From Deltaproteobacteria bacterium (GTDB taxonomy: Bacteria > Desulfobacterota > GWC2-55-46): DNA of 64,000 bases. The stretch is taken from positions 1-64,000 of the forward strand of contig JACOUO010000003.1 in assembly GCA_016177845.1 (NCBI GenBank), given 5' to 3'. Shown here in pieces: positions 1 to 64,000 of this stretch (positions are counted from its first letter, which is position 1; each line of letters starts with the position of its first letter). The notes beneath the pieces were generated by a model. It was not told the DNA's origin, made no database searches, and saw only the letters and a list, made by a program, of their open reading frames with translations. The position numbers were made by a program, and so were the translations under genes.

Positions 1-337
1 GGAAAACACCTAAGTCATCATTGTAAGCAGATTGAAAGCAATCTGTTTTTTACCCCTCACCCCAGCCCTCTCCCACAAGGGGAGATGGGGGGATACATTT
101 AAGCTCAATCGTATCAAATCCGTCATTCCCGAATGCTTCTATCGGGTATCTACTTTTAAAAATACTGGATTCCCGCTTTCGCGGGAATGACCATCTCTTA
201 AAGCTGTCATTGCGAACGGAGTGAAGCAATCTGCTTTTTCTTCACACCCAACCATCTCAAGCCGTCATTCCCGAATGTCCCTATCGGGAATCCATGAGTA
301 TAATCTTCTGGAGGGGATTAAGGGAAGGTGGCTTGCT
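1..337. other. Gene-free window edge with dispersed repeats
   Basis: No credible coding sequence is visible. The stretch holds copies of two dispersed repeat families also found elsewhere in the window. One is a palindromic unit at 122-191, beginning GTCATTCCCGAATG and ending GCGGGAATGAC, with a half copy at 264-293. The other is a GTCATTGCGAACGGAGTGAAGCAATC-type unit at 206-233. They lie downstream of the minus-strand gene thiL. Confidence 0.7.
122..191. repeat. Dispersed palindromic repeat unit
   Basis: The unit has GTCATTCCCGAATG at the left and GCGGGAATGAC at the right, inverted copies of one another. Further units are at 5693-5764, 34332-34401, 39608-39677, 39798-39867 and 59460-59530 (inverse). 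Each lies between genes. Confidence 0.8.
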
Positions 338-1354
338 CTAAAAATGCTCAAATCCCAGCTTTTCGACCTTTATCGGTAAGCCGTGCTCATCGATTACGGT
401 TATGACCTTGTTTTTATCCTTAAGCGGGGTAATCCTGCCTATGGGCGTTATCGGGAGTTTTAGCTTTTTTGAAAGAGAGGCGATTTTTTTTGAATTTTCC
501 TCAGGAGAGGTAAAGAGCAGTTCGTAATCCTCGCCTCCAGAGAGGGCAAGGTTTAACAGGGCATTTTTACTGATGCCCGAAAATTTCCTGAAATCCGCCG
601 AGGTCGGCAGTTTATAAAGCTCGATTATTGCCGCAGCCTTACTTTCCAGGCACAGCCGCTTCAGGTCAAGGGCAAGCCCGTCGCTTATGTCCATCATGGC
701 TGAGGCAAGTTTCTTTTTTGCGAGTTGGTCTCCTGCCTCTACCCTTGGCGCAGGGTCTAAATGCCTGAGTACGGCATTTTTGAAAGGCCCTTTCTTTATT
801 GCGTCCTTGCCGTGGCTCTTAAGCGCCTTTAGCCCCAGCGCAGAGTCTCCGAGCGTGCCTGTGACATAGATAATATCACCGGGCCTTGCTCCGCTCCTGT
901 AGACGACCTTGTCTTTTTGCGCCTCTCCAAGGACAGTTGTAGAGACCATCATCTTGCCTTCAGTGCGAGCGGTATTGCCTCCGGCAAGGATTGCCCCGCA
1001 CTCTCTTGCGGCATCGTCGATGCCCCTGTAAAGCTCATCGAGAAATCCCTTTGTGGTATTCTCAGGCAGTGCTATTGATACAAGGAAAAAAAGCGCAGCG
1101 CCACCCATGGCGGCGATATCCGATACTGATATGTTAAGTGATTTTCTGCCCAGAAAGTATGGAGGGGTGTAGCTGAGCCTGAAATGCGTATCTTCTATGA
1201 GGATATCGGTTGTGGCGAGCTGTACTTTATCACCGCGCTGAAAGGTCACGCTGGTGTCATCCCCGATTCCTTTTATAAGGCGGGGGTGCTTTCGCGAGAA
1301 CCTTTCAGCAAGTGATCTTATTATCTCTTCTTCGCCAAGTTTTTTAAGGAACAT
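338..1354 (-). CDS. thiL: Thiamine-monophosphate kinase ThiL
   Basis: ThiL phosphorylates thiamine monophosphate with ATP to give thiamine diphosphate, the last step of cofactor synthesis, in the cytoplasm. The 338-residue protein shows the family's metal and ATP motifs in order: GDD near residue 31, SDIAAMGG near 78, GGNT at 125-128 (most relatives have GGDT), DISDG at 222-226 and GEDYEL at 274-279. Length is normal for the family. It is the last gene of a minus-strand group hsp20-lon-thiL, separated from lon by about 110 bp, so co-transcription is possible but unproven. A second thiamine gene, thiE, lies at 18590. No TPP riboswitch is visible nearby. Confidence 0.95.
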   Translation of the reverse strand: MFLKKLGEEEIIRSLAERFSRKHPRLIKGIGDDTSVTFQRGDKVQLATTDILIEDTHFRLSYTPPYFLGRKSLNISVSDIAAMGGAALFFLVSIALPENTTKGFLDELYRGIDDAARECGAILAGGNTARTEGKMMVSTTVLGEAQKDKVVYRSGARPGDIIYVTGTLGDSALGLKALKSHGKDAIKKGPFKNAVLRHLDPAPRVEAGDQLAKKKLASAMMDISDGLALDLKRLCLESKAAAIIELYKLPTSADFRKFSGISKNALLNLALSGGEDYELLFTSPEENSKKIASLSKKLKLPITPIGRITPLKDKNKVITVIDEHGLPIKVEKLGFEHF

Positions 1355-1462
1355 TATCCACCGACCGTCTGCATTTCCGTGTTTTTTGGCCGGAACCGCC
1401 GGCCTTTATGCCCTTTGAGGGCTAATTTAATATACACGAATGGCAATGGCGGTCAACGGTTT

Positions 1463-3874
1463 TTAAGCCCTTGCGTGTTTGCCTTTGATAGCTGTTTTGG
1501 GCTTCTTGGGAGGCGCTTTTTTGGGCGCTTTTGCCTTTTTGAACACTATCTTAAGCACATCATCCACATGCTTTACCAATACGAAGTTGACCTTCTTCCT
1601 CATCTCCTTGGGTATCTCTTCGATATCCTTCTTGTTCCTGTCAGGGATGATGACGGTCTTCATCTTTGCCCTGAGGGCCGCAAGGCACTTTTCCTTGATG
1701 CCTCCGACAGGCAGTACCCTTCCCCTCAAGGTTATCTCGCCGGTCATGGCGATTTCCTTGTCAATGGGCCTCTGTGTAAGCGCGGATATCAAGGCTGCCG
1801 CCATTGTTATGCCTGCCGAGGGGCCGTCTTTCGGTATCGCTCCCGCCGGCACATGGAGGTGGATATCAAGGTCTTTGTAGAAATCAGGCTTAAGCCCGAA
1901 GACGCTTGCCCTTGAACGGGCATAGCTTAAAGCGGCATGCGCTGACTCTTTCATGACATCTCCAAGATGCCCTGTAAGGGTAAGCTGTCCCTTGCCGTTC
2001 ATTATCGTAGCTTCTATATGGAGTATCTCTCCTCCTACAGGCGTCCATGCAAGCCCTGTTGCCACGCCTACCTCATCGACTTCCTGCTCTGTCTCAGGCA
2101 GGAATTTCACTATTCCAAGGAACTCATGGAGGTTCTTGGCTGTGATGGTAGTAGTGCCTGTTTTGCCTGAAGCGACCTTTTTGGCTACTTTTCTGCAAAG
2201 GGCGGCTACTTCACGCTCAAGATTCCTTAAGCCTGCCTCTCTGGTGTAACCTGAGATGATGAGCCTTAAGGCGTCATCATGCAACACAAGATGCTTCTTG
2301 GTGAGGCCGTGCTCCTTAAGCTGCCTCTGTACGATGAACTTCTTGGCTATCTCTATCTTCTCCTCCTCGGTATAGCCCGGAAGAGTGATAAGCTCCATCC
2401 TGTCCAGCAAAGGCTCAGGGATGGGGTCAGCCATGTTGGCGGTCGTTATGAACATTACCTTTGAAAGGTCAAAAGGCACATTAAGGTAATGGTCGCTGAA
2501 GGCGTAGTTCTGCTCAGGGTCAAGCACCTCAAGAAGCGCTGAGGACGGGTCTCCCCTGAAGTCCATGCCTATTTTATCTATCTCATCCATCATGAAGACA
2601 GGGTTATTGGTGCCTGCCTGCTTCATGCCCTGAATGATCCTGCCCGGAAGCGCACCAACATATGTGCGCCTGTGGCCTCTTATCTCAGCCTCGTCCTTTA
2701 TGCCTCCAAGGGATATCCTCACGAAGCTCCTGCCCATTGCCTTTGCGATGGAGCGTCCAAGGGAGGTCTTGCCTACTCCCGGAGGGCCTACGAAACAGAG
2801 TATCGGGCCCTTGGTCTTTTTCTGGAGCTTTCTTACTGCAAGATATTCGAGGATTCTCTCTTTTATCTTCTCAAGGTCATAGTGGTCCGTATCAAGCACC
2901 TCTTTTGCCTTGTCTATGTCGATGGTGTCTTTGGTCTGTTTTGCCCACGGCAGGTCTATCAGCCACTCAAGATATGTCCTGATGAGCGCCGCTTCAGCGG
3001 CGTCAGGGTGCATCATCTCAAGCCTGTCAGCCTGTTTGTACGCCTCTTTTTCGACTTCAGGGGGCATCTTGCACTTGCGTATCTTCTCCCTGAACTCATC
3101 CATCTCCTCGGTGACTTCTTCGATGTCGCCGAGCTCGTTCTTGATAGCCCTCATCTGCTCACGCAGATAATACTCACGCTGGCTCTTGTCCATCTCCTCT
3201 TTTGCCTGAGACTGGATCTTGACCTGCATCTGGGCGACCTGAAGCTCTTTTACAAGAAATTCGCTTACCTTCTCAAGCCTTTTTACCGGGTCGAGAGTTT
3301 CAAGGATGAGCTGTGCTTCATCTATCTTAAGCCCCAGATTCGCGGCTACAAGGTCTGCCATGCGGCCAGGGTCCTGGATATTGTCGAGGACCATCATCAC
3401 TTCCTGGAAAGCGACCTTGCCAAGGGAGGAAAGCTTCTCAAGCTGCTCTTTTACATTACGCATCAGGGCCTCTATTTCAAGGGAGACCTCTGCCGCGGTT
3501 TCTTTTATCTTTGAGATACTTACATTATATGAGGGCCTTGTCTGCTGGAATTCCTTCACAGAGCCCCTTGTGAGCCCCTGTACCAGTATCTTTACCCTTC
3601 CGTCAGGCAGCTTGAGCATGCGCATTATCATGCACACCGTGCCTGATGTGTAGAGGTCTTCCGGCTCAGGGTCTTCTTTTGAAACATCCCTCTGGGTTGC
3701 CGTGAATATAAGCCTGTCTTTGGTAAGGGCTGAGTCAACAGCGTTTATGGAGCGCTCCCTTCCTACAAAAAGAGGCACTATCATAAATGGGAAGATGACT
3801 ACGTCCCTGACGGGCAGAAGCGGCAGCACTTCGGGTATTACCAGCTGTTCTTCATCTCTTTTTTCTTCAGCCAT
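1463..3874 (-). CDS. lon: ATP-dependent protease Lon
   Basis: Lon is the cytoplasmic ATP-driven serine protease that removes misfolded and regulatory proteins. The 803-residue protein has an N-terminal substrate-recognition domain (about 15-210), a coiled-coil linker (to about 300), an AAA+ module with Walker A GPPGVGKT at 363-370, and a C-terminal protease domain with the serine motif KDGPSAG and the lysine motif GGIKEKCLAALRAK. Family length is about 780-820. After the protease domain there is a tail of roughly 25 residues rich in Lys, Pro and Ala, which is not part of the conserved fold. It lies 19 bp downstream of the small heat-shock gene, so the two are probably one stress-response transcript. 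Confidence 0.97.
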   Translation of the reverse strand: MAEEKRDEEQLVIPEVLPLLPVRDVVIFPFMIVPLFVGRERSINAVDSALTKDRLIFTATQRDVSKEDPEPEDLYTSGTVCMIMRMLKLPDGRVKILVQGLTRGSVKEFQQTRPSYNVSISKIKETAAEVSLEIEALMRNVKEQLEKLSSLGKVAFQEVMMVLDNIQDPGRMADLVAANLGLKIDEAQLILETLDPVKRLEKVSEFLVKELQVAQMQVKIQSQAKEEMDKSQREYYLREQMRAIKNELGDIEEVTEEMDEFREKIRKCKMPPEVEKEAYKQADRLEMMHPDAAEAALIRTYLEWLIDLPWAKQTKDTIDIDKAKEVLDTDHYDLEKIKERILEYLAVRKLQKKTKGPILCFVGPPGVGKTSLGRSIAKAMGRSFVRISLGGIKDEAEIRGHRRTYVGALPGRIIQGMKQAGTNNPVFMMDEIDKIGMDFRGDPSSALLEVLDPEQNYAFSDHYLNVPFDLSKVMFITTANMADPIPEPLLDRMELITLPGYTEEEKIEIAKKFIVQRQLKEHGLTKKHLVLHDDALRLIISGYTREAGLRNLEREVAALCRKVAKKVASGKTGTTTITAKNLHEFLGIVKFLPETEQEVDEVGVATGLAWTPVGGEILHIEATIMNGKGQLTLTGHLGDVMKESAHAALSYARSRASVFGLKPDFYKDLDIHLHVPAGAIPKDGPSAGITMAAALISALTQRPIDKEIAMTGEITLRGRVLPVGGIKEKCLAALRAKMKTVIIPDRNKKDIEEIPKEMRKKVNFVLVKHVDDVLKIVFKKAKAPKKAPPKKPKTAIKGKHARA

Positions 3875-3893
3875 TACTTATATCCTCGCTTTA

Positions 3894-4349
3894 TTATATG
3901 GATTCTATGGGCACGCGTTTTGTTTCGCGGCGCTTATCTTCTATCCTCGGGATAGAAATAGTGAGAAGGCCGTTTTTGTAAACAGCCTTTATTTTCTCGG
4001 TATCAACAGGGAAAGGTATCTCCATTGTCCTGAAAAGCCTTCCGAAAGACCTTTCCATGCACACATAATTTATCTTATCTTCTTCGAAACATTCGAATTT
4101 AAGGGCCCTTATCGTGAGATTGTTCTTATAGATCGATATCTCGATATCCTGTTTCCTTACCCCCGGCAGTTCAACTTCCACTACGACCTCGGCAGGGGTT
4201 GAGAACATGTCGATATTGGGGATATGCGTTATTGGCTCAGGTTCGGAAAATATGCCGGTATCTTCCAGCCCCTCGAATATGAACTGATTGAGATTGTCAA
4301 TTTCAACCGAAGGGAGGGTGCCGGGCGTTTTCTTGGATATCTTGGCCAT
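3894..4349 (-). CDS. Hsp20/alpha-crystallin family small heat-shock protein
   Basis: This is a 151-residue holdase chaperone that binds unfolding proteins without ATP. The central part (about 45-140) fits the alpha-crystallin beta-sandwich: VEVELPGVRKQDIEISI, then a RSFGRLFRTMEIP segment and a closing NGLLTISIPR strand. The N-terminal 40 residues are variable, as usual. It ends in basic residues and lacks an obvious I-x-I tail motif beyond VPIESI. It is the first gene before lon on the minus strand with a 19 bp gap, which suggests heat-stress co-regulation. No CIRCE-like operator is visible upstream. Confidence 0.92.
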   Translation of the reverse strand: MAKISKKTPGTLPSVEIDNLNQFIFEGLEDTGIFSEPEPITHIPNIDMFSTPAEVVVEVELPGVRKQDIEISIYKNNLTIRALKFECFEEDKINYVCMERSFGRLFRTMEIPFPVDTEKIKAVYKNGLLTISIPRIEDKRRETKRVPIESI

Positions 4350-4628
4350 ATACTCTTTTACCTCAACTGGTCTTAACGAAATAGTATATCATAATTGGCC
4401 TGTACATATATAGAGAGGAAATGAAAAAACGGGAGTGGCCTGAAAAAAAATCAATTAAGGAAGCTCTGATTAATTCTCGTTTCTGCTGTCATTGCGAGAA
4501 GTGAAACGACGAAGCAATCTCTAACTCTGCGTGATTTGCCTGAAAACGAGATTGCTTTGCTGCGCTCGCAAAGACTACTCAATAAATTAGTCAGAGGTTC
4601 CTTAACAAACAAGGACTTACAAAGAGAT
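4350..4628. other. Intergenic region with a palindromic repeat
   Basis: No gene is supported. Positions 4488-4574 hold a long imperfect inverted repeat: GTCATTGCGAGAAG...GAAGCAATCT facing GAGATTGCTTTG...CTCGCAAAGAC. It belongs to the same dispersed family as 8224-8307. Reading frames through it are by-products of the repeat. Confidence 0.6.
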
Positions 4629-5495
4629 TTACAATTTGAGGCCCTTGAGGAACTTCTTGAACTCCGCCCTGAGCTCAGGGCGTTTGAGGGCAAGGGAGAC
4701 ATTCGCCTTCAAAAAGCCGAGCTTATCGCCGGCATCATAACGGCTGCCTTCGAACTCATAGGCATAGATATCCTGAGTGCTGATAAGGATCTTCAGGGCG
4801 TCCGTAAGCTGTATCTCTCCGCCGGAGCCCGGCTGCGTCTTCTCCAGAGCAGGAAATATCCCCGGTGTAAGTATATACCTTCCGATGATGGCGAGGTTGG
4901 AAGGAGGGTTTTTGGGCTTTTCTACAAGGTCAAGCACCTTGTAAACGCCGGGAGCGACCTTTTTGCCTTTTATAACGCCGTAAAGATGGGCCTGGTTCTT
5001 CGGCACCTTCTGCACGGCAAGCACAGTTGATTTGTACTTATCATGCACCTCTATCATCTGCTTCATCGCAGGCACTTTGGCATCGATTATGTCATCGCCT
5101 AAAAATACCGCGAAAGGCTCGTTGTTGATGAGGTTTTTTGTGATGAGTATGGCATGGCCCAGCCCAAGCGGCTTTTTCTGTCTTGTATATGCGAAGTGAA
5201 CAAGCCCTGAGACATTCTCTATCATCTTGAGAAGCTCGAACTTCTCTTTTTCCTGCAGGAGCTTTTCAAGCTCGAAAGAGGTATCGAAGTGGTCTTCAAT
5301 GGCGGTCTTGCCCATGCCTGTGACGATTATTATCTCGGAAAGGCCTGACGCCTTGGCCTCCTCTACCCCGTATTGAATGAGAGGCTTGTCAACAAGCGGG
5401 AGCATTTCCTTAGGTATTGCCTTTGTTGCAGGAAGAAATCTTGTCCCGAAACCGGCGGCAGGGAATACAGCTTTTTTGATTATGGAAGTAGTCAT
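4629..5495 (-). CDS. galU: UTP-glucose-1-phosphate uridylyltransferase GalU
   Basis: GalU makes UDP-glucose from UTP and glucose 1-phosphate for cell-surface polysaccharides. The 288-residue protein begins with the nucleotidyltransferase signature AVFPAAGFGTRFLPATKAIP and the metal/UTP motif KEMLPLVDKPLIQY. Further on are FLGDDII (about 130-136) and LVEKP (about 190), all typical of bacterial GalU. It stands alone on the minus strand, with repeat-rich spacers on both sides. UDP-glucose could feed the glycosyltransferase at 36400; the glycogen synthase at 8460 more usually takes ADP-glucose. Confidence 0.95.
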   Translation of the reverse strand: MTTSIIKKAVFPAAGFGTRFLPATKAIPKEMLPLVDKPLIQYGVEEAKASGLSEIIIVTGMGKTAIEDHFDTSFELEKLLQEKEKFELLKMIENVSGLVHFAYTRQKKPLGLGHAILITKNLINNEPFAVFLGDDIIDAKVPAMKQMIEVHDKYKSTVLAVQKVPKNQAHLYGVIKGKKVAPGVYKVLDLVEKPKNPPSNLAIIGRYILTPGIFPALEKTQPGSGGEIQLTDALKILISTQDIYAYEFEGSRYDAGDKLGFLKANVSLALKRPELRAEFKKFLKGLKL

Positions 5496-5938
5496 ATTTA
5501 CAGAGGATAATAATAAGTTTTTATAAATTAGTCAAGCGTGTGAGATGATTTCCCGGCGGAGTGAAGAAAGTTTTCTAACCGCTGAAATGAATAAAGTTTA
5601 TCTTCAGATTTTTTTTTGTCAATAGGGAGGTGATAAAGGAGAGGGTGAATGGTATTTAAACCCCTCACCCACTCGCTCTCTTTCTTCAAGCCGTCATTCC
5701 CGAATGTCTCTATCGGGAATCCAGTATTTATAAGTATCTGGATCCCCGCTTTCGCGGGACTGACAAACAAACTATTTGCTATCATCTTGCGAGGGCTTTA
5801 GGCGAGTAGGGTGTGCTGTGCCCACCGAAATCCTGTTCCATACGCAATGACCCAAACAGTCGTCATTGCGAACAGAGTGAACCAATCTGTATTTTGATTT
5901 TCTTCTTTGACGGGAGTGAAATTCAGCAGGGAGGAAAA
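5496..5938. other. Repeat-bearing intergenic spacer
   Basis: No gene is supported. The spacer carries a full palindromic unit at 5693-5764 (GTCATTCCCGAATGTC...CTTTCGCGGGACTGAC) and a GTCATTGCGAACAGAG-type unit from 5862. The short frames across it encode the VSPAKAGIQ-type peptide that these repeats always give, and are rejected as genes. Confidence 0.65.
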
Positions 5939-8131
5939 TTACTGCAAAACGGTCAATGAGGCGTACTTGATTATAAGCTTTTTTATCCCGTGGTTTTGAA
6001 AATTTATTGTAACCTTTGTGTCTTCTCCGGTGCCGCTGCGCTCTTTTATGATGCCTGCCCCGAAGGTCGGATGAAGCACTTTCATCCCGACCCTCCACGG
6101 CTGCGGGTCATGGCTTTCATGATAGGTGTGCTCTATCTGGCTGCCTTCGGCAGTATAGTACGGCTCATCAGAGGTAAAAACAGTTTTTGGCCTCTCTTCT
6201 GTTGAAAGGATTGTGATAAGCCCCGGCTCTATTTCATCGATAAACCTTGAGCGAAGCTGGTACCTTGACTCTCCGTAGACATTCCTTGACCTTGCCGAGA
6301 ACAGGAAAAGCTCTTCCCGTGCCCTTGTCATCCCCACATAGCAGAGCCTTCTTTCCTCTTCAAGCTCTTCAGGCTCATTCGCGCTCCTTGAATGAGGGAA
6401 AAGCCCTTCTTCCATGCCTACGAGAAAGACTGCCTTGAACTCAAGCCCCTTTGCTGAATGCAGCGTCATAAGCGTCAGCCTATCGAGTTTTTCTTCATAA
6501 TTATCTATATCACTGATAAGGGCGACCTGATCGAGGAAATCCGAAAGGGTCGCGCCCGGATTGGCTTCCTCAAAATTCCTGATGGCTGAGATGAATTCAA
6601 AGAGGTTCTCAACCCTCTCCATGGCCTCTTCAGTCCCTTCCTCCTGCCACATCATCATGTATCCCGTATCCTCAAGGAACCTTAACGCAAGCTCATGGAG
6701 GCTTAGCCTGCTCAGGTCAAAGCGGAAACTCTCACAGGCCTCAAGAAAGTCCTTTACCCGCGTCTTATTTAGCAGGCCCCTTTCGAGCGCATCCTTGAAT
6801 GCCTCCATAAGGGGTATGCTGTGCTGATTGCTCAGTGCCTGTACCTTTTCAAAGGTGGTCTTGCCGACCCCCCTCGGGGGCGTGTTGATTATGCGCTGCA
6901 GGCTTATCGAGTCATTGGGGTTTGAGATTATCCTCAGGTAAGCGATAGCGTCCTTTATCTCTCGCCTGTCATAGAACCTGACTCCTCCGATGATGACATA
7001 GGGAATGCCTTCACGCATCAATTGCTCTTCAAATACGCGTGACTGTGCATTGGTCCTGTAAAATACGGCAAAGTCCTTGTAAGTAAGGGCATTGTCTGTA
7101 TTAAGCAGGTTTTTAAGCCTTTTTATGACCCTGCGCGCCTCATCGTACTCATCCCTTGCCTCTTCATAGGTAAGGGTAGAGCCTGCGTGGTTATCCGTCC
7201 AGAGGGTCTTGTCAAGGCGTTTCATATTCCTTTGGATTACGGAGTTGGCGGCAGAGAGTATGTTCTTTGTTGAGCGGTAGTTCTGCTCAAGCCTAAGTAC
7301 TGTTGCGTCAGGGTAGTCCTTTTCAAAATCAAGGATATTGGAGATATCAGCCCCCCTCCATGCGTAGATGGACTGATCAGGGTCTCCAACGGCAAGGAGG
7401 TTCCTTGAGCCTGATGCAAGGAGGTTTGTGAAGAGATACTGGGCCTTGTTCGTGTCCTGATACTCATCCACAAGGAGATACTGGAATTTTTCCTTGTATT
7501 CTTCAAGCAACTTCGGGTTTTGCCTGAGCAGGTTTATCGGTTCGCAAATGAGGTCGCCGAAGTCCATACACCCCATCTCCCTCAATTTTTTCTGATAAAG
7601 GGAATAGACCTTTGCAACCCGTTCAGAGAGGAAATCAGTAGCGTATTTGGCAAAATCGATGTGGTTGATGTTCTCGTTCTTAGCCTGATTTATCTTTGAG
7701 AGTATCGCCCTTGGAGCGAATGACTTTTCATTCAGCTTAAGTTCAGCCATGACCTGCTTTACGAGCGAAAGCTGGTCGTCATCACCGTATACTATGAGGT
7801 CTGTCTTGATGCCTGCGGCCTTTGATTCTTTCCTCAGCAGCCGGAGCCCAAGGGAGTGGAATGTGCCCAGCCAAAGGTTGCGGGCCTCAAAACCTATTAG
7901 TTTTTGGAGCCTTTCGCGCATCTCTCCAGCGGCCTTATTGGTAAAAGTAACCGCAAGGATGTTCTCCGGCGCAATCCCGAGCTTCATCACAAGGAAGGCT
8001 ATTCTTGAGGTCAGCACCCTGGTCTTGCCACTGCCTGCGCCTGCAAGTATAAGCAGGGGGCCTTCGCCGAATGTAACCGCTTCAGCCTGCGTGGGATTCA
8101 ATGATTTTAAAAAAGGCACGAATGACTCCAA
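5939..8131 (-). CDS. UvrD/PcrA-type superfamily 1 DNA helicase
   Basis: This is a 3'-5' DNA helicase used in nucleotide-excision and mismatch repair and in clearing replication blocks. The 730-residue protein opens with LNPTQAEAV (Q motif) and Walker A GAGSGKTRVL near 30-40. Then come motif II VDEYQDTN, motif III GDPDQSIYAWRGAD, motif IV EQNYRST and motif VI YVGMTRAREEL. The C-terminus carries the PcrA-like tail (VGMKVLHPTFGAGIIKERSGTG...), which resembles the Tudor-like domain of PcrA that binds RNA polymerase. The length matches PcrA/UvrD. Whether the better name is uvrD or pcrA cannot be settled here. Confidence 0.95.
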   Translation of the reverse strand: MESFVPFLKSLNPTQAEAVTFGEGPLLILAGAGSGKTRVLTSRIAFLVMKLGIAPENILAVTFTNKAAGEMRERLQKLIGFEARNLWLGTFHSLGLRLLRKESKAAGIKTDLIVYGDDDQLSLVKQVMAELKLNEKSFAPRAILSKINQAKNENINHIDFAKYATDFLSERVAKVYSLYQKKLREMGCMDFGDLICEPINLLRQNPKLLEEYKEKFQYLLVDEYQDTNKAQYLFTNLLASGSRNLLAVGDPDQSIYAWRGADISNILDFEKDYPDATVLRLEQNYRSTKNILSAANSVIQRNMKRLDKTLWTDNHAGSTLTYEEARDEYDEARRVIKRLKNLLNTDNALTYKDFAVFYRTNAQSRVFEEQLMREGIPYVIIGGVRFYDRREIKDAIAYLRIISNPNDSISLQRIINTPPRGVGKTTFEKVQALSNQHSIPLMEAFKDALERGLLNKTRVKDFLEACESFRFDLSRLSLHELALRFLEDTGYMMMWQEEGTEEAMERVENLFEFISAIRNFEEANPGATLSDFLDQVALISDIDNYEEKLDRLTLMTLHSAKGLEFKAVFLVGMEEGLFPHSRSANEPEELEEERRLCYVGMTRAREELFLFSARSRNVYGESRYQLRSRFIDEIEPGLITILSTEERPKTVFTSDEPYYTAEGSQIEHTYHESHDPQPWRVGMKVLHPTFGAGIIKERSGTGEDTKVTINFQNHGIKKLIIKYASLTVLQ

Positions 8132-8459
8132 AAAAAGTGAGCAATTATTGGTGGTGATACATCTTAATTTTTAACATAAACCTTTTTCAGAGGCAATAAG
8201 GTTTGGGGGGTGAGGGGTAAATTGTCATTGCGAGGGCTATAAGACCGAAGCAATCTGCATTCCGGTTGGAGGTAAAAACCGGATTGCTTCGCTGCGCTCG
8301 CAATGACAGCGATTTTCTCCCTCTCCCCTTGCGGGAGAGGGTAGGGGTGAGGGGAGTATAATCAATTTATTGAAATCTTTTTTCAAAAAGTTTCAATTTC
8401 AAAGCCTTTTTTGCCCAAACCACTTGAAAGTACATGGTTTTTCTGCTAAGTTTGCCTAT
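8132..8459. other. Divergent spacer with a repeat unit
   Basis: This spacer lies between the divergent helicase and glgA genes. It contains an inverted-repeat unit at 8224-8307 (GTCATTGCGAGGGC... facing ...GCTGCGCTCGCAATGAC). No confident promoter was identified. An open frame extends from 8370 into glgA, but its first 30 codons lack family similarity, so they are treated as upstream sequence. Confidence 0.55.
8224..8307. repeat. Second dispersed repeat family, paired unit
   Basis: GTCATTGCGAGGGC... and ...GCTGCGCTCGCAATGAC are inverted. Similar paired form at 4488-4574; single arms at 206, 5862, 34412, 39694 and 39885. Confidence 0.75.
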
Positions 8460-9983
8460 ATGGCACTGAATGTAGTTATTGCGGCTTCTGAGGCAACTCC
8501 TTACGCTAAAACAGGCGGTCTTGCCGATGTGGTGGGCGCTTTGCCTGCCGCGCTTAAAAGGCTCGGCTGCAAGGTAGTCCTGTTCCTTCCATATTACAGG
8601 CAGGTTGCCCAAAGCGGCATTGAAGTCGAACCTGCCGGCCTTGACATATCCATTCCAATCGGAAAAAGGGAAGTAAAAGCGCAGATACTTATCCACGCAA
8701 AGGGCGAAGTCCCGGTTTATTTCATCAAAAGGGATGAGTTCTACGACAGGAGCTATCTTTACGGCACGCCTGAAGGGGATTACTTCGATAATCTCGAACG
8801 GTATGCCTTTTTCTCAAGGTGCGTTCTTGAGATACTCAAGGCAAGGGGCTTTGCCCCTGATGTCATCCACTGCAATGACTGGCAGACAGGGCTGATACCT
8901 GCCTATCTTAAAGATATCTACAAAGATGATGAATACTTCAGCAGGACCTCTACACTTTTTACCATCCATAACATAGCTTATCAAGGCCTGTTTTCTCAGA
9001 AGCTCTACGAGCTTACAGGGCTGAGCCCCATCCTTTATAACCCCGAAGGAGTAGAGTTCTGGGGACAGATAAATCTGTTAAAGGCAGGCATAGTCTCCTC
9101 AGATGTCATTACTACGGTCAGTGAGGCCTATAGCAAAGAGATACAGACGCCTGAGTACGGCTACGGGCTTGAAGGCCTGTTGATAAAGAGAAAAGATGAC
9201 CTGCACGGAGTCCTTAACGGCGTTGATTATGATGAGTGGAACCCTGAGGCAGACCCTGTACTGCCCGCCAATTATTCCGCGGAGAACCTTAAAGGCAAGG
9301 CTACCTGCAAGAGAAAGGTCTTAAAGGAGTTTAATCTCAAGCTTAAGATAGGTGTGCCTGTAATCGGCATCATCTCCCGTCTTGCCGCCCAGAAAGGCTT
9401 TGATATATTATCCGAAGCGATGCCAGAGCTTATGAAGCTCAATATCGGCATCGTGGTCATAGGCACGGGCGATAAGAAATATCAGATGCTCATGGAGGAA
9501 CTCGCCGCCAGATACCATCATAAGCTGTCGGTTAAAATTGTATTTGACCAGGCGCTTTCCCATGTAATGGAGGCAGGCTGCGACATGCTCCTTATGCCTT
9601 CAAGGTATGAGCCCTGCGGTCTTAACCAGATATACAGCCTCAGGTACGGCACAATCCCCGTTGTCAGGGCAACCGGCGGGCTTGATGATACTGTGCGGGA
9701 TTATAAAGAGGGCGACGGGAATGGATTTAAATTCGATGAATATTCGGCTGAGGCGCTTGTTGCAAAGGTGAAAGAGGCGCTTGAGGTCTATAATGACAAA
9801 GAAGCATGGAAAGAGCTTATGAGACGGGGCATGGCGCAGGACTTCTCATGGGAAAGCTCAGCCCAAAAATATCTCTCTCTTTATCTTAAGGCGCAGGAAA
9901 ACTGCTTAAAAGTTAATCAGGCAAGCCAAAAAAAGACGCAACCCACCGCTGTGCCGGCACAAAAACCATCTGAAACTAAGTAA
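8460..9983 (+). CDS. glgA: Glycogen (starch) synthase GlgA, GT5 family
   Basis: GlgA transfers glucose from a nucleotide sugar (usually ADP-glucose in bacteria) to the non-reducing end of an alpha-1,4-glucan. The start is placed at ATG 8460, giving 507 residues. Known family members begin just before the substrate-loop motif, here MALNVVIAASEATPYAKTGG; an in-frame start at 8370 would add 30 unrelated residues. Further motifs are the GT-B fold ISRLAAQKGFDIL and the GT5 loop PSRYEPCGLNQIYSLRYG. The last 25 residues (rich in Gln, Lys and Pro) are a non-conserved tail. No obvious ribosome site is seen. No other glycogen genes are nearby. Confidence 0.95.
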   Translation: MALNVVIAASEATPYAKTGGLADVVGALPAALKRLGCKVVLFLPYYRQVAQSGIEVEPAGLDISIPIGKREVKAQILIHAKGEVPVYFIKRDEFYDRSYLYGTPEGDYFDNLERYAFFSRCVLEILKARGFAPDVIHCNDWQTGLIPAYLKDIYKDDEYFSRTSTLFTIHNIAYQGLFSQKLYELTGLSPILYNPEGVEFWGQINLLKAGIVSSDVITTVSEAYSKEIQTPEYGYGLEGLLIKRKDDLHGVLNGVDYDEWNPEADPVLPANYSAENLKGKATCKRKVLKEFNLKLKIGVPVIGIISRLAAQKGFDILSEAMPELMKLNIGIVVIGTGDKKYQMLMEELAARYHHKLSVKIVFDQALSHVMEAGCDMLLMPSRYEPCGLNQIYSLRYGTIPVVRATGGLDDTVRDYKEGDGNGFKFDEYSAEALVAKVKEALEVYNDKEAWKELMRRGMAQDFSWESSAQKYLSLYLKAQENCLKVNQASQKKTQPTAVPAQKPSETK

Positions 9984-10001
9984 ATCCGCATGAATTTGTA
10001 A

Positions 10002-10017
10002 TGGCATTGAACTTGCT
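10002..10017 (+). promoter_or_regulatory. Possible sigma-54 promoter before the ANTAR gene
   Basis: TGGCATTGAACTTGCT matches the -24/-12 consensus TGGCAC-N5-TTGCW at all but one position. The predicted start of transcription (about 10028) would fall only two bases before the ATG at 10030, giving a nearly leaderless message. Either that is real or the match is chance. Confidence 0.3.
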
Positions 10018-10029
10018 ATTATTCAGGGT

Positions 10030-10608
10030 ATGAGAATAATAGCGATAGTAGATGACAATGCCTCAGAAAGATTGGTCCTAAAGGGATTGGCGGAGGAGTG
10101 CGGCCTCATCATATCCGCTGAAGGAGAAAATGGCGAGCAGGCAGTAGAGATATGCAAATCGAAAGCCCCTGACGCCATCATAATGGATGTTAAAATGCCG
10201 GTAAAAGACGGCATTGAGGCGGCTGAAGAGATAAGCAGGATTTGCCCTACTCCGGTAGTGCTCCTTACAGCAAGCGATGATGAAGCGACCATAAGGCGCG
10301 CGGCTGACGCAGGGGTGATGGCGTACCTCTTAAAGCCTGTAAGGGGAGAAGAGATACTTCCAGCGGTAGAGCTTGCGATATCAAGGTTCTCTGAGTTCAA
10401 GATGCTCAGGAAAGAGAACGCAGACCTGAAGAACACAATCTACGCGAGAAAATTGATAGAGAAGGCAAAAGGGCTTCTGATGGAAAAGGAAAAGCTCACC
10501 GAAAATGAGGCCTTTGCCAGAATAAGGAAGATAAGCATGGATAAAAGAAAATCCATGACAGAGATTGCCGAAGTGATTATACTGGCATTTGAAAAGAAAA
10601 TCGGCTGA
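10030..10608 (+). CDS. ANTAR-domain response regulator (NasT/AmiR/EutV type RNA-binding antiterminator)
   Basis: The 192-residue protein has an N-terminal receiver domain and a C-terminal ANTAR domain. Receiver residues visible are D8-D9, phospho-acceptor D53, T80 and K102. A short coiled linker (about 115-138) leads to the ANTAR helix bundle at about 138-186, with the signature AKGLLMEKEKLTENEAF and AEVII. ANTAR proteins act after transcription: when phosphorylated or otherwise activated they dimerise and bind twin hairpins with A1/G4 hexaloops in mRNA leaders, preventing a terminator. Leaders of that form lie downstream at 11476, 13801 and (partly) 15629. This gene therefore most likely controls the nitrogen island. 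Its partner kinase is not adjacent; the NtrB-like kinase at 20644 is one candidate. Confidence 0.93.
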   Translation: MRIIAIVDDNASERLVLKGLAEECGLIISAEGENGEQAVEICKSKAPDAIIMDVKMPVKDGIEAAEEISRICPTPVVLLTASDDEATIRRAADAGVMAYLLKPVRGEEILPAVELAISRFSEFKMLRKENADLKNTIYARKLIEKAKGLLMEKEKLTENEAFARIRKISMDKRKSMTEIAEVIILAFEKKIG

Positions 10609-10621
10609 CAGGGGTGAATAG

Positions 10622-11320
10622 ATGAAGAAGGTTCTTGTCATTCAGCATGTGCCTCACGAAGGGCTCGGCATCATTGGCCCGATGCTTGAGTCAGCAGGCA
10701 TTGGGGCTGATTGCATAAAGGTCTATAAAGACAAGCTGCCGAGGGACGCCCAAGGATATGACGGCTTGATAGTCCTTGGCGGGCCCATGGGCGTGTACGA
10801 GGAAGATACATACCCGTTCATCTCAAAAGAGATAAAGCTCATACAATCAGCTCTAAAGGACAGGCTTCCTATATTGGGTATTTGCCTTGGCTCGCAGCTT
10901 CTGGCAAAGGCCGCAGGCGCCTCAGTATATAAAGGCAATGCAAAGGAAATCGGCTGGTTTAACATAAGCCTTACCGAAGAAGGAAAAAAGGACAGGCTCC
11001 TTATGGGGCTGCCAGGTGAGCTTACGGTATTTCAGTGGCACGGGGATACATTCGATGTCCCTTCAAACGGGGTCAACCTTGTCTCATCAGAATTGTTCCC
11101 GAATCAGTTGATAAAAGTAGGGCCTTGCGCCTACGGGGTCCAATTCCATCTCGAAGTTACCGAGAGGATGGTCGATGAATGGACAGAGGTGAATGAGGAT
11201 GAGCTAAAGCCCCTTGGAATAGATGGGGATGAGATAATCGAGGAGACAGAAACCAGGATTTACGACCTGCATAAATACGGTCGTACATTCATCTCAAGAT
11301 TCCTCAGGCTGCTTCAATAA
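10622..11320 (+). CDS. Class I glutamine amidotransferase (GMP-synthase-like GATase domain protein)
   Basis: This 232-residue single-domain amidotransferase has a full catalytic triad: nucleophile C88 in GICLGSQLLA, and H176 and E178 in YGVQFHLE. The oxyanion loop GGPMGVYE is at 53-60. Such proteins hydrolyse glutamine and pass ammonia, or a gamma-glutamyl group, to an unknown acceptor. It starts 13 bp after the ANTAR gene and is probably co-transcribed, which suggests a role in nitrogen metabolism. There is no ATP-pyrophosphatase domain, so it is not GMP synthase itself. The substrate cannot be read from the sequence. Confidence 0.85.
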   Translation: MKKVLVIQHVPHEGLGIIGPMLESAGIGADCIKVYKDKLPRDAQGYDGLIVLGGPMGVYEEDTYPFISKEIKLIQSALKDRLPILGICLGSQLLAKAAGASVYKGNAKEIGWFNISLTEEGKKDRLLMGLPGELTVFQWHGDTFDVPSNGVNLVSSELFPNQLIKVGPCAYGVQFHLEVTERMVDEWTEVNEDELKPLGIDGDEIIEETETRIYDLHKYGRTFISRFLRLLQ

Positions 11321-11418
11321 TAGGCAGCAGTGATTAGAAGTGAGGCAATTTAACCTCCTTTAATAGCGTACTGACTTGAAAATGGGGTTAAAAACAAGAG
11401 GTTTTTCAAATTATAATC

Positions 11419-11435
11419 TTGGCACTCAAGTTGCA
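11419..11435 (+). promoter_or_regulatory. Sigma-54 (RpoN) promoter
   Basis: TTGGCACTCAAGTTGCA matches the -24 (TGGCAC) and -12 (TTGCA) elements exactly with the required five-base spacing. Transcription should start near 11446, upstream of the twin-hairpin leader and the gene at 11606. An NtrC-type sigma-54 activator is encoded at 19217. Confidence 0.85.
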
Positions 11436-11475
11436 AAACCATAAGACAGGTTTTTGATTTGAATTGCAATGCTTT

Positions 11476-11553
11476 AAGGTTACAAGGGAGTAATCTTAAA
11501 AATTATCTGTAAAGGCAAAGGCGCCTTTCCGCAAGGGGGGCGCCTTTTGTTTT
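11476..11553 (+). promoter_or_regulatory. ANTAR-type twin-hairpin leader with overlapping terminator
   Basis: Hairpin P1 is AAGGTTAC (11476-11483), hexaloop AAGGGA, and GTAATCTT (11490-11497). After a 13-base linker, hairpin P2 is AAAGGC (11511-11516), hexaloop AAAGGC, and GCCTTT (11523-11528). Both loops have A at position 1 and G at position 4, the rule for ANTAR-protein binding sites. The P2 loop and 3' arm also form the 5' arm of a terminator: AAAGGCGCC (11517-11525) pairs with GGCGCCTTT (11539-11547), followed by TGTTTT. P2 and the terminator cannot form together, as expected for antitermination. Confidence 0.85.
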
Positions 11554-11605
11554 CCCCCCGAAAACAAAGAAACGAAAAATTCTAATTCAGACGGAGGGAA
11601 AAAAC

Positions 11606-12391
11606 ATGAAAAGATTGGCGGCATCACTGATAGCGGTATCCTGTTTGGCCTTTGCAGGCAATGCAGGCGCAACACCTTCAACGACTTTCTGGACACCGGC
11701 AACAAGCGACATTCAGCCTTATGGAGTTCTTCACATCGGTATCGATAACTACTTCACTGTAGGCAGAAAGGCTGACAGGGGCTCGCTTCCGACAGATGTC
11801 GGATTGACAATAGGGGTGCTTCCTTATGAAAAGCTCCAGCTTGAGGTAGGAGTTGACCTTATGGAGCCTTCGACAGACCCTTTGTTCTTTAACGCAAAGC
11901 TCGGCACCCCTGAAAATTCGCTTTTCGAGGGCTCACCCGCAATCAATATCGGCGTATGCACTGTGGGCACTGACAAGAAGGACGCAGCAAATGACGGGGA
12001 TGGCAGGACCGATTACAACATAGTTGATTTCATAGTGGGAAAAACCCTTCCCGCAAACCTCGGCAGGGTTCATGCGGGCGTGTATTACGGAAACCCGAGC
12101 ACACTTGTTGACATAAACGGGGATAAGGAAAATACAGGCTACATGGTCGGCTATGACAAGGGCTTTATGCCTGTGACAGACGCAAAGGGCGAGTATTCAA
12201 AATGGGTGGTTGCGGCTGACTATATCAGCGGAAAGAACTATGTAGGAGGAGGCGGGATAGGCATAGCCCGTTTCTTTACAAGGGATATATCCATACTCAC
12301 AGGGCCGGTCTGGTTCAATGAGCCTGCACTTGCAGGCCCGAACGCCAACGCCAAATGGGTCTGGTCAACACAGCTTGACATAAATTATTAA
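11606..12391 (+). CDS. Putative outer-membrane beta-barrel protein of unknown function
   Basis: This 261-residue exported protein has a signal peptide, with likely cleavage after MKRLAASLIAVSCLAFAGNAGA. No known domain was recognised. The mature part alternates short polar and aromatic stretches and Gly/Asn turns, and ends in an aromatic residue (LDINY), as outer-membrane beta-barrels do. Ribosome site GGAGGG lies eight bases before the ATG. It is the first gene behind the sigma-54 promoter at 11419 and the ANTAR leader, and sits directly before amt. A porin-like role in uptake of a nitrogen source is the simplest reading, but this is inference from context only. Confidence 0.6.
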   Translation: MKRLAASLIAVSCLAFAGNAGATPSTTFWTPATSDIQPYGVLHIGIDNYFTVGRKADRGSLPTDVGLTIGVLPYEKLQLEVGVDLMEPSTDPLFFNAKLGTPENSLFEGSPAINIGVCTVGTDKKDAANDGDGRTDYNIVDFIVGKTLPANLGRVHAGVYYGNPSTLVDINGDKENTGYMVGYDKGFMPVTDAKGEYSKWVVAADYISGKNYVGGGGIGIARFFTRDISILTGPVWFNEPALAGPNANAKWVWSTQLDINY

Positions 12392-12412
12392 GTCTCAATT
12401 TTTCAAAATGAA

Positions 12413-12461
12413 ATGAGGGGCAGGCAAAGCCGCCCTGAGGCCTCTAAAAGGCTGCCCCTCA
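12413..12461 (+). promoter_or_regulatory. Structured leader before amt with an ANTAR-like loop
   Basis: TGAGGGGCAG (12414-12423) can pair with CTGCCCCTCA (12452-12461), with no T-run after it. Inside lies CAGGC-(AAAGCC)-GCC(C)TG at 12421-12437, a hairpin whose hexaloop 12426-12431 has A1 and G4 like the ANTAR sites elsewhere in this island. The two folds compete for 12421-12423. No second hexaloop hairpin was found, so this is a weaker candidate. Confidence 0.4.
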
Positions 12462-12494
12462 AAAAGATCAAAGAAGATCAGGAGGACGAAGGAG

Positions 12495-13784
12495 ATGGAA
12501 GCTGTAAAGAGGCTGTTCCCAAGGCTTGCTATGGTTCTGCTTGCGCTTGGCATTTTTTCTGCGACTGCGTTTGCGGCAGACGCGCAGGCAATCGACAAGG
12601 CAGATACCGCTTGGCTGCTTATATCCACCGCGCTGGTAATGTTTATGACTCCGGGGCTTGCGCTTTTTTACGCAGGCATGGCAAGAAAGAAAAATGTGCT
12701 CTCAACAATGATGCAGAGTTTCTTCATACTCTGCCTCATTACCATACAGTGGATACTAATGGGCTACAGCTTAAGCTTCGGCCCTGACATTGGCGGCTTC
12801 ATAGGGGGGCTTGATTTTCTTGGGCTTTCAAATGTGGGAATAGAACCTAAAGGCACCATTCCTCACCTCCTGTTCATGGCTTTTCAGGGCATGTTCGCGG
12901 CAATTACCGTAGCCCTTATAACAGGGGCTTTTGCCGAAAGGATAAAGTTCTCGGCAGTCGTAATATTCAGCATTCTCTGGGCGTTCATTGTGTATGACCC
13001 GCTTACTCACTGGGTCTGGGGCGGAGGCTGGCTTCAAAAGATGGGCGTGCTGGACTTCGCGGGCGGCATCGTCGTTCACATAAGCTCAGGCGTATCAGCC
13101 CTTGTAGCCGCAATCTACATAGGCAGGAGACGCGGATACCCCAGAGAGCTTATGCCCCCGCACAACCTGACGCTTACGATAATCGGCATGGGCATACTCT
13201 GGTTCGGTTGGTTCGGGTTTAACGCGGGAAGCGCCCTTGCAAGCGACGGCCTTGCTGTAATAGCGTTCGTAACGACAAACACCGCGGCGGCAACAGGCAC
13301 CATCACATGGACATTCATAGAGTGGGCGCACAGGGGCAAGCCCACGATGCTCGGCGCGATGTCAGGGGCTGTGGCAGGTCTCGGCTCAATAACCCCTGCG
13401 GCAGGTTTTGTAACCCCTGCGGCAGCGATCCTGATAGGCCTGGCAGGAGGCGTGCTCTGCTACATAGCAGTGACTATCTTAAAACCGAAGCTTGGTTATG
13501 ATGACACGCTCGATGTCTTCGGCATACACGGAATAGCAGGCACATGGGGAACAATAGCAACAGGTCTTTTCGCTTCAATCGGCGCAACAGGCCTTTTCTA
13601 CGGAAACCCGGCCCAGCTTGTAAACCAGCTCATCGGGGCCGGCGTGACAATCGTGCTCGCAGTTGTCGGCACATATGTGATACTTAAGGCAGTTGACCTT
13701 GCGGTAGGCATAAGGGTAGCGACTGAAGAGGAGATACAGGGCCTTGACATAACACAGCACGAAGAGAGCGGATATAACCTGTAA
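12495..13784 (+). CDS. amt: Ammonium transporter Amt (first copy)
   Basis: Amt is an inner-membrane ammonium channel. The 429-residue protein has a cleavable signal peptide (to about residue 32, ending TAFAADAQA), then about eleven membrane helices. Typical motifs are TPGLALFYAGM, the gate/filter region TGAFAERIKF, DFAGGIVVHISSGVSALVAA with the first pore histidine, and FGIHGIAGTWGT with the second. The C-terminal tail ends HEESGYNL, a usual PII-binding region. Ribosome site AGGAGG and AAGGAG precede the ATG. It is followed by a PII gene, the classic amt-glnK arrangement. A second amt follows at 14297. Confidence 0.96.
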   Translation: MEAVKRLFPRLAMVLLALGIFSATAFAADAQAIDKADTAWLLISTALVMFMTPGLALFYAGMARKKNVLSTMMQSFFILCLITIQWILMGYSLSFGPDIGGFIGGLDFLGLSNVGIEPKGTIPHLLFMAFQGMFAAITVALITGAFAERIKFSAVVIFSILWAFIVYDPLTHWVWGGGWLQKMGVLDFAGGIVVHISSGVSALVAAIYIGRRRGYPRELMPPHNLTLTIIGMGILWFGWFGFNAGSALASDGLAVIAFVTTNTAAATGTITWTFIEWAHRGKPTMLGAMSGAVAGLGSITPAAGFVTPAAAILIGLAGGVLCYIAVTILKPKLGYDDTLDVFGIHGIAGTWGTIATGLFASIGATGLFYGNPAQLVNQLIGAGVTIVLAVVGTYVILKAVDLAVGIRVATEEEIQGLDITQHEESGYNL

Positions 13785-13800
13785 CTCTTAAAAAATAAAA

Positions 13801-13898
13801 AAGGCACAGAGCTGTGCCCTTATAAAGAACAAAGGCAAAGGCGCCTTTTGCGGCGGATGGGAACGCTATCCACGCAGAGTGGCGCCTTTTGATTTTTA
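13801..13898 (+). promoter_or_regulatory. ANTAR-type twin-hairpin leader before the PII gene
   Basis: P1 is GGCAC (13803-13807), loop AGAGCT, GTGCC (13814-13818). After a 12-base linker P2 is AAAGGC (13831-13836), loop AAAGGC, GCCTTT (13843-13848), identical to the P2 before 11606. Both loops have A1 and G4. The alternative terminator pairs AAAGGCGCC (13837-13845) with GGCGCCTTT (13881-13889), followed by TGATTTTT. This predicts that read-through from amt into the PII gene depends on the ANTAR protein. Confidence 0.82.
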
Positions 13899-13923
13899 AA
13901 CGACATTCAAACCGGGGAGGTGA

Positions 13924-14268
<345 letters not shown>

Positions 14269-14296
14269 GGCATAAAAGAATATAGCGGAGGCTAAA

Positions 14297-15607
14297 ATGA
14301 TTACAAAAATACTTTCAATATTGTTCGCGGTCCTCGTTATGCCGCTCTCAGCGCTTGCGGCAGACGCAGCGCCGCCGCAGATAGACACAGGCGATACCGC
14401 CTGGGTGCTTATCTCAACTGCGTTTGTGCTCCTTATGACGGCTCCTGGGCTTGCGCTCTTCTACGGAGGCATGGTCAGAAGGAAAAATGTGCTCGGCACA
14501 ATAATGCAGAGCTTTGTCATACTCTGCATTATAAGCATACAGTGGGTGCTCTTCGGGTACTCGCTCTCTTTCGGGCCTGATAACTGGGGGCTTATCGGAG
14601 GGCTTGAGTGGATGGGCTTAGCAGGCGTTGGCGGAGCTCCTAACGCGGATTACGCCGCTACAATCCCTCATCAGGCATTCATGATTTTCCAGATGATGTT
14701 CGCTGTCATCACCCCGGCGCTTATTACAGGCGCATTCGCGGAGAGGATGAAGTTCTCAAGTTTCCTGATATTCACGATTCTTTGGACGACGCTTGTATAT
14801 GACCCTGTCGCGCACTGGGTCTGGGGAGTAGGCGGATGGCTGAGGACCCTTGGCGCGCTTGATTTCGCGGGCGGAACGGTTGTTCATATAAGCTCAGGCG
14901 TATCAGCCCTCGTAACCGCAATAGTCCTCGGAAAGAGAAAAGGCTACATGGCAGAGATAATGGCTCCGCACAACCTGCCTACAACCGTACTTGGCGCAGG
15001 GCTTCTGTGGTTCGGCTGGTTTGGTTTTAACGCAGGCAGCTCACTTGGGGCAAACGGGCTTGCCGCATCAGCCTTTGTGGTAACAAATACTGCAGCCGCA
15101 GCCGCTGGGCTCTCCTGGCTTCTTGCGGAATGGGTGCACAGGGGAAAACCCACTGTCCTTGGCCTTGCCTCAGGCGTTGTAGCAGGGCTTGTCGCGATAA
15201 CACCGGCTGCGGGCTTTGTAACCCCGGTTGCTTCAATAATACTCGGATTGTGCGCTGGCGTCATCTGCTACATATCCGTAAGCTTCATGAAGCCTCTTTT
15301 GAAATATGATGACTCGCTTGACGCTTTCGGAATCCACGGGGTAGGCGGAATCTGGGGAGCGATTGCAACAGGTCTTTTCGCTTCTGTTGCCATAAACTCA
15401 GCAGGGGCGGATGGCCTCTTCTATGGCAACTCAGCCCTCCTCTGGAAGCAATTGATTGCGATAGTGGCAAGCGCCGGGTATTCAGCGATAGTCACCTTTA
15501 TACTTCTCAAGCTCATTGACTGGTCAATGGGACTTAGGGTCTCAAAGGAAGATGAAATACTCGGGCTGGACCTCTCGCAGCACAGCGAAAGCGGATATAC
15601 GATGTAA
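14297..15607 (+). CDS. amt: Ammonium transporter Amt (second copy)
   Basis: This 436-residue paralogue of the Amt at 12495 also has a signal peptide (to about residue 24, ALAADA). Key motifs are TGAFAERMKF, DFAGGTVVHISSGVSALVTA with the first pore histidine, FGIHGVGGIWGA with the second, and a C-terminal SQHSESGYTM. It starts 28 bp after the PII gene with ribosome site GGAGG, so the two are co-transcribed. Two similar channels in one cluster suggest a tandem duplication; they may differ in affinity or in PII control, which cannot be told from sequence. Confidence 0.96.
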   Translation: MITKILSILFAVLVMPLSALAADAAPPQIDTGDTAWVLISTAFVLLMTAPGLALFYGGMVRRKNVLGTIMQSFVILCIISIQWVLFGYSLSFGPDNWGLIGGLEWMGLAGVGGAPNADYAATIPHQAFMIFQMMFAVITPALITGAFAERMKFSSFLIFTILWTTLVYDPVAHWVWGVGGWLRTLGALDFAGGTVVHISSGVSALVTAIVLGKRKGYMAEIMAPHNLPTTVLGAGLLWFGWFGFNAGSSLGANGLAASAFVVTNTAAAAAGLSWLLAEWVHRGKPTVLGLASGVVAGLVAITPAAGFVTPVASIILGLCAGVICYISVSFMKPLLKYDDSLDAFGIHGVGGIWGAIATGLFASVAINSAGADGLFYGNSALLWKQLIAIVASAGYSAIVTFILLKLIDWSMGLRVSKEDEILGLDLSQHSESGYTM

Positions 15608-15628
15608 GGTTCTTTCAGCAGGGTACAC

Positions 15629-15671
15629 AGGCAAAGGCGCCTTGGGTCTTCCGGGGCGCCTTTTGATTTTT
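15629..15671 (+). promoter_or_regulatory. Terminator with ANTAR-type P2 hairpin before nirB
   Basis: P2 is AGGC (15629-15632), hexaloop AAAGGC with A1/G4, GCCT (15639-15642). The overlapping terminator pairs AAAGGCGCC (15633-15641) with GGCGCCTTT (15655-15663) followed by TGATTTTT. A proper P1 is not seen. The best upstream stem is GTTCT-(TTCAGC)-AGGGT, which lacks A1 and G4. It therefore has the switch half of an ANTAR leader, perhaps with a degenerate P1. Confidence 0.6.
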
Positions 15672-15733
15672 CCTGGTAAATACCCGCAGCGCTTGGTGCG
15701 GAGGTTTTAATTTTAAACAGAAAGGCAAAGACC

Positions 15734-18112
15734 ATGGAAAACACAAGAGGCAGGAAAAGGCTTGCGGTAATAGGGGCAGGCATGGCAGCAAATGCCTGTG
15801 TGGAGGAGATATCAAGGCTTGCCCCCGACGGGTTTGAGATAACAGTCTTTGGGGCTGAAAAGCACCTTAACTACAACAGGGTCCTGCTTTCATATGTGCT
15901 AACCGGAGAGAAAAGCCTTGATGACATATCTTTGCACAAAAAGCAGTGGTACGAAGAGAGGGGCATAAATCTTCTTACAGGCTCAAGAGTAGCTGAGATA
16001 AGGAGAGGCAGAAAGGTCATAGTCACCGGGAACGGGCTTGAGGCAGACTATGATAAGCTCATCATCTCAACAGGGTCTGTCCCGTTTGTTCCGCCGATTA
16101 AGGGCGTGGATAAAAAGGGCGTTGTTTCATTCAGGGATATCGATGACTGCGAAAAGATAAAAAAAATGGCTGGCAAGGGCGCAAGGGCGGTCGTGCTCGG
16201 CGGAGGGCTTTTGGGGCTTGAGGCTGCCCACGGGCTTAAAAACCTCGGCATGGAAGTAACTGTCGTGCACCTGATGGACCGCCTCATGGAAAGACAGCTC
16301 GACATGGCGGCGGCTGATTTTTTAAAAGAAGATATAGAAAAGCTCGGCATTGAAGTGCTTACCGCTAAAAAGACGCAGGAGGTCGTAGGCAACGGAAAAA
16401 TAGAGGGGCTCAGGTTTGATGACGGCTCAACCATTGAGGCGAGTTTGCTTGTCCTGTCAGTCGGCATAAAGCCCAATATAGAGCTTGCGCGGTCCTCAGG
16501 CATCTACTGCGAGAGGGGCATAGTTGTAAGCGACACGATGCAGACCTATGACCCTGCGGTTTACGCGATAGGCGAATGCGTCCAGCACAGGGGGGCGACT
16601 TTCGGGCTTGTAGCACCTATATTTGAGCAGGCAAAGGTAGTAGCAAACCACTTGGCAGGAGACTCAAGGCTCACATTCAGGAACAGGCCTACCTCGGCAA
16701 GGCTTAAAGTGCCGGGAATTGAGCTATACTCCGCCGGAACGGTAGATAACGGCGCGGGGGTAGAGACCATAGAGTACCTTGATAAGGGGCTTAGGAGATA
16801 CAAAAAGCTCTTTCTTAAAGAGAACAGGATTTCAGGCATTATCATGTACGGAGATACGGGTGACGGGCCGCGGCTCTTCTCTCATCTTATCGAAGAGGAA
16901 GACATCTCCCATAAAAGGCACAGCCTGCTCTTTGGAGAGGCGCCCTCGGACGGCACATCCGTAAAGGCCATGCCTGATGATACGATTGTCTGCGGATGCA
17001 ACGGCGTCACCAAAAAGATGATAGTTGACGCTATTGAGAAAAAAGGGCTCTTTACAAGGGAAGATGTAAAGAGGGAGACAAAGGCAACAGGCTCATGCGG
17101 AGGCTGCTCAAACCTTGTTGACAGGATACTTGAGGCAACGCTCGGCGCAAATTTTCAGGGCTCGCCAAAGCCGGTCAATATCTGCGGCTGCACGAAATAC
17201 ACAAGGGACGATGTTTTAAAGAACATCAGGGAAAAAGGGCTGAAATCCGTAAAGGATGTAATGGAAACGCTTGGCTGGGAGACTGTGGGGTGCGACAAAT
17301 GCAGGCCCGCGCTCAATTACTATGTCTCGATGGTCTGGCCAAAGGACAGCGAGGATGACCTGACCTCAAGGCTTGTGAATGAAAGGGCGCACGCCAACAT
17401 ACAGAAGGACGGCACTTATTCCGTGGTGCCGAGGATGTTCGGCGGAGTTACCAACTCCGGGGAACTTAGGCGTATTGCGGACGCGGCTGATAAATACAAT
17501 GTCCCTCTTGTAAAACTTACGGGCGGGCAGAGGGTTGCCTTGATAGGAGTAAAGAAGGAGTCTCTTGCGGATATCTGGAGAGACCTTGAGATGCCTTCAG
17601 GCTATGCTTACGGAAAGGCTCTGCGCACTGTAAAGACCTGCGTGGGCTCTGCTTATTGCAGGTACGGCACTCAGGACTCACTGAGCCTTGGCATTGCGCT
17701 TGAGAACGTTTTAAACGGGCTCTGGATGCCTGCAAAGGTAAAGATAGGCGTCACAGGATGCCCGAGGAACTGCGCTGAATCTGATATAAAAGATTTCGGA
17801 GTAGTCGGGGTATCCGGGGGCTGGGAAGTGCATATAGGAGGTTGCGGGGGAATAGAGCTGAAAGGCACGGAGCGGCTCTGCATTGTAAAGACCGCTGAAA
17901 AGGTAATAAAGACTGCCTGCGCGTACCTGCAGTTCTACAGGGAGGACGCTCATTACGGGGAGAGGACATTTAAATGGGTGCAGAGGATCGGGCTCAATGA
18001 AATCAAAAAAAGGATTATCGAAGATATCGGGAGCAGGGATGCGCTTGTATCAAGATTGAAAGATGCCCTAAGCGCCTCTGTTGACCCGTGGAAAGAGCGG
18101 ATCGGCGCTTAA
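15734..18112 (+). CDS. nirB: Assimilatory-type nitrite reductase large subunit NirB
   Basis: NirB reduces nitrite to ammonium in the cytoplasm using NAD(P)H. The 792-residue protein shows an FAD/NAD oxidoreductase module with GAGMAAN near 14-20 and GGGLLGLE at 156-163. Next are two BFD-like [2Fe-2S] domains (C420, C422, C455, C458 and C484, C486, C520, C523), then the ferredoxin-like half domain. The sirohaem/[4Fe-4S] site is C636, C642, C676 and C680. All redox ligands are present. Slightly shorter than E. coli NirB. No nirD small-subunit gene follows. It lies behind the terminator/hairpin leader at 15629, and its 3' end overlaps the convergent gene at 18109 by 4 bp. Confidence 0.94.
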   Translation: MENTRGRKRLAVIGAGMAANACVEEISRLAPDGFEITVFGAEKHLNYNRVLLSYVLTGEKSLDDISLHKKQWYEERGINLLTGSRVAEIRRGRKVIVTGNGLEADYDKLIISTGSVPFVPPIKGVDKKGVVSFRDIDDCEKIKKMAGKGARAVVLGGGLLGLEAAHGLKNLGMEVTVVHLMDRLMERQLDMAAADFLKEDIEKLGIEVLTAKKTQEVVGNGKIEGLRFDDGSTIEASLLVLSVGIKPNIELARSSGIYCERGIVVSDTMQTYDPAVYAIGECVQHRGATFGLVAPIFEQAKVVANHLAGDSRLTFRNRPTSARLKVPGIELYSAGTVDNGAGVETIEYLDKGLRRYKKLFLKENRISGIIMYGDTGDGPRLFSHLIEEEDISHKRHSLLFGEAPSDGTSVKAMPDDTIVCGCNGVTKKMIVDAIEKKGLFTREDVKRETKATGSCGGCSNLVDRILEATLGANFQGSPKPVNICGCTKYTRDDVLKNIREKGLKSVKDVMETLGWETVGCDKCRPALNYYVSMVWPKDSEDDLTSRLVNERAHANIQKDGTYSVVPRMFGGVTNSGELRRIADAADKYNVPLVKLTGGQRVALIGVKKESLADIWRDLEMPSGYAYGKALRTVKTCVGSAYCRYGTQDSLSLGIALENVLNGLWMPAKVKIGVTGCPRNCAESDIKDFGVVGVSGGWEVHIGGCGGIELKGTERLCIVKTAEKVIKTACAYLQFYREDAHYGERTFKWVQRIGLNEIKKRIIEDIGSRDALVSRLKDALSASVDPWKERIGA

Positions 18113-18534
18113 TCCTTCAAGGCCTCATCGATAATGGAACTGATGGAGGCTATATCGCACGGTTTCAGGAGTACGCCCCTGAAACCGTGGCGTTTATAAT
18201 CCTGAACTATCGGGTCGTCAGGGTATCCGCTCGATACAATAGCCTTTACCTGAGGGTCTATCTCAAGGAGCGTATCAATGGTTGCCTTTCCTCCTATCCC
18301 TTTGGGGACCGAGAGGTCGAGTATGACAGCGTCAAAGGGCTCGCCTGCTATGATAGCCTCTCTGTAAAGCCTGACCGCTTCAGTTCCGTCAGCCGCTGAG
18401 CAGGCTGAAAAACCGTTGCCGATAAGCACCTCAGAGATCAAATCCCTGATGACCTCTTCATCATCCATGATTAAAATCTTATGCCTTGTAGAATCTGTCC
18501 CGGTTAACCTGTCAATTGCGCATAAATGTTTCAT
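18109..18534 (-). CDS. Single-domain response regulator (receiver protein)
   Basis: This 141-residue protein is only a receiver domain preceded by about 18 extra residues. The acidic pair D24-D25, phospho-acceptor D73 and the conserved lysine in LLKPCD are present. The SSGYPDDPIVQDYKRHGFRGVLLKP stretch is typical of receivers found at the end of hybrid sensor kinases, so it may be a detached phosphorelay module. There is no output domain. Its stop region overlaps the nirB stop by 4 bp (tail to tail). The partner kinase is unknown. Confidence 0.88.
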   Translation of the reverse strand: MKHLCAIDRLTGTDSTRHKILIMDDEEVIRDLISEVLIGNGFSACSAADGTEAVRLYREAIIAGEPFDAVILDLSVPKGIGGKATIDTLLEIDPQVKAIVSSGYPDDPIVQDYKRHGFRGVLLKPCDIASISSIIDEALKD

Positions 18535-18589
18535 ATGCCCCTATTATAGGTGAGCGGCGGGATTATTTATACTCTACTTACGGACAGTA

Positions 18590-19213
18590 TCAGATGTGAC
18601 GGATTATTGAAGCGGTCTTTGCCTTAGGGTCGGCATTTGTAAGTATGTCGGATATGATGGCAACAGAGTCAGCCCCTGCCAGAAGAACTTCTTTCATGTT
18701 GCCTTCTGTTATGCCGCCGATTGCGGCAATGGGAAGGGTTACGGCCTTTCTTATCTCTTTAAGGTATTCTATCCCCCTTGGGGTTTGGGCGTCTTTCTTT
18801 GTCTTTGTGGCAAATATCGGGCCGAAGGAGATATAGTCTGCGCCCTGCGCCTCGGCCTCCGTAGCCTCTTTGGGGTCGTGGGTCGAAATCCCTATAATCT
18901 TATTTCCAAGGAGCTTTCTTGCCTCGGTAACAGGTATGTCGTCCTGTCCCAGATGCACGCCGTCAGCCCCTGAGAGCATCGCGATATCTATCCTGTCATT
19001 CATTATAAAAATAGCATTGTACTTTTGTGCCGCGGTTTTCAAAAACATTGCGGCCTCAAGCATGTCGTTTGAGCCGAAGTCCTTTGCCCTGAGCTGTATT
19101 ATCTTTGCCCCGCCTTCAAGTATTTTTACAGCGGCCTTCTCCATATCACCGATTTTGAGGTAAGAGGAATCTATGATGGCATAAAGCCCTTCTATGCTTT
19201 TTCCGGCGCCCAT
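18590..19213 (-). CDS. thiE: Thiamine-phosphate synthase ThiE
   Basis: ThiE joins the pyrimidine (HMP-PP) and thiazole phosphates to make thiamine monophosphate, the substrate of ThiL (338). This 207-residue TIM barrel shows QLRAKD (pyrophosphate site, about 41-46), the MNDRID motif, DGVHLGQDD and SFGPIF, and AIGGI near the C-terminus. Length is normal. Oddly, it sits 3 bp downstream of the NtrC-like regulator and is probably translated from the same message as ntrBC. Confidence 0.95.
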   Translation of the reverse strand: MGAGKSIEGLYAIIDSSYLKIGDMEKAAVKILEGGAKIIQLRAKDFGSNDMLEAAMFLKTAAQKYNAIFIMNDRIDIAMLSGADGVHLGQDDIPVTEARKLLGNKIIGISTHDPKEATEAEAQGADYISFGPIFATKTKKDAQTPRGIEYLKEIRKAVTLPIAAIGGITEGNMKEVLLAGADSVAIISDILTNADPKAKTASIIRHI

Positions 19214-19216
19214 CTC

Positions 19217-20647
19217 TTAATCCTTGATTTTGCCGATATTGATACTCAGGTCTTTTATCTTTTTTCTTAAAGTGTTCCTGTTTATGCCGAGCATGTCAGC
19301 TGCCTGCACCTGATTGCCCCTTGTCTTTTCGAGCACAAGTTTTATCAGAGGCCTTTCCATAAACGGCATGAGGAAGTCATAAAGCTCTTCCTTACCGCCG
19401 TTGTCGGTCTTATCTATGAAAGGCTTTATCCTTGCGGATATAAGGTCCTCAAGCGATTCCTTCCTGTGCCTTCCCTGCGGAAGATTGAGGTCCTCAGGGG
19501 TCAGCACGATGTTCTGTGAAAGCAGTATTGCCCTTCTGATTATGTTCTCAAGCTCCCTTACATTGCCGGGCCATTGGTAATGCTCAAGGGCATCTATTGC
19601 CTTAGGCGATAAGCTCTTTGGCTCTGTCCTGAACTCCTGCCTGAACTTTTCAAGGAAGTATTCCGATAAAAGGTGTATGTCACCTTTTCTGTCGCGCAGG
19701 GGGGGCAGGTTCAGCGTTACCCCGTTAAGCCTGAACAAAAGGTCTTCCCTGAATTTTTTTTCCAAGACTAATTTATCAAGATCATGGTTAGTGGCGGCTA
19801 CAATCCTGACATCTACCTTGACAGGCTCCCTTCCGCCTACTTTGTAGAATTCCTTTTCCTGTATTGCCCTAAGCAGCCTTGCCTGAAGCTCAAGCGACAT
19901 ATCACCGACTTCATCAAGGAAGAGGGTGCCGCCGTCGGCAAGCTCGAATTTTCCCTTTTTGCCTTCGGTCGCCCCGGTGAATGCGCCTTTCTCAAATCCG
20001 AAAAGCTCGCTCTCCATCAGGTCTTTGGGTACTGCCGCTGAGTTTACGGCTATGAACGGCCCCTCACTCCTAAGGCTATTCATGTGTATGAGTTTGGCGA
20101 GAAGCTCCTTGCCTGTGCCGCTCTCGCCGAGGATGAGGACAGTTACATCTTTTTGAGCAATTTTACCGACAGTTTTGAATACTTCCTGCACTGTCCTGCT
20201 CTTTCCGATAAAGGCCGTGTGGTGCGCCAGTTCTTCCTTAAGCCGCTCCGATAAGCTCGTAAGCCGTGCCCTTAATTTTATGTTCTCTAAAGCCCTGTCG
20301 ATTATTATTTCAAGCTCGCCAAGGTCAAAAGGCTTGGTGATGTAGTCAAACGCACCGAGCTTCATTGCCTCAAGCGTGTTGCTCATCGTGGATTCTGCAG
20401 TCATTATGATTACGGAGGCGTTAATGCCTTCTTCTCTCGCTGATTTGAATACTTCAAGCCCGTCTTTGCCCGGCATATTTATATCGAGCAGGGCAAGGGA
20501 AAAATCACCTGATTTAAGCAGGCTCTGCGCTTCAAAGCCGTCCTTTGCCTTTACTGCCTGAAGTTTTTTATCGTTCATGAACTGCTCAAGCACCCAGAGT
20601 ATGCTTTCGTCATCATCGGCTATCAGTACCTTTACCGTGCTCATCAC
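19217..20647 (-). CDS. NtrC-family sigma-54-dependent response regulator
   Basis: The 476-residue activator has a receiver domain (phospho-acceptor D55), an AAA+ domain (Walker A GESGTGKE at 174-181, sigma-54 contact loop GAFTGA at 221-226) and a C-terminal Fis-type helix-turn-helix (QAADMLGINRNTLRKKIKDL). It therefore activates RpoN promoters, and the one at 11419 is an obvious candidate. The gene overlaps the kinase gene 20644 by 4 bp (ATGA-type coupling), as in glnL-glnG. Synteny with nitrogen genes supports an NtrC role, but other NtrC-family members would look the same. Confidence 0.92.
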   Translation of the reverse strand: MMSTVKVLIADDDESILWVLEQFMNDKKLQAVKAKDGFEAQSLLKSGDFSLALLDINMPGKDGLEVFKSAREEGINASVIIMTAESTMSNTLEAMKLGAFDYITKPFDLGELEIIIDRALENIKLRARLTSLSERLKEELAHHTAFIGKSRTVQEVFKTVGKIAQKDVTVLILGESGTGKELLAKLIHMNSLRSEGPFIAVNSAAVPKDLMESELFGFEKGAFTGATEGKKGKFELADGGTLFLDEVGDMSLELQARLLRAIQEKEFYKVGGREPVKVDVRIVAATNHDLDKLVLEKKFREDLLFRLNGVTLNLPPLRDRKGDIHLLSEYFLEKFRQEFRTEPKSLSPKAIDALEHYQWPGNVRELENIIRRAILLSQNIVLTPEDLNLPQGRHRKESLEDLISARIKPFIDKTDNGGKEELYDFLMPFMERPLIKLVLEKTRGNQVQAADMLGINRNTLRKKIKDLSINIGKIKD

Positions 20648-21723
20648 TGATTTTTTTCCCTTTCAGCTATCGGAAGCGAAATAACGACAGTAGTGCCGTG
20701 GCCGGGCTCTGAATCTATCTTCAGAAGCCCTCCGTGCTCTTTTATTATCTTAAGCGATATTGCCATCCCAAGCCCGCTTCCCTTGGGCTTTGTGGTAAAG
20801 AACGGGGTAAATATTTTTTCCAGATTTTCAGGTTTTATCCCGCACCCGTTGTCTTTTATCTCTATGGCCGCCATCTTGCCGCCTGATGAGCCTTCTTCCA
20901 CAAGATGGAAGTCAGTTATCATCCTTGTGGTAATGCGGATATTCCCTGTAGTTTGAATCGCCTCTTTGGCGTTTTTCACAAGATTTAAAAATACCTGTGT
21001 AAGCTGCCCCTCATCCCCTGAAACAGGCGGGATACTCGGGTCATAGCTCTTTATGAATGTGGCTGGGGCGAGCCCTTCCTGAAGCAGGAGCAGGACTGAA
21101 TCGAGCACCATGTGGATATTCACATCTTTTTTATTGAGCTTTGCCGGACGGGCAAAATCAAGCATGTCGTTGAGGATGAGATTGAGCCTGTCAGCCTCTT
21201 TCATTATGACATTGGTGTACTCGTTGAGCTTCTCGTCCTTTACCCGCTTTGACAGGAGCTGGGCAGCCCCTCTTATGCCGCTTAAAGGGTTTTTTATCTC
21301 ATGTGCGAGGTTTGCCGCGAATGTGCCGATGTAGGCGAGCCGTTCTTTTCTGAGAGAGCCTGCCTCAAGGGATTTTATCCCTGAGAGGTCTTTTATAAGC
21401 GCGACCGCGCCGTTGAGGTTGCCGTTGATATCGAATATCTGGCTTGTCGTTATTCCTACGGGAAGGGGCGCGCCTGAGAACCTCCTGTGGAGTTTCTCCT
21501 CGTACTCGGCAAAGAGCCGCCCTTCGCTGAGGGTCTTCTCCAGCATCTCAACGAGCCTTGAGTCCCGCCTGAAGGCCTCCTTAAGGGGCTTGCCTATCAC
21601 GACAGACCTTGAAGTCTCTGTGATCTTTTCAGCGGACTGGTTGAAGACCTTTACCTTCATCTCAAGGTCGATTGCTATGACCCCTTCGGCAAGGTTCTCC
21701 AGTATGTCTTCATATGAGAACAT
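20644..21723 (-). CDS. NtrB-like PAS sensor histidine kinase
   Basis: The ATG at 21723 (MFSYEDILENLAEG) is chosen as start, giving 359 residues. A longer frame to 21816 adds 31 residues without similarity. The order is an N-terminal PAS domain (about 1-115), HisKA with phospho-accepting His in NLAHEIKNPLSG, and a HATPase_c domain with N, G1 (DNGCGI) and G2 (GSGLGMAI) boxes. It has no membrane segment, so it is cytoplasmic like NtrB. It is translationally coupled to the regulator at 19217. A PII protein (13930) could control it as in the enteric system, but that is inference. Confidence 0.92.
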   Translation of the reverse strand: MFSYEDILENLAEGVIAIDLEMKVKVFNQSAEKITETSRSVVIGKPLKEAFRRDSRLVEMLEKTLSEGRLFAEYEEKLHRRFSGAPLPVGITTSQIFDINGNLNGAVALIKDLSGIKSLEAGSLRKERLAYIGTFAANLAHEIKNPLSGIRGAAQLLSKRVKDEKLNEYTNVIMKEADRLNLILNDMLDFARPAKLNKKDVNIHMVLDSVLLLLQEGLAPATFIKSYDPSIPPVSGDEGQLTQVFLNLVKNAKEAIQTTGNIRITTRMITDFHLVEEGSSGGKMAAIEIKDNGCGIKPENLEKIFTPFFTTKPKGSGLGMAISLKIIKEHGGLLKIDSEPGHGTTVVISLPIAEREKNQ

Positions 21724-21748
21724 GGTTTTTTTTGTGATGGGATTAATC

Positions 21749-21765
21749 TGCCTAAATATTAGGCA
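21749..21765. promoter_or_regulatory. Perfect inverted repeat upstream of the ntrBC-like operon
   Basis: TGCCTAA-ATA-TTAGGCA is a perfect 7-bp palindrome, 25 bp before the kinase start. Its size and position fit a dimeric repressor or activator site, or a hairpin in the message leader. No matching protein is known. Confidence 0.4.
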
Positions 21766-21921
21766 TAATAACAGCCTTCTCCCTGAATGGCAATAGAAAT
21801 AAAGTGCCTGAAACATTTGTTTCCATTGAAAATTTAAGCAGATTGCTATTTTAGATTTTTCTGTTGCTTATATGCACATAAGAAGTAAAATGTTATTTGC
21901 CGACATTTTGCGGATATAATT

Positions 21922-22695
21922 ATGATAGAAAACGAATTGATGTATAAACGCCTGAGGGGCTTTATCGACAGGGGCATTATCAGTAAGACCGATAAGACCC
22001 TTGTTGTCTGCGGCTGGGAATTTGACCAGCAGGCGCTCGATAGTCTCGGGTTCACCGACTTTGTCATTACTTCAATGGCGCCCTCAGGAACGCCGAAAAT
22101 AAAGAATTACAGGACAGAGGATGTAGAGCGCCTGAGTTTTGCCGATAATTCATTTGATAATGTGATAGTCCATGCTGGTCTGCATCACTGCTATTCTCCG
22201 CATAAGGCAGTCTGCGAGATGTACAGGGTAGCTAAAAAGAATGTGATTATCTTTGAGGCTCAGGATTCATTCACCTTAAGGCTTTTCTCAAGGCTTGGGC
22301 TTGCTCTCGACTATGAAGTGGATGCGGTAATACAGAGCAATAATACAAGCGGAGGGGTAAATAATCTCCCGATACCGAATTACATCTACAGGTGGACAAA
22401 GAGGGAGATAGAAAAGCTTGTCCGTTCCTTTGACCCCGTAGGAGAGCCTGAAATAGCGGTTGTAAGCGAATTCTACTGCAACCCCTGCCACATGGAAGGC
22501 TTTTTGAAAGAGCATATAATCTCAAAGATGCTCGGCAAGACTGCCATGCTCGGACTGATAAAAATATCTACCGCCCTGTTGAATCTTTTTTTAAGGAGCC
22601 AGGGCAACTGCTTTACCGTCCTCGTAAGGAAGGACAGCCAGAGGCTTCACAGGTGGATGAAAAAGACTGATAAAGGCTATGAGTTTACCGGGTAA
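21922..22695 (+). CDS. SAM-dependent methyltransferase (class I, type 11)
   Basis: This 257-residue protein has a Rossmann-type core. TLVVCGWEFDQQALDSLG takes the place of the usual glycine-rich SAM loop, followed by VERLSFADNSFDNVIVHAGLHHC, the typical type-11 motif 2/3, and VAKKNVIIFEA. The first 20 residues form an amphipathic lead-in. The substrate is unknown; relatives often act in cell-surface glycan or lipid modification. A basic segment near residues 205-235 may touch a membrane. It is followed 26 bp later by a NUDIX gene. Confidence 0.85.
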   Translation: MIENELMYKRLRGFIDRGIISKTDKTLVVCGWEFDQQALDSLGFTDFVITSMAPSGTPKIKNYRTEDVERLSFADNSFDNVIVHAGLHHCYSPHKAVCEMYRVAKKNVIIFEAQDSFTLRLFSRLGLALDYEVDAVIQSNNTSGGVNNLPIPNYIYRWTKREIEKLVRSFDPVGEPEIAVVSEFYCNPCHMEGFLKEHIISKMLGKTAMLGLIKISTALLNLFLRSQGNCFTVLVRKDSQRLHRWMKKTDKGYEFTG

Positions 22696-22721
22696 GCCCT
22701 TTAAACAGGAGCAGAAAACAG

Positions 22722-23123
22722 ATGATAAGAGAGATGGCCGCGGGCCTTATTATAAAAGATAAAAAAATACTCCTTGTGCATAATGCCAAGCACGGATTGA
22801 GAATCGAGCCTCCGGGTGGAAAGAAGAATGAGGATGAGGGCTGGCTGGAAGCAGTCATCAGGGAGGTCTATGAAGAGCTTGCGATAAAGGTCTCTCCCTC
22901 AAGGCTTTTCGGAGAGTATGAGACGCATTCGCCTGAAGGGGAGTTTATCGTAAGGATGTATTTCTGCGATATAAAGGAAGGTGAGCCGAAGATAATCGAG
23001 CCTGAAAAAATACCTTCATTCGGATGGTATTCATTCGATGAGCTTGAAGGCCTGAAAGATGACGGTACGCTTGTGCCTAACATGGTCAGCGCGCTTCCAA
23101 GGCTTGAGAAGTATATGGTCTAA
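22722..23123 (+). CDS. NUDIX hydrolase
   Basis: This 133-residue protein has a complete NUDIX box, GGKKNEDEGWLEAVIREVYE followed by ELAI (pattern G-x5-E-x7-REUxEExGU). It hydrolyses a nucleoside diphosphate linked to some other group, and the metal-binding EVYEEL glutamates are intact. It overlaps the convergent gene at 23120 by 4 bp. The substrate cannot be predicted; small single-domain members include MutT-like sanitation enzymes. Confidence 0.9.
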   Translation: MIREMAAGLIIKDKKILLVHNAKHGLRIEPPGGKKNEDEGWLEAVIREVYEELAIKVSPSRLFGEYETHSPEGEFIVRMYFCDIKEGEPKIIEPEKIPSFGWYSFDELEGLKDDGTLVPNMVSALPRLEKYMV

Positions 23124-23560
23124 GGCCTCAGCCCGTCTGCTGCGCCCCTGTTCATCTCAAAGCTGTTGCGGGCCGCGCGGCCCTCAGTAGAACTCCTGTT
23201 TCTCTTTTCTCTGATATTGGCGCGCATTGAATTTGCCGCAGTGTTTTTAGCCTCGCTCGGGGATTTACCTCTTGCCAATTCCCTGTTCATTACCCGCATC
23301 GCTTCCTTAAGGCATTCATTCCTGCAGTTATTGTCTATCGACTCACGGATAATTTCCTTAACAGGCCCGCTGCCTGCGGAACGGTTTTTGTATTCCTTAA
23401 GGAGAGGGCTTATTAGCTCAATTTCGCTGACAGTGAGGCGTTGTTGCTGTATTTCCTTTTTGAGTTCGAAATAACCGTTTTCTTCCGCAGCCCTTGCGGC
23501 TGCGGAAGAAAACAGGCTGATAGCTATCAGCGCTGCGGAAGCGCTCAAAAACCTTTTCAT
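23120..23560 (-). CDS. Exported two-cysteine helical protein, paralogue of 23579
   Basis: This unrecognised 146-residue protein has a signal peptide (MKRFLSASAALIAISLFSSAAARA). The mature part is helical and charged. It contains NNCRNECLKEAMRVMNREL followed by GKSPSEAKNTAANSMRANI. The neighbouring 23579 protein has the same pattern (NNCTGDCLKQAFAGMNTAM, then GISNNEAQNIVAESLREQV), so the two are tandem duplicates. Two conserved cysteines three residues apart suggest a disulphide or haem/metal link in the periplasm. Function unknown. Confidence 0.7.
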   Translation of the reverse strand: MKRFLSASAALIAISLFSSAAARAAEENGYFELKKEIQQQRLTVSEIELISPLLKEYKNRSAGSGPVKEIIRESIDNNCRNECLKEAMRVMNRELARGKSPSEAKNTAANSMRANIREKRNRSSTEGRAARNSFEMNRGAADGLRP

Positions 23561-23578
23561 CAGGGTCTCCTGATAATA

Positions 23579-24142
23579 TTAGTAGCCGCCGCGTCCGCCG
23601 GTCGGGCTGCCACCGGGGCTGGATGCTCCACCTCCACCGGGTGTGCTGCGCTGTGAATCGCTCATTCCGGGCGCTGTGCCGCCGGTCTGCTGCCTTTCCT
23701 GTATCTTATTCTCTACGCTGGCCTTTAAATTCTTTGCCATATCTTCCTCGCTTACCTGTCCGGGCCCGCGCTGGCGTACCTGTTCCCTGAGGCTTTCAGC
23801 TACGATGTTCTGCGCCTCGTTATTTGAAATGCCTTTGTTCATGGCGGTATTCATTCCCGCGAATGCCTGCTTCAGGCAATCCCCCGTGCAGTTATTGGAG
23901 AGGCTTGAGCTTACAAGCTCCTTTGCCTGATTGGGGTCCCCGTTATTCTGAACATAATTCTTAAGCTCGGAGTCTATTGCGCTGAGGTCTTTATCAGAGA
24001 TGCCTGTGTCCTTCTTGAGCTGCTGTTTGATTGAGCTCGTGTCAGCCTTTTTTGCGTCGTCCGCCGCGCTTGAAAGCGCAGGGAAGACAAGTGAAAGGGT
24101 TAATACAAAGATTGAGCCGTAAGTCTTGAAGTGTCTTTTCAT
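23579..24142 (-). CDS. Exported two-cysteine protein with Gly/Ser/Pro-rich tail, paralogue of 23120
   Basis: This unrecognised 187-residue protein has a signal peptide (MKRHFKTYGSIFVLTLSLVFPALSSAA). After it come a helical region (about 30-75), the conserved NNC-x3-C-LK pair (about residues 87-93) shared with 23120, and a C-terminal tail of about 35 residues rich in Gly, Ser and Pro ending GGRGGY. The gene lies 18 bp upstream of its paralogue, probably one operon. A leader of about 200 bases with several inverted repeats precedes it (24143-24312). Confidence 0.7.
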   Translation of the reverse strand: MKRHFKTYGSIFVLTLSLVFPALSSAADDAKKADTSSIKQQLKKDTGISDKDLSAIDSELKNYVQNNGDPNQAKELVSSSLSNNCTGDCLKQAFAGMNTAMNKGISNNEAQNIVAESLREQVRQRGPGQVSEEDMAKNLKASVENKIQERQQTGGTAPGMSDSQRSTPGGGGASSPGGSPTGGRGGY

Positions 24143-24312
24143 TCCGTCCCTCCTTATTGGTTGATGTTTCGAGAGCAGCCTTCGAGACGCCAGCTTTATT
24201 GCTTGCCGTGCCTGCTCCCTGTAATGGAGGAGGATAAAAACGAGGGGTCTCCATTACAAAGTGGTTTATAATCCCTGTTCTGTTTACTCCGTGGCTCCTT
24301 AAAAAAACGGAG
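24143..24312 (-). promoter_or_regulatory. Structured leader of the two-cysteine protein genes
   Basis: On the minus strand, three inverted repeats precede the start at 24142: CTCCGT/ACGGAG (24287-24292 with 24307-24312), TAATGGAG/CTCCATTA (24222-24229 with 24249-24256) and, closer to the gene, GAGCAG/CTGCTC. No known riboswitch consensus was recognised. It could be a structured 5' UTR or chance palindromes. Confidence 0.35.
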
Positions 24313-24428
24313 AAAAGGGTTTTTTGTAAGGCCCCCCTTTTTATGTATGTTTGGAGTTTTGTTCAGAGATATTAAATCTAAGTATAGCAGAGAAAATTTT
24401 TTGGGTAACAAGACAGGGCATGAAATTT

Positions 24429-24457
24429 AAAAAGGCCCCCGGAAAGGAGGCCTTTTT
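24429..24457. terminator. Bidirectional intrinsic terminator
   Basis: AAAAAGGCC (24429-24437) pairs with GGCCTTTTT (24449-24457), giving a T-run on either strand. It would end the minus-strand gene at 24477. Confidence 0.75.
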
Positions 24458-24476
24458 GTGTAGATAAATAAAAAAA

Positions 24477-24740
24477 TTATTTCTGTCCTTCTTCTTCCAT
24501 GGAGTCGTAACTGTAGAAGAGGAAGTAAGTGACAATGCCGATGAGGGTCATAAACATGAACAGGTTATGGTCATACGCGTACCAGAGCACGCCTCCGGCC
24601 AGCCCCACGATAAATCCTATCCAGTTTATTGTCTTTACTGTTTTGGGCTGAAGCTTTTTTACCCATTTGTCGGCTCTTTTAAAGAGTATCATCAGGGCGA
24701 TGAAGATGCCGATCATTATGAAAAATTCAAGGAATGTCAT
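24477..24740 (-). CDS. Small inner-membrane protein of unknown function
   Basis: This unrecognised 87-residue protein has three predicted membrane segments: MTFLEFFIMIGIFIALMILF at the N-terminus, WIGFIVGLAGGVLWYAY, and LFMFMTLIGIVTYFLFYSY. Basic residues lie between the first two and an acidic tail (SMEEEGQK) follows the last. It lies 13 bp downstream of mtnA and is probably co-transcribed. A terminator follows at 24429. Confidence 0.7.
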   Translation of the reverse strand: MTFLEFFIMIGIFIALMILFKRADKWVKKLQPKTVKTINWIGFIVGLAGGVLWYAYDHNLFMFMTLIGIVTYFLFYSYDSMEEEGQK

Positions 24741-24753
24741 ACAGCGCGCCTTT

Positions 24754-25791
24754 CTATTTAGCGAACAGAGCCTTTAAGCCCTTTTTATACGGATTCCGAA
24801 CAACGCCTTTCTCCGTAATGATTGCGGAGACAAGCTTGTTCGGGGTTACGTCAAATGCAGGGTTTCTTACCTTTATGCCGAGCGGGGCGACCCTTCTGCC
24901 CTTCATGTGCGTTACTTCTGTTGAGTCCCTCTCTTCGATTGGGATCTCATCTCCGTGCTTTATGTTAAGGTCAATTGTCGAGAGCGGGGCCGCGACATAA
25001 AAAGGAATCTTATGTTCCCTTGCAAGCACCGCTACCGAATATGTCCCTATTTTATTCGCCACATCGCCGTTTGCCGCAATCCTGTCAGCCCCTACAACGA
25101 TTGCGTCGATAAGGCCCTTTTTCATGATATAGCCTGCCATGTTATCCGTTATCAGGGTGACATCGATCTTGTCTTTTTTAAGCTCCCATGCGGTAAGCCT
25201 TGCACCCTGCAGGAAAGGCCGAGTTTCATCAGCGTAAACAGCTATCTTTTTCCCGGCTTCGACAGCTCCCCTTATGACGCCTAAGGCTGTGCCGTAGCCT
25301 GCCGTTGCAAGCGCGCCCGCATTGCAGTGGGTTAGCACCGTTGCGCCGTCTTTTAAGAGGCTTCCGCCGTGCTTGCCGATGAGCCTGTTTATCTCTATAT
25401 CTTCCTTATATACCTGCTGCGCCTCTTCGATGAGCCTTTTTTTAAGCTCAGGTATGCTTAAGGCGAGGTTCTCCTCCACCACCCTCTTCATCCGTTCTAT
25501 TCCCCAGAAGAGGTTTACTGCGGTTGGCCTTGTGGAGGCAAGCAGGCTTGTTATCTTTTCAAATTCTTTTTTGAAAGACTTTATGTCCTTGCCCTTTATC
25601 TTTGCCGCGCCGAGAGCGACACCCATTGCCGCGGAAACCCCGATTGCCGGCGCCCCCCTTACGACCATGTCTTTTATCGCGCCTGCCACACCCTTGTAAT
25701 CCTTGTAAGTCCTGTAGACTTCTTTTTCAGGCAAAAGCCTCTGGTCTATCATGACTACGCCGGTTTTCTTCCATTCAACGGTTTTGAACAT
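24754..25791 (-). CDS. mtnA: S-methyl-5-thioribose-1-phosphate isomerase MtnA
   Basis: MtnA converts 5-methylthioribose 1-phosphate to the ribulose form in methionine salvage. The 345-residue protein has the eIF2B-related fold with the catalytic cysteine in [16 protein letters not shown] and the catalytic aspartate in [21 protein letters not shown]-terminal RGAPAIG substrate loop is present. MtnP, which makes its substrate, is encoded at 44113. The later salvage enzymes (MtnB to MtnE) are not in this window, so a shortened route is possible. Confidence 0.95.
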
Positions 25792-25849
25792 TTAGCATTC
25801 TCCGTATTGGTTTTATATCCTATTCGGGAAATTAACTATATGATGAATA

Positions 25850-27091
25850 TCAATAGCCGTGCTTATCTGCCATAAATACAGATGAATCAAAGGGTTGCAC
25901 CTTTACAATTTCATCTTTTGCAAAGCCTGACGAGTCCTGCGGGACTATTATGAATGAATTTGCCCTGACCATTGTTGAGATTACGCCTGACCCCTGTCCC
26001 TCAAGAGGCGTTACCTTAAAGCCGCTTTCTTCTGCCTTAAGCTCAGCCCTTAAGAAATTCATCCTGCCGGGTTTTATCTTTACATCCTTTGTAAGCTTTG
26101 CCATGAAATTGCGGCGGAAGATGTCCTTCCTGCCTGCCATCTTCAAGAGAGCAGGCCTTACGAACTGCTCAAAGGCTACCATTGAGGAAATCGGGTTTCC
26201 GGGGAGCCCGAACGCGGGCTTTCCGCCGATTACTCCGAAGGCAAGGGGTTTGCCCGGCTTCATGGCTACTTTCCAGAATATCATCGATGAGCCCATCTCT
26301 TTCAGGACATCTTTCACAAAGTCGTAATCGCCAACAGAGACCCCGCCTGAGGAGATGATGCAGTCAGCCGTCATTGCCGCCCGGAGCTTCTCTTTGAGGC
26401 TCTCTTTGTTATCTCTTGCTATTCCAAGCTGTATCGGCTCTGCACCGCACTCGGCTACGAGGGATGCAAGTGCATAGCCGTTGCTGTTTGAAATTTTACC
26501 CGTCGGAGGCGCTTCATTTATGTCGCAAAGCTCATCTCCTGTAGAGATGACCGCCACCCTCGGCCTTTTATGGACAAATACAAAAGGTACTCCGACGGTT
26601 GCCAGCATGCTCACTTCGGCAGGCCTTATCAAGGAACCTGATTTAATAACGGTATCTCCGGCCCTGAAGTCCTCTCCTGCTTTTCTTATGTTCTCGCCTT
26701 GCTTTGCTTCGGTAAATATCTTAACCGCTCCGCCCTGCGTGGGCTCGGTTTTCTCTACCATTACCACAGCGGTTGCGCCAGGCGGCACCGGCGCCCCTGT
26801 CATTATTCTTACAGCCTCGCCCGGATTGACTTGTGCCTTGGGGGTCTGACCGGCAGGCAGGTCGTATATGACCTTAAGCTCAACAGGTCTTTCTTTTGTT
26901 GCGCCTTTTATATCTTCCTGGCGCAGGGCATAGCCGTCCATCGCGGAGTTGTCCCACGGAGGATTTCCGCCCCTTGCTGAGATGTCTTCGCCAAGCACGC
27001 GGCCAAGCGCTGACACTATGTCAGCGCTCTCTATGCCGAGCGGCTTTATTTCATTGAGAATGATTTCGCTTGCGGATTCAACGGATATCAT
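25850..27091 (-). CDS. moeA: Molybdopterin molybdenumtransferase MoeA
   Basis: MoeA inserts molybdate into adenylylated molybdopterin. The 413-residue protein has MoeA_N with GGNPPWDNSAMDGYAL and IMTGAPVPPGA, the MoCF-binding domain with ISTGDEL and SSGGVSVGDYDFVK, GLPGNPISSM, and a C-terminal MoeA_C beta domain. Length and order are normal. It implies molybdoenzymes elsewhere in the genome (for example nitrate reductase or formate dehydrogenase); none is in the window. It stands alone, and about 190 bp separate it from mltD. Confidence 0.95.
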   Translation of the reverse strand: MISVESASEIILNEIKPLGIESADIVSALGRVLGEDISARGGNPPWDNSAMDGYALRQEDIKGATKERPVELKVIYDLPAGQTPKAQVNPGEAVRIMTGAPVPPGATAVVMVEKTEPTQGGAVKIFTEAKQGENIRKAGEDFRAGDTVIKSGSLIRPAEVSMLATVGVPFVFVHKRPRVAVISTGDELCDINEAPPTGKISNSNGYALASLVAECGAEPIQLGIARDNKESLKEKLRAAMTADCIISSGGVSVGDYDFVKDVLKEMGSSMIFWKVAMKPGKPLAFGVIGGKPAFGLPGNPISSMVAFEQFVRPALLKMAGRKDIFRRNFMAKLTKDVKIKPGRMNFLRAELKAEESGFKVTPLEGQGSGVISTMVRANSFIIVPQDSSGFAKDEIVKVQPFDSSVFMADKHGY

Positions 27092-27220
27092 CTTCCCACC
27101 TTCTTGGTTTAATGGAATATGTAAAAGATTATCACTACGGAGCGTATATGTAAACCCCTTTGGAGGAGGTTTGCCCTTGAGAGTTTACAGCATGAAGCGT
27201 CCGTAATCAATAGCCGAACG

Positions 27221-27255
27221 GCAAAATAAAAAAGGCGGCTTTTGAGGGCCGCCTT
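27221..27255 (-). terminator. Intrinsic terminator of mltD
   Basis: AAGGCGGC (27232-27239) pairs with GCCGCCTT (27248-27255). On the minus strand the hairpin is followed by TTTTTTATTTT. It lies just past the stop codon of the gene at 27282. Confidence 0.85.
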
Positions 27256-27281
27256 CGGAAGATCTGTTTTTTTAATGACTC

Positions 27282-28730
27282 TTAGCTGCGCATATCCCAG
27301 TGCATAAGGGCCACGGTCCTGTTTTTGTTCTTTGACGCAACGCCATCCGCCCTTACAGGGACCATGATGATGGTGCCCGGCTTCACCTTCGGCTTGCTGA
27401 TGTTGTTGAGATACATTATCGGGTTTACCGATGTATTGTATTTCTTGGCTATCTTGGCGATTGTCTCTCCGCGCCTTACCTTGTGCGATATGAAGGTCAC
27501 TTTCTTCGCTTCAGGTATCCTGTCGATGTTCTCAACAAACTGGGCCTTTGTGCCCGTAGGTATCTTTATCTCGTAGTTAGGATAGTTTGGAGGTGTAAAC
27601 CTGCGAAGAAGCTCAGGGTTAAGCCTTCTTATCTCCTCTACGCTTGTGCCTGCGGCATCAGCGATAACCCTTAAATCGGTTGCCTGCGCAACTCTGACCT
27701 TTTCATAGCTCGTTCCGTTATAATGCTCTATCTGGTCAAAGCCGTATGTGGTCGGGTCTTTTGCTATCATGAGCGCCGCAAGATACTTGGGCACATAATC
27801 CTTTGTCTCTTTCCTGAAAGGTTTTTTCTGGCTTGCAAGCTCCCAGAAGTCCTCGGTGCCGTGCTTCTTGATGGCCTTTACTACACGGCCTTCTCCTGCG
27901 TTGTAGCCTGCCGCGGCAAGGTACCATGAGCCGAACTGGCCGTAGAGGTTCTTAAAGTATTTGGCGGCGGCGTATGTAGCCTTCTCAGGGTCCATTCTTT
28001 CGTCAACCCACCAGTCAACCCTGAGCCCGTATCTTGTTGCCGTGCCTCTGATGAACTGCCACATGCCAACAGCATTGGCGTGCGACTTGGCAGTGGGGTT
28101 GAGGCCGCTTTCGATGAACGCGATATAGGAGATGTCCTCAGGCACTCCGTTTTCACGCAGTATGGAGCGGAGCATGGTCATATAGTTCCTGCTCCTGTTC
28201 CACCACTTCTCAAAGTACTTTCTGCCGCTTGTCTGGAAATAATTGATGAACGATTCGACATTCCTGTTTACCACGATAGGGACATCGGGCATGGAATCAA
28301 GAGAGCCGAATTCATCTGTGACGTCCTCGTTTTTTGCAAGGCTGTTCAGGCAGCCCTTTTCATTGGGGCTGCTGAAGCTGAAAAATATCTCATTCCCGCT
28401 GAGCTTGTACTCTGGCGAGGGTGCTGCTGCCTCTGCCGAGCATGCTACCGGTGTAAAAGGCTTATGCGAGTCGGTGTAAGAATAATGCACTACGACGGCT
28501 TCCTCTTCTACGGGAAGGCACATCTGCGGCTCAGCCGACATGATGCCTGAGGAAGTTTTCAGCATAGACCCTTGCGTGCACCTTGCCGTGGCGGTCTCCT
28601 GCAGCGTAATGGTCGGGAGCGAGACCTGCATGGGGGCATTCTTCGCAGGGATGCTCTCGGCCTTTACTGCGGCGGCGGATGCGCCCAGCAATGTAAGGCA
28701 GAAAAAGAGCGATACGAATGTTCTCTTCAT
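27282..28730 (-). CDS. Membrane-bound lytic murein transglycosylase D-like protein with LysM
   Basis: It cleaves peptidoglycan glycan strands in the periplasm. The start is set at ATG 28730 (482 residues) because that gives a signal peptide, MKRTFVSLFFCLTLLGASAA. The open frame to 28913 would add 61 residues reading through the next gene. The SLT domain has the catalytic glutamate in IESGLNPTAKS, then GMWQFI and the AAGYNAGEGRV motif. A LysM domain (VRRGETIAKIAKKYNTSVN) lies near the C-terminus. A weaker LysM-like part (VRVAQATDLRVIADAAGTS) lies before it. It follows the radical-SAM gene by 26 bp. Confidence 0.9.
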   Translation of the reverse strand: MKRTFVSLFFCLTLLGASAAAVKAESIPAKNAPMQVSLPTITLQETATARCTQGSMLKTSSGIMSAEPQMCLPVEEEAVVVHYSYTDSHKPFTPVACSAEAAAPSPEYKLSGNEIFFSFSSPNEKGCLNSLAKNEDVTDEFGSLDSMPDVPIVVNRNVESFINYFQTSGRKYFEKWWNRSRNYMTMLRSILRENGVPEDISYIAFIESGLNPTAKSHANAVGMWQFIRGTATRYGLRVDWWVDERMDPEKATYAAAKYFKNLYGQFGSWYLAAAGYNAGEGRVVKAIKKHGTEDFWELASQKKPFRKETKDYVPKYLAALMIAKDPTTYGFDQIEHYNGTSYEKVRVAQATDLRVIADAAGTSVEEIRRLNPELLRRFTPPNYPNYEIKIPTGTKAQFVENIDRIPEAKKVTFISHKVRRGETIAKIAKKYNTSVNPIMYLNNISKPKVKPGTIIMVPVRADGVASKNKNRTVALMHWDMRS

Positions 28731-28756
28731 GGGGTCCTCTCTGTTTCGTGGTACTG

Positions 28757-30244
28757 TTAATGTTTGAGGTGCGGTATGGCACCCGAGAGTTCCAACTGCC
28801 GGAACTTCTCTTTCACATCTTCGGCGGTGTTCCTTGCGGCAAGCTCTATTGTCCTGCCTGCGTTTGTCAGCGCCTTCGTGTATTCGAGAAATGGCTGGTT
28901 GTTCCTGAGCCATTTTTTGGCGAGACTATGGCCGTATGCCTTTATTGATACGTTGAAAAGGTCGAGCCTTGCCGCCCGCTTGGCTATCTGCCACAATGAA
29001 TAAAATTCCCTTGTGGCCTTCATTGTCTCTGACTGAAGCTCGTAGTAGCTCATGAGCTTCGGCTGGAACACTACGTGGTGCGCGTCGTAGAGGCTCCAGT
29101 CTTTTGTGACGATGCGCCCTTCATTTTCAAGGTCGCGGAAGCATTTGGTGCCGGGCAGAGGTGTTAGTATCAGGAACTGAACGGTCTCTATGTCGTTGCG
29201 TTTGGCGAATCTAACAGTCTCGTGGATCGTATCGGTCGTGTCGAGGTCTGAACCGAATACGAACATGCCGTGGACCCTGATGCCGTTCTTGTGTAAGATT
29301 CTGATGCCGTCCCTGATATCCTCTACCGACTGCTTTTTATTGTATGCCTTGAGGGTCTCCGGGTTTACGGATTCAAGGCCGATATATACGGTATGGCAGT
29401 TTGATTTTTTCATAAGGTCCAGAAGTTCCTGGTCCTTGGCAATCTCAACCCTTACCTGCGCCGTCCAAGCTGGGGTAAGTCCCTTTTCTATCATGGCTGA
29501 CAGAAGTTCTTTTGTCCTCTTCTTATGGGCGCAGAAGTTATCATCATAGAAGAAGACCCATTTGCCGCCGAACTTCCTGTGGTTCTCAAGCTCTTCCAGC
29601 ACTCTTTCCTTGCTTCTGAACCTGTACTTCTGGCCGAACATCCCTGTGACCGAGCAGAAGCTGCAGTCATAAGGGCACCCCCTTGAAGTCATTATCGGGG
29701 CTATCGGGAGTCTTTTTAAACCATCGCTTTCCATGCCGCTTATAACCGTGTAGTCAGGGCATGGAAGTTTATCAAGGTCTTTACAGAAAGATGTCACCTT
29801 GTTGTGATGTATCTTTCCGTCCTGCCTGTAGGAGAGGCCGGGTATAGTATCAAACCCGCTGCCTTTCTCCAAAGCCTTTATGAACTTTACTATTGTTTCG
29901 TCTGCCTCGCCCTTTATTACATAATCGCAGTACTGGAGCGCTTCGTCAGGCAGATATGTTACATGTGGGCCTCCCATAAAGACCTTTTTGCCGGCCTTCC
30001 TGAGGAGTTTTGCTATCTCGAACGCGCGCGATGATGTTGATGTGATGGTAGATATCCCTACCGCGTCCGCGCTTAAAATGTCTTTCAGGTCAAGCTCTCC
30101 GACTGATTCAACATAACTTTTTACATCGTATCCGTTCTGTTTAAGAATGGTCCCCAGGAGCACTGTGCCAAGTCTCGGGAGGGGCATTCTGGTGAAAATG
30201 TGAAAATCCGGCGGGTTAGGCTCGATGAAGACGATTTTTTTCAT
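28757..30244 (-). CDS. B12-binding-domain radical SAM protein
   Basis: This 495-residue enzyme (start at ATG 30244, after AAGGGAAG; an upstream start at 30286 lacks support) has an N-terminal cobalamin-binding Rossmann domain (about 1-140: TRMPLPRLGTVLLGTILKQNGY, FMGGPHVTYLP). The radical SAM core follows, with the cluster motif C-x3-C-x2-C in TSRGCPYDCSFCSVTG, and then HVVFQPKLMSYYELQ. Relatives include methylases acting on hopanoids, phosphonates or tetrapyrroles; the substrate here is unknown. It precedes mltD on the same strand. Confidence 0.87.
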   Translation of the reverse strand: MKKIVFIEPNPPDFHIFTRMPLPRLGTVLLGTILKQNGYDVKSYVESVGELDLKDILSADAVGISTITSTSSRAFEIAKLLRKAGKKVFMGGPHVTYLPDEALQYCDYVIKGEADETIVKFIKALEKGSGFDTIPGLSYRQDGKIHHNKVTSFCKDLDKLPCPDYTVISGMESDGLKRLPIAPIMTSRGCPYDCSFCSVTGMFGQKYRFRSKERVLEELENHRKFGGKWVFFYDDNFCAHKKRTKELLSAMIEKGLTPAWTAQVRVEIAKDQELLDLMKKSNCHTVYIGLESVNPETLKAYNKKQSVEDIRDGIRILHKNGIRVHGMFVFGSDLDTTDTIHETVRFAKRNDIETVQFLILTPLPGTKCFRDLENEGRIVTKDWSLYDAHHVVFQPKLMSYYELQSETMKATREFYSLWQIAKRAARLDLFNVSIKAYGHSLAKKWLRNNQPFLEYTKALTNAGRTIELAARNTAEDVKEKFRQLELSGAIPHLKH

Positions 30245-30550
30245 TTTCTTCCCTTTTACAGTGGAGTGCTCACATCTTACCCGCAAGCAAGAGCCATGTC
30301 AAGGGAAAACCCCTTATTTCAAGCCTCCTTCGGGCCCCGGTAAAACAGGCCTTACTACCTGGTTTTGCTTTACTTTTTTCCGCCGCACCTGCCTGCTTTT
30401 CATATGCTCTGCAGTGCGGTGTTTACGGAGGCCATTATAGCTTTGCGGGATAAGATTGTATGTGAGTTAAGACACTTTGGTTTTGAGCCAAAATAAAGAT
30501 ATAGCATGTCCCGCAGCCGATACATAGCTAAACGCTTAGCTTAATATCGG
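30245..30550. other. Spacer between uvrA and the radical SAM gene
   Basis: No gene is supported. Directly after the uvrA stop (minus strand), 30516-30551 holds a strong hairpin: GCCGATA...TATCGGC, with an inner TAGCTAA/TTAGCT stem. There is no T-run, so it is not a standard terminator, though it may protect or end the uvrA message. Confidence 0.5.
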
Positions 30551-33364
30551 CTACCGGAGTATTTGCTTTAAATATTTTCCGGTCCTGCTCTCTTTTGAGT
30601 TGGCGATAGTCTCTGGAGTGCCTTCCGCAACTATCCTTCCCCCGCCGTCACCGCCCTCAGGCCCGAGGTCGATGATATAGTCAGCGGTCTTGATGCAGTC
30701 GAGGTTATGCTCTATGAGGAGGACCGTATTGCCGGAATCTACAAGCCTGCCCAGAACAGAGAGGAGCTTTCTGGTGTCATCCATGTGAAGCCCCGTGGTA
30801 GGCTCATCCAGGATGTAAAGTATATCACCGTTTGTGTCATCCACAAGTTCTCTGGCGATTTTTAATCTCTGAGCCTCTCCGCCTGAGAGGGTCGTAGCGG
30901 CCTGGCCGAGCTTGAGGTAGCCAAGCCCGACATCTTTAAGGATGGAGAACCTCTTCTGGAGGTTCGGTTCTGATGGGAAAAGCTGGACAGCCTCATCAAA
31001 GGTGGTCTCAAGCACATCAAATATGCTCCTGCCCCTGTATTTGACATCCAGCACATGAGTCTTATATCTCTTTCCTCCGCATGCGGCGCATTTTATATAG
31101 ACATCCGGGAGGAAGTACATCTCAAGTTTTTCTACGCCTTCTCCTTTGCATACCTCGCACCTGCCGCCCGGCACATTGAAGGAGAAATCCCCGGGGCTTA
31201 GCCCCAATGCCCTTGCTGATGAAAGAGAGGCATAGAGATGGCGTATCTCATCGAAGCCGCCGATATAGGTCAAGGGATTGGAGCGAGGCGTCCTGCCTAT
31301 CGGGCTCTGGTCGACAAGCTTTACTCCAGTGATGTTGCCCATGCCTTCGATAGACCGGTAGGGCAGGGGCGGTTCGAATTTTTCGCCGTAATGGGCAGCA
31401 AGGATATTATAGAAGGTATCCACTATCAGAGTGCTTTTGCCTGAGCCGGATACTCCTGTTACGCAAGTAAGCGTTTTTAAAGGAATTTTCAGCGTTACAT
31501 CTTTCAGGTTGTTGGCTGTGGCGCCTTTTAGAGTGAGGAACTTGCCGCTCCCGTTCCTCCTCCATCTGGGTATATGGATTACCTGCCTGCCCGTAAGATA
31601 GTCTGAGGTCAGCGTTTTGGCGTTCTTCAGGAAGTCATTCATTGGGCCAGCATAGACAAGCTGGCCCCCCTTCTGGCCTGAGCCCGGCCCAAGCTCGACA
31701 ATATAGTCAGAGCCCATTATCATGGACGGGTCATGCTCAACTGTAACAACAGTATTTCCCATTGAGGCGAGTTTTTTTATCTGTTTGTTAAGGGTGTCCA
31801 CATCAACGGGGTGCAGCCCTATGGACGGCTCATCCAGAATATAAAGGACGCCGCAGAGTGATGAGGCAAGCTGGGTCGCTATCGTAACCCTCTGTGATTC
31901 GCCCCCGGAAAGCGTTTTGGTAAGCCTGTCAAGGGTGATATAGCCGAGCCCTGTCTGGTTAAGGAACTCAAGCTTTACATTTATTTGCTTAAGGAGCTCT
32001 TTTGATATCTCCTGCTCAAGGGGTGTCAGGGTAAGCCCTTTAAAGAAGTCGCGGGCCTGCCTGATGGATAGGCGGCTTGCCTCGGCAATATTCAGCCCGT
32101 CAAGCCTTACGGTAAGTGCGCTTTTTTTAAGCCTTGTGCCGCCGCATTCCTTGCAGCTTACCTGTCCCTTGTACCTTGAACTGAATACTTTTATGTGGAG
32201 CTTGTATTTCTTGCTCTCAAGGTAGTCGAAAAATCCGTTTATGCCTTCGAAATCGGATGTGCCTTCGAATACGAGTTTCCTCTCCTCTGATGTAAGCTCC
32301 GAGAAAGGCTTATCAAGGTTTACCCCGTATTCATCAGCGTTTTTTTCAAGCTCCTCATACCACCATGCGTATGAGGGCTTTGTCCACGGCTCGATTGCGC
32401 CCCCCCTTAACGAGAGCGTCCTGTCAGGCACTACTTTGTTCTCATCGTATCTTAAAATGTTGCCGAAGCCTTTGCATACGGGGCAAGCGCCCACGGGATG
32501 GTTAAAAGAAAGCGATAGCGGGGTCGGCCTTTCAACCTTAGTGCCGCACCTTGGGCACTGAAGCTCTGTAGTGAACCGCTCGACACCTTTACCTACTACC
32601 TCTGCCCAAGCCTCTCCGTTGCCTTCCCTGAAGGCTGTCTCAAGGGATTCTACAATTCTGTGCCGTTCGCTGTCTTTTATTATCAGGCGGTCTGTTATAA
32701 CGCCTATCTCATGCGGCAGCTCCTGAGGCAGTTCGTTCTCGCCGATGTCAATCAGTTCCGAGCCCGCCTTTATCCTGATAAAACCTTTCCTGAGCAGCTC
32801 TTCTGACAGCTCTTTGGGGTCTCTGTTTTTAGTGGAGAGGTTAAAGCCCGCGTAGAGCGGCTTTCCGATGTTCTCGGCAATCAGCTTTTCGGCGGCAAGG
32901 TTTGGGTCATATGGTTTGACTATTTCGCCGCACTCAGGGCAGTGTATCTTTCCAACGCGCGCGAATAGAAGCCTCAGGTAGTCGTTAAGTTCTGTTGCGG
33001 TGCCGACTGTTGAGCGGCTTGTCCGCACAGGGTTTTTCTGCTCAACCGCGATGGCAGGGCGGATGTTCCTGATTGAATCGAGGTCAGGCCTGTCCATCCT
33101 TTCAAGGAAGAGGCGAGTGTATGTGGAGAGGGATTCAATGAATCTCCACCTGCCTTCAGCGAAAAGGGTATCAAAGGCAAGCGAGGATTTCCCCGAACCG
33201 CTCGGCCCGATAATGGTAGTAATTTTATTATGAGGGATCTTCAGGTACAGGTTTTTAAGATTGTTCTGCCTGAGCCCTTCTATTATAAGCTCGTCCTTTT
33301 CATTCGGAGCGAGAGATTCAAGCGGCTCGAAGGCAGGCCGCCTGTCTATTTTCTTTCTGGACAT
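30551..33364 (-). CDS. uvrA: Excinuclease ABC subunit UvrA
   Basis: UvrA is the DNA-damage sensor of nucleotide-excision repair. The 937-residue protein has two ABC ATPase halves: Walker A GPSGSGKSS near 53 and GVSGSGKST in the second half, with signatures LSGGESQRV and LSGGEAQRL. Two zinc-finger modules are visible, with CPRCG...CPVCKG (first) and CEVCKG...CAACGG (second). Length is normal for the family. The gene stands alone on the minus strand; uvrB and uvrC are not in the window, but the UvrD-like helicase is at 5939. Confidence 0.97.
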   Translation of the reverse strand: MSRKKIDRRPAFEPLESLAPNEKDELIIEGLRQNNLKNLYLKIPHNKITTIIGPSGSGKSSLAFDTLFAEGRWRFIESLSTYTRLFLERMDRPDLDSIRNIRPAIAVEQKNPVRTSRSTVGTATELNDYLRLLFARVGKIHCPECGEIVKPYDPNLAAEKLIAENIGKPLYAGFNLSTKNRDPKELSEELLRKGFIRIKAGSELIDIGENELPQELPHEIGVITDRLIIKDSERHRIVESLETAFREGNGEAWAEVVGKGVERFTTELQCPRCGTKVERPTPLSLSFNHPVGACPVCKGFGNILRYDENKVVPDRTLSLRGGAIEPWTKPSYAWWYEELEKNADEYGVNLDKPFSELTSEERKLVFEGTSDFEGINGFFDYLESKKYKLHIKVFSSRYKGQVSCKECGGTRLKKSALTVRLDGLNIAEASRLSIRQARDFFKGLTLTPLEQEISKELLKQINVKLEFLNQTGLGYITLDRLTKTLSGGESQRVTIATQLASSLCGVLYILDEPSIGLHPVDVDTLNKQIKKLASMGNTVVTVEHDPSMIMGSDYIVELGPGSGQKGGQLVYAGPMNDFLKNAKTLTSDYLTGRQVIHIPRWRRNGSGKFLTLKGATANNLKDVTLKIPLKTLTCVTGVSGSGKSTLIVDTFYNILAAHYGEKFEPPLPYRSIEGMGNITGVKLVDQSPIGRTPRSNPLTYIGGFDEIRHLYASLSSARALGLSPGDFSFNVPGGRCEVCKGEGVEKLEMYFLPDVYIKCAACGGKRYKTHVLDVKYRGRSIFDVLETTFDEAVQLFPSEPNLQKRFSILKDVGLGYLKLGQAATTLSGGEAQRLKIARELVDDTNGDILYILDEPTTGLHMDDTRKLLSVLGRLVDSGNTVLLIEHNLDCIKTADYIIDLGPEGGDGGGRIVAEGTPETIANSKESRTGKYLKQILR

Positions 33365-33492
33365 TAATACCGCCTAAAGGGTGTAGAAGTTAACAGTAAA
33401 TTATAACTGAATTGGGAGTTCATTTCCAGAAAGGAAAAAAAAGGGGCGTTTACGGTAAAGTTGGAGGGCAATGACCGTGCTTTTCAGGCTCA

Positions 33493-34068
33493 TCAATGCA
33501 CAGGCTTTGTGCTTACCTTGTGCGGCTCTATCCCGAGCCCGCGCAAAAGGCTCTCAGCCTGTTTGCTCTTTGTGCGCAGCCACCTCTCATATATCCTCAA
33601 AACATCTTTTGATGATGTAAGGCGGCTCCGTTCGCTTACCTCTGTAAGCACATCTACAAATGAGCCAAACTTGGCGGCAAGTTCGCAATACAGGGCTGAG
33701 ACTGAGTTGTGGCCTTTGTCTTTTTTGTGCAGGTTTGCTACATAACTGTAAGAGCTGACGCCCATTGCCATATAGTAGTCAAGGTCGACTATCTTCCTCT
33801 TCAGGCTGTCGGAGAAAAAACCTGATGTGAAAAGAGAGATATCCCCAAGTTCAACGAGCATGCGCGCCTGAACTTCCCTGCTCTCGCCAAGGGCCTTGAG
33901 GTAAGTGATTGCAAGAGGTTCTTGCGTTAATCTGTTGGATGTAAGAAAACTTGCGAGCAGGCTTGAAAGGTAGAATTCGGCTATGGGGTTGGTCTGCACC
34001 TTCTGGTGTTTTATGGCAGTAGAGACCAGGTCTTTAAAATGCTCCAAAGGCTTTATATCCGTGAGCAT
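33493..34068 (-). CDS. Conserved-looking protein of unknown function
   Basis: This unrecognised protein has 191 residues if it starts at ATG 34068 (MLTDIKPLEHFKDL); a start at 34101 would add 11 more. It is all-helical by appearance and soluble, with no signal peptide. Features include the SLLASFLTSNRLTQ helix, YYMAMGVSSYSYVANLHKK, and a basic C-terminal half (YERWLRTKSKQAESLLRGLG). Codon use resembles neighbouring genes, supporting a real gene. It lies about 130 bp before the start of uvrA on the minus strand, in position to be a leader gene, but there is no functional clue. Confidence 0.65.
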   Translation of the reverse strand: MLTDIKPLEHFKDLVSTAIKHQKVQTNPIAEFYLSSLLASFLTSNRLTQEPLAITYLKALGESREVQARMLVELGDISLFTSGFFSDSLKRKIVDLDYYMAMGVSSYSYVANLHKKDKGHNSVSALYCELAAKFGSFVDVLTEVSERSRLTSSKDVLRIYERWLRTKSKQAESLLRGLGIEPHKVSTKPVH

Positions 34069-34101
34069 ACTCAAGCCCTCCCAACTGTATGGCCGCGGCA
34101 T

Positions 34102-34609
34102 TGCGGAGGTTACAATTGTTATGGTTATTATACTTAAGCAGAGTACCTTTTTTCAAGTGAAAAAGTCACATATGACAATTCATCTTTTCAATTTGAATGC
34201 CCTTACCCCAGCCCTCTCCCCCAAGGGCAGAGGGGGTAAAGAAGATTAAAATCCCACCTTCGCGGCAATGCCCCTTGGTGTGGTGTTTAAAAACAGGACA
34301 AGATAAAAAACAGGGCAAAAAATGTTAAACTGTCATTCCCGAATGCCTTTATCGGGAATCTGATTAGTAAATCTCTGGATTCCCGCCTTCGCGGGAATGA
34401 CAAACAAAGTTGTCATTGCGAGCGGCGCGAAGCAATCTGTTTTTAGATGCTGTAGAGAATAAAGGAGAGGGAGAGAGCGGGCGGTATCAAAAACCGGATT
34501 GTTCAACAAACCTGACTGCACCTTATTGTAAGGTGCTTTTTCTGCTATATTTTTTTGAGCATTTCTGATATTTTCTGGTTTTAAAATCATGTAAGGTCTT
34601 TAATTTAAA
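34102..34609. other. Repeat-rich spacer
   Basis: No gene is supported. It carries a palindromic unit at 34332-34401 (GTCATTCCCGAATGCC...CTTCGCGGGAATGAC), a GTCATTGCGAGCGGCG unit at 34412, and GCAATGCCCCTTGGTGTGGT at 34265. The last begins a 24-base exact match to 40134-40157. Reading frames through it give the repeat-derived VIPAKAGIQ peptide and are rejected. Confidence 0.65.
34265..34288. repeat. 24-base exact repeat shared with 40134-40157
   Basis: GCAATGCCCCTTGGTGTGGT followed by GTTT is identical at 34265-34288 and 40134-40157. A shorter match, TGTGGTGTTT, occurs near 42887 before rlmN. Both full copies lie near other repeats in gene-free stretches. Confidence 0.6.
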
Positions 34610-36328
34610 ATGTCTCAGCCGGCAGAAAAAAAATTTCCTCAGCTCTTTCTTATTGGCCTTGGCCTTGCCATTATTTTTTCGTTATCCTTTCTTAAGGTCT
34701 ATGATTACGACATCTGGTTCCATTTAAAGACCGGGGAATACATTGTAGATAATCTTGTCATCCCAAAGGCGGATGTATTTTCCTATACCGCCGCAGGCCA
34801 TGAATGGGTCACTCACGAATGGCTCTTTGAGGTGGTAGCTTATTTTGTCTATCTGGCAGGCGGGGCTGTCGGGCTTACGCTCTTTAAGGCGTTGAGCATT
34901 ACCGCTGTCTTTGGGATATATCTGGTCTTTTTTTACAGAAGAGGCACAAGCGCATATGTACTTACTCTGGTCACTGTCATCGGCGCGATACTTGCCCGTG
35001 AAAGATTTCTGGAAAGACCGGAGCTTTTTACCTATGTCTTTGCGGCAATCTTTATCTGCCTCCTTGAGAAGTTCAGGACAGAAGAGAAGCAGGGCGGTCT
35101 TTCGGAGAGAAAATACCTTTTTGCCATGCCTGCCATAATGGTGGTCTGGGCTAACGCGCATTCAGGCGCTATCTTCGGCATTATAATTCTTGGGGCTTAC
35201 GCATTCAGCGAATTCGTGTCAGCCATCTTTAAGTCGCGCAATCCTTTCAAAGACCCGAAGGTAATCTCCGTATTGCTAATTTCTTTTATTACTTTTATAG
35301 CGGGCTTTATAAACCCTAATACCTATAACGCATACCTGTATCCGTTTGTCGCCCTTAAATCAATGAAAGGCGCGGGCATCAATGTGGCGGAGTTTACCCC
35401 GCCTACATGGCAGACAGATTATCTTTTCTTCATATTCCTTGCGATATCCTCTGTTATCATCCTTATAAATATAAAGAGGGCCTCGATTGCCCATCTGCTT
35501 CTGTTCGCCCTCTTTTCAGTCACCTCTTTGAGGTTCAGCAGGAACATAGCCTTCTGGGCAATCATATCCGTACCAATAATCAGCCTCTATGCAGATGAAC
35601 TAAAGAACAGGTTCTGCAAAAGAAATATAAACGGGATAATACCTGCGGTATTGGTCGCAATTATTGTAGTCCTTTCAGCCGCTCCCTATGTTTACGGGAC
35701 AATGAAGAACGGCTGGCTGGGCGCAGGCGTCAAGGAGAGATGGTTTCCCGAAGGAGCGGTACAGTTCATAAACGAGAACCGCATAGAAGGCAACATGTAT
35801 AACTCCTATGAATTCGGGGGATATCTTATCTGGAGGACATACCCCCAGAGAAGGGTTTTCATAGATGGCAGGAATGATGTCTATCCTGAGCTGATGGTTG
35901 AGCAGAGGATGCTTGGCGCGCTCGGTTTTGAAAATATAATAGATAAGTTCAATATCAACTACGCACTTTTCAGCTTTACGCAGGGCAACCCTGAATACAT
36001 AAACCCTGACCCTTATTTCGGGCAAGGGCTCGCCCTTGTTTATTGGGATGATGTGGCGATGGTTTTTGTAAAAAGAACGCCTGAGAACAGCGCGCTTATC
36101 GAAAGATTTGAATACAGGGCAGTAAAGCCTGCTGATTCGCAGTTCGCTTTTACTGATTTGAATAATGCCGATGCGCTTGTAAGCGAGCTTCAAAGGAATA
36201 TCAGCGCGAACCCCTCAGGCTGGCGCAACCATATGCTTCTGGGAAATCTTTACGGCATGCTCGGATATGTCGATAAGGCGAAGGAAGAGATAAATATCTC
36301 ACAGGTTAATTACAGGGGTGGAAGATAA
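34610..36328 (+). CDS. Multi-pass membrane protein, GT-C glycosyltransferase-like
   Basis: This 572-residue protein has about ten membrane helices in its first 385 residues and a soluble C-terminal part. The first loop has WFHLKTGEYIVDN and VFSYTAAGHEWVTHEWL, an acidic and aromatic loop of the kind seen after helix 1 in GT-C enzymes that use lipid-linked sugars. The C-terminal part (about 390-572) ends in a TPR-like repeat (WRNHMLLGNLYGMLGYVDKAKEEI). No exact family was recognised. A dolichyl-phosphate-glucose-synthase-like GT2 gene lies convergent at 36400 and could supply a lipid-linked sugar donor, which is inference. Confidence 0.65.
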   Translation: MSQPAEKKFPQLFLIGLGLAIIFSLSFLKVYDYDIWFHLKTGEYIVDNLVIPKADVFSYTAAGHEWVTHEWLFEVVAYFVYLAGGAVGLTLFKALSITAVFGIYLVFFYRRGTSAYVLTLVTVIGAILARERFLERPELFTYVFAAIFICLLEKFRTEEKQGGLSERKYLFAMPAIMVVWANAHSGAIFGIIILGAYAFSEFVSAIFKSRNPFKDPKVISVLLISFITFIAGFINPNTYNAYLYPFVALKSMKGAGINVAEFTPPTWQTDYLFFIFLAISSVIILINIKRASIAHLLLFALFSVTSLRFSRNIAFWAIISVPIISLYADELKNRFCKRNINGIIPAVLVAIIVVLSAAPYVYGTMKNGWLGAGVKERWFPEGAVQFINENRIEGNMYNSYEFGGYLIWRTYPQRRVFIDGRNDVYPELMVEQRMLGALGFENIIDKFNINYALFSFTQGNPEYINPDPYFGQGLALVYWDDVAMVFVKRTPENSALIERFEYRAVKPADSQFAFTDLNNADALVSELQRNISANPSGWRNHMLLGNLYGMLGYVDKAKEEINISQVNYRGGR

Positions 36329-36399
36329 GGCTAATGAGGCTTGTTCTCTCCCTCTCTTTTATCTATTGGTTAGTCTTTCCGGCTTAGGGCAGGATTAGT

Positions 36400-37164
36400 T
36401 TATTTAACTGAATACAGCCCCCTCAAATCCCAAATCCTCATTTTGATCATATCTCTCATCATCTGTAAGGGATGAATCAACGGATTGACCCTTGATTCAA
36501 ACCTGTTGACCCATTTTATTGGCACTTCCTTTATGCTGTACCCGAGCTTTTTGGCGATATAGAGCGCCTCAACATCAAAACTGAACCCGTCTATCCTCTG
36601 TCTTGAGAATATCTCTTTTACGGTCTCTTTTTTGAAGCACTTGAAGCCGCATTGGGTATCTTTTATGCCTGAGAACGCTATCCTCTGGACAAAGAAATTG
36701 AAGGTCTTGCCCATATATTCACGCCACATGTGCTGGTGCACTTCAAGCTGAGAGCCTTTTATGCTTCTTGAACCTATGGCTATGTCAAAGCCCTCATCCA
36801 TCCAATGCAGGAGCTTTTCTATCTCTTCGATAGGGGTGGAGAGGTCTGCGTCAGTAAAGCAGACAAACCTGCCTGTTGCCTCAAGAAACCCCCTGCGCAC
36901 GCTGTAGCCCTTGCCCCTGTTTACCCTGTTCTCAAGGACCTTGAGGTTCGGGTTTTCCTGTGAAAGCCGCTTGAGTATTAGTACCGATGAGTCCCGGCTG
37001 CCGTCATCTACGGCGATGACCTCATAAGGGTATTTTTTTGAGTCAAGATATTCAAAGACCCTTTTCATGGTCTGCTCGATGAGCTTTTCCTCATTGTAGC
37101 AGGGCACTACTACGGACAGAAAAGGCGAGCCTGCCGGAATGTTTTTTCGGGATTTATTTGACAC
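36400..37164 (-). CDS. Family 2 glycosyltransferase (polyprenyl-phosphate sugar synthase-like)
   Basis: This 254-residue GT-A glycosyltransferase has the start VVVPCYNEEKLIEQT, VDDGSRDSS (nucleotide site), the metal DxD-type CFTDADLSTP and IGSRSIKGSQ, and the QCGFKCFKKE acceptor motif. This pattern matches dolichyl-phosphate beta-glucosyltransferases and bacterial relatives that make polyprenyl-phosphate sugars. No membrane helix was seen. It lies tail-to-tail with the membrane protein ending at 36328. Confidence 0.88.
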   Translation of the reverse strand: MSNKSRKNIPAGSPFLSVVVPCYNEEKLIEQTMKRVFEYLDSKKYPYEVIAVDDGSRDSSVLILKRLSQENPNLKVLENRVNRGKGYSVRRGFLEATGRFVCFTDADLSTPIEEIEKLLHWMDEGFDIAIGSRSIKGSQLEVHQHMWREYMGKTFNFFVQRIAFSGIKDTQCGFKCFKKETVKEIFSRQRIDGFSFDVEALYIAKKLGYSIKEVPIKWVNRFESRVNPLIHPLQMMRDMIKMRIWDLRGLYSVK

Positions 37165-37364
37165 GCTTTTGTACCGGCCTTTGGATTCAGGCAGAAAGCC
37201 TGCAGCCTATAAATAGTACTATAGGCTCGATTAAAATACCATTATTTCGGAGATTAACCCATTTACTGTAGTTTTCCTGCCGTAGAGGGATAGTGTTCAC
37301 AAAATAAGCAAAAATCGTCAAAAATGGAACAGAAAGAGCGGGAAAATAAAATATTTCTGCGTAA

Positions 37365-37391
37365 TTGGCACTCTTTTCGCCTGAGTGCTAA
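37365..37391 (+). promoter_or_regulatory. CIRCE operator (HrcA site)
   Basis: TTGGCACTC (37365-37373), nine bases, GAGTGCTAA (37383-37391). The CIRCE consensus is TTAGCACTC-N9-GAGTGCTAA, so there is one mismatch in the left arm. It lies eight bases upstream of the -35 box and should bind the repressor HrcA. No hrcA gene is in the window. Confidence 0.93.
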
Positions 37392-37399
37392 ATTTCGCC

Positions 37400-37428
37400 T
37401 TGACAAAGAAAAGAACGGGCCATATATT
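37400..37428 (+). promoter_or_regulatory. Consensus sigma-70 promoter of groESL
   Basis: TTGACA (37400-37405), 17-base spacer, TATATT (37423-37428). This is close to ideal and lies just downstream of the CIRCE element. Transcription should start near 37436. Confidence 0.88.
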
Positions 37429-37506
37429 TATTTACGCTAAACATCCCGTTTGCTTCCAACACCGTGACAAAAATAAAAACATATATCCAAGGAGGAGAAA
37501 GTTATT

Positions 37507-37797
37507 ATGAAGATTAAACCGCTTCATGATCGTGTAATTGTGAAGAGAATTGAGGAAGAGGAGAGGACCAAGGGCGGAATAATCATCCCTGACAGCGCAA
37601 AGGAAACACCTGCCGAAGGCAAAGTAATCGCAGTAGGGCCCGGCAAAAAGGACGACAGCGGAAAGCTTGCGGCTCTGGATGTAAAAGTTAACGACAGGAT
37701 AATCTTCAGCAAATATGCCGGAACAGAGATCAAGATCGAGGGCGAAGAGTTCCTCATTATGAGGGAAGAGGATATCCTCGGTATCGTTGAGAAATAA
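37507..37797 (+). CDS. groES: Co-chaperonin GroES
   Basis: GroES is the lid of the GroEL folding chamber. The 96-residue protein has the standard start [13 protein letters not shown], the mobile loop [17 protein letters not shown] (GroEL contact at GGI-I-I), and the C-terminal [16 protein letters not shown]. Ribosome site AAGGAGGA precedes the ATG. It is followed after 55 bp by groEL, in one operon controlled by the CIRCE operator. Confidence 0.98.
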
Positions 37798-37834
37798 ATC
37801 CCGATTAAATCAAATAAAAATTAAACATTTATAA

Positions 37835-39496
<1,662 letters not shown>

Positions 39497-39523
39497 AATC
39501 CGTCGGTTTAGACTGCGGATTTC

Positions 39524-39555
39524 AAAAGGGCGGCTCAATCGAGCCGCCCTTTTTG
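39524..39555 (+). terminator. groESL intrinsic terminator
   Basis: The hairpin AAAAGGGCGGCTC, loop AATC, GAGCCGCCCTTTTT is followed by a T-run. It lies 28 bp past the groEL stop. Confidence 0.9.
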
Positions 39556-39593
39556 TATTTCGGATTCAAAATTTAAAAGAAGTCTCTGCTCCC

Positions 39594-39894
39594 TCCCCCT
39601 GATCAGGCCGTCATTCCCGAATGCCTCTATCGGGAATCTACTTAAAAATACTGGATTCCCGCTTTCGCGGGAATGACAGACTATTGGAATAAGCTGTCAT
39701 TGCGAACAGAGCGAAGCAATCTATTTTCTTCACCTCCCTTGATGGAAAGCGCTATTGGGGAGAGTGAAAAGTGACCCCCTCTCCCCCTGATCAGGCCGTC
39801 ATTCCCGAATGCCTCTATAGGGAATCTACTTAAAAATACAGGACTGCCCGCTTTCGCGGGAATGACAGACTATTGGAATAAGCTGTCATTGCGA
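39594..39894. repeat. Tandem copy of a palindromic intergenic repeat
   Basis: Two nearly identical segments of about 113 bp, at 39594-39706 and 39782-39894 (offset 188), start TCCCCCTGATCAGGCCGTC and contain the dispersed palindrome GTCATTCCCGAATG...GCGGGAATGAC plus GACTATTGGAATAAGCTGTC. A few mismatches show they have begun to diverge. Confidence 0.8.
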
Positions 39895-39947
39895 GGAGCG
39901 AAGCGACAAGGCAATCTTTTTCGTATTTTGTTTTTACAAAAACCCGA

Positions 39948-40072
39948 GGGCGCAAATGGCGAAGCATCCCCTAAGGGAGGAAGGGCGAGCGAGCCGGGGC
40001 TGCAGGAGCGCAAGCGACTCAAGAGGTGAAGCGAGCGGATTGGGGACGCGCGGGGTAGCGAGCCATTCGCCC
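39948..40072. repeat. GC-rich element able to fold into a long hairpin
   Basis: The ends pair: GGGCG...AATGGC (39948-39960) with GCCATTCGCCC (40062-40072), followed inward by ATCCCC (39966-39971) with GGGGA (40042-40046). The interior contains several GNRA-like loops, for example GCGCAAGC. It has no open reading frame with gene-like codon use. It may be a structured RNA or a mobile non-coding repeat; the strand is unknown. Confidence 0.45.
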
Positions 40073-40281
40073 GAAAGAGCCCGGCAGGGCGTTAAAGTTA
40101 AACAGCACTGAACTGACTAAATTCTGCCTTTCCGCAATGCCCCTTGGTGTGGTGTTTTAAAGGCAAGACAGAAGAAAATCAGGCTTTACCCACCGAATAT
40201 AAAACTTAAAATAGGCAGAGTGAACAGAGTTGCAATTATTAATAACTTCCAAACCCTTTCTTGATTTAGTATAAATATCCT

Positions 40282-40941
40282 ATGAACATATCCAATATCC
40301 CTGAAGTCATATACATCCTTAAAGAAGAAGATGCGAAATTCAGGACCCCTTATGTCACCGAGGTCTCCAATGAAGCAGGAAAGGACCCGTTTAAGGTTTT
40401 GATGTCCTGCATCCTGAGCCTGCGGACCAAGGACGAGACCACGAGGGAGGCCTCGATAAGGCTATTTAATCTTGCGGATACTCCCGAAAAGATAATCAAG
40501 CTCACCATCCCTGAGATAGAGAACGCTGTCTACCCCGCAGGTTTCTACCGGACAAAGGCTAAGACCATAAGAGAAATATCATCTGAGCTTGTGGAAAAAT
40601 ATGGTTCAAAGGTACCGGATGAGATAGATGAACTTTTGGAATTCAAGGGAGTGGGCAGAAAGACCGCAAACCTTGTTGTAACCATGGGCTTTGGAAAGCC
40701 CGGAATATGCGTTGACACCCATGTCCACAGGATTATGAACAGGTGGGGTTTTGTGCAGACTAAAACGCCTGATGAGACTGAGATAGCCCTCAGAAGGAAA
40801 CTCGACAAGGAGTACTGGATTATAATCAATGACCTGCTTGTCTGTTACGGCCAGAATATTTGTAAGCCGATATCTCCCCATTGCAGCCAATGCAGGCTTG
40901 CCCAATACTGTAAGGCAGTCGGGGTCACACGGAAAAGATAA
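40282..40941 (+). CDS. nth: Endonuclease III (DNA glycosylase/AP lyase) Nth
   Basis: Nth removes oxidised pyrimidines in base-excision repair. The 219-residue protein has the helix-hairpin-helix ELLEFKGVGRKTANLV with the catalytic lysine, the catalytic aspartate in CVDTHVHRI, and the [4Fe-4S] loop C-x6-C-x2-C-x5-C (CKPISPHCSQCRLAQYC). The length is normal. It is transcribed toward the selenoprotein gene at 41066 with a 125 bp gap. Confidence 0.95.
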   Translation: MNISNIPEVIYILKEEDAKFRTPYVTEVSNEAGKDPFKVLMSCILSLRTKDETTREASIRLFNLADTPEKIIKLTIPEIENAVYPAGFYRTKAKTIREISSELVEKYGSKVPDEIDELLEFKGVGRKTANLVVTMGFGKPGICVDTHVHRIMNRWGFVQTKTPDETEIALRRKLDKEYWIIINDLLVCYGQNICKPISPHCSQCRLAQYCKAVGVTRKR

Positions 40942-41065
40942 GGCTTGTAAAGAATTTGCAAGTATAATATAAAAAAGGATTAAAAGCATTTTGCCTGAAT
41001 AGTTCGGATATAATTATATTAGAACTGAAGCCGGTGTTCAAAAACCGGTGAATAAGGAGGCTTTT

Positions 41066-41290
41066 ATGCGTGAAAAGGTAATAATCTACGGGAAAGACAC
41101 TTGACCTTATACCACCGCGGCCCGTGAGGATTACGCAAAAAAAGGTTATGAGGTCGAATACATAAATGTAAGGGCGTCCGAGGAAAACCTTAAGAAGATG
41201 CTCAAGGTAGGCGGAGGCAGCCGCACTGTGCCCGTGATTATCGAGGGCGGAATGGTGGTGCACGGCTTCGGAGGCACTTGAGGTATCTGA
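41066..41290 (+). CDS. Glutaredoxin-like selenoprotein with two in-frame UGA codons (Uxx-star type)
   Basis: An ATG at 41066 behind AAGGAGG (five-base spacing) opens a 74-residue protein if UGA at 41102-41104 and 41279-41281 are read as selenocysteine; the real stop is UGA at 41288-41290. The first gives IIYGKDT-U-PYT, replacing the CPYC redox motif of glutaredoxin. The middle has TVPVIIEGGMVVHGFGG, the cis-proline and glycine motifs of that fold. The second gives U72-G73-I74-stop, the Sec-x-x-stop ending known from one glutaredoxin-like selenoprotein family. Reading through both codons restores one fold without frameshift, so this is not a pseudogene. A SECIS-like hairpin follows at 41297. 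Ordinary gene finders would miss it. Confidence 0.88.
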
Positions 41291-41296
41291 AATCAA

Positions 41297-41314
41297 GCCG
41301 GCAGGTCTGCCGGC
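41297..41314 (+). promoter_or_regulatory. SECIS-like hairpin after the second UGA
   Basis: GCCGGCA, loop GGTC, TGCCGGC: seven perfect pairs. The loop starts 22 bases after the UGA at 41279 and begins with GG. That fits the bacterial SECIS rule of a G in the first two loop bases about 16-37 bases past the UGA. The apex GCAGGTCTGC is the same as in the E. coli fdhF SECIS as I recall it. There is no T-run after it, so it is not a terminator. Confidence 0.8.
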
Positions 41315-41388
41315 AAAAAAATGGAAGCAGTACCATACAATTGGTTTTAAATTAAAAAAGATGCAAGAAGAGGAGAGTAATAAGCAAG

Positions 41389-41805
41389 ATGGAAAGAACG
41401 CTGTCAATCATTAAGCCGGACGGAGTAAGAAAGAACATCATCGGAGAAGTAGTACGCAGGTTTGAGAAGAACGGTTTGAAAGTGGCGGCCATGAAGATGG
41501 CAGAGCTTTCAAAGAAGGAAGCTGAAGGTTTTTATGCAGTTCACAGCGCAAGGCCGTTTTTCGGAAGCCTTACAGAGTTCATGACATCAGGCCCCGTAGT
41601 ATTAATGGTGCTTGAGGGCGACAACGCCATAGCAAAGAACAGGGAGCTTATGGGCGCAACAGACCCGGCAAAGGCCGCAGAAGGCACAATCAGGAAAGAC
41701 TTTGCCGATTCAATCGAATCAAACATCGTCCACGGCTCAGACGGCCCTGATACCGCAAAGTTCGAGATAAGCTACTTTTTCAGCGAGACGGAAATAGTAC
41801 GCTAA
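41389..41805 (+). CDS. ndk: Nucleoside-diphosphate kinase Ndk
   Basis: Ndk passes a phosphate from ATP to other nucleoside diphosphates by a phospho-histidine relay. The 138-residue protein has [13 protein letters not shown], the Kpn-loop region, and the catalytic histidine in [16 protein letters not shown]. The C-terminal tail is the usual short one. It follows the selenoprotein gene by about 100 bp and leads a possible operon with the gene at 41827 (21 bp gap). Confidence 0.97.
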
Positions 41806-41826
41806 TCATAAAGAGGCTGTCCGTAG

Positions 41827-42720
41827 ATGCACACAATCGAGAGAATAAAGGCCCATTACAGGTTCACTGAGCAGGATGCCAGGTTACTGAGCGGCCTTAA
41901 GCCCATTATGGAAAAATACCGCGACAATTTTGTCGCGGAGTTCTATAGCTTCGTCAAGGAATTTGAGGACGCGCATAAGTTCCTGAAAGACGATGCTACC
42001 ATAAGAAGGCATCAGGAAGCCCTTAAGATATGGTTCATCAATCTTTTCTCAGGTCATTACGGGCACCATTATCTCGCTGAGCTTGAAAAAGTCGGTATGG
42101 CGCATGTCAGGATTAACCTTCACGCGCATTATGTGAATGCCGCCTTCCATTTCGTAAAGCTCTACTGTCAGGATGTGCTGCGCAGGGAAATAATCGACGC
42201 AGACGAGAGGACACACCTCGAACATGCCGTTGAGAAGATATTGGATATAAACCTCGATGTTTTTACAAGTTCATACATCGAAGAGGAAAAGAAGTTCTTC
42301 CTCTCCCAAAAAGTAGAATCCAAGCTGATACAACTGGCAAACCGCTTTTCCCATGGCCTTAACCTGATACTGGTCCTCGGGCTTGTTCTTTTGGGTTTTA
42401 TGGTCATGGGACTGTTTGCCTATGATGTCACGCACATACTCGACAGCGGCGACCTTGAAAAAGGCCTCCTCTCCACCCTCGGAAGCCTTCTCATGCTCTG
42501 GGTGGTAATCGAGCTTATGGATACTGAGATAAAACATCTCAAGGGCGGCAAGTTTGCCATAAAGGTTTTCATAAGTGTCGCGCTTGTGGCAGTGATAAGA
42601 AAGATACTTGTGGCAAGCCTTAAGCACGACGCAGGCGCATTTGAGGCGCAGCTTGCGCTTATTGCCGCTGTTGCGGTACTTGGCGCGGTCTACTGGCTTG
42701 TCTCAAAGGTAGATTCCTGA
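41827..42720 (+). CDS. Protoglobin-PsiE fusion (haem sensor with membrane domain)
   Basis: This 297-residue protein has two parts. Residues 1-165 resemble a protoglobin/globin-coupled-sensor domain, with GMAHVRINLHAHYV containing the expected proximal haem ligand H93. Residues 175-297 hold about four membrane helices (LILVLGLVLLGFMVMGLF, then TLGSLLMLWVVIELMDTEI) with a pattern like PsiE phosphate-starvation-inducible proteins. There is no kinase, cyclase or methyl-acceptor output, so it may be a gas or redox sensor acting on the membrane domain. The ligand and output are unknown. It lies 21 bp after ndk. Confidence 0.75.
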   Translation: MHTIERIKAHYRFTEQDARLLSGLKPIMEKYRDNFVAEFYSFVKEFEDAHKFLKDDATIRRHQEALKIWFINLFSGHYGHHYLAELEKVGMAHVRINLHAHYVNAAFHFVKLYCQDVLRREIIDADERTHLEHAVEKILDINLDVFTSSYIEEEKKFFLSQKVESKLIQLANRFSHGLNLILVLGLVLLGFMVMGLFAYDVTHILDSGDLEKGLLSTLGSLLMLWVVIELMDTEIKHLKGGKFAIKVFISVALVAVIRKILVASLKHDAGAFEAQLALIAAVAVLGAVYWLVSKVDS

Positions 42721-42917
42721 CATAATCACCCCGATTCAGCCCCTTTGTAAAAAACTCCTTTTACTCTGTGTTGAAAAAATAATACAATAAACAATTGCAG
42801 GAAAAATAAAAACCCCCGCTTATATTTCGCTTTAAAGCTTTTCTTGAGCTTTAAAGCCCACGGGAAGGTTGGTTTCCGCGGAAAGGCTGTGGTGTTTCTC
42901 CGCCATGGAAATAATAA

Positions 42918-43964
42918 ATGAAAAATCTCAGAGACCTGTCATATGAAGACCTCCTTGCCGAAGTAGCTGAACTCGGTGAAAAGCCTTACAGGGCCGAGCA
43001 GCTCTACGGCTGGATATTCCATAAGAACGCTACAGAAATCGACCAGATGACCGATATCTCAAAGGTGTTGAGGGAGCGGCTCAAAGGTGAATATTACATC
43101 AAGGGGATTGAGACCCTCGATGTCAAGACCTCGCCTGACGGCACAAGAAAGTTCCTCTCCGGCCTTGAGGACGGCTGCAGGATAGAATCCGTACTCATAC
43201 CTGAGGATGACAGATTAACGCTTTGCGTCTCTTCTCAGGCAGGCTGCGCCCTCGGTTGCCAGTTCTGCATGACAGGCATGTCAGGGTTTGTCCGTAACCT
43301 GAGATTGTCTGAGCTTACGGGACAGGTTTTCTCCGCCATGAGCCTTTTAAACGAGGGTGAGCGCATAACCAATATCGTATTGATGGGCATGGGCGAGCCC
43401 TTGGCGAATTATGATAATGTGGTAAAGTTCCTTAAGATTTTGAGCGACGGAAAGGGCTTTAACTTCTCCCATAATAAGATTACCGTCTCTACCGCGGGCC
43501 TTGTGCCTGCCATACGCAAATTCGGGTATGATTCAAAGGTGAACCTTGCTGTTTCGCTCAATGCCACAACAGATGAGGTAAGAAGCCGCATAATGCCCAT
43601 CAATAAGAAATACCCGATAGATGAACTGCTGAGCGCATTAAGGGCATATCCCTTACACGGGAAAAAATACATCACCATTGAGTATGTTCTTATAAAAAAT
43701 GTGAACGATTCAATCGAGGACGCTAACAGGCTCATAAAGATACTTCGCGGAGTAGAGTGCAAGATAAATCTAATTGCCTTTAATCCTTATCCGGGCACTA
43801 AGTTCCAGAGGCCTGAGGAACAGAGGGTTAACTACTTCCATAAGATTATCTCTGATGCCGGTTATGTCGTTATAGTGAGGGCAAGCAAGGGCAGGGAGAT
43901 ACAGGCAGCGTGCGGCCAGCTCAAGGGCGCTTACGACCTTGAGGAGAACGCCCCCGGACAGTAA
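42918..43964 (+). CDS. rlmN: Dual-specificity rRNA/tRNA A2503/A37 methyltransferase RlmN
   Basis: RlmN methylates C2 of A2503 in 23S rRNA and A37 in some tRNAs by radical SAM chemistry. The 348-residue protein has the cluster motif CALGCQFCMTG (C-x3-C-x2-C), GMGEPL for SAM, and a C-terminal catalytic cysteine in QAACGQLKG. The N-terminal HhH-like region is normal. Length is typical. No accessory genes are adjacent; a new group starts with mtnP after about 150 bp. Confidence 0.96.
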   Translation: MKNLRDLSYEDLLAEVAELGEKPYRAEQLYGWIFHKNATEIDQMTDISKVLRERLKGEYYIKGIETLDVKTSPDGTRKFLSGLEDGCRIESVLIPEDDRLTLCVSSQAGCALGCQFCMTGMSGFVRNLRLSELTGQVFSAMSLLNEGERITNIVLMGMGEPLANYDNVVKFLKILSDGKGFNFSHNKITVSTAGLVPAIRKFGYDSKVNLAVSLNATTDEVRSRIMPINKKYPIDELLSALRAYPLHGKKYITIEYVLIKNVNDSIEDANRLIKILRGVECKINLIAFNPYPGTKFQRPEEQRVNYFHKIISDAGYVVIVRASKGREIQAACGQLKGAYDLEENAPGQ

Positions 43965-44112
43965 AGGGATGCCTGCAAAAAGGGGTTGACCGAAAGGCTG
44001 CCCTAATGATAAAAAACAAAGGTTGAGTTTAGAGATTTTTTTAAATAATTCAGCATCATAGCTTTCCTTTTAAGTTTCCGGTTTAAAATCAAAAAAAGAA
44101 GGAGAATGGCTG

Positions 44113-44970
44113 ATGAAGGTTGTTGGCGTCATTGGAGGAAGCGGGCTCTATGAAATGGAAGGGCTCGTTGATGTAAAATCCGTGAAGGTAGACACACCCT
44201 TTGGAGACCCGTCTGATGAATATATAACAGGGATGCTCGGCGACACAAAGATGATATTTCTGCCGAGGCACGGCAGGGGGCACAGGTTCAATCCCTCTGA
44301 GGTTAATTACAGGGCCAATATCTACGGGATGAAGAAGCTCGGAGCCGAGTGGATAATCTCAGTTTCCGCGGTAGGCTCCATGAAAGAGAATATCGCGCCG
44401 GGCCATATTGTGATAGTGGATCAGTTTGTTGACAGGACGCTTGGCAGCAGGGCGAACAGCTTTTTTACAAACGGCATTGTCGGCCATGTAGAATTTGCGG
44501 AGCCTGTCTGCGGCAACCTGAGCAAGACCTTGTACGGCGCGGCTCAGAAGGCGGGCGCAACCGTTCACATGGGCGGCACATATATCTGCATCGAAGGCCC
44601 GCAGTTTTCAACGCGGGCTGAATCAAACATATACAGGTCATGGGGAGTCGATGTTATAGGCATGACAAACATCCCTGAGGCAAAGCTTGCGAGGGAGGCA
44701 GAGATATGCTACTCAACCGTAGCCCTGTCAACTGACTATGACTGCTGGCATACCACTGAAGAGTCCGTAACAGTAGAGATGGTGCTTGAGACCATTAAAA
44801 ATAATGTGGCAATGGCAAAGGCCATCATTAAAAATGCCATCCCCGCAATAGCCGGGAAACGGGAATGTAAATGCCCCACCGCCATTAAATACGCGGTTAT
44901 AACGGATAAGAGCAGGATTAACGGAAAGACAAAGGAAGACCTCTCCCTTTTAATCGGGAAGTACCTGTAA
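44113..44970 (+). CDS. mtnP: S-methyl-5'-thioadenosine phosphorylase MtnP
   Basis: MtnP splits methylthioadenosine to adenine and methylthioribose 1-phosphate, the substrate of MtnA (24754). The 285-residue protein has VIGGSGLYEMEG, the phosphate loop LPRHGRGHRFNPSEVNYRAN and the substrate motif GMTNIPEAKLAREAEI. The match to MTA-specific phosphorylases is close to textbook. It is followed 22 bp later by a PfkB-family kinase gene, suggesting an operon. Confidence 0.95.
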   Translation: MKVVGVIGGSGLYEMEGLVDVKSVKVDTPFGDPSDEYITGMLGDTKMIFLPRHGRGHRFNPSEVNYRANIYGMKKLGAEWIISVSAVGSMKENIAPGHIVIVDQFVDRTLGSRANSFFTNGIVGHVEFAEPVCGNLSKTLYGAAQKAGATVHMGGTYICIEGPQFSTRAESNIYRSWGVDVIGMTNIPEAKLAREAEICYSTVALSTDYDCWHTTEESVTVEMVLETIKNNVAMAKAIIKNAIPAIAGKRECKCPTAIKYAVITDKSRINGKTKEDLSLLIGKYL

Positions 44971-44991
44971 GATAAAAAAATCAAGGAGCGC

Positions 44992-45903
44992 ATGATGAGC
45001 ATTCTTGTAGTAGGTTCAGTAGCGTTTGATTCAGTTGAGACACCTTTTGGCAAGGCAGATGAAGTGCTTGGCGGTTCTGCCACTTACTTCTCCACCTCAG
45101 CCAGCTATTTTACTAATGTCAAGCTTGTGGCTGTCGTGGGTGAAGACTTCCCCGATGCCCATATAACAGGCCTTAAGGGCCGCGGAATAGATATAGAGGG
45201 GCTTAAAAAAGTCCCGGGCAAGACCTTCAGGTGGAAGGGCCGTTATGATTTTGACCTGAACCAGGCGCACACGCTTGAGACCCACCTTAATGTTTTCAGC
45301 TCATTTAACCCTGAGATACCTGAGAGCTATAAGGACTCCCCCTTTGTATTCCTCGCCAATATCGACCCTGAACTTCAGATGAAGGTGCTTGAGCAGGTCA
45401 ACAAACCCAAATTCGTGGCCTGTGACACCATGAACTTCTGGATAGGCGGAAAGCCTGATGCCTTAAGAAAACTCCTTAAGCATGTGGACCTTTTTGTCAT
45501 AAACGAGGGCGAGGCAAGGGAGTTCGCCGGTGAGGCGAGCCTTGTAAAAGCCGCCAAAAAGATACTCAACGGAGGCCCCAGGATACTTATCGTAAAGAGA
45601 GGCGAATACGGCGCATTGATGTTCCACGGAGGCTCTGTATTTTCTGCCCCCGCATATCCGCTTGAGGATATCTTCGACCCCACGGGCGCGGGAGACACCT
45701 TTGCGGGCGGCCTCATGGGATACCTTGCAAACACAGGCGATGTGAGCGAGGCGAATATCAGAAGGGCTATCATCTTCGGAAGCGTAATGGCCTCGTTTAA
45801 TGTTGAGGCCTTCAGCCTCCAGAGGCTGAACACTCTTGATCTTACAGAGATAAAAAACAGGTACAGCGAGTTTAAGCGGTTGACCCATTTCGAAGATATA
45901 TGA
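44992..45903 (+). CDS. PfkB/ribokinase-family sugar kinase
   Basis: This 303-residue kinase has N-terminal GSVAFDSVETPFGKADEVLGG, where the glycine-rich substrate lid begins, and the C-terminal PfkB signature DPTGAGDTFAGGLMG with the catalytic aspartate. The substrate is unknown (a sugar, nucleoside or sugar phosphate). It directly follows mtnP in the same direction. A link to MTA-derived ribose or nucleoside metabolism is plausible from context only. The start could equally be the second ATG, at 44995. Confidence 0.88.
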   Translation: MMSILVVGSVAFDSVETPFGKADEVLGGSATYFSTSASYFTNVKLVAVVGEDFPDAHITGLKGRGIDIEGLKKVPGKTFRWKGRYDFDLNQAHTLETHLNVFSSFNPEIPESYKDSPFVFLANIDPELQMKVLEQVNKPKFVACDTMNFWIGGKPDALRKLLKHVDLFVINEGEAREFAGEASLVKAAKKILNGGPRILIVKRGEYGALMFHGGSVFSAPAYPLEDIFDPTGAGDTFAGGLMGYLANTGDVSEANIRRAIIFGSVMASFNVEAFSLQRLNTLDLTEIKNRYSEFKRLTHFEDI

Positions 45904-45937
45904 TATAATTCAAGCATTTACAAGAACAAGGGAGCCT

Positions 45938-46690
45938 GTGGATAAATTTTTTAGAAATTTATTTCTGTTTTTGGCGCTATTCGCGTTCGTGGCCTGCGGC
46001 CCGACCATGGCCAAGAGAAAGGACGAATCCCAGATACATTACAAGATGGGCATAGTCCATTTCAATGAGAAGAACTATACAGAGTCGCTTAAGGAGCTTA
46101 CGACTGCAATCGCTAAATATCCTGAAGAGGCTTCATACCATAACGCCATAGGGCTGGTCTATTTTCAGAAGGGCATGAACACAGAGGCGATAGCCTCGAT
46201 GAAAAAGGCGATAGCGCTTGACCCGAAGTCCTCCGAGGCCCATGTAAATCTCTCCGCCATATATATTGTGGAACGCAGGTGGGACGATGTTATTTTTGAG
46301 TCCCGCGAGGCGCTGAAAAATATCTTCTACAGGACGCCTGAGTACGCTTACTTCAACATGGGCTGGGCGCACTACAACAAGAGTAATTACAGGGAAGCGG
46401 TTGAGAGCTACAGGAAGGCAGTTGACCTGAACCCTAACTATGCCCTTGCCTATTACAACATGGGCATAGCCCTTGAGAAGATGAACAGCACAAAGGAATC
46501 GGTAGCTGCCTATGAGAGGGCAATAAAGGCCTCTCCGGCCTTTATTGACGCTCACTACAATCTTGGCGTAGCCCTTGTCAAACAGAAAGACAAGGCCGGG
46601 GCATTGAGGGCTTTTGAGAAAGTGCTCGAGATATCCCCGGAAGGCGAAAAGGCCCAGTCGGCAAGGGATTACATAAATCTTATCAAATAA
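45938..46690 (+). CDS. TPR-repeat lipoprotein (PilF/PilW-like)
   Basis: This 250-residue exported lipoprotein begins at GTG 45938, after GGGAG. The signal peptide ends in a lipobox (FLALFAFVAC-GP), so Cys-20 would be lipidated. The rest is at least six TPR repeats, for example AIGLVYFQKGMNTEAIASMKKAI and YYNMGIALEKMNSTKESVAAYER. The pattern resembles PilF-type pilotins but is generic; a partner cannot be read off. It lies 34 bp after the kinase gene, in the same direction. Confidence 0.85.
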   Translation: MDKFFRNLFLFLALFAFVACGPTMAKRKDESQIHYKMGIVHFNEKNYTESLKELTTAIAKYPEEASYHNAIGLVYFQKGMNTEAIASMKKAIALDPKSSEAHVNLSAIYIVERRWDDVIFESREALKNIFYRTPEYAYFNMGWAHYNKSNYREAVESYRKAVDLNPNYALAYYNMGIALEKMNSTKESVAAYERAIKASPAFIDAHYNLGVALVKQKDKAGALRAFEKVLEISPEGEKAQSARDYINLIK

Positions 46691-46791
46691 CAGAGAGGCA
46701 ATTCCTGCCTTTTTACACCTGCGCAAAGCAAATCACGCTAAAAATCAGATTGGACTTGGGCAGGCTTTTTTAATGGAAGCAAGAGGAAAAA

Positions 46792-47853
46792 ATGGAAAGT
46801 CCGGGCGAATACCTTAAAAGGGAAAGGGAATTAAGAGGGGTCACCATAACAAAGGTCTTCGAGGCTACAAGGATACCTCTGAAGTTTCTTCAGGCCATAG
46901 AGGCTGATGATTATGAAGGGCTGCCCCATCCCACCTTTGTAAAAGGTTATATAAAATCGTACTGCAAGTTTCTGGGAATCGACGAGAACGACACAACTCT
47001 CAGGTATGAGATATTCCTTAAGGAAAAGGCTGAAAGAGATGAGCCTGACCCTGAAGTGCGCGCGCGCAATGTAAAAGCGGCGGCAAACAGGAAAAAGGAA
47101 TTCCAGCCGATAAAGCTGATATCGAACAATACCCGCAATATCCTGATTGCCACAGCCGTGGGTATCGTAATAATAATAGCCGTATGGGCATTCTCGCCCT
47201 CAGCTCCTGTTGAGCAGCCCGAAGAGGTAGCAAAGGTAGAGGCCCCGCAGGCGCAGCCCGCACCCGCGGCAGAGCCGCCGCAGGCAGTTGAGGCAATTCC
47301 TCAGCCGCAGGCAGCCGCGCCTGTCCAGACCGCGCCTGTGCCGGGCAAACCTGCTCAGGTCAAACCTCCTGAGGCAGTCAGGCCTGAAGCGGCAGTTAAG
47401 CAGGAACCTGTAAAGCCAACAGCCCCTGCTGTGCAGGCTCAAACAGAAGATAAAAAACACTTCCTTACAGCTTCGGCAAATGAATCTGTCTGGATAAAGA
47501 TAAGGATAGATAACGGGGACGCTACAGAGGTGTACCTGCGCCAGGGTGAGAAGGTAAATTGGAAGGCCTCTGACAACTTTTCCCTCCTCATAGGTAACGC
47601 AGGCGGCGTTTCCCTTACATATGACGGTAAGCCTGTAAATAATCTGGGGATATCGGGAGAGGTAGTAAGCCTTAAACTGCCCAGAGCCCAGGCAGTTATC
47701 CAGCCAAGGCAGCATGCGCCTCAGGCCCCAAGGGTGCAAAAGCCCGTCCAGCCTGTTCAGCCTCAGGCTCCTAAGGCAGATAAGCCTCAGGTTCAAACGC
47801 AGCCCGTAGAGCCTCAGCCGCAGGCGCAGCCTGCAGACGGAGTTCAGCAATAA
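46792..47853 (+). CDS. RodZ-like transmembrane HTH protein
   Basis: This 353-residue single-pass membrane protein has an N-terminal RodZ-type helix-turn-helix (ESPGEYLKRERELRG...PTFVKGYIKSYCKFLGID; about 1-65), a basic linker (to about 112), one membrane helix (NILIATAVGIVIIIAVWAF), then a long Pro/Ala/Gln linker, a beta-rich DUF4115-like domain (ESVWIKIRIDNGDATEVYLR) and a second Pro/Gln-rich tail. This matches cell-shape protein RodZ, which ties MreB to the envelope. The two proline-rich arms are longer than usual. Confidence 0.82.
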   Translation: MESPGEYLKRERELRGVTITKVFEATRIPLKFLQAIEADDYEGLPHPTFVKGYIKSYCKFLGIDENDTTLRYEIFLKEKAERDEPDPEVRARNVKAAANRKKEFQPIKLISNNTRNILIATAVGIVIIIAVWAFSPSAPVEQPEEVAKVEAPQAQPAPAAEPPQAVEAIPQPQAAAPVQTAPVPGKPAQVKPPEAVRPEAAVKQEPVKPTAPAVQAQTEDKKHFLTASANESVWIKIRIDNGDATEVYLRQGEKVNWKASDNFSLLIGNAGGVSLTYDGKPVNNLGISGEVVSLKLPRAQAVIQPRQHAPQAPRVQKPVQPVQPQAPKADKPQVQTQPVEPQPQAQPADGVQQ

Positions 47854-47937
47854 GAGAAGACCTGTTTTTTTACTTTTTTTGTGGCAGAATTACTATTCAG
47901 AGATAAAGGCGGATATCATTTTTTAAGGGGAGACTCT

Positions 47938-48648
47938 ATGGAATCTATAATCAGGTGCAGAAAATGCGGCAAGAAGATGAAATCCCAACGCGTAGATGAT
48001 TACAGGATTAAGATATCATGCACTTGCGGTTTTTCGGAATACAGGACAGCCCCGGCTGCAAGCAAGGCGATAAACCCGCATTTTTCAAGGGAGAGCCTGC
48101 TTCCGCTTACTTTTGACGACAGCGGAAGGTTTTTCTTTGAGCAGCAGGCTGACAGGGAACAGAAAGAGATTATCACGCTTGAAGAGATAAGCATGCTTGC
48201 CTCCTCAGACTACAATCTCCATGATGTTCTCAAGGGCGTTGTGGAAAAGACAGCCAAGAGGCTCGGCGTTGATATCTGCTCAGTCTATATCTGGGACGGC
48301 GAATACCTTATCTTAAGCGGTACATACGGGCTTGCGCAGGAGGCTGTGGGCAACGCGAAATTAAAAATAGGCGAAGGCATCACCGGCTCTGCGGTACAGG
48401 CGAAAAGGCCTCTTCTCATTGAAGATGTCTCAAAGGATGAGAGATACAAGTACTTCCCTGAGACAAAAGAAGAGCAGTACAAGATAAAGACAATGTACTC
48501 ATACCCGATATTCTCAGGCGAAGAGCCGTTCGGCGTACTTAACGCCCAGACGGTAGTCACAAGAGAGTTCAAGGAAGATGAGGTTTATTTTGTATCTGTC
48601 ATAGCAAACCTTATCCTCGGTGCGGTAAAGATGAGGAAGAGGCGCTGA
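47938..48648 (+). CDS. Zinc-ribbon/GAF-domain sensor protein
   Basis: The start is placed at ATG 47938, after AGGGGAG with five-base spacing; a GTG at 47881 would add 19 residues but has no ribosome site. The 236-residue protein begins with a probable zinc ribbon (C7-x2-C10 and C28-x-C30). A GAF domain follows from about 80 (LGVDICSVYIWDGEYLILSGTYG, GEGITGSAV, PIFSGEEPFGVLNAQ). GAF domains bind small ligands such as nucleotides or haem. No output domain is present, so it may act on a partner. Confidence 0.82.
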   Translation: MESIIRCRKCGKKMKSQRVDDYRIKISCTCGFSEYRTAPAASKAINPHFSRESLLPLTFDDSGRFFFEQQADREQKEIITLEEISMLASSDYNLHDVLKGVVEKTAKRLGVDICSVYIWDGEYLILSGTYGLAQEAVGNAKLKIGEGITGSAVQAKRPLLIEDVSKDERYKYFPETKEEQYKIKTMYSYPIFSGEEPFGVLNAQTVVTREFKEDEVYFVSVIANLILGAVKMRKRR

Positions 48649-48655
48649 AAAAACC

Positions 48656-50074
48656 GTGTCAGCTGAACGCAGGATTTCTAAAAAGCCGGCCTTAAAAGCC
48701 ATCCTTAAGCAGGATGGCAAGGCCGGCTTTTTTTCTGTCCTTATACTTTTAATCATTGCCGCGGCCTTATATTACTTCTTCTATCCCCGTGAGAATACCA
48801 CTGATATAACTGCCGCTCCCAAAGCGATTTCACAGATTGAGAATCTTGAATTCAAAACAGACCCTGAAGTCCTGCCTGCATCGCAGGAAAGCGGTTCTTC
48901 AGTCGCCTCTGTTCAAAATGAAAACCTTGAGAGCGCGCAAGAGGCGTATAAGACAGGCAATTATCAACAGGCCGCTGAGCTTCTGAGAGAGGCCCTGAGG
49001 GAAAACCCTGATTCGGCTGCCATAAAGACCGCGCTTGCCAGAAGCCTTAACAGGGTCGCACTTACCTATTACAACGAGGGCAATTATCCGAAGGCAAAGG
49101 AACTCCTGAAAGAGGCTATTGATAACGCAGGCGAGCCGCTTATGCTGGAGAACCTTGCCAATGTCCATCTCAAGCTTGATGAGCTTGAGGAGGCCGCAGC
49201 CGCCCTTGAACCCGTTAGATCAGACCCGAAGATGCAGAAGGTATTAAAGGGCATCTATACCCAGCTTGGAGGGCGTAATTACAGGAACGGCAATATCAGG
49301 GAGGCAATCGATTATTATGAAAAAGGCATTGCAATAGACCCTTCCGATGTTTTTTTGAACAGGGCCCTGAAGAGTATAAGGGCTGAGTATGCGGTGGAAG
49401 GTCGGATGAGCAGCAACTCCGCAAGCCACTTCCTTGTGAAGTTTGACGGAGGAGAGAACGCCGCAGCAGGCCACCTCATTGGGATGCTCCTTGAGGAGGC
49501 GTACATCAAGGTTGGTTCAGACCTGAACTTCTATCCTGATGACAGGATAGAGGCCCTGCTGTACTCAAGGGAGACTTTCAGGGATATAACGAGGTCGCCC
49601 GCATGGGCCGGGGCTATATTCGACGGCAGGATAAAGATACCGGCGGGGGGCATCTATGAAAAGACGGCTGAGCTTGAGAAGGTCATCTTCCATGAGTACA
49701 CGCACGCGGTTGTGCACAGGCTCTCAGGCGGAAGAGCGCCGACATGGCTCAATGAGGGAATAGCCCAGTACGAAGAGGGTAAATCCGCTTACGAATACAG
49801 GGAAGACTTGCGTGAGCTCGGTAAAAGCGGCAAGGTTAGCCTGAGGATGCTGGAGGGCTCTTTTATGGGGTTCAATAGAAATACCGCCTCAGCGGCATAT
49901 ATCATCAGCCTTTCCTCAACTGAGTATATTATCAAGGAGTTCGGCGTTTTTTCAGTACGGAAAATACTGGAGAACCTTAAGAGCGGGATGACCCTTGACA
50001 GCGCGATATCGTCTGCCATATACCTCTCGTATGATGAGTTTGAGAAGAGCTGGCTTGAGCACATCAGCAGGTGA
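48656..50074 (+). CDS. TPR protein with MA-type zinc metallopeptidase domain
   Basis: This 472-residue protein (GTG start 48656) has one N-terminal membrane anchor (FFSVLILLIIAAALYYFFY), TPR repeats (about 90-240), then a peptidase domain with VIFHEYTHAVVHRL, a full HExxH zinc site, and downstream WLNEGIAQYEEG carrying the third ligand glutamate as in gluzincins. It is therefore a periplasmic-side anchored zinc peptidase, probably active. Substrate unknown. It starts 8 bp after the GAF gene, so these genes form an operon. Confidence 0.85.
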   Translation: MSAERRISKKPALKAILKQDGKAGFFSVLILLIIAAALYYFFYPRENTTDITAAPKAISQIENLEFKTDPEVLPASQESGSSVASVQNENLESAQEAYKTGNYQQAAELLREALRENPDSAAIKTALARSLNRVALTYYNEGNYPKAKELLKEAIDNAGEPLMLENLANVHLKLDELEEAAAALEPVRSDPKMQKVLKGIYTQLGGRNYRNGNIREAIDYYEKGIAIDPSDVFLNRALKSIRAEYAVEGRMSSNSASHFLVKFDGGENAAAGHLIGMLLEEAYIKVGSDLNFYPDDRIEALLYSRETFRDITRSPAWAGAIFDGRIKIPAGGIYEKTAELEKVIFHEYTHAVVHRLSGGRAPTWLNEGIAQYEEGKSAYEYREDLRELGKSGKVSLRMLEGSFMGFNRNTASAAYIISLSSTEYIIKEFGVFSVRKILENLKSGMTLDSAISSAIYLSYDEFEKSWLEHISR

Positions 50075-50159
50075 GAGAACGGACATAAAAGGGCTTTTAA
50101 AATAAAAGCCTTTATGGTATATTACATGATTGAAATTAACCCCGGAGGGAGAAAGTTTT

Positions 50160-50759
50160 ATGCGGATAAAGAACTATTTTCTTGTAGCAGCAAGCGTAAT
50201 GATGCTCGTTGTTTCGGGCTGCAGCAGCGAAAAAAAGCAGGAGAGCGCAAATCCGCCTGCAACTGCTGAGCAGGGCCAGGGAGGCGGTCAGGGCATGCCT
50301 GAAGGTCATCCTCCAACAGGCGGCGCGCCCACAGATGACATGCAGAAGGTCGCCCACGCAAACATAAAGACACAGAAGACAGTCGTCATATCAGATGCAA
50401 TAAAGGCAAAGTACAAGGAAGTAAAGCTCGAGATCGTGGATAACTCCACAAAGGCCAAAGAGGTTGCCACAATAAAGGTCGGCGATACAGTGCAGCTTAC
50501 AAAGGACGGCTACAAGTTAAAGGTAGAGTCTTTTGTGCCTGACTACGCGATTGCTGACAACCGCATTGAGTCAAGGTCAGCCGAGCCCAATAACCCGGCT
50601 GTTCTTGTTGAGCTTCTCCAGAATGACAAGAGTGTTGCAAAGGGCTGGATATTCAGGGACTTCCCGGAGTTCAACAACTATAAGAACGAAAGGTTCCCTC
50701 TTGCGCTCGTACTTCCGGCAGCCGCTAAAAAGGCCCCGGCAGCTCCCGCAAAGAAGTAA
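50160..50759 (+). CDS. Lipoprotein with DUF2155-like domain
   Basis: The start is set at ATG 50160, behind GGAGGGAG; the in-frame TTG at 50130 overlaps that ribosome site. The 199-residue protein has a lipoprotein signal peptide (MRIKNYFLVAASVMMLVVSGC). After it come a Gly/Pro/Gln-rich linker (about 25-58) and a C-terminal domain with VGDTVQLTKDGYKLKVESFVP and VLVELLQNDKSVAKGWIFRD. The latter looks like the DUF2155 fold seen in exported proteins. It ends AAKKAPAAPAKK. Function unknown. A terminator follows at 50788. Confidence 0.75.
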   Translation: MRIKNYFLVAASVMMLVVSGCSSEKKQESANPPATAEQGQGGGQGMPEGHPPTGGAPTDDMQKVAHANIKTQKTVVISDAIKAKYKEVKLEIVDNSTKAKEVATIKVGDTVQLTKDGYKLKVESFVPDYAIADNRIESRSAEPNNPAVLVELLQNDKSVAKGWIFRDFPEFNNYKNERFPLALVLPAAAKKAPAAPAKK

Positions 50760-50787
50760 TCTTTTAAAGTCAGGAATTTTTATCTAA

Positions 50788-50821
50788 AGAGCCCCTGTTG
50801 ATTACTGCGCAGGGGCTTTTG
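50788..50821 (+). terminator. Intrinsic terminator after the lipoprotein gene
   Basis: AGCCCCTG (50790-50797) pairs with CAGGGGCT (50810-50817), followed by TTTTGATTTT. Confidence 0.85.
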
Positions 50822-50920
50822 ATTTTCCTTTTTGCTATTTTAAAGCTTTGACTTTGAATCGGAAGTATGCTTAATTTATAAGTCCCGCAGAATTGGGCTT
50901 ATGCTTATAAACCAGTATGT

Positions 50921-51010
50921 GGAGAGATGCCCGAGAGGCTGAAGGGGGCTGACTCGAAATCAGTTGTTCCGTTTACGGAACCGGGGGTTCAAATCCCTCT
51001 CTCTCCGCCA
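50921..51010 (+). tRNA. tRNA-Ser (anticodon CGA)
   Basis: This 90-base gene includes an encoded CCA. The acceptor stem GGAGAGA pairs with TCTCTCC, and the anticodon stem-loop GCTGA-CTCGAAA-TCAG gives CGA. A long variable arm (TTGTTCCGTTTACGGAACC) and T-arm GGGGTTCAAATCCCT are typical of class II serine tRNA. It reads codon UCG. The gene is followed at once by the repeated element 50991-51206. Confidence 0.95.
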
Positions 51011-51206
51011 ATTTAGCTCTGCGGCCTGTTGGGATTTGAAGGCAGCTTTGCGCCGACCGACAGGGAGGATGAGGGCGCAGGACGCGCCCGGAAGAAAAGC
51101 TGGCAGGGCCGGAACAAGGAGGCAGGATGCCGACGACTGAAGGCAAAATCCCTCTCTCTCCGCCAATTTAGCTCTGCGGCCTGTTGGGATTTGAAGGCAG
51201 CTTTGC
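50991..51206 (+). repeat. 155-bp tRNA-Ser 3'-end element, copy 1
   Basis: A 61-bp segment starting in the T-arm of tRNA-Ser(CGA) (50991-51051) recurs exactly at 51146-51206, separated by 94 bp. Each segment contains the last 20 tRNA bases including CCA, plus 41 bp of flank. The spacer, 51052-51145, holds GGGCGC-AGGAC-GCGCCC (hairpin) and is about 85% like the spacer of copy 2. The first flank also carries GGGATTTGAA (51031-51040), the exact reverse complement of the tRNA T-arm TTCAAATCCC (50988-50997). Confidence 0.85.
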
Positions 51207-51251
51207 TTTTAAAAATATTCGGTTCAAATTAAGATTTTTTAGTATATAATT

Positions 51252-51551
<300 letters not shown>

Positions 51552-51633
51552 CAGCTTTTCCGCTATAGATTATTTTTAAACTTGACATATATGTGAACGA
51601 GGCTTTACCCGTCCTCTTTTGATTTTTTAGAAA

Positions 51634-51765
51634 CTTGCGGGTGTTATTGATAGCTGGGTCTTGCGCAATGGAAGCTTGCGAATTCCGCCAGGTCCGGAAG
51701 GAAGCAACGGTAGCAAATTTTTCCATGTGCCGCGAGGGTGCCTAGCTATCAATAATGCCCGCAAG
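51634..51765 (+). ncRNA. ffs: Signal recognition particle RNA (4.5S type)
   Basis: The core CCAGGTCCGGAAGGAAGCA with the conserved GGAA-type loop is the domain-IV signature that binds Ffh. The ends pair over about 22 bases: CTTGCGGG...TATTGATAGCT at the 5' side with AGCTATCAATAATGCCCGC at the 3' side. Length is about 132 bases. It lies directly before dnaX, a common gene order. The exact ends are set by the helix, not by a promoter. Confidence 0.93.
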
Positions 51766-51830
51766 CCCTCAACCCTACTGCAACTTGCCGCCAGAAACAC
51801 TAAACCCACACTGGCAGGCTTTTAATCAGG

Positions 51831-53402
51831 ATGTCTTATCTTGTAATAGCAAGGAAATGGCGGCCCAGTCTTTTTGAAGAGATAGTTGGGCAGGCCCATG
51901 TAACGAGGACGCTGCGCAATGCCGTCGCATCAGGCAGGATTGCTCACGCCTACATTTTTTCAGGTCCCAGAGGCGTCGGAAAGACCACTGCCGCAAGGAT
52001 ATTGGCAAAAAGCCTCAACTGTGCGCAAGGCCCCACACCCATCCCGTGCAACAAGTGCGAATCCTGTAAAGGCATCGCAGGCGGCTCATCCGTCGATGTA
52101 TTTGAGATAGACGGGGCGTCAAACAACGGTGTTGAAAATGTCAGGGAGCTGACCGACAGCGTCAGGTATGTCCCGGCAACCGGAAAATACAAGATATATA
52201 TAATTGATGAAGTCCACATGCTTTCAACCGCGGCCTTCAATGCCCTTCTAAAGACCCTTGAAGAGCCTCCGCCCCACGCAATTTTCATCTTTGCCACCAC
52301 CGAAGTCCATAAAATTCCCGCTACAATACTTTCAAGATGCCAGAGGTTTGATTTCAAGCGCATACCCTTCAGGGAGCTTCAGCAGCACCTTCAAAAGATT
52401 GTTGCCGAAGAGGGCATAAAATTTGAGGAAAAGGCTGTATTTACGCTCGCAAGGGAGGCTGACGGCAGCTTAAGGGACGGCCAGAGCCTGCTTGAGCAGG
52501 TGCTTGCCTTCTCAGTCGGGGGGGAGCTGAAAGACTCTGATGTGGTAGAGGCCCTTGGCCTGATGGACAGGTCTATCCTTTATGAGCTGTCTGAAGCCAT
52601 CATTTCCAGGGACGGAAAGGCCTGTTTAAATATTGTTGAAAAGATATATAATTTTGGGTATGATTTAAAGAGGGGTTGTAGCGACCTGCTTGAGCATATA
52701 CGGGACCTTACGGTTGTAAAGGTCACAGGCGAAGGGGCTTTACTCGACCTGCCTGATAGTGAGCTTGAGCATCTAAAGAGGCTTGCGGATAATATCGGGG
52801 TTGAACGGCTCCACATGACCTTCAGCATCATCTCAAAAGGATATGAAGAGGTTTCAAGGAGCGCTACTCCAAGGTATTCCTTAGAGATGGCGCTTCTTAA
52901 GGCAGCGCATCTCGATGAAATCCAGCCGGTATCCGAGCTAATCTCAAGGCTTGAGGAGTTAAGGCCAAGGATGGAAGGGGCAGTCGAAGCTCCCCGTCAG
53001 GCTTACTCCGCGCCTCAGAGGCCCGCGCCGCAGGCAGCACAACCCCCAAGAGCCGCAAAGCCGGTTGAAGAGAAAAAAGTTGCCTTTAGCGCGCCGTCAG
53101 GCGAGGCCAAGGGTTTTATGGATTTCCTTAAAAACAGGAACAGCGAACTGGCGGAACTGCTTCAGTCCGCCTCAATTAATGTTGATGGGGATATTCTGGA
53201 GATCGAAGCTCCGGGCATGGCAGGGACAAAGATTTCTGTTAATAAAGGTGCTATCGAGGCCCTTGGGAAAGAGTTCTTTAAAAGGCCAATAAAAGTAAAC
53301 GGGGCCGGAAGTGCGGGCTCGGCTGAAAAAAAAAGAGAAATTGACCCTGTTGTTAAGGATGCGGCAAAGATCCTTGGCGGCAGGATAATATCAGGTTCAT
53401 AG
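51831..53402 (+). CDS. dnaX: DNA polymerase III subunit gamma/tau DnaX
   Basis: DnaX is the clamp-loader ATPase of the replisome. The 523-residue protein has the AAA+ domain with Walker A GPRGVGKTTAA, the zinc-binding CNKCESC preceded by SLNCAQG, Walker B IIDEVHML and sensor 1 FIFATTE. After the clamp-loader collar (to about 370) is a Pro/Ala-rich linker and a short tau-like C-terminal part. It is followed 17 bp later by ybaB, then recR, the usual dnaX-ybaB-recR order. No frameshift site for gamma was searched in detail. Confidence 0.96.
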   Translation: MSYLVIARKWRPSLFEEIVGQAHVTRTLRNAVASGRIAHAYIFSGPRGVGKTTAARILAKSLNCAQGPTPIPCNKCESCKGIAGGSSVDVFEIDGASNNGVENVRELTDSVRYVPATGKYKIYIIDEVHMLSTAAFNALLKTLEEPPPHAIFIFATTEVHKIPATILSRCQRFDFKRIPFRELQQHLQKIVAEEGIKFEEKAVFTLAREADGSLRDGQSLLEQVLAFSVGGELKDSDVVEALGLMDRSILYELSEAIISRDGKACLNIVEKIYNFGYDLKRGCSDLLEHIRDLTVVKVTGEGALLDLPDSELEHLKRLADNIGVERLHMTFSIISKGYEEVSRSATPRYSLEMALLKAAHLDEIQPVSELISRLEELRPRMEGAVEAPRQAYSAPQRPAPQAAQPPRAAKPVEEKKVAFSAPSGEAKGFMDFLKNRNSELAELLQSASINVDGDILEIEAPGMAGTKISVNKGAIEALGKEFFKRPIKVNGAGSAGSAEKKREIDPVVKDAAKILGGRIISGS

Positions 53403-53418
53403 GCGACCAGGAGGACGA

Positions 53419-53739
53419 ATGTCTAAACAATTAGGAAATCTGATGAGGCAGGCCCAGAAGATGCAGGAGAAGATGGCCGAGGTGCAGAAGGAGCTTGCGT
53501 TAAGGACCGTTGAGGCCTCCGCAGGCGGCGGCATGGTAACCGCAATCGTCAACGGCAGCCAGGAGCTTGTCTCCATTAAAATAGACCCTTCGGTTGCAGA
53601 CCCGAAAGACCTCGACATGCTGCAGGACCTTGTGACCGCGGCTGTCAATGAGGGCGTCCGGCGCTCAAAACAGATGGTCTCTGAAGAAATGTCAAAGCTG
53701 ACATCAGGCCTTGGGATGAACATCCCCGGCCTATTTTAA
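53419..53739 (+). CDS. ybaB: YbaB/EbfC nucleoid-associated protein
   Basis: This 106-residue dimeric DNA-binding protein helps organise the nucleoid. The N-terminal helix LGNLMRQAQKMQEKMAEVQ, the central EASAGGGMVTAIVNG strand pair and DLVTAAVNEGVRRSKQM are typical. The gene sits between dnaX and recR and starts 17 bp after dnaX, with ribosome site AGGAGG. Confidence 0.95.
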   Translation: MSKQLGNLMRQAQKMQEKMAEVQKELALRTVEASAGGGMVTAIVNGSQELVSIKIDPSVADPKDLDMLQDLVTAAVNEGVRRSKQMVSEEMSKLTSGLGMNIPGLF

Positions 53740-53840
53740 ATTTAATAAAACGGAGTTTTCCGCAGGCATAAGTTTCGGCCCGGCTCAGGTCTTGTAGTCC
53801 TTGGGAGGGTTTCGGCGGTGCCATACGGGTTTAACATAAA

Positions 53841-54440
53841 ATGCAGTACGCCGAGCCTATAGATAATCTCATAAAAGCCATTTCAAGGCTTCCGGGCATC
53901 GGCGAGAAGACGGCCACAAGGCTTGCCCTGTATATCCTTAACGCAAAAAAGGAATATGTAGAGGAGCTTGCGGCAAATCTTCTTGGCGTAAAGGAAAAAG
54001 TAGCCCTTTGCTCCGTTTGCATGACATTTTCGGATACTGACCCGTGCGTGATATGCGCGGACGCGGGCAGGGACGCGGAGATAATCTGCGTTGTATCGGA
54101 TTATAAGGATATGATGGCCCTTGAAGGCATGGGCGGCTTTAAAGGCAGGTACCACATACTGCACGGCAACCTTGCCCCGCTTAAAGGGATTGGCCCTGAA
54201 GAACTGAGGATAAGGGAGTTGCTTGCCAGAATTGAATCTCAGGGCATAAAAGAGGTCATACTGGCTACAGGTTTTGACGCTGAGGGCGAATCGACATCAG
54301 CCTACCTTGCAAAACTCCTTAAACCGTATAATATCAAGCTTACTCGCCTGGCATCAGGCATACCTGTGGGCAGCTATGTCGAGTTTATGGACGGGGCGAC
54401 CCTGGGCAGGGCGCTTGAAGGCAGGAGAGAGGTTTCTTAA
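53841..54440 (+). CDS. recR: Recombination mediator RecR
   Basis: RecR, with RecO, loads RecA on gapped DNA. The 199-residue ring-forming protein has the helix-hairpin-helix ISRLPGIGEKTATRLALYIL, a C4 zinc finger (CSVCMTF...DPCVIC), the TOPRIM motif in VVSDYKDMMALE, and the Walker-like ATGFDAEGESTSAYLAKLL. Length is standard. It closes the ffs-dnaX-ybaB-recR block. Confidence 0.97.
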   Translation: MQYAEPIDNLIKAISRLPGIGEKTATRLALYILNAKKEYVEELAANLLGVKEKVALCSVCMTFSDTDPCVICADAGRDAEIICVVSDYKDMMALEGMGGFKGRYHILHGNLAPLKGIGPEELRIRELLARIESQGIKEVILATGFDAEGESTSAYLAKLLKPYNIKLTRLASGIPVGSYVEFMDGATLGRALEGRREVS

Positions 54441-54534
54441 TTCCTTTTAAAAATTAAGGCCTGCTTAAGCGGGAAGAGACGAAGAGCATAACAGCCGCTT
54501 TAGCGGCATAAAAAACATAGAAGGAAAGAGTGCT

Positions 54535-55119
54535 ATGGAGACATACATAGAAGTCAGGTGGCATGGAAGGGCGCAGCAGGGTGTTGTCACAGCCGCTAAA
54601 GTCCTTGGGGAAGCCTGCTTGAGATCAGGCAAGCATGTCCAGGCTTTTCCGGAATTCGGACCGGAAAGAATGGGCGCGCCCGTCAGGGCATATAACAGGA
54701 TATCCGATGAGCAGATAAGGCTTCATTGCCAGGTAACGGAACCCAAATATGTGCTTATCGCGGACCCCACGCTTATTCCCATCCCTACGGTGGGCGTAAC
54801 CGACGGGACCCCGGAGGACGCTATTTTTATTGTAAATACGCCGAAGACCCCGGCCCAGATGCGTAAGGAGTTGGGGCTTGAAGGCAAAGGCGCAAAGGTC
54901 TTTACTCTCGATGCCGCACAGATATCCCTTGAGACCATCGGCAGGGTAATGCCCAACACTCCGATGCTCGGGGCGCTTGCGAAGGCGACAAACTTCATCA
55001 CACTGGATGCGCTTGTCGATAACTTCAAAGAGAACTACGCTAAAAAATTCAGCCCCAAGGTTATCGAAGGCAATGTCGCTGCCATGAACAGGGGTTTTGA
55101 AGAGGTGAAAGGGGAATAA
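54535..55119 (+). CDS. porC: 2-oxoacid:ferredoxin oxidoreductase, gamma subunit (PorC)
   Basis: This 194-residue subunit of a pyruvate (or related 2-oxoacid):ferredoxin oxidoreductase begins EVRWHGRAQQGVVTAAKVL, the family motif, and has FPEFGPERMGAPVRAYNRI. The subunit helps bind CoA. It is the first of four tightly packed genes, porC-porD-porA-porB. Ribosome site AAGGAAAG precedes the ATG. A small GCCGCT-TT-AGCGGC hairpin lies in the leader at 54494-54507. Confidence 0.93.
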   Translation: METYIEVRWHGRAQQGVVTAAKVLGEACLRSGKHVQAFPEFGPERMGAPVRAYNRISDEQIRLHCQVTEPKYVLIADPTLIPIPTVGVTDGTPEDAIFIVNTPKTPAQMRKELGLEGKGAKVFTLDAAQISLETIGRVMPNTPMLGALAKATNFITLDALVDNFKENYAKKFSPKVIEGNVAAMNRGFEEVKGE

Positions 55120-55120
55120 C

Positions 55121-55402
55121 ATGGAAAAGAAGAATAACTTCCCCCTCGGAGGGGTTATACCAAAGGGCGGAACAGCCCATGACTATTCTACCGGAGGCTG
55201 GAGAAAATTAAGGCCTGTGGTGGACAAGGATAAATGCACCAATTGCCTTATCTGCTGGGTAATGTGCCCTGATTCAGCCGTTATCACTGAAGACGGCAAG
55301 ATGGTAGGGTTTGACCTCGAGCACTGCAAAGGCTGCGGCATCTGCGCGGTTGAGTGCCCGGATAAGGTAAAAGCCATAAAGATGGAACAGGAGGCCGAAT
55401 AA
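55121..55402 (+). CDS. porD: 2-oxoacid:ferredoxin oxidoreductase, delta subunit (PorD)
   Basis: This 93-residue ferredoxin-like subunit carries two [4Fe-4S] clusters: CTNCLICWVMCPDSAV and CKGCGICAVECPDKV, each with C-x2-C-x2-C-x3-CP. It passes electrons from the active site to ferredoxin. It starts one base after porC and overlaps the porA start by one base (TAATG), so the genes are translationally coupled. Confidence 0.95.
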   Translation: MEKKNNFPLGGVIPKGGTAHDYSTGGWRKLRPVVDKDKCTNCLICWVMCPDSAVITEDGKMVGFDLEHCKGCGICAVECPDKVKAIKMEQEAE

Positions 55403-56592
55403 TGGCAATCACAATGACAAAGGGGCAGGTAGGGCTTACCGGAAATAGCGCCGTTGCCTATGCCATGAAACAGATCAATCCGGATGTTTGCGCGGCTTAC
55501 CCGATCACTCCTTCAACGGCTATCATTGAGGACTTCTCAGGCTATGTCGCTGACGGCGCCGTGGAAACAGAGCTTATAACAGTAGAGAGCGAGCACTCAG
55601 CCATGAGCGCCTGCATCGGCGCATCCGCTGCCGGAGCAAGGGTAATGACGGCAACCTCGTCACAGGGCCTTGCCCTTATGTGGGAGATGCTCTATATCGC
55701 TTCAGGCATGAGGCTCCCAATAGTGCTTGCAAACGTAAACAGGGCGCTTTCAGCCCCTATTAACATACACTGCGACCATTCAGACTCAATGGGCGCGAGA
55801 GACGCCGGCTGGATTCAGATTTACTCTGAAACAGTGCAGGAAGCATACGACAATATGTTCCAGGCAGTAAGGATTGCCGAGAACTCAAATGTCCTTCTTC
55901 CGGTGATGGTCTGTTTTGACGGATTCATCACAAGCCACGCAATCGAGAACATCAGCCTTGTTGATGATGCAGAAGTAAAGGATTTCGTAGGCGAATACAA
56001 CCCCGCTACAATGCTTCTTAATACGGATAACCCGGTAACATACGGCGCAATGACGCTGCCTGACACATACATAGAATTCAAGCACCAGCAGTCTCAGGCA
56101 ATGTCACGCTCCAAAGACATAGCGCTCGAAGCAGGCAAGGAATTCGGCAAGAGGTTCGGCAGGGAGTACGGCCTTTTTGATTCATACAGGCTGGAAGACG
56201 CCGAAGTGGCAATAGTTATCATGAACTCAGCCGCAGGCACCACAAAGGTTGCCGTCGATGAGCTCAGGAAGCAGGGCAAGAAGGTCGGCGTATTAAGGCC
56301 CAGGCTCTTCAGGCCTTTCCCGTTCAGGGAGATTGCTAACGCCCTTAAAGGCATCAAGGCAATCGCCATCCTTGACAGAGTTGACTCAATGAATGATTTC
56401 GGCGGCCCTCTTTTCAATGAGGTCCGTTCAGCCCTTTATGACCTTGAGACGCGCCCGAAGGTGTTTGGCAGGATATACGGCCTTGGCGGAAGGGACTACA
56501 AGGTAAAGGACGCTCTCGGAGTATTCGATGAGCTTTACAAAGTCGTCGAGACCGGCAAGATAGATACGCTTACAAAGTATATTACGCTTTAA
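55402..56592 (+). CDS. porA: 2-oxoacid:ferredoxin oxidoreductase, alpha subunit (PorA)
   Basis: This 396-residue thiamine-diphosphate enzyme subunit has GNSAVAYAMKQINPDVCAAY and YPITPSTAIIEDF, the pyrimidine-binding pattern. Next come the conserved ESEHSAMSACIGASAAGARV and the C-terminal transketolase-C domain (KVGVLRPRLFRPFPF). The complex interconverts pyruvate and acetyl-CoA plus CO2 with reduced ferredoxin, usable in either direction. It lies third in porCDAB. Confidence 0.95.
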   Translation: MAITMTKGQVGLTGNSAVAYAMKQINPDVCAAYPITPSTAIIEDFSGYVADGAVETELITVESEHSAMSACIGASAAGARVMTATSSQGLALMWEMLYIASGMRLPIVLANVNRALSAPINIHCDHSDSMGARDAGWIQIYSETVQEAYDNMFQAVRIAENSNVLLPVMVCFDGFITSHAIENISLVDDAEVKDFVGEYNPATMLLNTDNPVTYGAMTLPDTYIEFKHQQSQAMSRSKDIALEAGKEFGKRFGREYGLFDSYRLEDAEVAIVIMNSAAGTTKVAVDELRKQGKKVGVLRPRLFRPFPFREIANALKGIKAIAILDRVDSMNDFGGPLFNEVRSALYDLETRPKVFGRIYGLGGRDYKVKDALGVFDELYKVVETGKIDTLTKYITL

Positions 56593-56650
56593 GGCTTTAA
56601 ATAAAAGAATATAAAATCAAACCCCACGAGGGTTTTATGAGGTTAAAATA

Positions 56651-57580
56651 ATGGCTACGCTTAAAGAACTGTCAAAGCAGGATGAGCTTTTATCAGGCGG
56701 CCACAGGCTGTGCGCGGGATGCGGAATCCCGCCGATAGTAAGGCTGGTCTTAAGGGCTGCGAATGCCCCTGTGGTTGCCACAACCGCAACAGGATGCCTT
56801 GAGGTCGGAACAACGATTTATCCGTACACGGCATGGAGGATCCCCTGGATCCATTCAGCGTTCGAGAACGCCGCCGCTACGATAAGCGGTGTAGAGACAG
56901 CGTACAGAGCCCTTAAGAAAAGGGGCAAGGTAACACAGGAAGACATGAAGTTCATCGCCTTCGGCGGTGACGGCGGCACATACGATATCGGGCTGCAGGC
57001 CCTTTCAGGCGCGCTCGAAAGAGGGCACGACTTCCTCTATGTCTGCTATGACAACGGCGCGTACATGAACACAGGCATTCAGCGCTCAAGCGCAACACCC
57101 TTTTATTCAAACACAACGACATCCCCGGCAGGAGAGGTCATTCAGGGAAAACAGGAGTGGAGGAAGGATTTGACCCGCATCGTTGTAGCGCACAATGTGC
57201 CCTACGCGGCGCAGGCCTCCCCGCATAACTGGTCAGACCTTTCAAAGAAGGCTGAGAAGGCCCTTAAGACAAAGGGCCCGACATTCCTTAATGTAATGTC
57301 ACCCTGTCCGCTCGGCTGGTACACAAAATCGGAAGATTCCATCAAATGGGCAAAGCTCTCAGTCGATACATGCTACTGGCCCCTTTATGAAGTCGAGGAC
57401 GGCATCTTAAGGGTTACATACAAGCCCAAGGAAAAGAAGCCTCTTGCTGACTGGCTTAAGCCCCAGGGCAGGTTCAAACACCTCTTCAAGCCTGAGAACG
57501 AGCACCTTCTTGAGAAATTCCAGGCCAGAGTCGACCTTGAATGGCAAAGGCTCCTGGACCTTGACGGGAAGCGTCTATAA
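56651..57580 (+). CDS. porB: 2-oxoacid:ferredoxin oxidoreductase, beta subunit (PorB)
   Basis: This 309-residue thiamine-diphosphate-binding subunit has LCAGCGIPPIVRLVLRA and ATGCLEVGTTIYPYTAW (cluster and substrate region). The cofactor motif FGGDGGTYDIGLQALSGALE is followed by CYDNGAYMNTGIQRSSATP, the latter typical of pyruvate enzymes, so pyruvate is the most likely substrate. The terminator at 57591 ends the porCDAB operon. MglB follows independently. Confidence 0.94.
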   Translation: MATLKELSKQDELLSGGHRLCAGCGIPPIVRLVLRAANAPVVATTATGCLEVGTTIYPYTAWRIPWIHSAFENAAATISGVETAYRALKKRGKVTQEDMKFIAFGGDGGTYDIGLQALSGALERGHDFLYVCYDNGAYMNTGIQRSSATPFYSNTTTSPAGEVIQGKQEWRKDLTRIVVAHNVPYAAQASPHNWSDLSKKAEKALKTKGPTFLNVMSPCPLGWYTKSEDSIKWAKLSVDTCYWPLYEVEDGILRVTYKPKEKKPLADWLKPQGRFKHLFKPENEHLLEKFQARVDLEWQRLLDLDGKRL

Positions 57581-57590
57581 AGCGCACTAC

Positions 57591-57624
57591 GCCGGTTTGT
57601 CCCAAGGGCAAACCGGCTTTTTTT
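57591..57624 (+). terminator. porCDAB intrinsic terminator
   Basis: GCCGGTTTG (57591-57599) pairs with CAAACCGGC (57609-57617), followed by seven T. It separates the por operon from mglB. Confidence 0.93.
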
Positions 57625-57647
57625 AAATGACGAACGAAGGATGGTGT

Positions 57648-58130
57648 ATGCCTCAAAGCTCTTTTGTGATGTTCGATGAGGAATTCAGGGAGATTACCGT
57701 TATCGCGGAAAAACTCCTCAGGGAAGCCAACGCCAAGTGCGTTTACCTGGTCGATAAGGATGGCCAGCTTATAACCGCAAGCGGAGACACCCATAATATT
57801 GACGCAACATCCCTTGCCTCGCTTACGGCAGGCAATATCGCGGCAACGGGCGGGCTCGCCAAGCTTATCGGGGAGAAGGAATTCTCGATTCTGTTCCATG
57901 AGGGCGAAAGGGACAATCTGCATATCTCCGTTGTAAGCCAAAGGGTAATACTCGTAGTTATTTTCGATAAGAGGTCGTCTTTAGGGCTTGTGAGGCTCCG
58001 TGTGAAAAAGGCGAGCGAAGAGCTTGGCAGGAGCATTGAGAAGCTTTTAGCCAGGATGGAAGCGGATACGGACAAGGAAAACCTCTTGAAAGAGATAACG
58101 GATGATGACATCGAGAAGCTCTTTCATTAG
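57648..58130 (+). CDS. mglB: MglB-like roadblock/LC7 protein
   Basis: The start is placed at ATG 57648, six bases after AAGGA; the ATG at 57627 has only terminator T-run before it. The 160-residue protein has the roadblock fold (YLVDKDGQLITASGDT, LASLTAGNIAATGGLAKLIG, LHISVVSQRVILVVIF). MglB is the GTPase-activating partner of MglA, setting cell polarity and motility direction in some bacteria. The C-terminal helix extends past the usual length. The GTPase gene follows at 58286. Confidence 0.88.
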   Translation: MPQSSFVMFDEEFREITVIAEKLLREANAKCVYLVDKDGQLITASGDTHNIDATSLASLTAGNIAATGGLAKLIGEKEFSILFHEGERDNLHISVVSQRVILVVIFDKRSSLGLVRLRVKKASEELGRSIEKLLARMEADTDKENLLKEITDDDIEKLFH

Positions 58131-58285
58131 TTTCGCCTTTCAGTTGCCGTATCCATTCAGCGCCGGGCAACCGGCCCATATCAGTTACTTGTCTTTGTTT
58201 TAATTCTTCATAAAATTTAAAGCCGGAACAAGCCGGAACAGGCAGTTGAACAGTATTACCAATAGCTGAGTCGAGTAGTACAAAA

Positions 58286-58873
58286 ATGTCTTTTATAAAT
58301 TATTCCTCAAGGGAAATTAACTGCAAGATTGTATATTACGGCCCCGGACTTTGCGGTAAGACTACAAATCTTCAGGTCATTTACAGGAAGACCCGGCCTG
58401 AGGCAAAAGGTAAGATGATTACCCTCGCCACAGAGACCGAAAGGACGCTTTTTTTCGATTTTCTGCCCCTTGCGCTGGGCGACATCAAGGGATTCAAGAC
58501 AAGATTCCACCTCTATACTGTGCCGGGCCAGATTTTCTATGACGCATCAAGGAAGCTTATCCTGAAAGGGGTTGACGGGATAGTATTCGTTGCGGACTCT
58601 CAGGTCGAGAGGATGGATGCCAACCTTGAGAGCTTCGATAACATGAAGATAAACCTTGAGGAGCAGGGCTACAGCTTAAGCCAGATACCGTATATCATCC
58701 AGTATAATAAAAGAGACCTGCCCAATATCGTGCCCGTAACTGAATTGAAGAAAATGATTAACACGACAGGTGTGCCGGATTTTGAGGCAATCGCCTCAGA
58801 GGGCATCGGGGTATTTGAGACATTGAAGGCAATCGTGAAGCTTGTGTTGATAGAGCTTAAAAAAGGCGCGTAA
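58286..58873 (+). CDS. mglA: MglA-like small Ras-family GTPase
   Basis: This 195-residue GTPase has the P-loop GPGLCGKTTNLQVI, switch-II region (TVPGQIFYDASRKLIL) and the guanine motif NKRDLP. The MglA-type switch I TERTLFFDFLPLALGDIKGF is present. It cycles between active polar and inactive forms under control of MglB (57648). The spacer between the two is about 155 bp, so each may have its own promoter. Confidence 0.94.
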   Translation: MSFINYSSREINCKIVYYGPGLCGKTTNLQVIYRKTRPEAKGKMITLATETERTLFFDFLPLALGDIKGFKTRFHLYTVPGQIFYDASRKLILKGVDGIVFVADSQVERMDANLESFDNMKINLEEQGYSLSQIPYIIQYNKRDLPNIVPVTELKKMINTTGVPDFEAIASEGIGVFETLKAIVKLVLIELKKGA

Positions 58874-58900
58874 AAATTTCAGATGCAAGGAGAGGGAAAC

Positions 58901-59344
58901 TTGAGCTTAAGGGAAGATATCTCAAAACAGATACCCGCGGCAATGAAGGCAGGAGAGAAGGAGAAGCTCTCTACCTTAAGGATGCTTCTTAGCGCGGTAA
59001 AGTACAAGGAAGTCGATGCCAAAAGGCAGCTCACTGATGAGGAAGTCCAGCAGGTCGTAGGCACTCTTATCCGCCAGAGACAGGACTCGATAGAGCAATA
59101 TATAAAGGGCAACCGCCCAGAGCTTGCTGAAAAGGAACAGGCGGAGATTGATATTCTTAAAGCTTATTTGCCTGCCCAGCTTGGCGCTGATGAACTGAGG
59201 GAGCTTATCAAAAAGCTTGCGCAAGAGGTAGGCGCATCAGGCCAGAAGGACATGGGCAAGCTCATGAAGGCTGTCATGCCCCATGTGAAAGGAAAGGCTG
59301 ACGGAAAGCTTGTAAATGATATTGTAAAAGAAGTGCTCGGCTAA
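58901..59344 (+). CDS. yqeY: GatB/YqeY domain protein
   Basis: The start is probably TTG 58901, behind GGAGAGG, giving 147 residues beginning LSLREDISKQIPAAMKAGEK, like most relatives. An ATG at 58883 would overlap that ribosome site. The protein resembles the tRNA-binding tail domain of GatB (KEKLSTLRMLLSAVKYKEVD, ELREL...GQKDMGKLMKAVMPHVKGKADGK). Its exact role is unknown; it may bind tRNA. A terminator follows at 59367. Confidence 0.9.
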   Translation: MSLREDISKQIPAAMKAGEKEKLSTLRMLLSAVKYKEVDAKRQLTDEEVQQVVGTLIRQRQDSIEQYIKGNRPELAEKEQAEIDILKAYLPAQLGADELRELIKKLAQEVGASGQKDMGKLMKAVMPHVKGKADGKLVNDIVKEVLG

Positions 59345-59366
59345 TACAGCTTTTAAAATCTTTTAT

Positions 59367-59393
59367 CCCTCCTGTCAAAAGGAGGGTTTTTTT
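59367..59393 (+). terminator. Intrinsic terminator after yqeY
   Basis: CCCTCCT pairs with AGGAGGG across a short loop, followed by seven T. Confidence 0.9.
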
Positions 59394-59459
59394 ATTTCAG
59401 GTCAGGAGAAAAGAAAAGCAGATTGGGGTAACTCTGTTCGGAGTGACTGCTTATTCATT

Positions 59460-59530
59460 GTCATCCCGCGGAGGCGGGAATCCATAAGCTTTTGGAAACC
59501 GGTTTCCCGATAGAGGCATTCGGGAATGAC
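59460..59530. repeat. Dispersed palindromic repeat, inverse orientation
   Basis: GTCATCCCGCGGAGGCGGGAATCC...GGTTTCCCGATAGAGGCATTCGGGAATGAC is the reverse form of the units at 122, 5693, 34332 and 39608. Confidence 0.75.
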
Positions 59531-59635
59531 AGCTTCTATTTTGTATTTTTTCATTAACCCTGCGAAACCGTGCGCGGCAAAACAATTTAAGATATAATTC
59601 TAACAATCAAAATTCTAAAGAGGGATAAAAAACAT

Positions 59636-60586
59636 ATGAAGCTGAGAGATATCTATGAGAAGGCCGTAAAAAGAGGGATGGAGCTTGACCCCAGGGGCCT
59701 TGATGAAGTCACTAAAGAGCTTGAGCGCGCGAAAAAAGACTATGAAGATATGAAGGAGAAGGACAAAAAGTGGTTTGATAAGGAAAAACTTACCAACCCT
59801 TATGCCGATAGCCGCCTCCTCTATGGAGACCCTGAAAAGGAGATAAAAAGGGTACTTGTCGGAATAGACATGGAAGTAGGAGAGGTGCTCCTTGCCGACA
59901 GGCTGAGGGAAAGAGGCAATCCCATAGACCTGATAATCGCCCACCATCCCGAAGGCAGGGCAATGGCCAAGCTCTATGATGTAATGGATATGCAGTCAGG
60001 GATACTCCTGAAATACGGAGTGCCCATCAATATCGCGGAAGATATAATGGATGAGAGGATAAGGGAAGTTGAAAGAAGGCTCATGCCTGCAAATCACACA
60101 AGGGCGGTTGATGCGGCAAGGCTTCTCGATATCCCGATTATGTGCATACACACGCCTTCGGATAATGCGGTCACAGAGTATCTCCAGAGGCTCTTTGATG
60201 AATCAAAGCCGCACTATGTCTCCGACATAATGAAGATACTTAAGGACATTCCCGAATACTCGGCGGCCTTAAGCGAAACAGCAGGCCCCAAGGTCTTCTG
60301 TGGCTCAGAAAGAAGAAGGGCGGGCAAGGTATTCGTTGATATGACGGGTGGCACAGGCGGGTCCAAAAAGATGTTTGAAAGCCTCGCGGTAGCCGGTGTA
60401 GGCACTGTCGTAGGCATGCACATAGGAGATGACCACCGCAAAGAGGCTGAGAAGCACCATATAAATGTGGTAATAGCCGGCCACATCTCAAGCGACAGCC
60501 TCGGCATGAACCTTTTACTCGATAACATACTCACGGATGTGGAGGTTGTTGCCACATCAGGCTACAAAAGGATATCCAGAACATAA
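59636..60586 (+). CDS. NIF3-like (NGG1p-interacting factor 3) family protein
   Basis: This 316-residue protein has the NIF3 metal motif LIIAHHPEGRA and the second motif at the C-terminal end, VIAGHISSDSLGMNLLLD, with GMHIGDDHRKEAEKH before it. It also has DIPIMCIHTPSDN. The first 60 residues form a charged helical lead. NIF3 proteins bind two metal ions; some act as GTP cyclohydrolase-like or pyrophosphatase-like enzymes, but the true role is unsettled. It is followed by mutS2 after 13 bp. Confidence 0.8.
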   Translation: MKLRDIYEKAVKRGMELDPRGLDEVTKELERAKKDYEDMKEKDKKWFDKEKLTNPYADSRLLYGDPEKEIKRVLVGIDMEVGEVLLADRLRERGNPIDLIIAHHPEGRAMAKLYDVMDMQSGILLKYGVPINIAEDIMDERIREVERRLMPANHTRAVDAARLLDIPIMCIHTPSDNAVTEYLQRLFDESKPHYVSDIMKILKDIPEYSAALSETAGPKVFCGSERRRAGKVFVDMTGGTGGSKKMFESLAVAGVGTVVGMHIGDDHRKEAEKHHINVVIAGHISSDSLGMNLLLDNILTDVEVVATSGYKRISRT

Positions 60587-60599
60587 GACATAATCCTCT

Positions 60600-62981
60600 T
60601 TGTTGAGAAACGGGCCGCAGTCTGTTATTATAAGATTCGTGGACAATACTACCTTAGAAACACTTGAATACCTTTCAGTCTTAAAGGAGTTGGCAGGCTT
60701 TGCTATCACCCCTCTTGGCTACAGGGCTACCCTTGAGCTGAGGCCTGAACACAGCGCCGAATATATCAAAGAGGTCTTCAGCGAATATACCGAAGGCGCT
60801 GATATTATCAAGGTCTCAGGCAAGTTCGCCTTAGGCGGAGTCACGGATTTAAAGCCGCTGCTTACGAAACTCGATCCGGTTGGAGCTTATCTGCTCTCAG
60901 ATGAGCTCCAACTGGTACTTAACAACATCGCAGCCTCAAGCAGGCTTAAATACAACCTCACCCAGTCATTCTCGAAGCAATATCCAAGGATATCCGCACG
61001 GATAAGCTCTCTTTCAGACCAGGCCCCGCTTTACTCTGAGCTAAATCGCATCATTGATGAAAAGGGACAGATTAAAGACACAGCCTCTACCGAGCTTTAT
61101 CACATAAGAAAAGAGATAAGGCAGAACAAGGACAGGTCAAGAAAGATACTTGAAGAGCTGACAACCGACAAAAAATTCAAGGAATACCTTCAGGAAGACT
61201 TCATTACAATAAGGGATGACAGGTATGTGCTATGCATAAAAACAGGCATGCACACACAGGTCAACGGGATTATCCACGGAAGGTCGGGAAGCGGCGCGAC
61301 TTATTTCATTGAGCCGTTCCCGCTTGTAGAGCTTAATAACAGGACAGCCATACTTAAGAAGGAAGAGAAGGCAGAGGAGATAATAATCCTTAAAAGGGCA
61401 ACCGGAGAGGTCCTGATGCAAAGGGAGGCCCTGCTTGCCGACCTTGATGCGTTCTCGGCCCTTGACCTGCTTCAGGCAAAGGCTCTATTCGCAAAAGAGA
61501 TAGACGCAATCGTTCCGGTAATCAAAGATGACGGAGAAGTAAGTTTTAAGGCCGCAAGGCATCCTCTCTTGATACTTAAGGCATTAAGGGGAGAGGCTAC
61601 TGTCATCCCCATAGATGTAATGGTAAAGGACGGATGCAAGGTGCTTGTGATATCAGGCGCAAATACAGGCGGTAAGACGGTTGCTTTAAAGACCCTGGGG
61701 CTCCTTACCTTGATGGCGCTTTCCGCTATCCCCATCCCTGCTGATGAGGGCAGCGAGGCGGTTGTTTTTGATTCCATCTATTCTGACATAGGTGACAGGC
61801 AGGACATAATAGCATCCTTAAGCACATTCTCGGCTCACATCAAGAGGATAAAAGAGTTCCTCTCCGAAGCAGGCCCCGGCTCGCTCGTCCTTATAGATGA
61901 GATAGGCGCAGGCACAGACCCGTCCGAAGGAAGCGCGTTTGGCCTTGCCGCCCTTGAGACATTCAGGGCAAAGGGGGCCATAACAGTAATCACGACCCAT
62001 CTTAACCTGATTAAGGCTCACGCGCAGGCAGACCCTGCTTACATGAACGCATCTGTTGAGTTTGATGAGAAGACCTTAAAGCCTCTTTACAGGCTTCATT
62101 ACGGAGTGCCGGGCCCAAGCCTCGGGCTTTCAATTGCTCAGAGCCTTGGCATACCCTCTGATGTAATAGACAAGGCCCGGACCTATCTTAAAGACAGTGA
62201 GGGGGCATTTATCGAATCAGTCAGGGTGCTTGAGGCTGAAAAGGAAGAGATAAGAAAGCTAAGGGAGACGCTCTTCTCACTCAAGAACGCAAGGGAAAAG
62301 GCAGTTGAGAAGTTAAGGGCTGAAAGAAGCGCCATTGTCGAGAAGGTCAAAAAGAGGATTGAGGCTGAGGTAAACAGGGCAAAGGAAGAGATAAGGGAAA
62401 CCATAGAGAAGTTCCGGGAAGAGAGGGCAAGGGGGGGGATGTCTGCCTCAGGCGGCAAGGCTGCTTCCAATGTTGATGAGATAAGCGCTAAGCTTCTTTC
62501 AAAGCTTGTTCCTGAAAGGACTATTGAGAAATATATTCCCGCCGTAGGCGACAAAGTGGCAATGACAGGCTCAAATACAAAGGGTGTTGTCGTCGCCGTT
62601 GATGAGGCCGCGAAAAAGGCTGAGCTTATGGTCGGCAAATTAAAGGTCTGGGTAGCATGGGATAAGCTCATCAGAAGGGGCGGGAGCGAGAGGAAGGTAC
62701 AGGCTTCACAGGCTGTAACCATAGAGGCTGATATGGAAACAGCGCAGGGCATTAATATCATCGGAATGAGGGTAGAGGACGCGCTGCCCCTTGTCACGAA
62801 ATTTCTGGATAACGCACATGCTAACGGCCTTAATACGGTTGAGATAATTCACGGCATGGGCACAGGCAGGCTTTCAAAGGCAGTTGCGGAATTTTTAAGC
62901 AAAAGCAGTATCGTAAAAGGCTTTGCTCACGGGGACCCGCAAATGGGCGGGGCAGGGGTAACCATAGTGGAACTTAAATAG
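60600..62981 (+). CDS. mutS2: Endonuclease MutS2
   Basis: This 793-residue MutS-family protein lacks the mismatch-binding N-domain. It has the ATPase domain (Walker A VISGANTGGKTVALKTLG, Walker B LVLIDEIGAGTDP), a coiled coil (about 530-610) and a C-terminal Smr nuclease domain (GMRVEDALPLV, IIHGMGTGRLSKAVAEFL). MutS2 restricts homologous recombination and rescues ribosomes in some species. The open frame starts at TTG 60600; GTG 60639 (VDNTTLETLEYLSVL) matches relatives better. dnaG follows with only 2 bp between. Confidence 0.93.
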   Translation: MLRNGPQSVIIRFVDNTTLETLEYLSVLKELAGFAITPLGYRATLELRPEHSAEYIKEVFSEYTEGADIIKVSGKFALGGVTDLKPLLTKLDPVGAYLLSDELQLVLNNIAASSRLKYNLTQSFSKQYPRISARISSLSDQAPLYSELNRIIDEKGQIKDTASTELYHIRKEIRQNKDRSRKILEELTTDKKFKEYLQEDFITIRDDRYVLCIKTGMHTQVNGIIHGRSGSGATYFIEPFPLVELNNRTAILKKEEKAEEIIILKRATGEVLMQREALLADLDAFSALDLLQAKALFAKEIDAIVPVIKDDGEVSFKAARHPLLILKALRGEATVIPIDVMVKDGCKVLVISGANTGGKTVALKTLGLLTLMALSAIPIPADEGSEAVVFDSIYSDIGDRQDIIASLSTFSAHIKRIKEFLSEAGPGSLVLIDEIGAGTDPSEGSAFGLAALETFRAKGAITVITTHLNLIKAHAQADPAYMNASVEFDEKTLKPLYRLHYGVPGPSLGLSIAQSLGIPSDVIDKARTYLKDSEGAFIESVRVLEAEKEEIRKLRETLFSLKNAREKAVEKLRAERSAIVEKVKKRIEAEVNRAKEEIRETIEKFREERARGGMSASGGKAASNVDEISAKLLSKLVPERTIEKYIPAVGDKVAMTGSNTKGVVVAVDEAAKKAELMVGKLKVWVAWDKLIRRGGSERKVQASQAVTIEADMETAQGINIIGMRVEDALPLVTKFLDNAHANGLNTVEIIHGMGTGRLSKAVAEFLSKSSIVKGFAHGDPQMGGAGVTIVELK

Positions 62982-62983
62982 CC

Positions 62984-64000
62984 ATGATGATACCCAAGGA
63001 AAAAATAGAGGAAGTCAAAGACCGCGCAAGCATTGTGCAGGTCATATCCGAATATATCCCGCTTACCAAAAGAGGGCAGAACCATATCGGCCTTTGCCCT
63101 TTCCATTCAGAAAAGAGCCCGTCATTTACAGTAAGCGAAGAGAAGAGGATATTTTACTGTTTCGGCTGCAATGCCACAGGCAATGTCATTACCTTTATAA
63201 TGAAGAAAGAGGGCATTGAGTTCCCTGAGGCAGTTCGCTCGCTCGCAAGAAAATACGGCATAACAATAGCTGAACAAAGGTCCGGGGAAAATGACCCGAG
63301 GGAGCAGCTTTATAATGCCCTGAAAATCTCTTCAGAATATTTTTATAATGAGCTGAGGGTGTCTGACGGTAAGACGGCAAGGATTTATCTTAAGGACAGA
63401 GGGCTTGAGAAGGAAATAGCCCAGAAGTTCGGGGTAGGTTACGCTCCTGATAAGTGGTCGGGGCTTGCGGACTATCTCAAGAAAAAAGGTATATCTCTTG
63501 ACCTTGCCGATAAGGCGGGCCTGATTAAAAAGAAGGAAAAGGGCTACTACGACAGGTTCAGGGCAAGGATAATATTCCCAATAACGGATGCAAGGGGCAG
63601 GACCATAGGCTTTGGCGGCAGGAGCATTGACAATAAAGACCCAAAGTACCTGAATTCCCCTGAATCTCCTGTTTTTAAAAAAGGTGAGACCCTCTACGGA
63701 TTTTTTCAGGCAAAAGATAGTATAATGAAAGAAGGCTCGGCAATCATAGTCGAAGGATATTTTGACCTGATTGCCCTCCATAAGAACGGGTTTACAAACA
63801 GCGTTGCCACCATGGGCACTGCTCTGACCCCGGAGCACATCAAAGCCCTTAAAGGCTATGCTAAGGTCATCTACGCGCTCTTTGACTCTGATGAGGCCGG
63901 AAGGAATGCGGCCCTCAGGGGATTGAACCTCTTTCTTAATGAGGAGATGCCCTGCAGGGCGGTAATACTGCCAAGCGGCAAGGACCCTGATGAATTCCTT
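62984..64000 (+). CDS. dnaG: DNA primase DnaG (3' end beyond window)
   Basis: The window's last gene is cut by the right edge; 339 residues are visible. The zinc-finger domain has C38-x2-H41 and C59-x2-C62 (LCPFH, YCFGC). Next come the RNA-polymerase-like core (PITDARGRTIGFGGRSID) and the TOPRIM motifs SAIIVEGYFDLIALHK and YALFDSDEAGRNA. The start is ATG 62984 or ATG 62987, two or five bases after mutS2. An rpoD gene often follows dnaG but lies outside the window. Confidence 0.95.
   Translation, partial: MMIPKEKIEEVKDRASIVQVISEYIPLTKRGQNHIGLCPFHSEKSPSFTVSEEKRIFYCFGCNATGNVITFIMKKEGIEFPEAVRSLARKYGITIAEQRSGENDPREQLYNALKISSEYFYNELRVSDGKTARIYLKDRGLEKEIAQKFGVGYAPDKWSGLADYLKKKGISLDLADKAGLIKKKEKGYYDRFRARIIFPITDARGRTIGFGGRSIDNKDPKYLNSPESPVFKKGETLYGFFQAKDSIMKEGSAIIVEGYFDLIALHKNGFTNSVATMGTALTPEHIKALKGYAKVIYALFDSDEAGRNAALRGLNLFLNEEMPCRAVILPSGKDPDEFL

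Follow-up and report, generated by a model that had tools for sequence, protein, structure and literature searches.

How are three UGA codons with two meanings told apart on one short mRNA? The question is raised by a small plus-strand gene in the window, the 64,000-nt stretch of DNA analysed here, for which an initial annotation had described a frame starting at ATG 41066 with a strong ribosome site and two in-frame UGA codons. This description was borne out: the Shine-Dalgarno sequence AAGGAGG, as read from the sequence (41054–41060), lies 5 nt before the start codon, and the gene (41066–41290) comprises 74 codons and a stop, with UGA at codon 13 (41102–41104), the predicted selenocysteine (Sec) of a UPYT active site, and at codon 72 (41279–41281), the predicted Sec of a C-terminal U-x-x-stop. 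The third UGA, 9 nt beyond the second, is the stop codon (41288–41290). Translation from ATG 41066 gives a product of 74 residues (MREKVIIYGKDTUPYTTAAREDYAKKGYEVEYINVRASEENLKKMLKVGGGSRTVPVIIEGGMVVHGFGGTUGI) with U13 and U72, in which the final UGI is directly followed by the TGA stop. Immediately 5' of the Shine-Dalgarno sequence there is also a short inverted repeat (CCGGT/ACCGG, 41031–41049). As set out below, we consider it very probable that the gene encodes a two-Sec glutaredoxin-like protein in which each Sec UGA has a hairpin of its own and the stop UGA terminates because of its position.

The gene belongs to an already catalogued family and is neither hidden nor the founder of a new one. 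In NCBIfam profile searches the window protein matched NF041114, "UXX-star selenoprotein family 1", with 110.1 bits (cut-off 72) over positions 1–70 of the 70-position profile, and the superfamily NF041212 with 90 bits (cut-off 66); both profiles were matched by all 62 aligned homologues. It has the two features of family 1, a C-terminal U-x-x-stop and a Sec codon in a UxxT motif (here UPYT), with U13 and U72 at the family positions, and it shows no notable difference from the family at the protein level. The same family appears in a 2026 review (PMC13188914), which calls it "Distant Grx-like protein 1 (UXX-star selenoprotein family 1)", gives it a UxxT motif and two Sec and refers to the GOS survey of 2008. 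Thus, of the proposed "hidden two-selenocysteine protein", the two-Sec part stands and the word "hidden" does not, since the family was already present in NCBIfam and in this review.

Consistently with the glutaredoxin-like assignment, an AlphaFold2 model built from a 62-row alignment had a glutaredoxin fold (pLDDT 89), matched PDB structures with Z ~10 over residues 1–70, and placed residues 72–73 in an extended bridge. Glutaredoxin 3 and the NrdH redoxins share the thioredoxin-type fold (Z about 9–10) and give weak sequence matches; in contrast, they have a Cys active site and lack the C-terminal Sec tail, and the window protein falls below their curated cut-offs (42.9 bits against 90 for glutaredoxin 3, TIGR02181). 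The protein may have a redox role, possibly with the two selenols (U13 and U72) acting together; alternatively it may bind metal, as the review suggests (PMC13188914).

The genome itself (100% complete) contains the genes expected behind a bacterial selenoprotein, namely selA (584 bits), selB (342), selD (370) and tRNA-Sec (65), all above cut-off, so that the search for selA, selB, selC and selD proposed in the initial annotation recovered the Sec machinery. selD has one in-frame TGA and is a selenoprotein gene in its own right (L018, C16:133544–134464); downstream of this TGA stands a perfect hairpin of 9 bp whose apex is GCAGGTCCTGC.

We searched 395 genomes of the phylum, which yielded 99 matches above the cut-off, most of them with two in-frame TGA codons, and compared the DNA of 90 homologous genes from the phylum. 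Site 1 was UGA in 79/90 and Cys in 11/90, with no other residue; site 2 was UGA in 90/90, a count to be read with the search in mind, which required U at this site and could therefore miss Cys-only members. The random residues that would speak against two Sec sites were thus absent from the 90 homologues, and the family match, the full Sec machinery, the restriction of site 1 to UGA or Cys and the UGA at site 2 together support a two-Sec glutaredoxin-like protein; Sec would accordingly be inserted at both predicted sites. An in-frame TGA usually signals decay, and a pseudogene or a sequencing error at the UGA codons was hence considered as well; this reading is refuted by the homologues and was rejected as exceedingly improbable, given that dozens of independent genomes have UGA at these two positions, with exchange between UGA and Cys only, and that the Sec machinery is present. 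Two loci showed individual features: an insertion precedes the C-terminal GGTU tail in both L106 and L108, site 1 reads CPFC in L106, and in L108 the usual stop after U-x-x is missing. In several relatives, including the ones closest to the window, the gene has nth on one side and ndk on the other, and ndk is followed by a protoglobin-PsiE gene. The corresponding gene in the window (41827–42720) codes for a protein in which a protoglobin domain is joined to a PsiE-like membrane domain, and genes related to it are found close to the UXX-star gene at several loci. Elsewhere in the genome, the stretch G000:C9:76-858 recurs along contig C9 every 250 nt or so, which suggests a tandem repeat, and a copy of part of it is found at the beginning of contig C18.

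Behind the stop codon lies a hairpin (41297–41314, plus strand) that the initial annotation had proposed as the SECIS of the second UGA, with an fdhF-like apex 22 nt after that codon and past the stop at 41288, a description that we confirmed. This untranslated element has a 7-bp stem (GCCGGCA/TGCCGGC), a GGTC loop and the apex GCAGGTCTGC; its predicted folding energy (-14.3 kcal/mol) was equalled by 0/200 dinucleotide shuffles (z -3.7). The loop is 22 nt from Sec UGA 72 and 13 nt from the stop UGA, and the base of the hairpin 15 nt and 6 nt, respectively; the two codons thus differ by 9 nt in their distance from the hairpin, not by the seven first reported, with the stop the nearer. The apex motif by itself carries no weight, because TGA followed by GCAGGTC has 195 matches across the genome. 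Rfam was uninformative, as SECIS_1 gave zero matches in the genome search and was equally silent in every control genome, and a scan of the locus returned four matches, all far under their gathering scores.

Comparison across the family was more telling, and it supported a SECIS beyond the gene's own stop codon family-wide. A post-stop hairpin of -7.5 kcal/mol or lower was present in 64/90 homologues, against 6.7% of shuffles. Among the 88 homologues in which the gene ends two codons past the second UGA (Uxx-stop; 88/90), strong post-stop hairpins whose loop begins with G occurred almost only at loop starts about +17 to +25 after the Sec UGA, within a family-wide range of 16–25 nt, and the hairpin sequences were distinct in 79 of the 88; therefore, the structure is kept while its letters change. 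A transcription terminator having nothing to do with Sec is a very improbable reading of 41297–41314, and we rejected it because in relatives the loop keeps a constant position with respect to the Sec UGA: a pattern scan does mark a terminator-like site at the hairpin, on the minus strand, whereas the plus-strand hairpin is followed by A rather than T, and the flanking nth and ndk genes are both on the plus strand. The SECIS assignment also has close precedents. The E. coli fdhF SECIS shares the apex GCAGGTCTGC and a loop spacing inside the 16–37 nt reported between bacterial Sec UGAs and SECIS loops (PMC13188914), but it lies within coding sequence, whereas the window hairpin lies past the stop codon. 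In E. coli, a SECIS of this apex placed in the 3'-UTR of rat TrxR1 directed the incorporation of Sec close to the C-terminus of that protein (PMC3834832); that engineered system resembles the window gene in its C-terminal Sec, untranslated SECIS and apex, yet it is artificial and has one Sec, whereas the window system is natural, carries a further Sec upstream and ends in a UGA stop. In the papers that we read, we found no description of this hairpin placement and stop-codon use for UXX-star genes, and the GOS paper (PMC2398784) addresses neither stop codons nor C-terminal Sec.

A hairpin so placed stands downstream of two UGA codons, and the codon that ends the gene varies within the family: the Uxx-stop homologues end in TGA (47), TAA (22) or TAG (19). 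Since TGA ends 47 of them, compared with 23/59 long ORFs in 30 of these loci, UGA is not avoided as a stop; at least 23 switches between TGA and non-TGA stops were counted on a tree that is itself poorly resolved. The loop lay 7–14 nt from the stop UGA in every one of the 42 UGA-stopped genes whose hairpin is strong. Hairpin spacing was similar in UGA-, UAA- and UAG-stopped genes and thus shows no visible adjustment to the stop codon in use.

These distances point to spacing as the likely answer to how the three UGAs are told apart, with the discrimination itself presumably made by the ribosome. UGA 72 would be served by the strong hairpin past the stop codon, at bacterial spacing, whereas the stop UGA, whose loop is 13 nt away and hence under the 16-nt lower limit, would be read as a stop, probably because the hairpin follows it too closely. 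As the mRNA tunnel of the ribosome occludes about 11 nt (PMC4513850) and the hairpin base is 6 nt from the stop, the ribosome would melt about five of the seven stem pairs when the stop codon is in the A site; with the ribosome at UGA 72, the hairpin would still be folded. Early SelB binding is thought likely (PMC4513850), and SelB might remain bound between the UGAs. This possibility, together with the SECIS lying downstream of the third UGA, could favour partial decoding of that codon as Sec, giving an extended triple-Sec form. Such decoding is very improbable, in view of the 7–14 nt spacing in all 42 strong-hairpin genes, under the 16-nt limit, of the UAA or UAG that replaces the third UGA in 41 relatives, and of the variable sequence past it. 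Termination at the third UGA by its position is therefore the reading that we retain.

The first UGA requires a different element. The initial annotation had offered a weak CAC/GTG stem as its only one, but this was in the wrong register: the constraint among homologues falls at 41117–41136 on the plus strand, inside the coding sequence, where the pattern GCG..CC[CGTGA]GG..CGC places the loop CGTGA (41123–41127) 18 nt past UGA 13. In the window species this is a weak stem (z +0.5 when folded alone) broken into 2 + 3 bp, and minimum-energy z-scores against synonymous shuffles were about equal in Sec and Cys forms, with no discrimination between them. Codon choice was far more informative. The Ala codon at +16–18 was GCY (GCC/GCT) in 79/79 Sec forms compared with 109/229 other Ala codons (p 6e-21), the wobble position of the next Arg codon was G or T in 78/78 Sec forms compared with 152/248 elsewhere (p 1e-14), and GCG stood at the same Ala codon in 5/11 Cys forms but in 0/79 Sec forms (p 1e-5), these p-values counting related sequences as independent and thus overstating certainty, although the contrast is large. 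Several Cys forms retained Sec-type codons. Positions +18 and +24 could pair (CG, TA or TG) in 79/79 Sec forms, against 67 expected, and the outer pair +15/+30 swaps G-C and A-U among the close relatives of the window gene; in one clade the hairpin is apparently in another register (CTCGTAG-GGA-CTACGAG). This wobble-position constraint, which relaxes in some Cys forms, indicates that site 1 has its own in-frame SECIS-like element, and UGA 13 would thus be served by a short hairpin within codons, also at bacterial spacing.

The site-1 hairpin is weak and the nearest relative of the window gene (80% identity) has Cys at site 1, and decoding at UGA 13 could therefore be inefficient. Taken further, only UGA 72 would be efficiently recoded, UGA 13 would mostly yield a 12-residue stub, and the gene would be a remnant or a selenium-regulated switch. 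The stem that folds no better than shuffles in the window species and the Cys of the closest relative are what this reading can draw on; we consider it unlikely, as the window gene retains both Sec-linked synonymous choices (GCC and CGT), the site-1 UGA is maintained in 79/90 relatives, and the remaining protein is conserved with full profile coverage. At the level of sequence comparison, which supports the family assignment, the Sec machinery, a suitably spaced hairpin for each Sec UGA and the acceptance of UGA as a stop codon, the case for Sec at both sites is the stronger one.

For the family as a whole, the 47 UGA-stopped genes and their 41 UAA- or UAG-stopped relatives form a natural series on the SECIS distance needed for UGA recoding, and the synonymous-codon signature at site 1 makes a weak in-frame SECIS recognisable by comparison where folding energy misses it. 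UXX-star genes may well, with somewhat better than even probability in our judgement, be a natural and repeated case in which a Sec UGA and a stop UGA only nine nucleotides apart are discriminated by hairpin distance alone, probably through melting of the SECIS by the ribosome.
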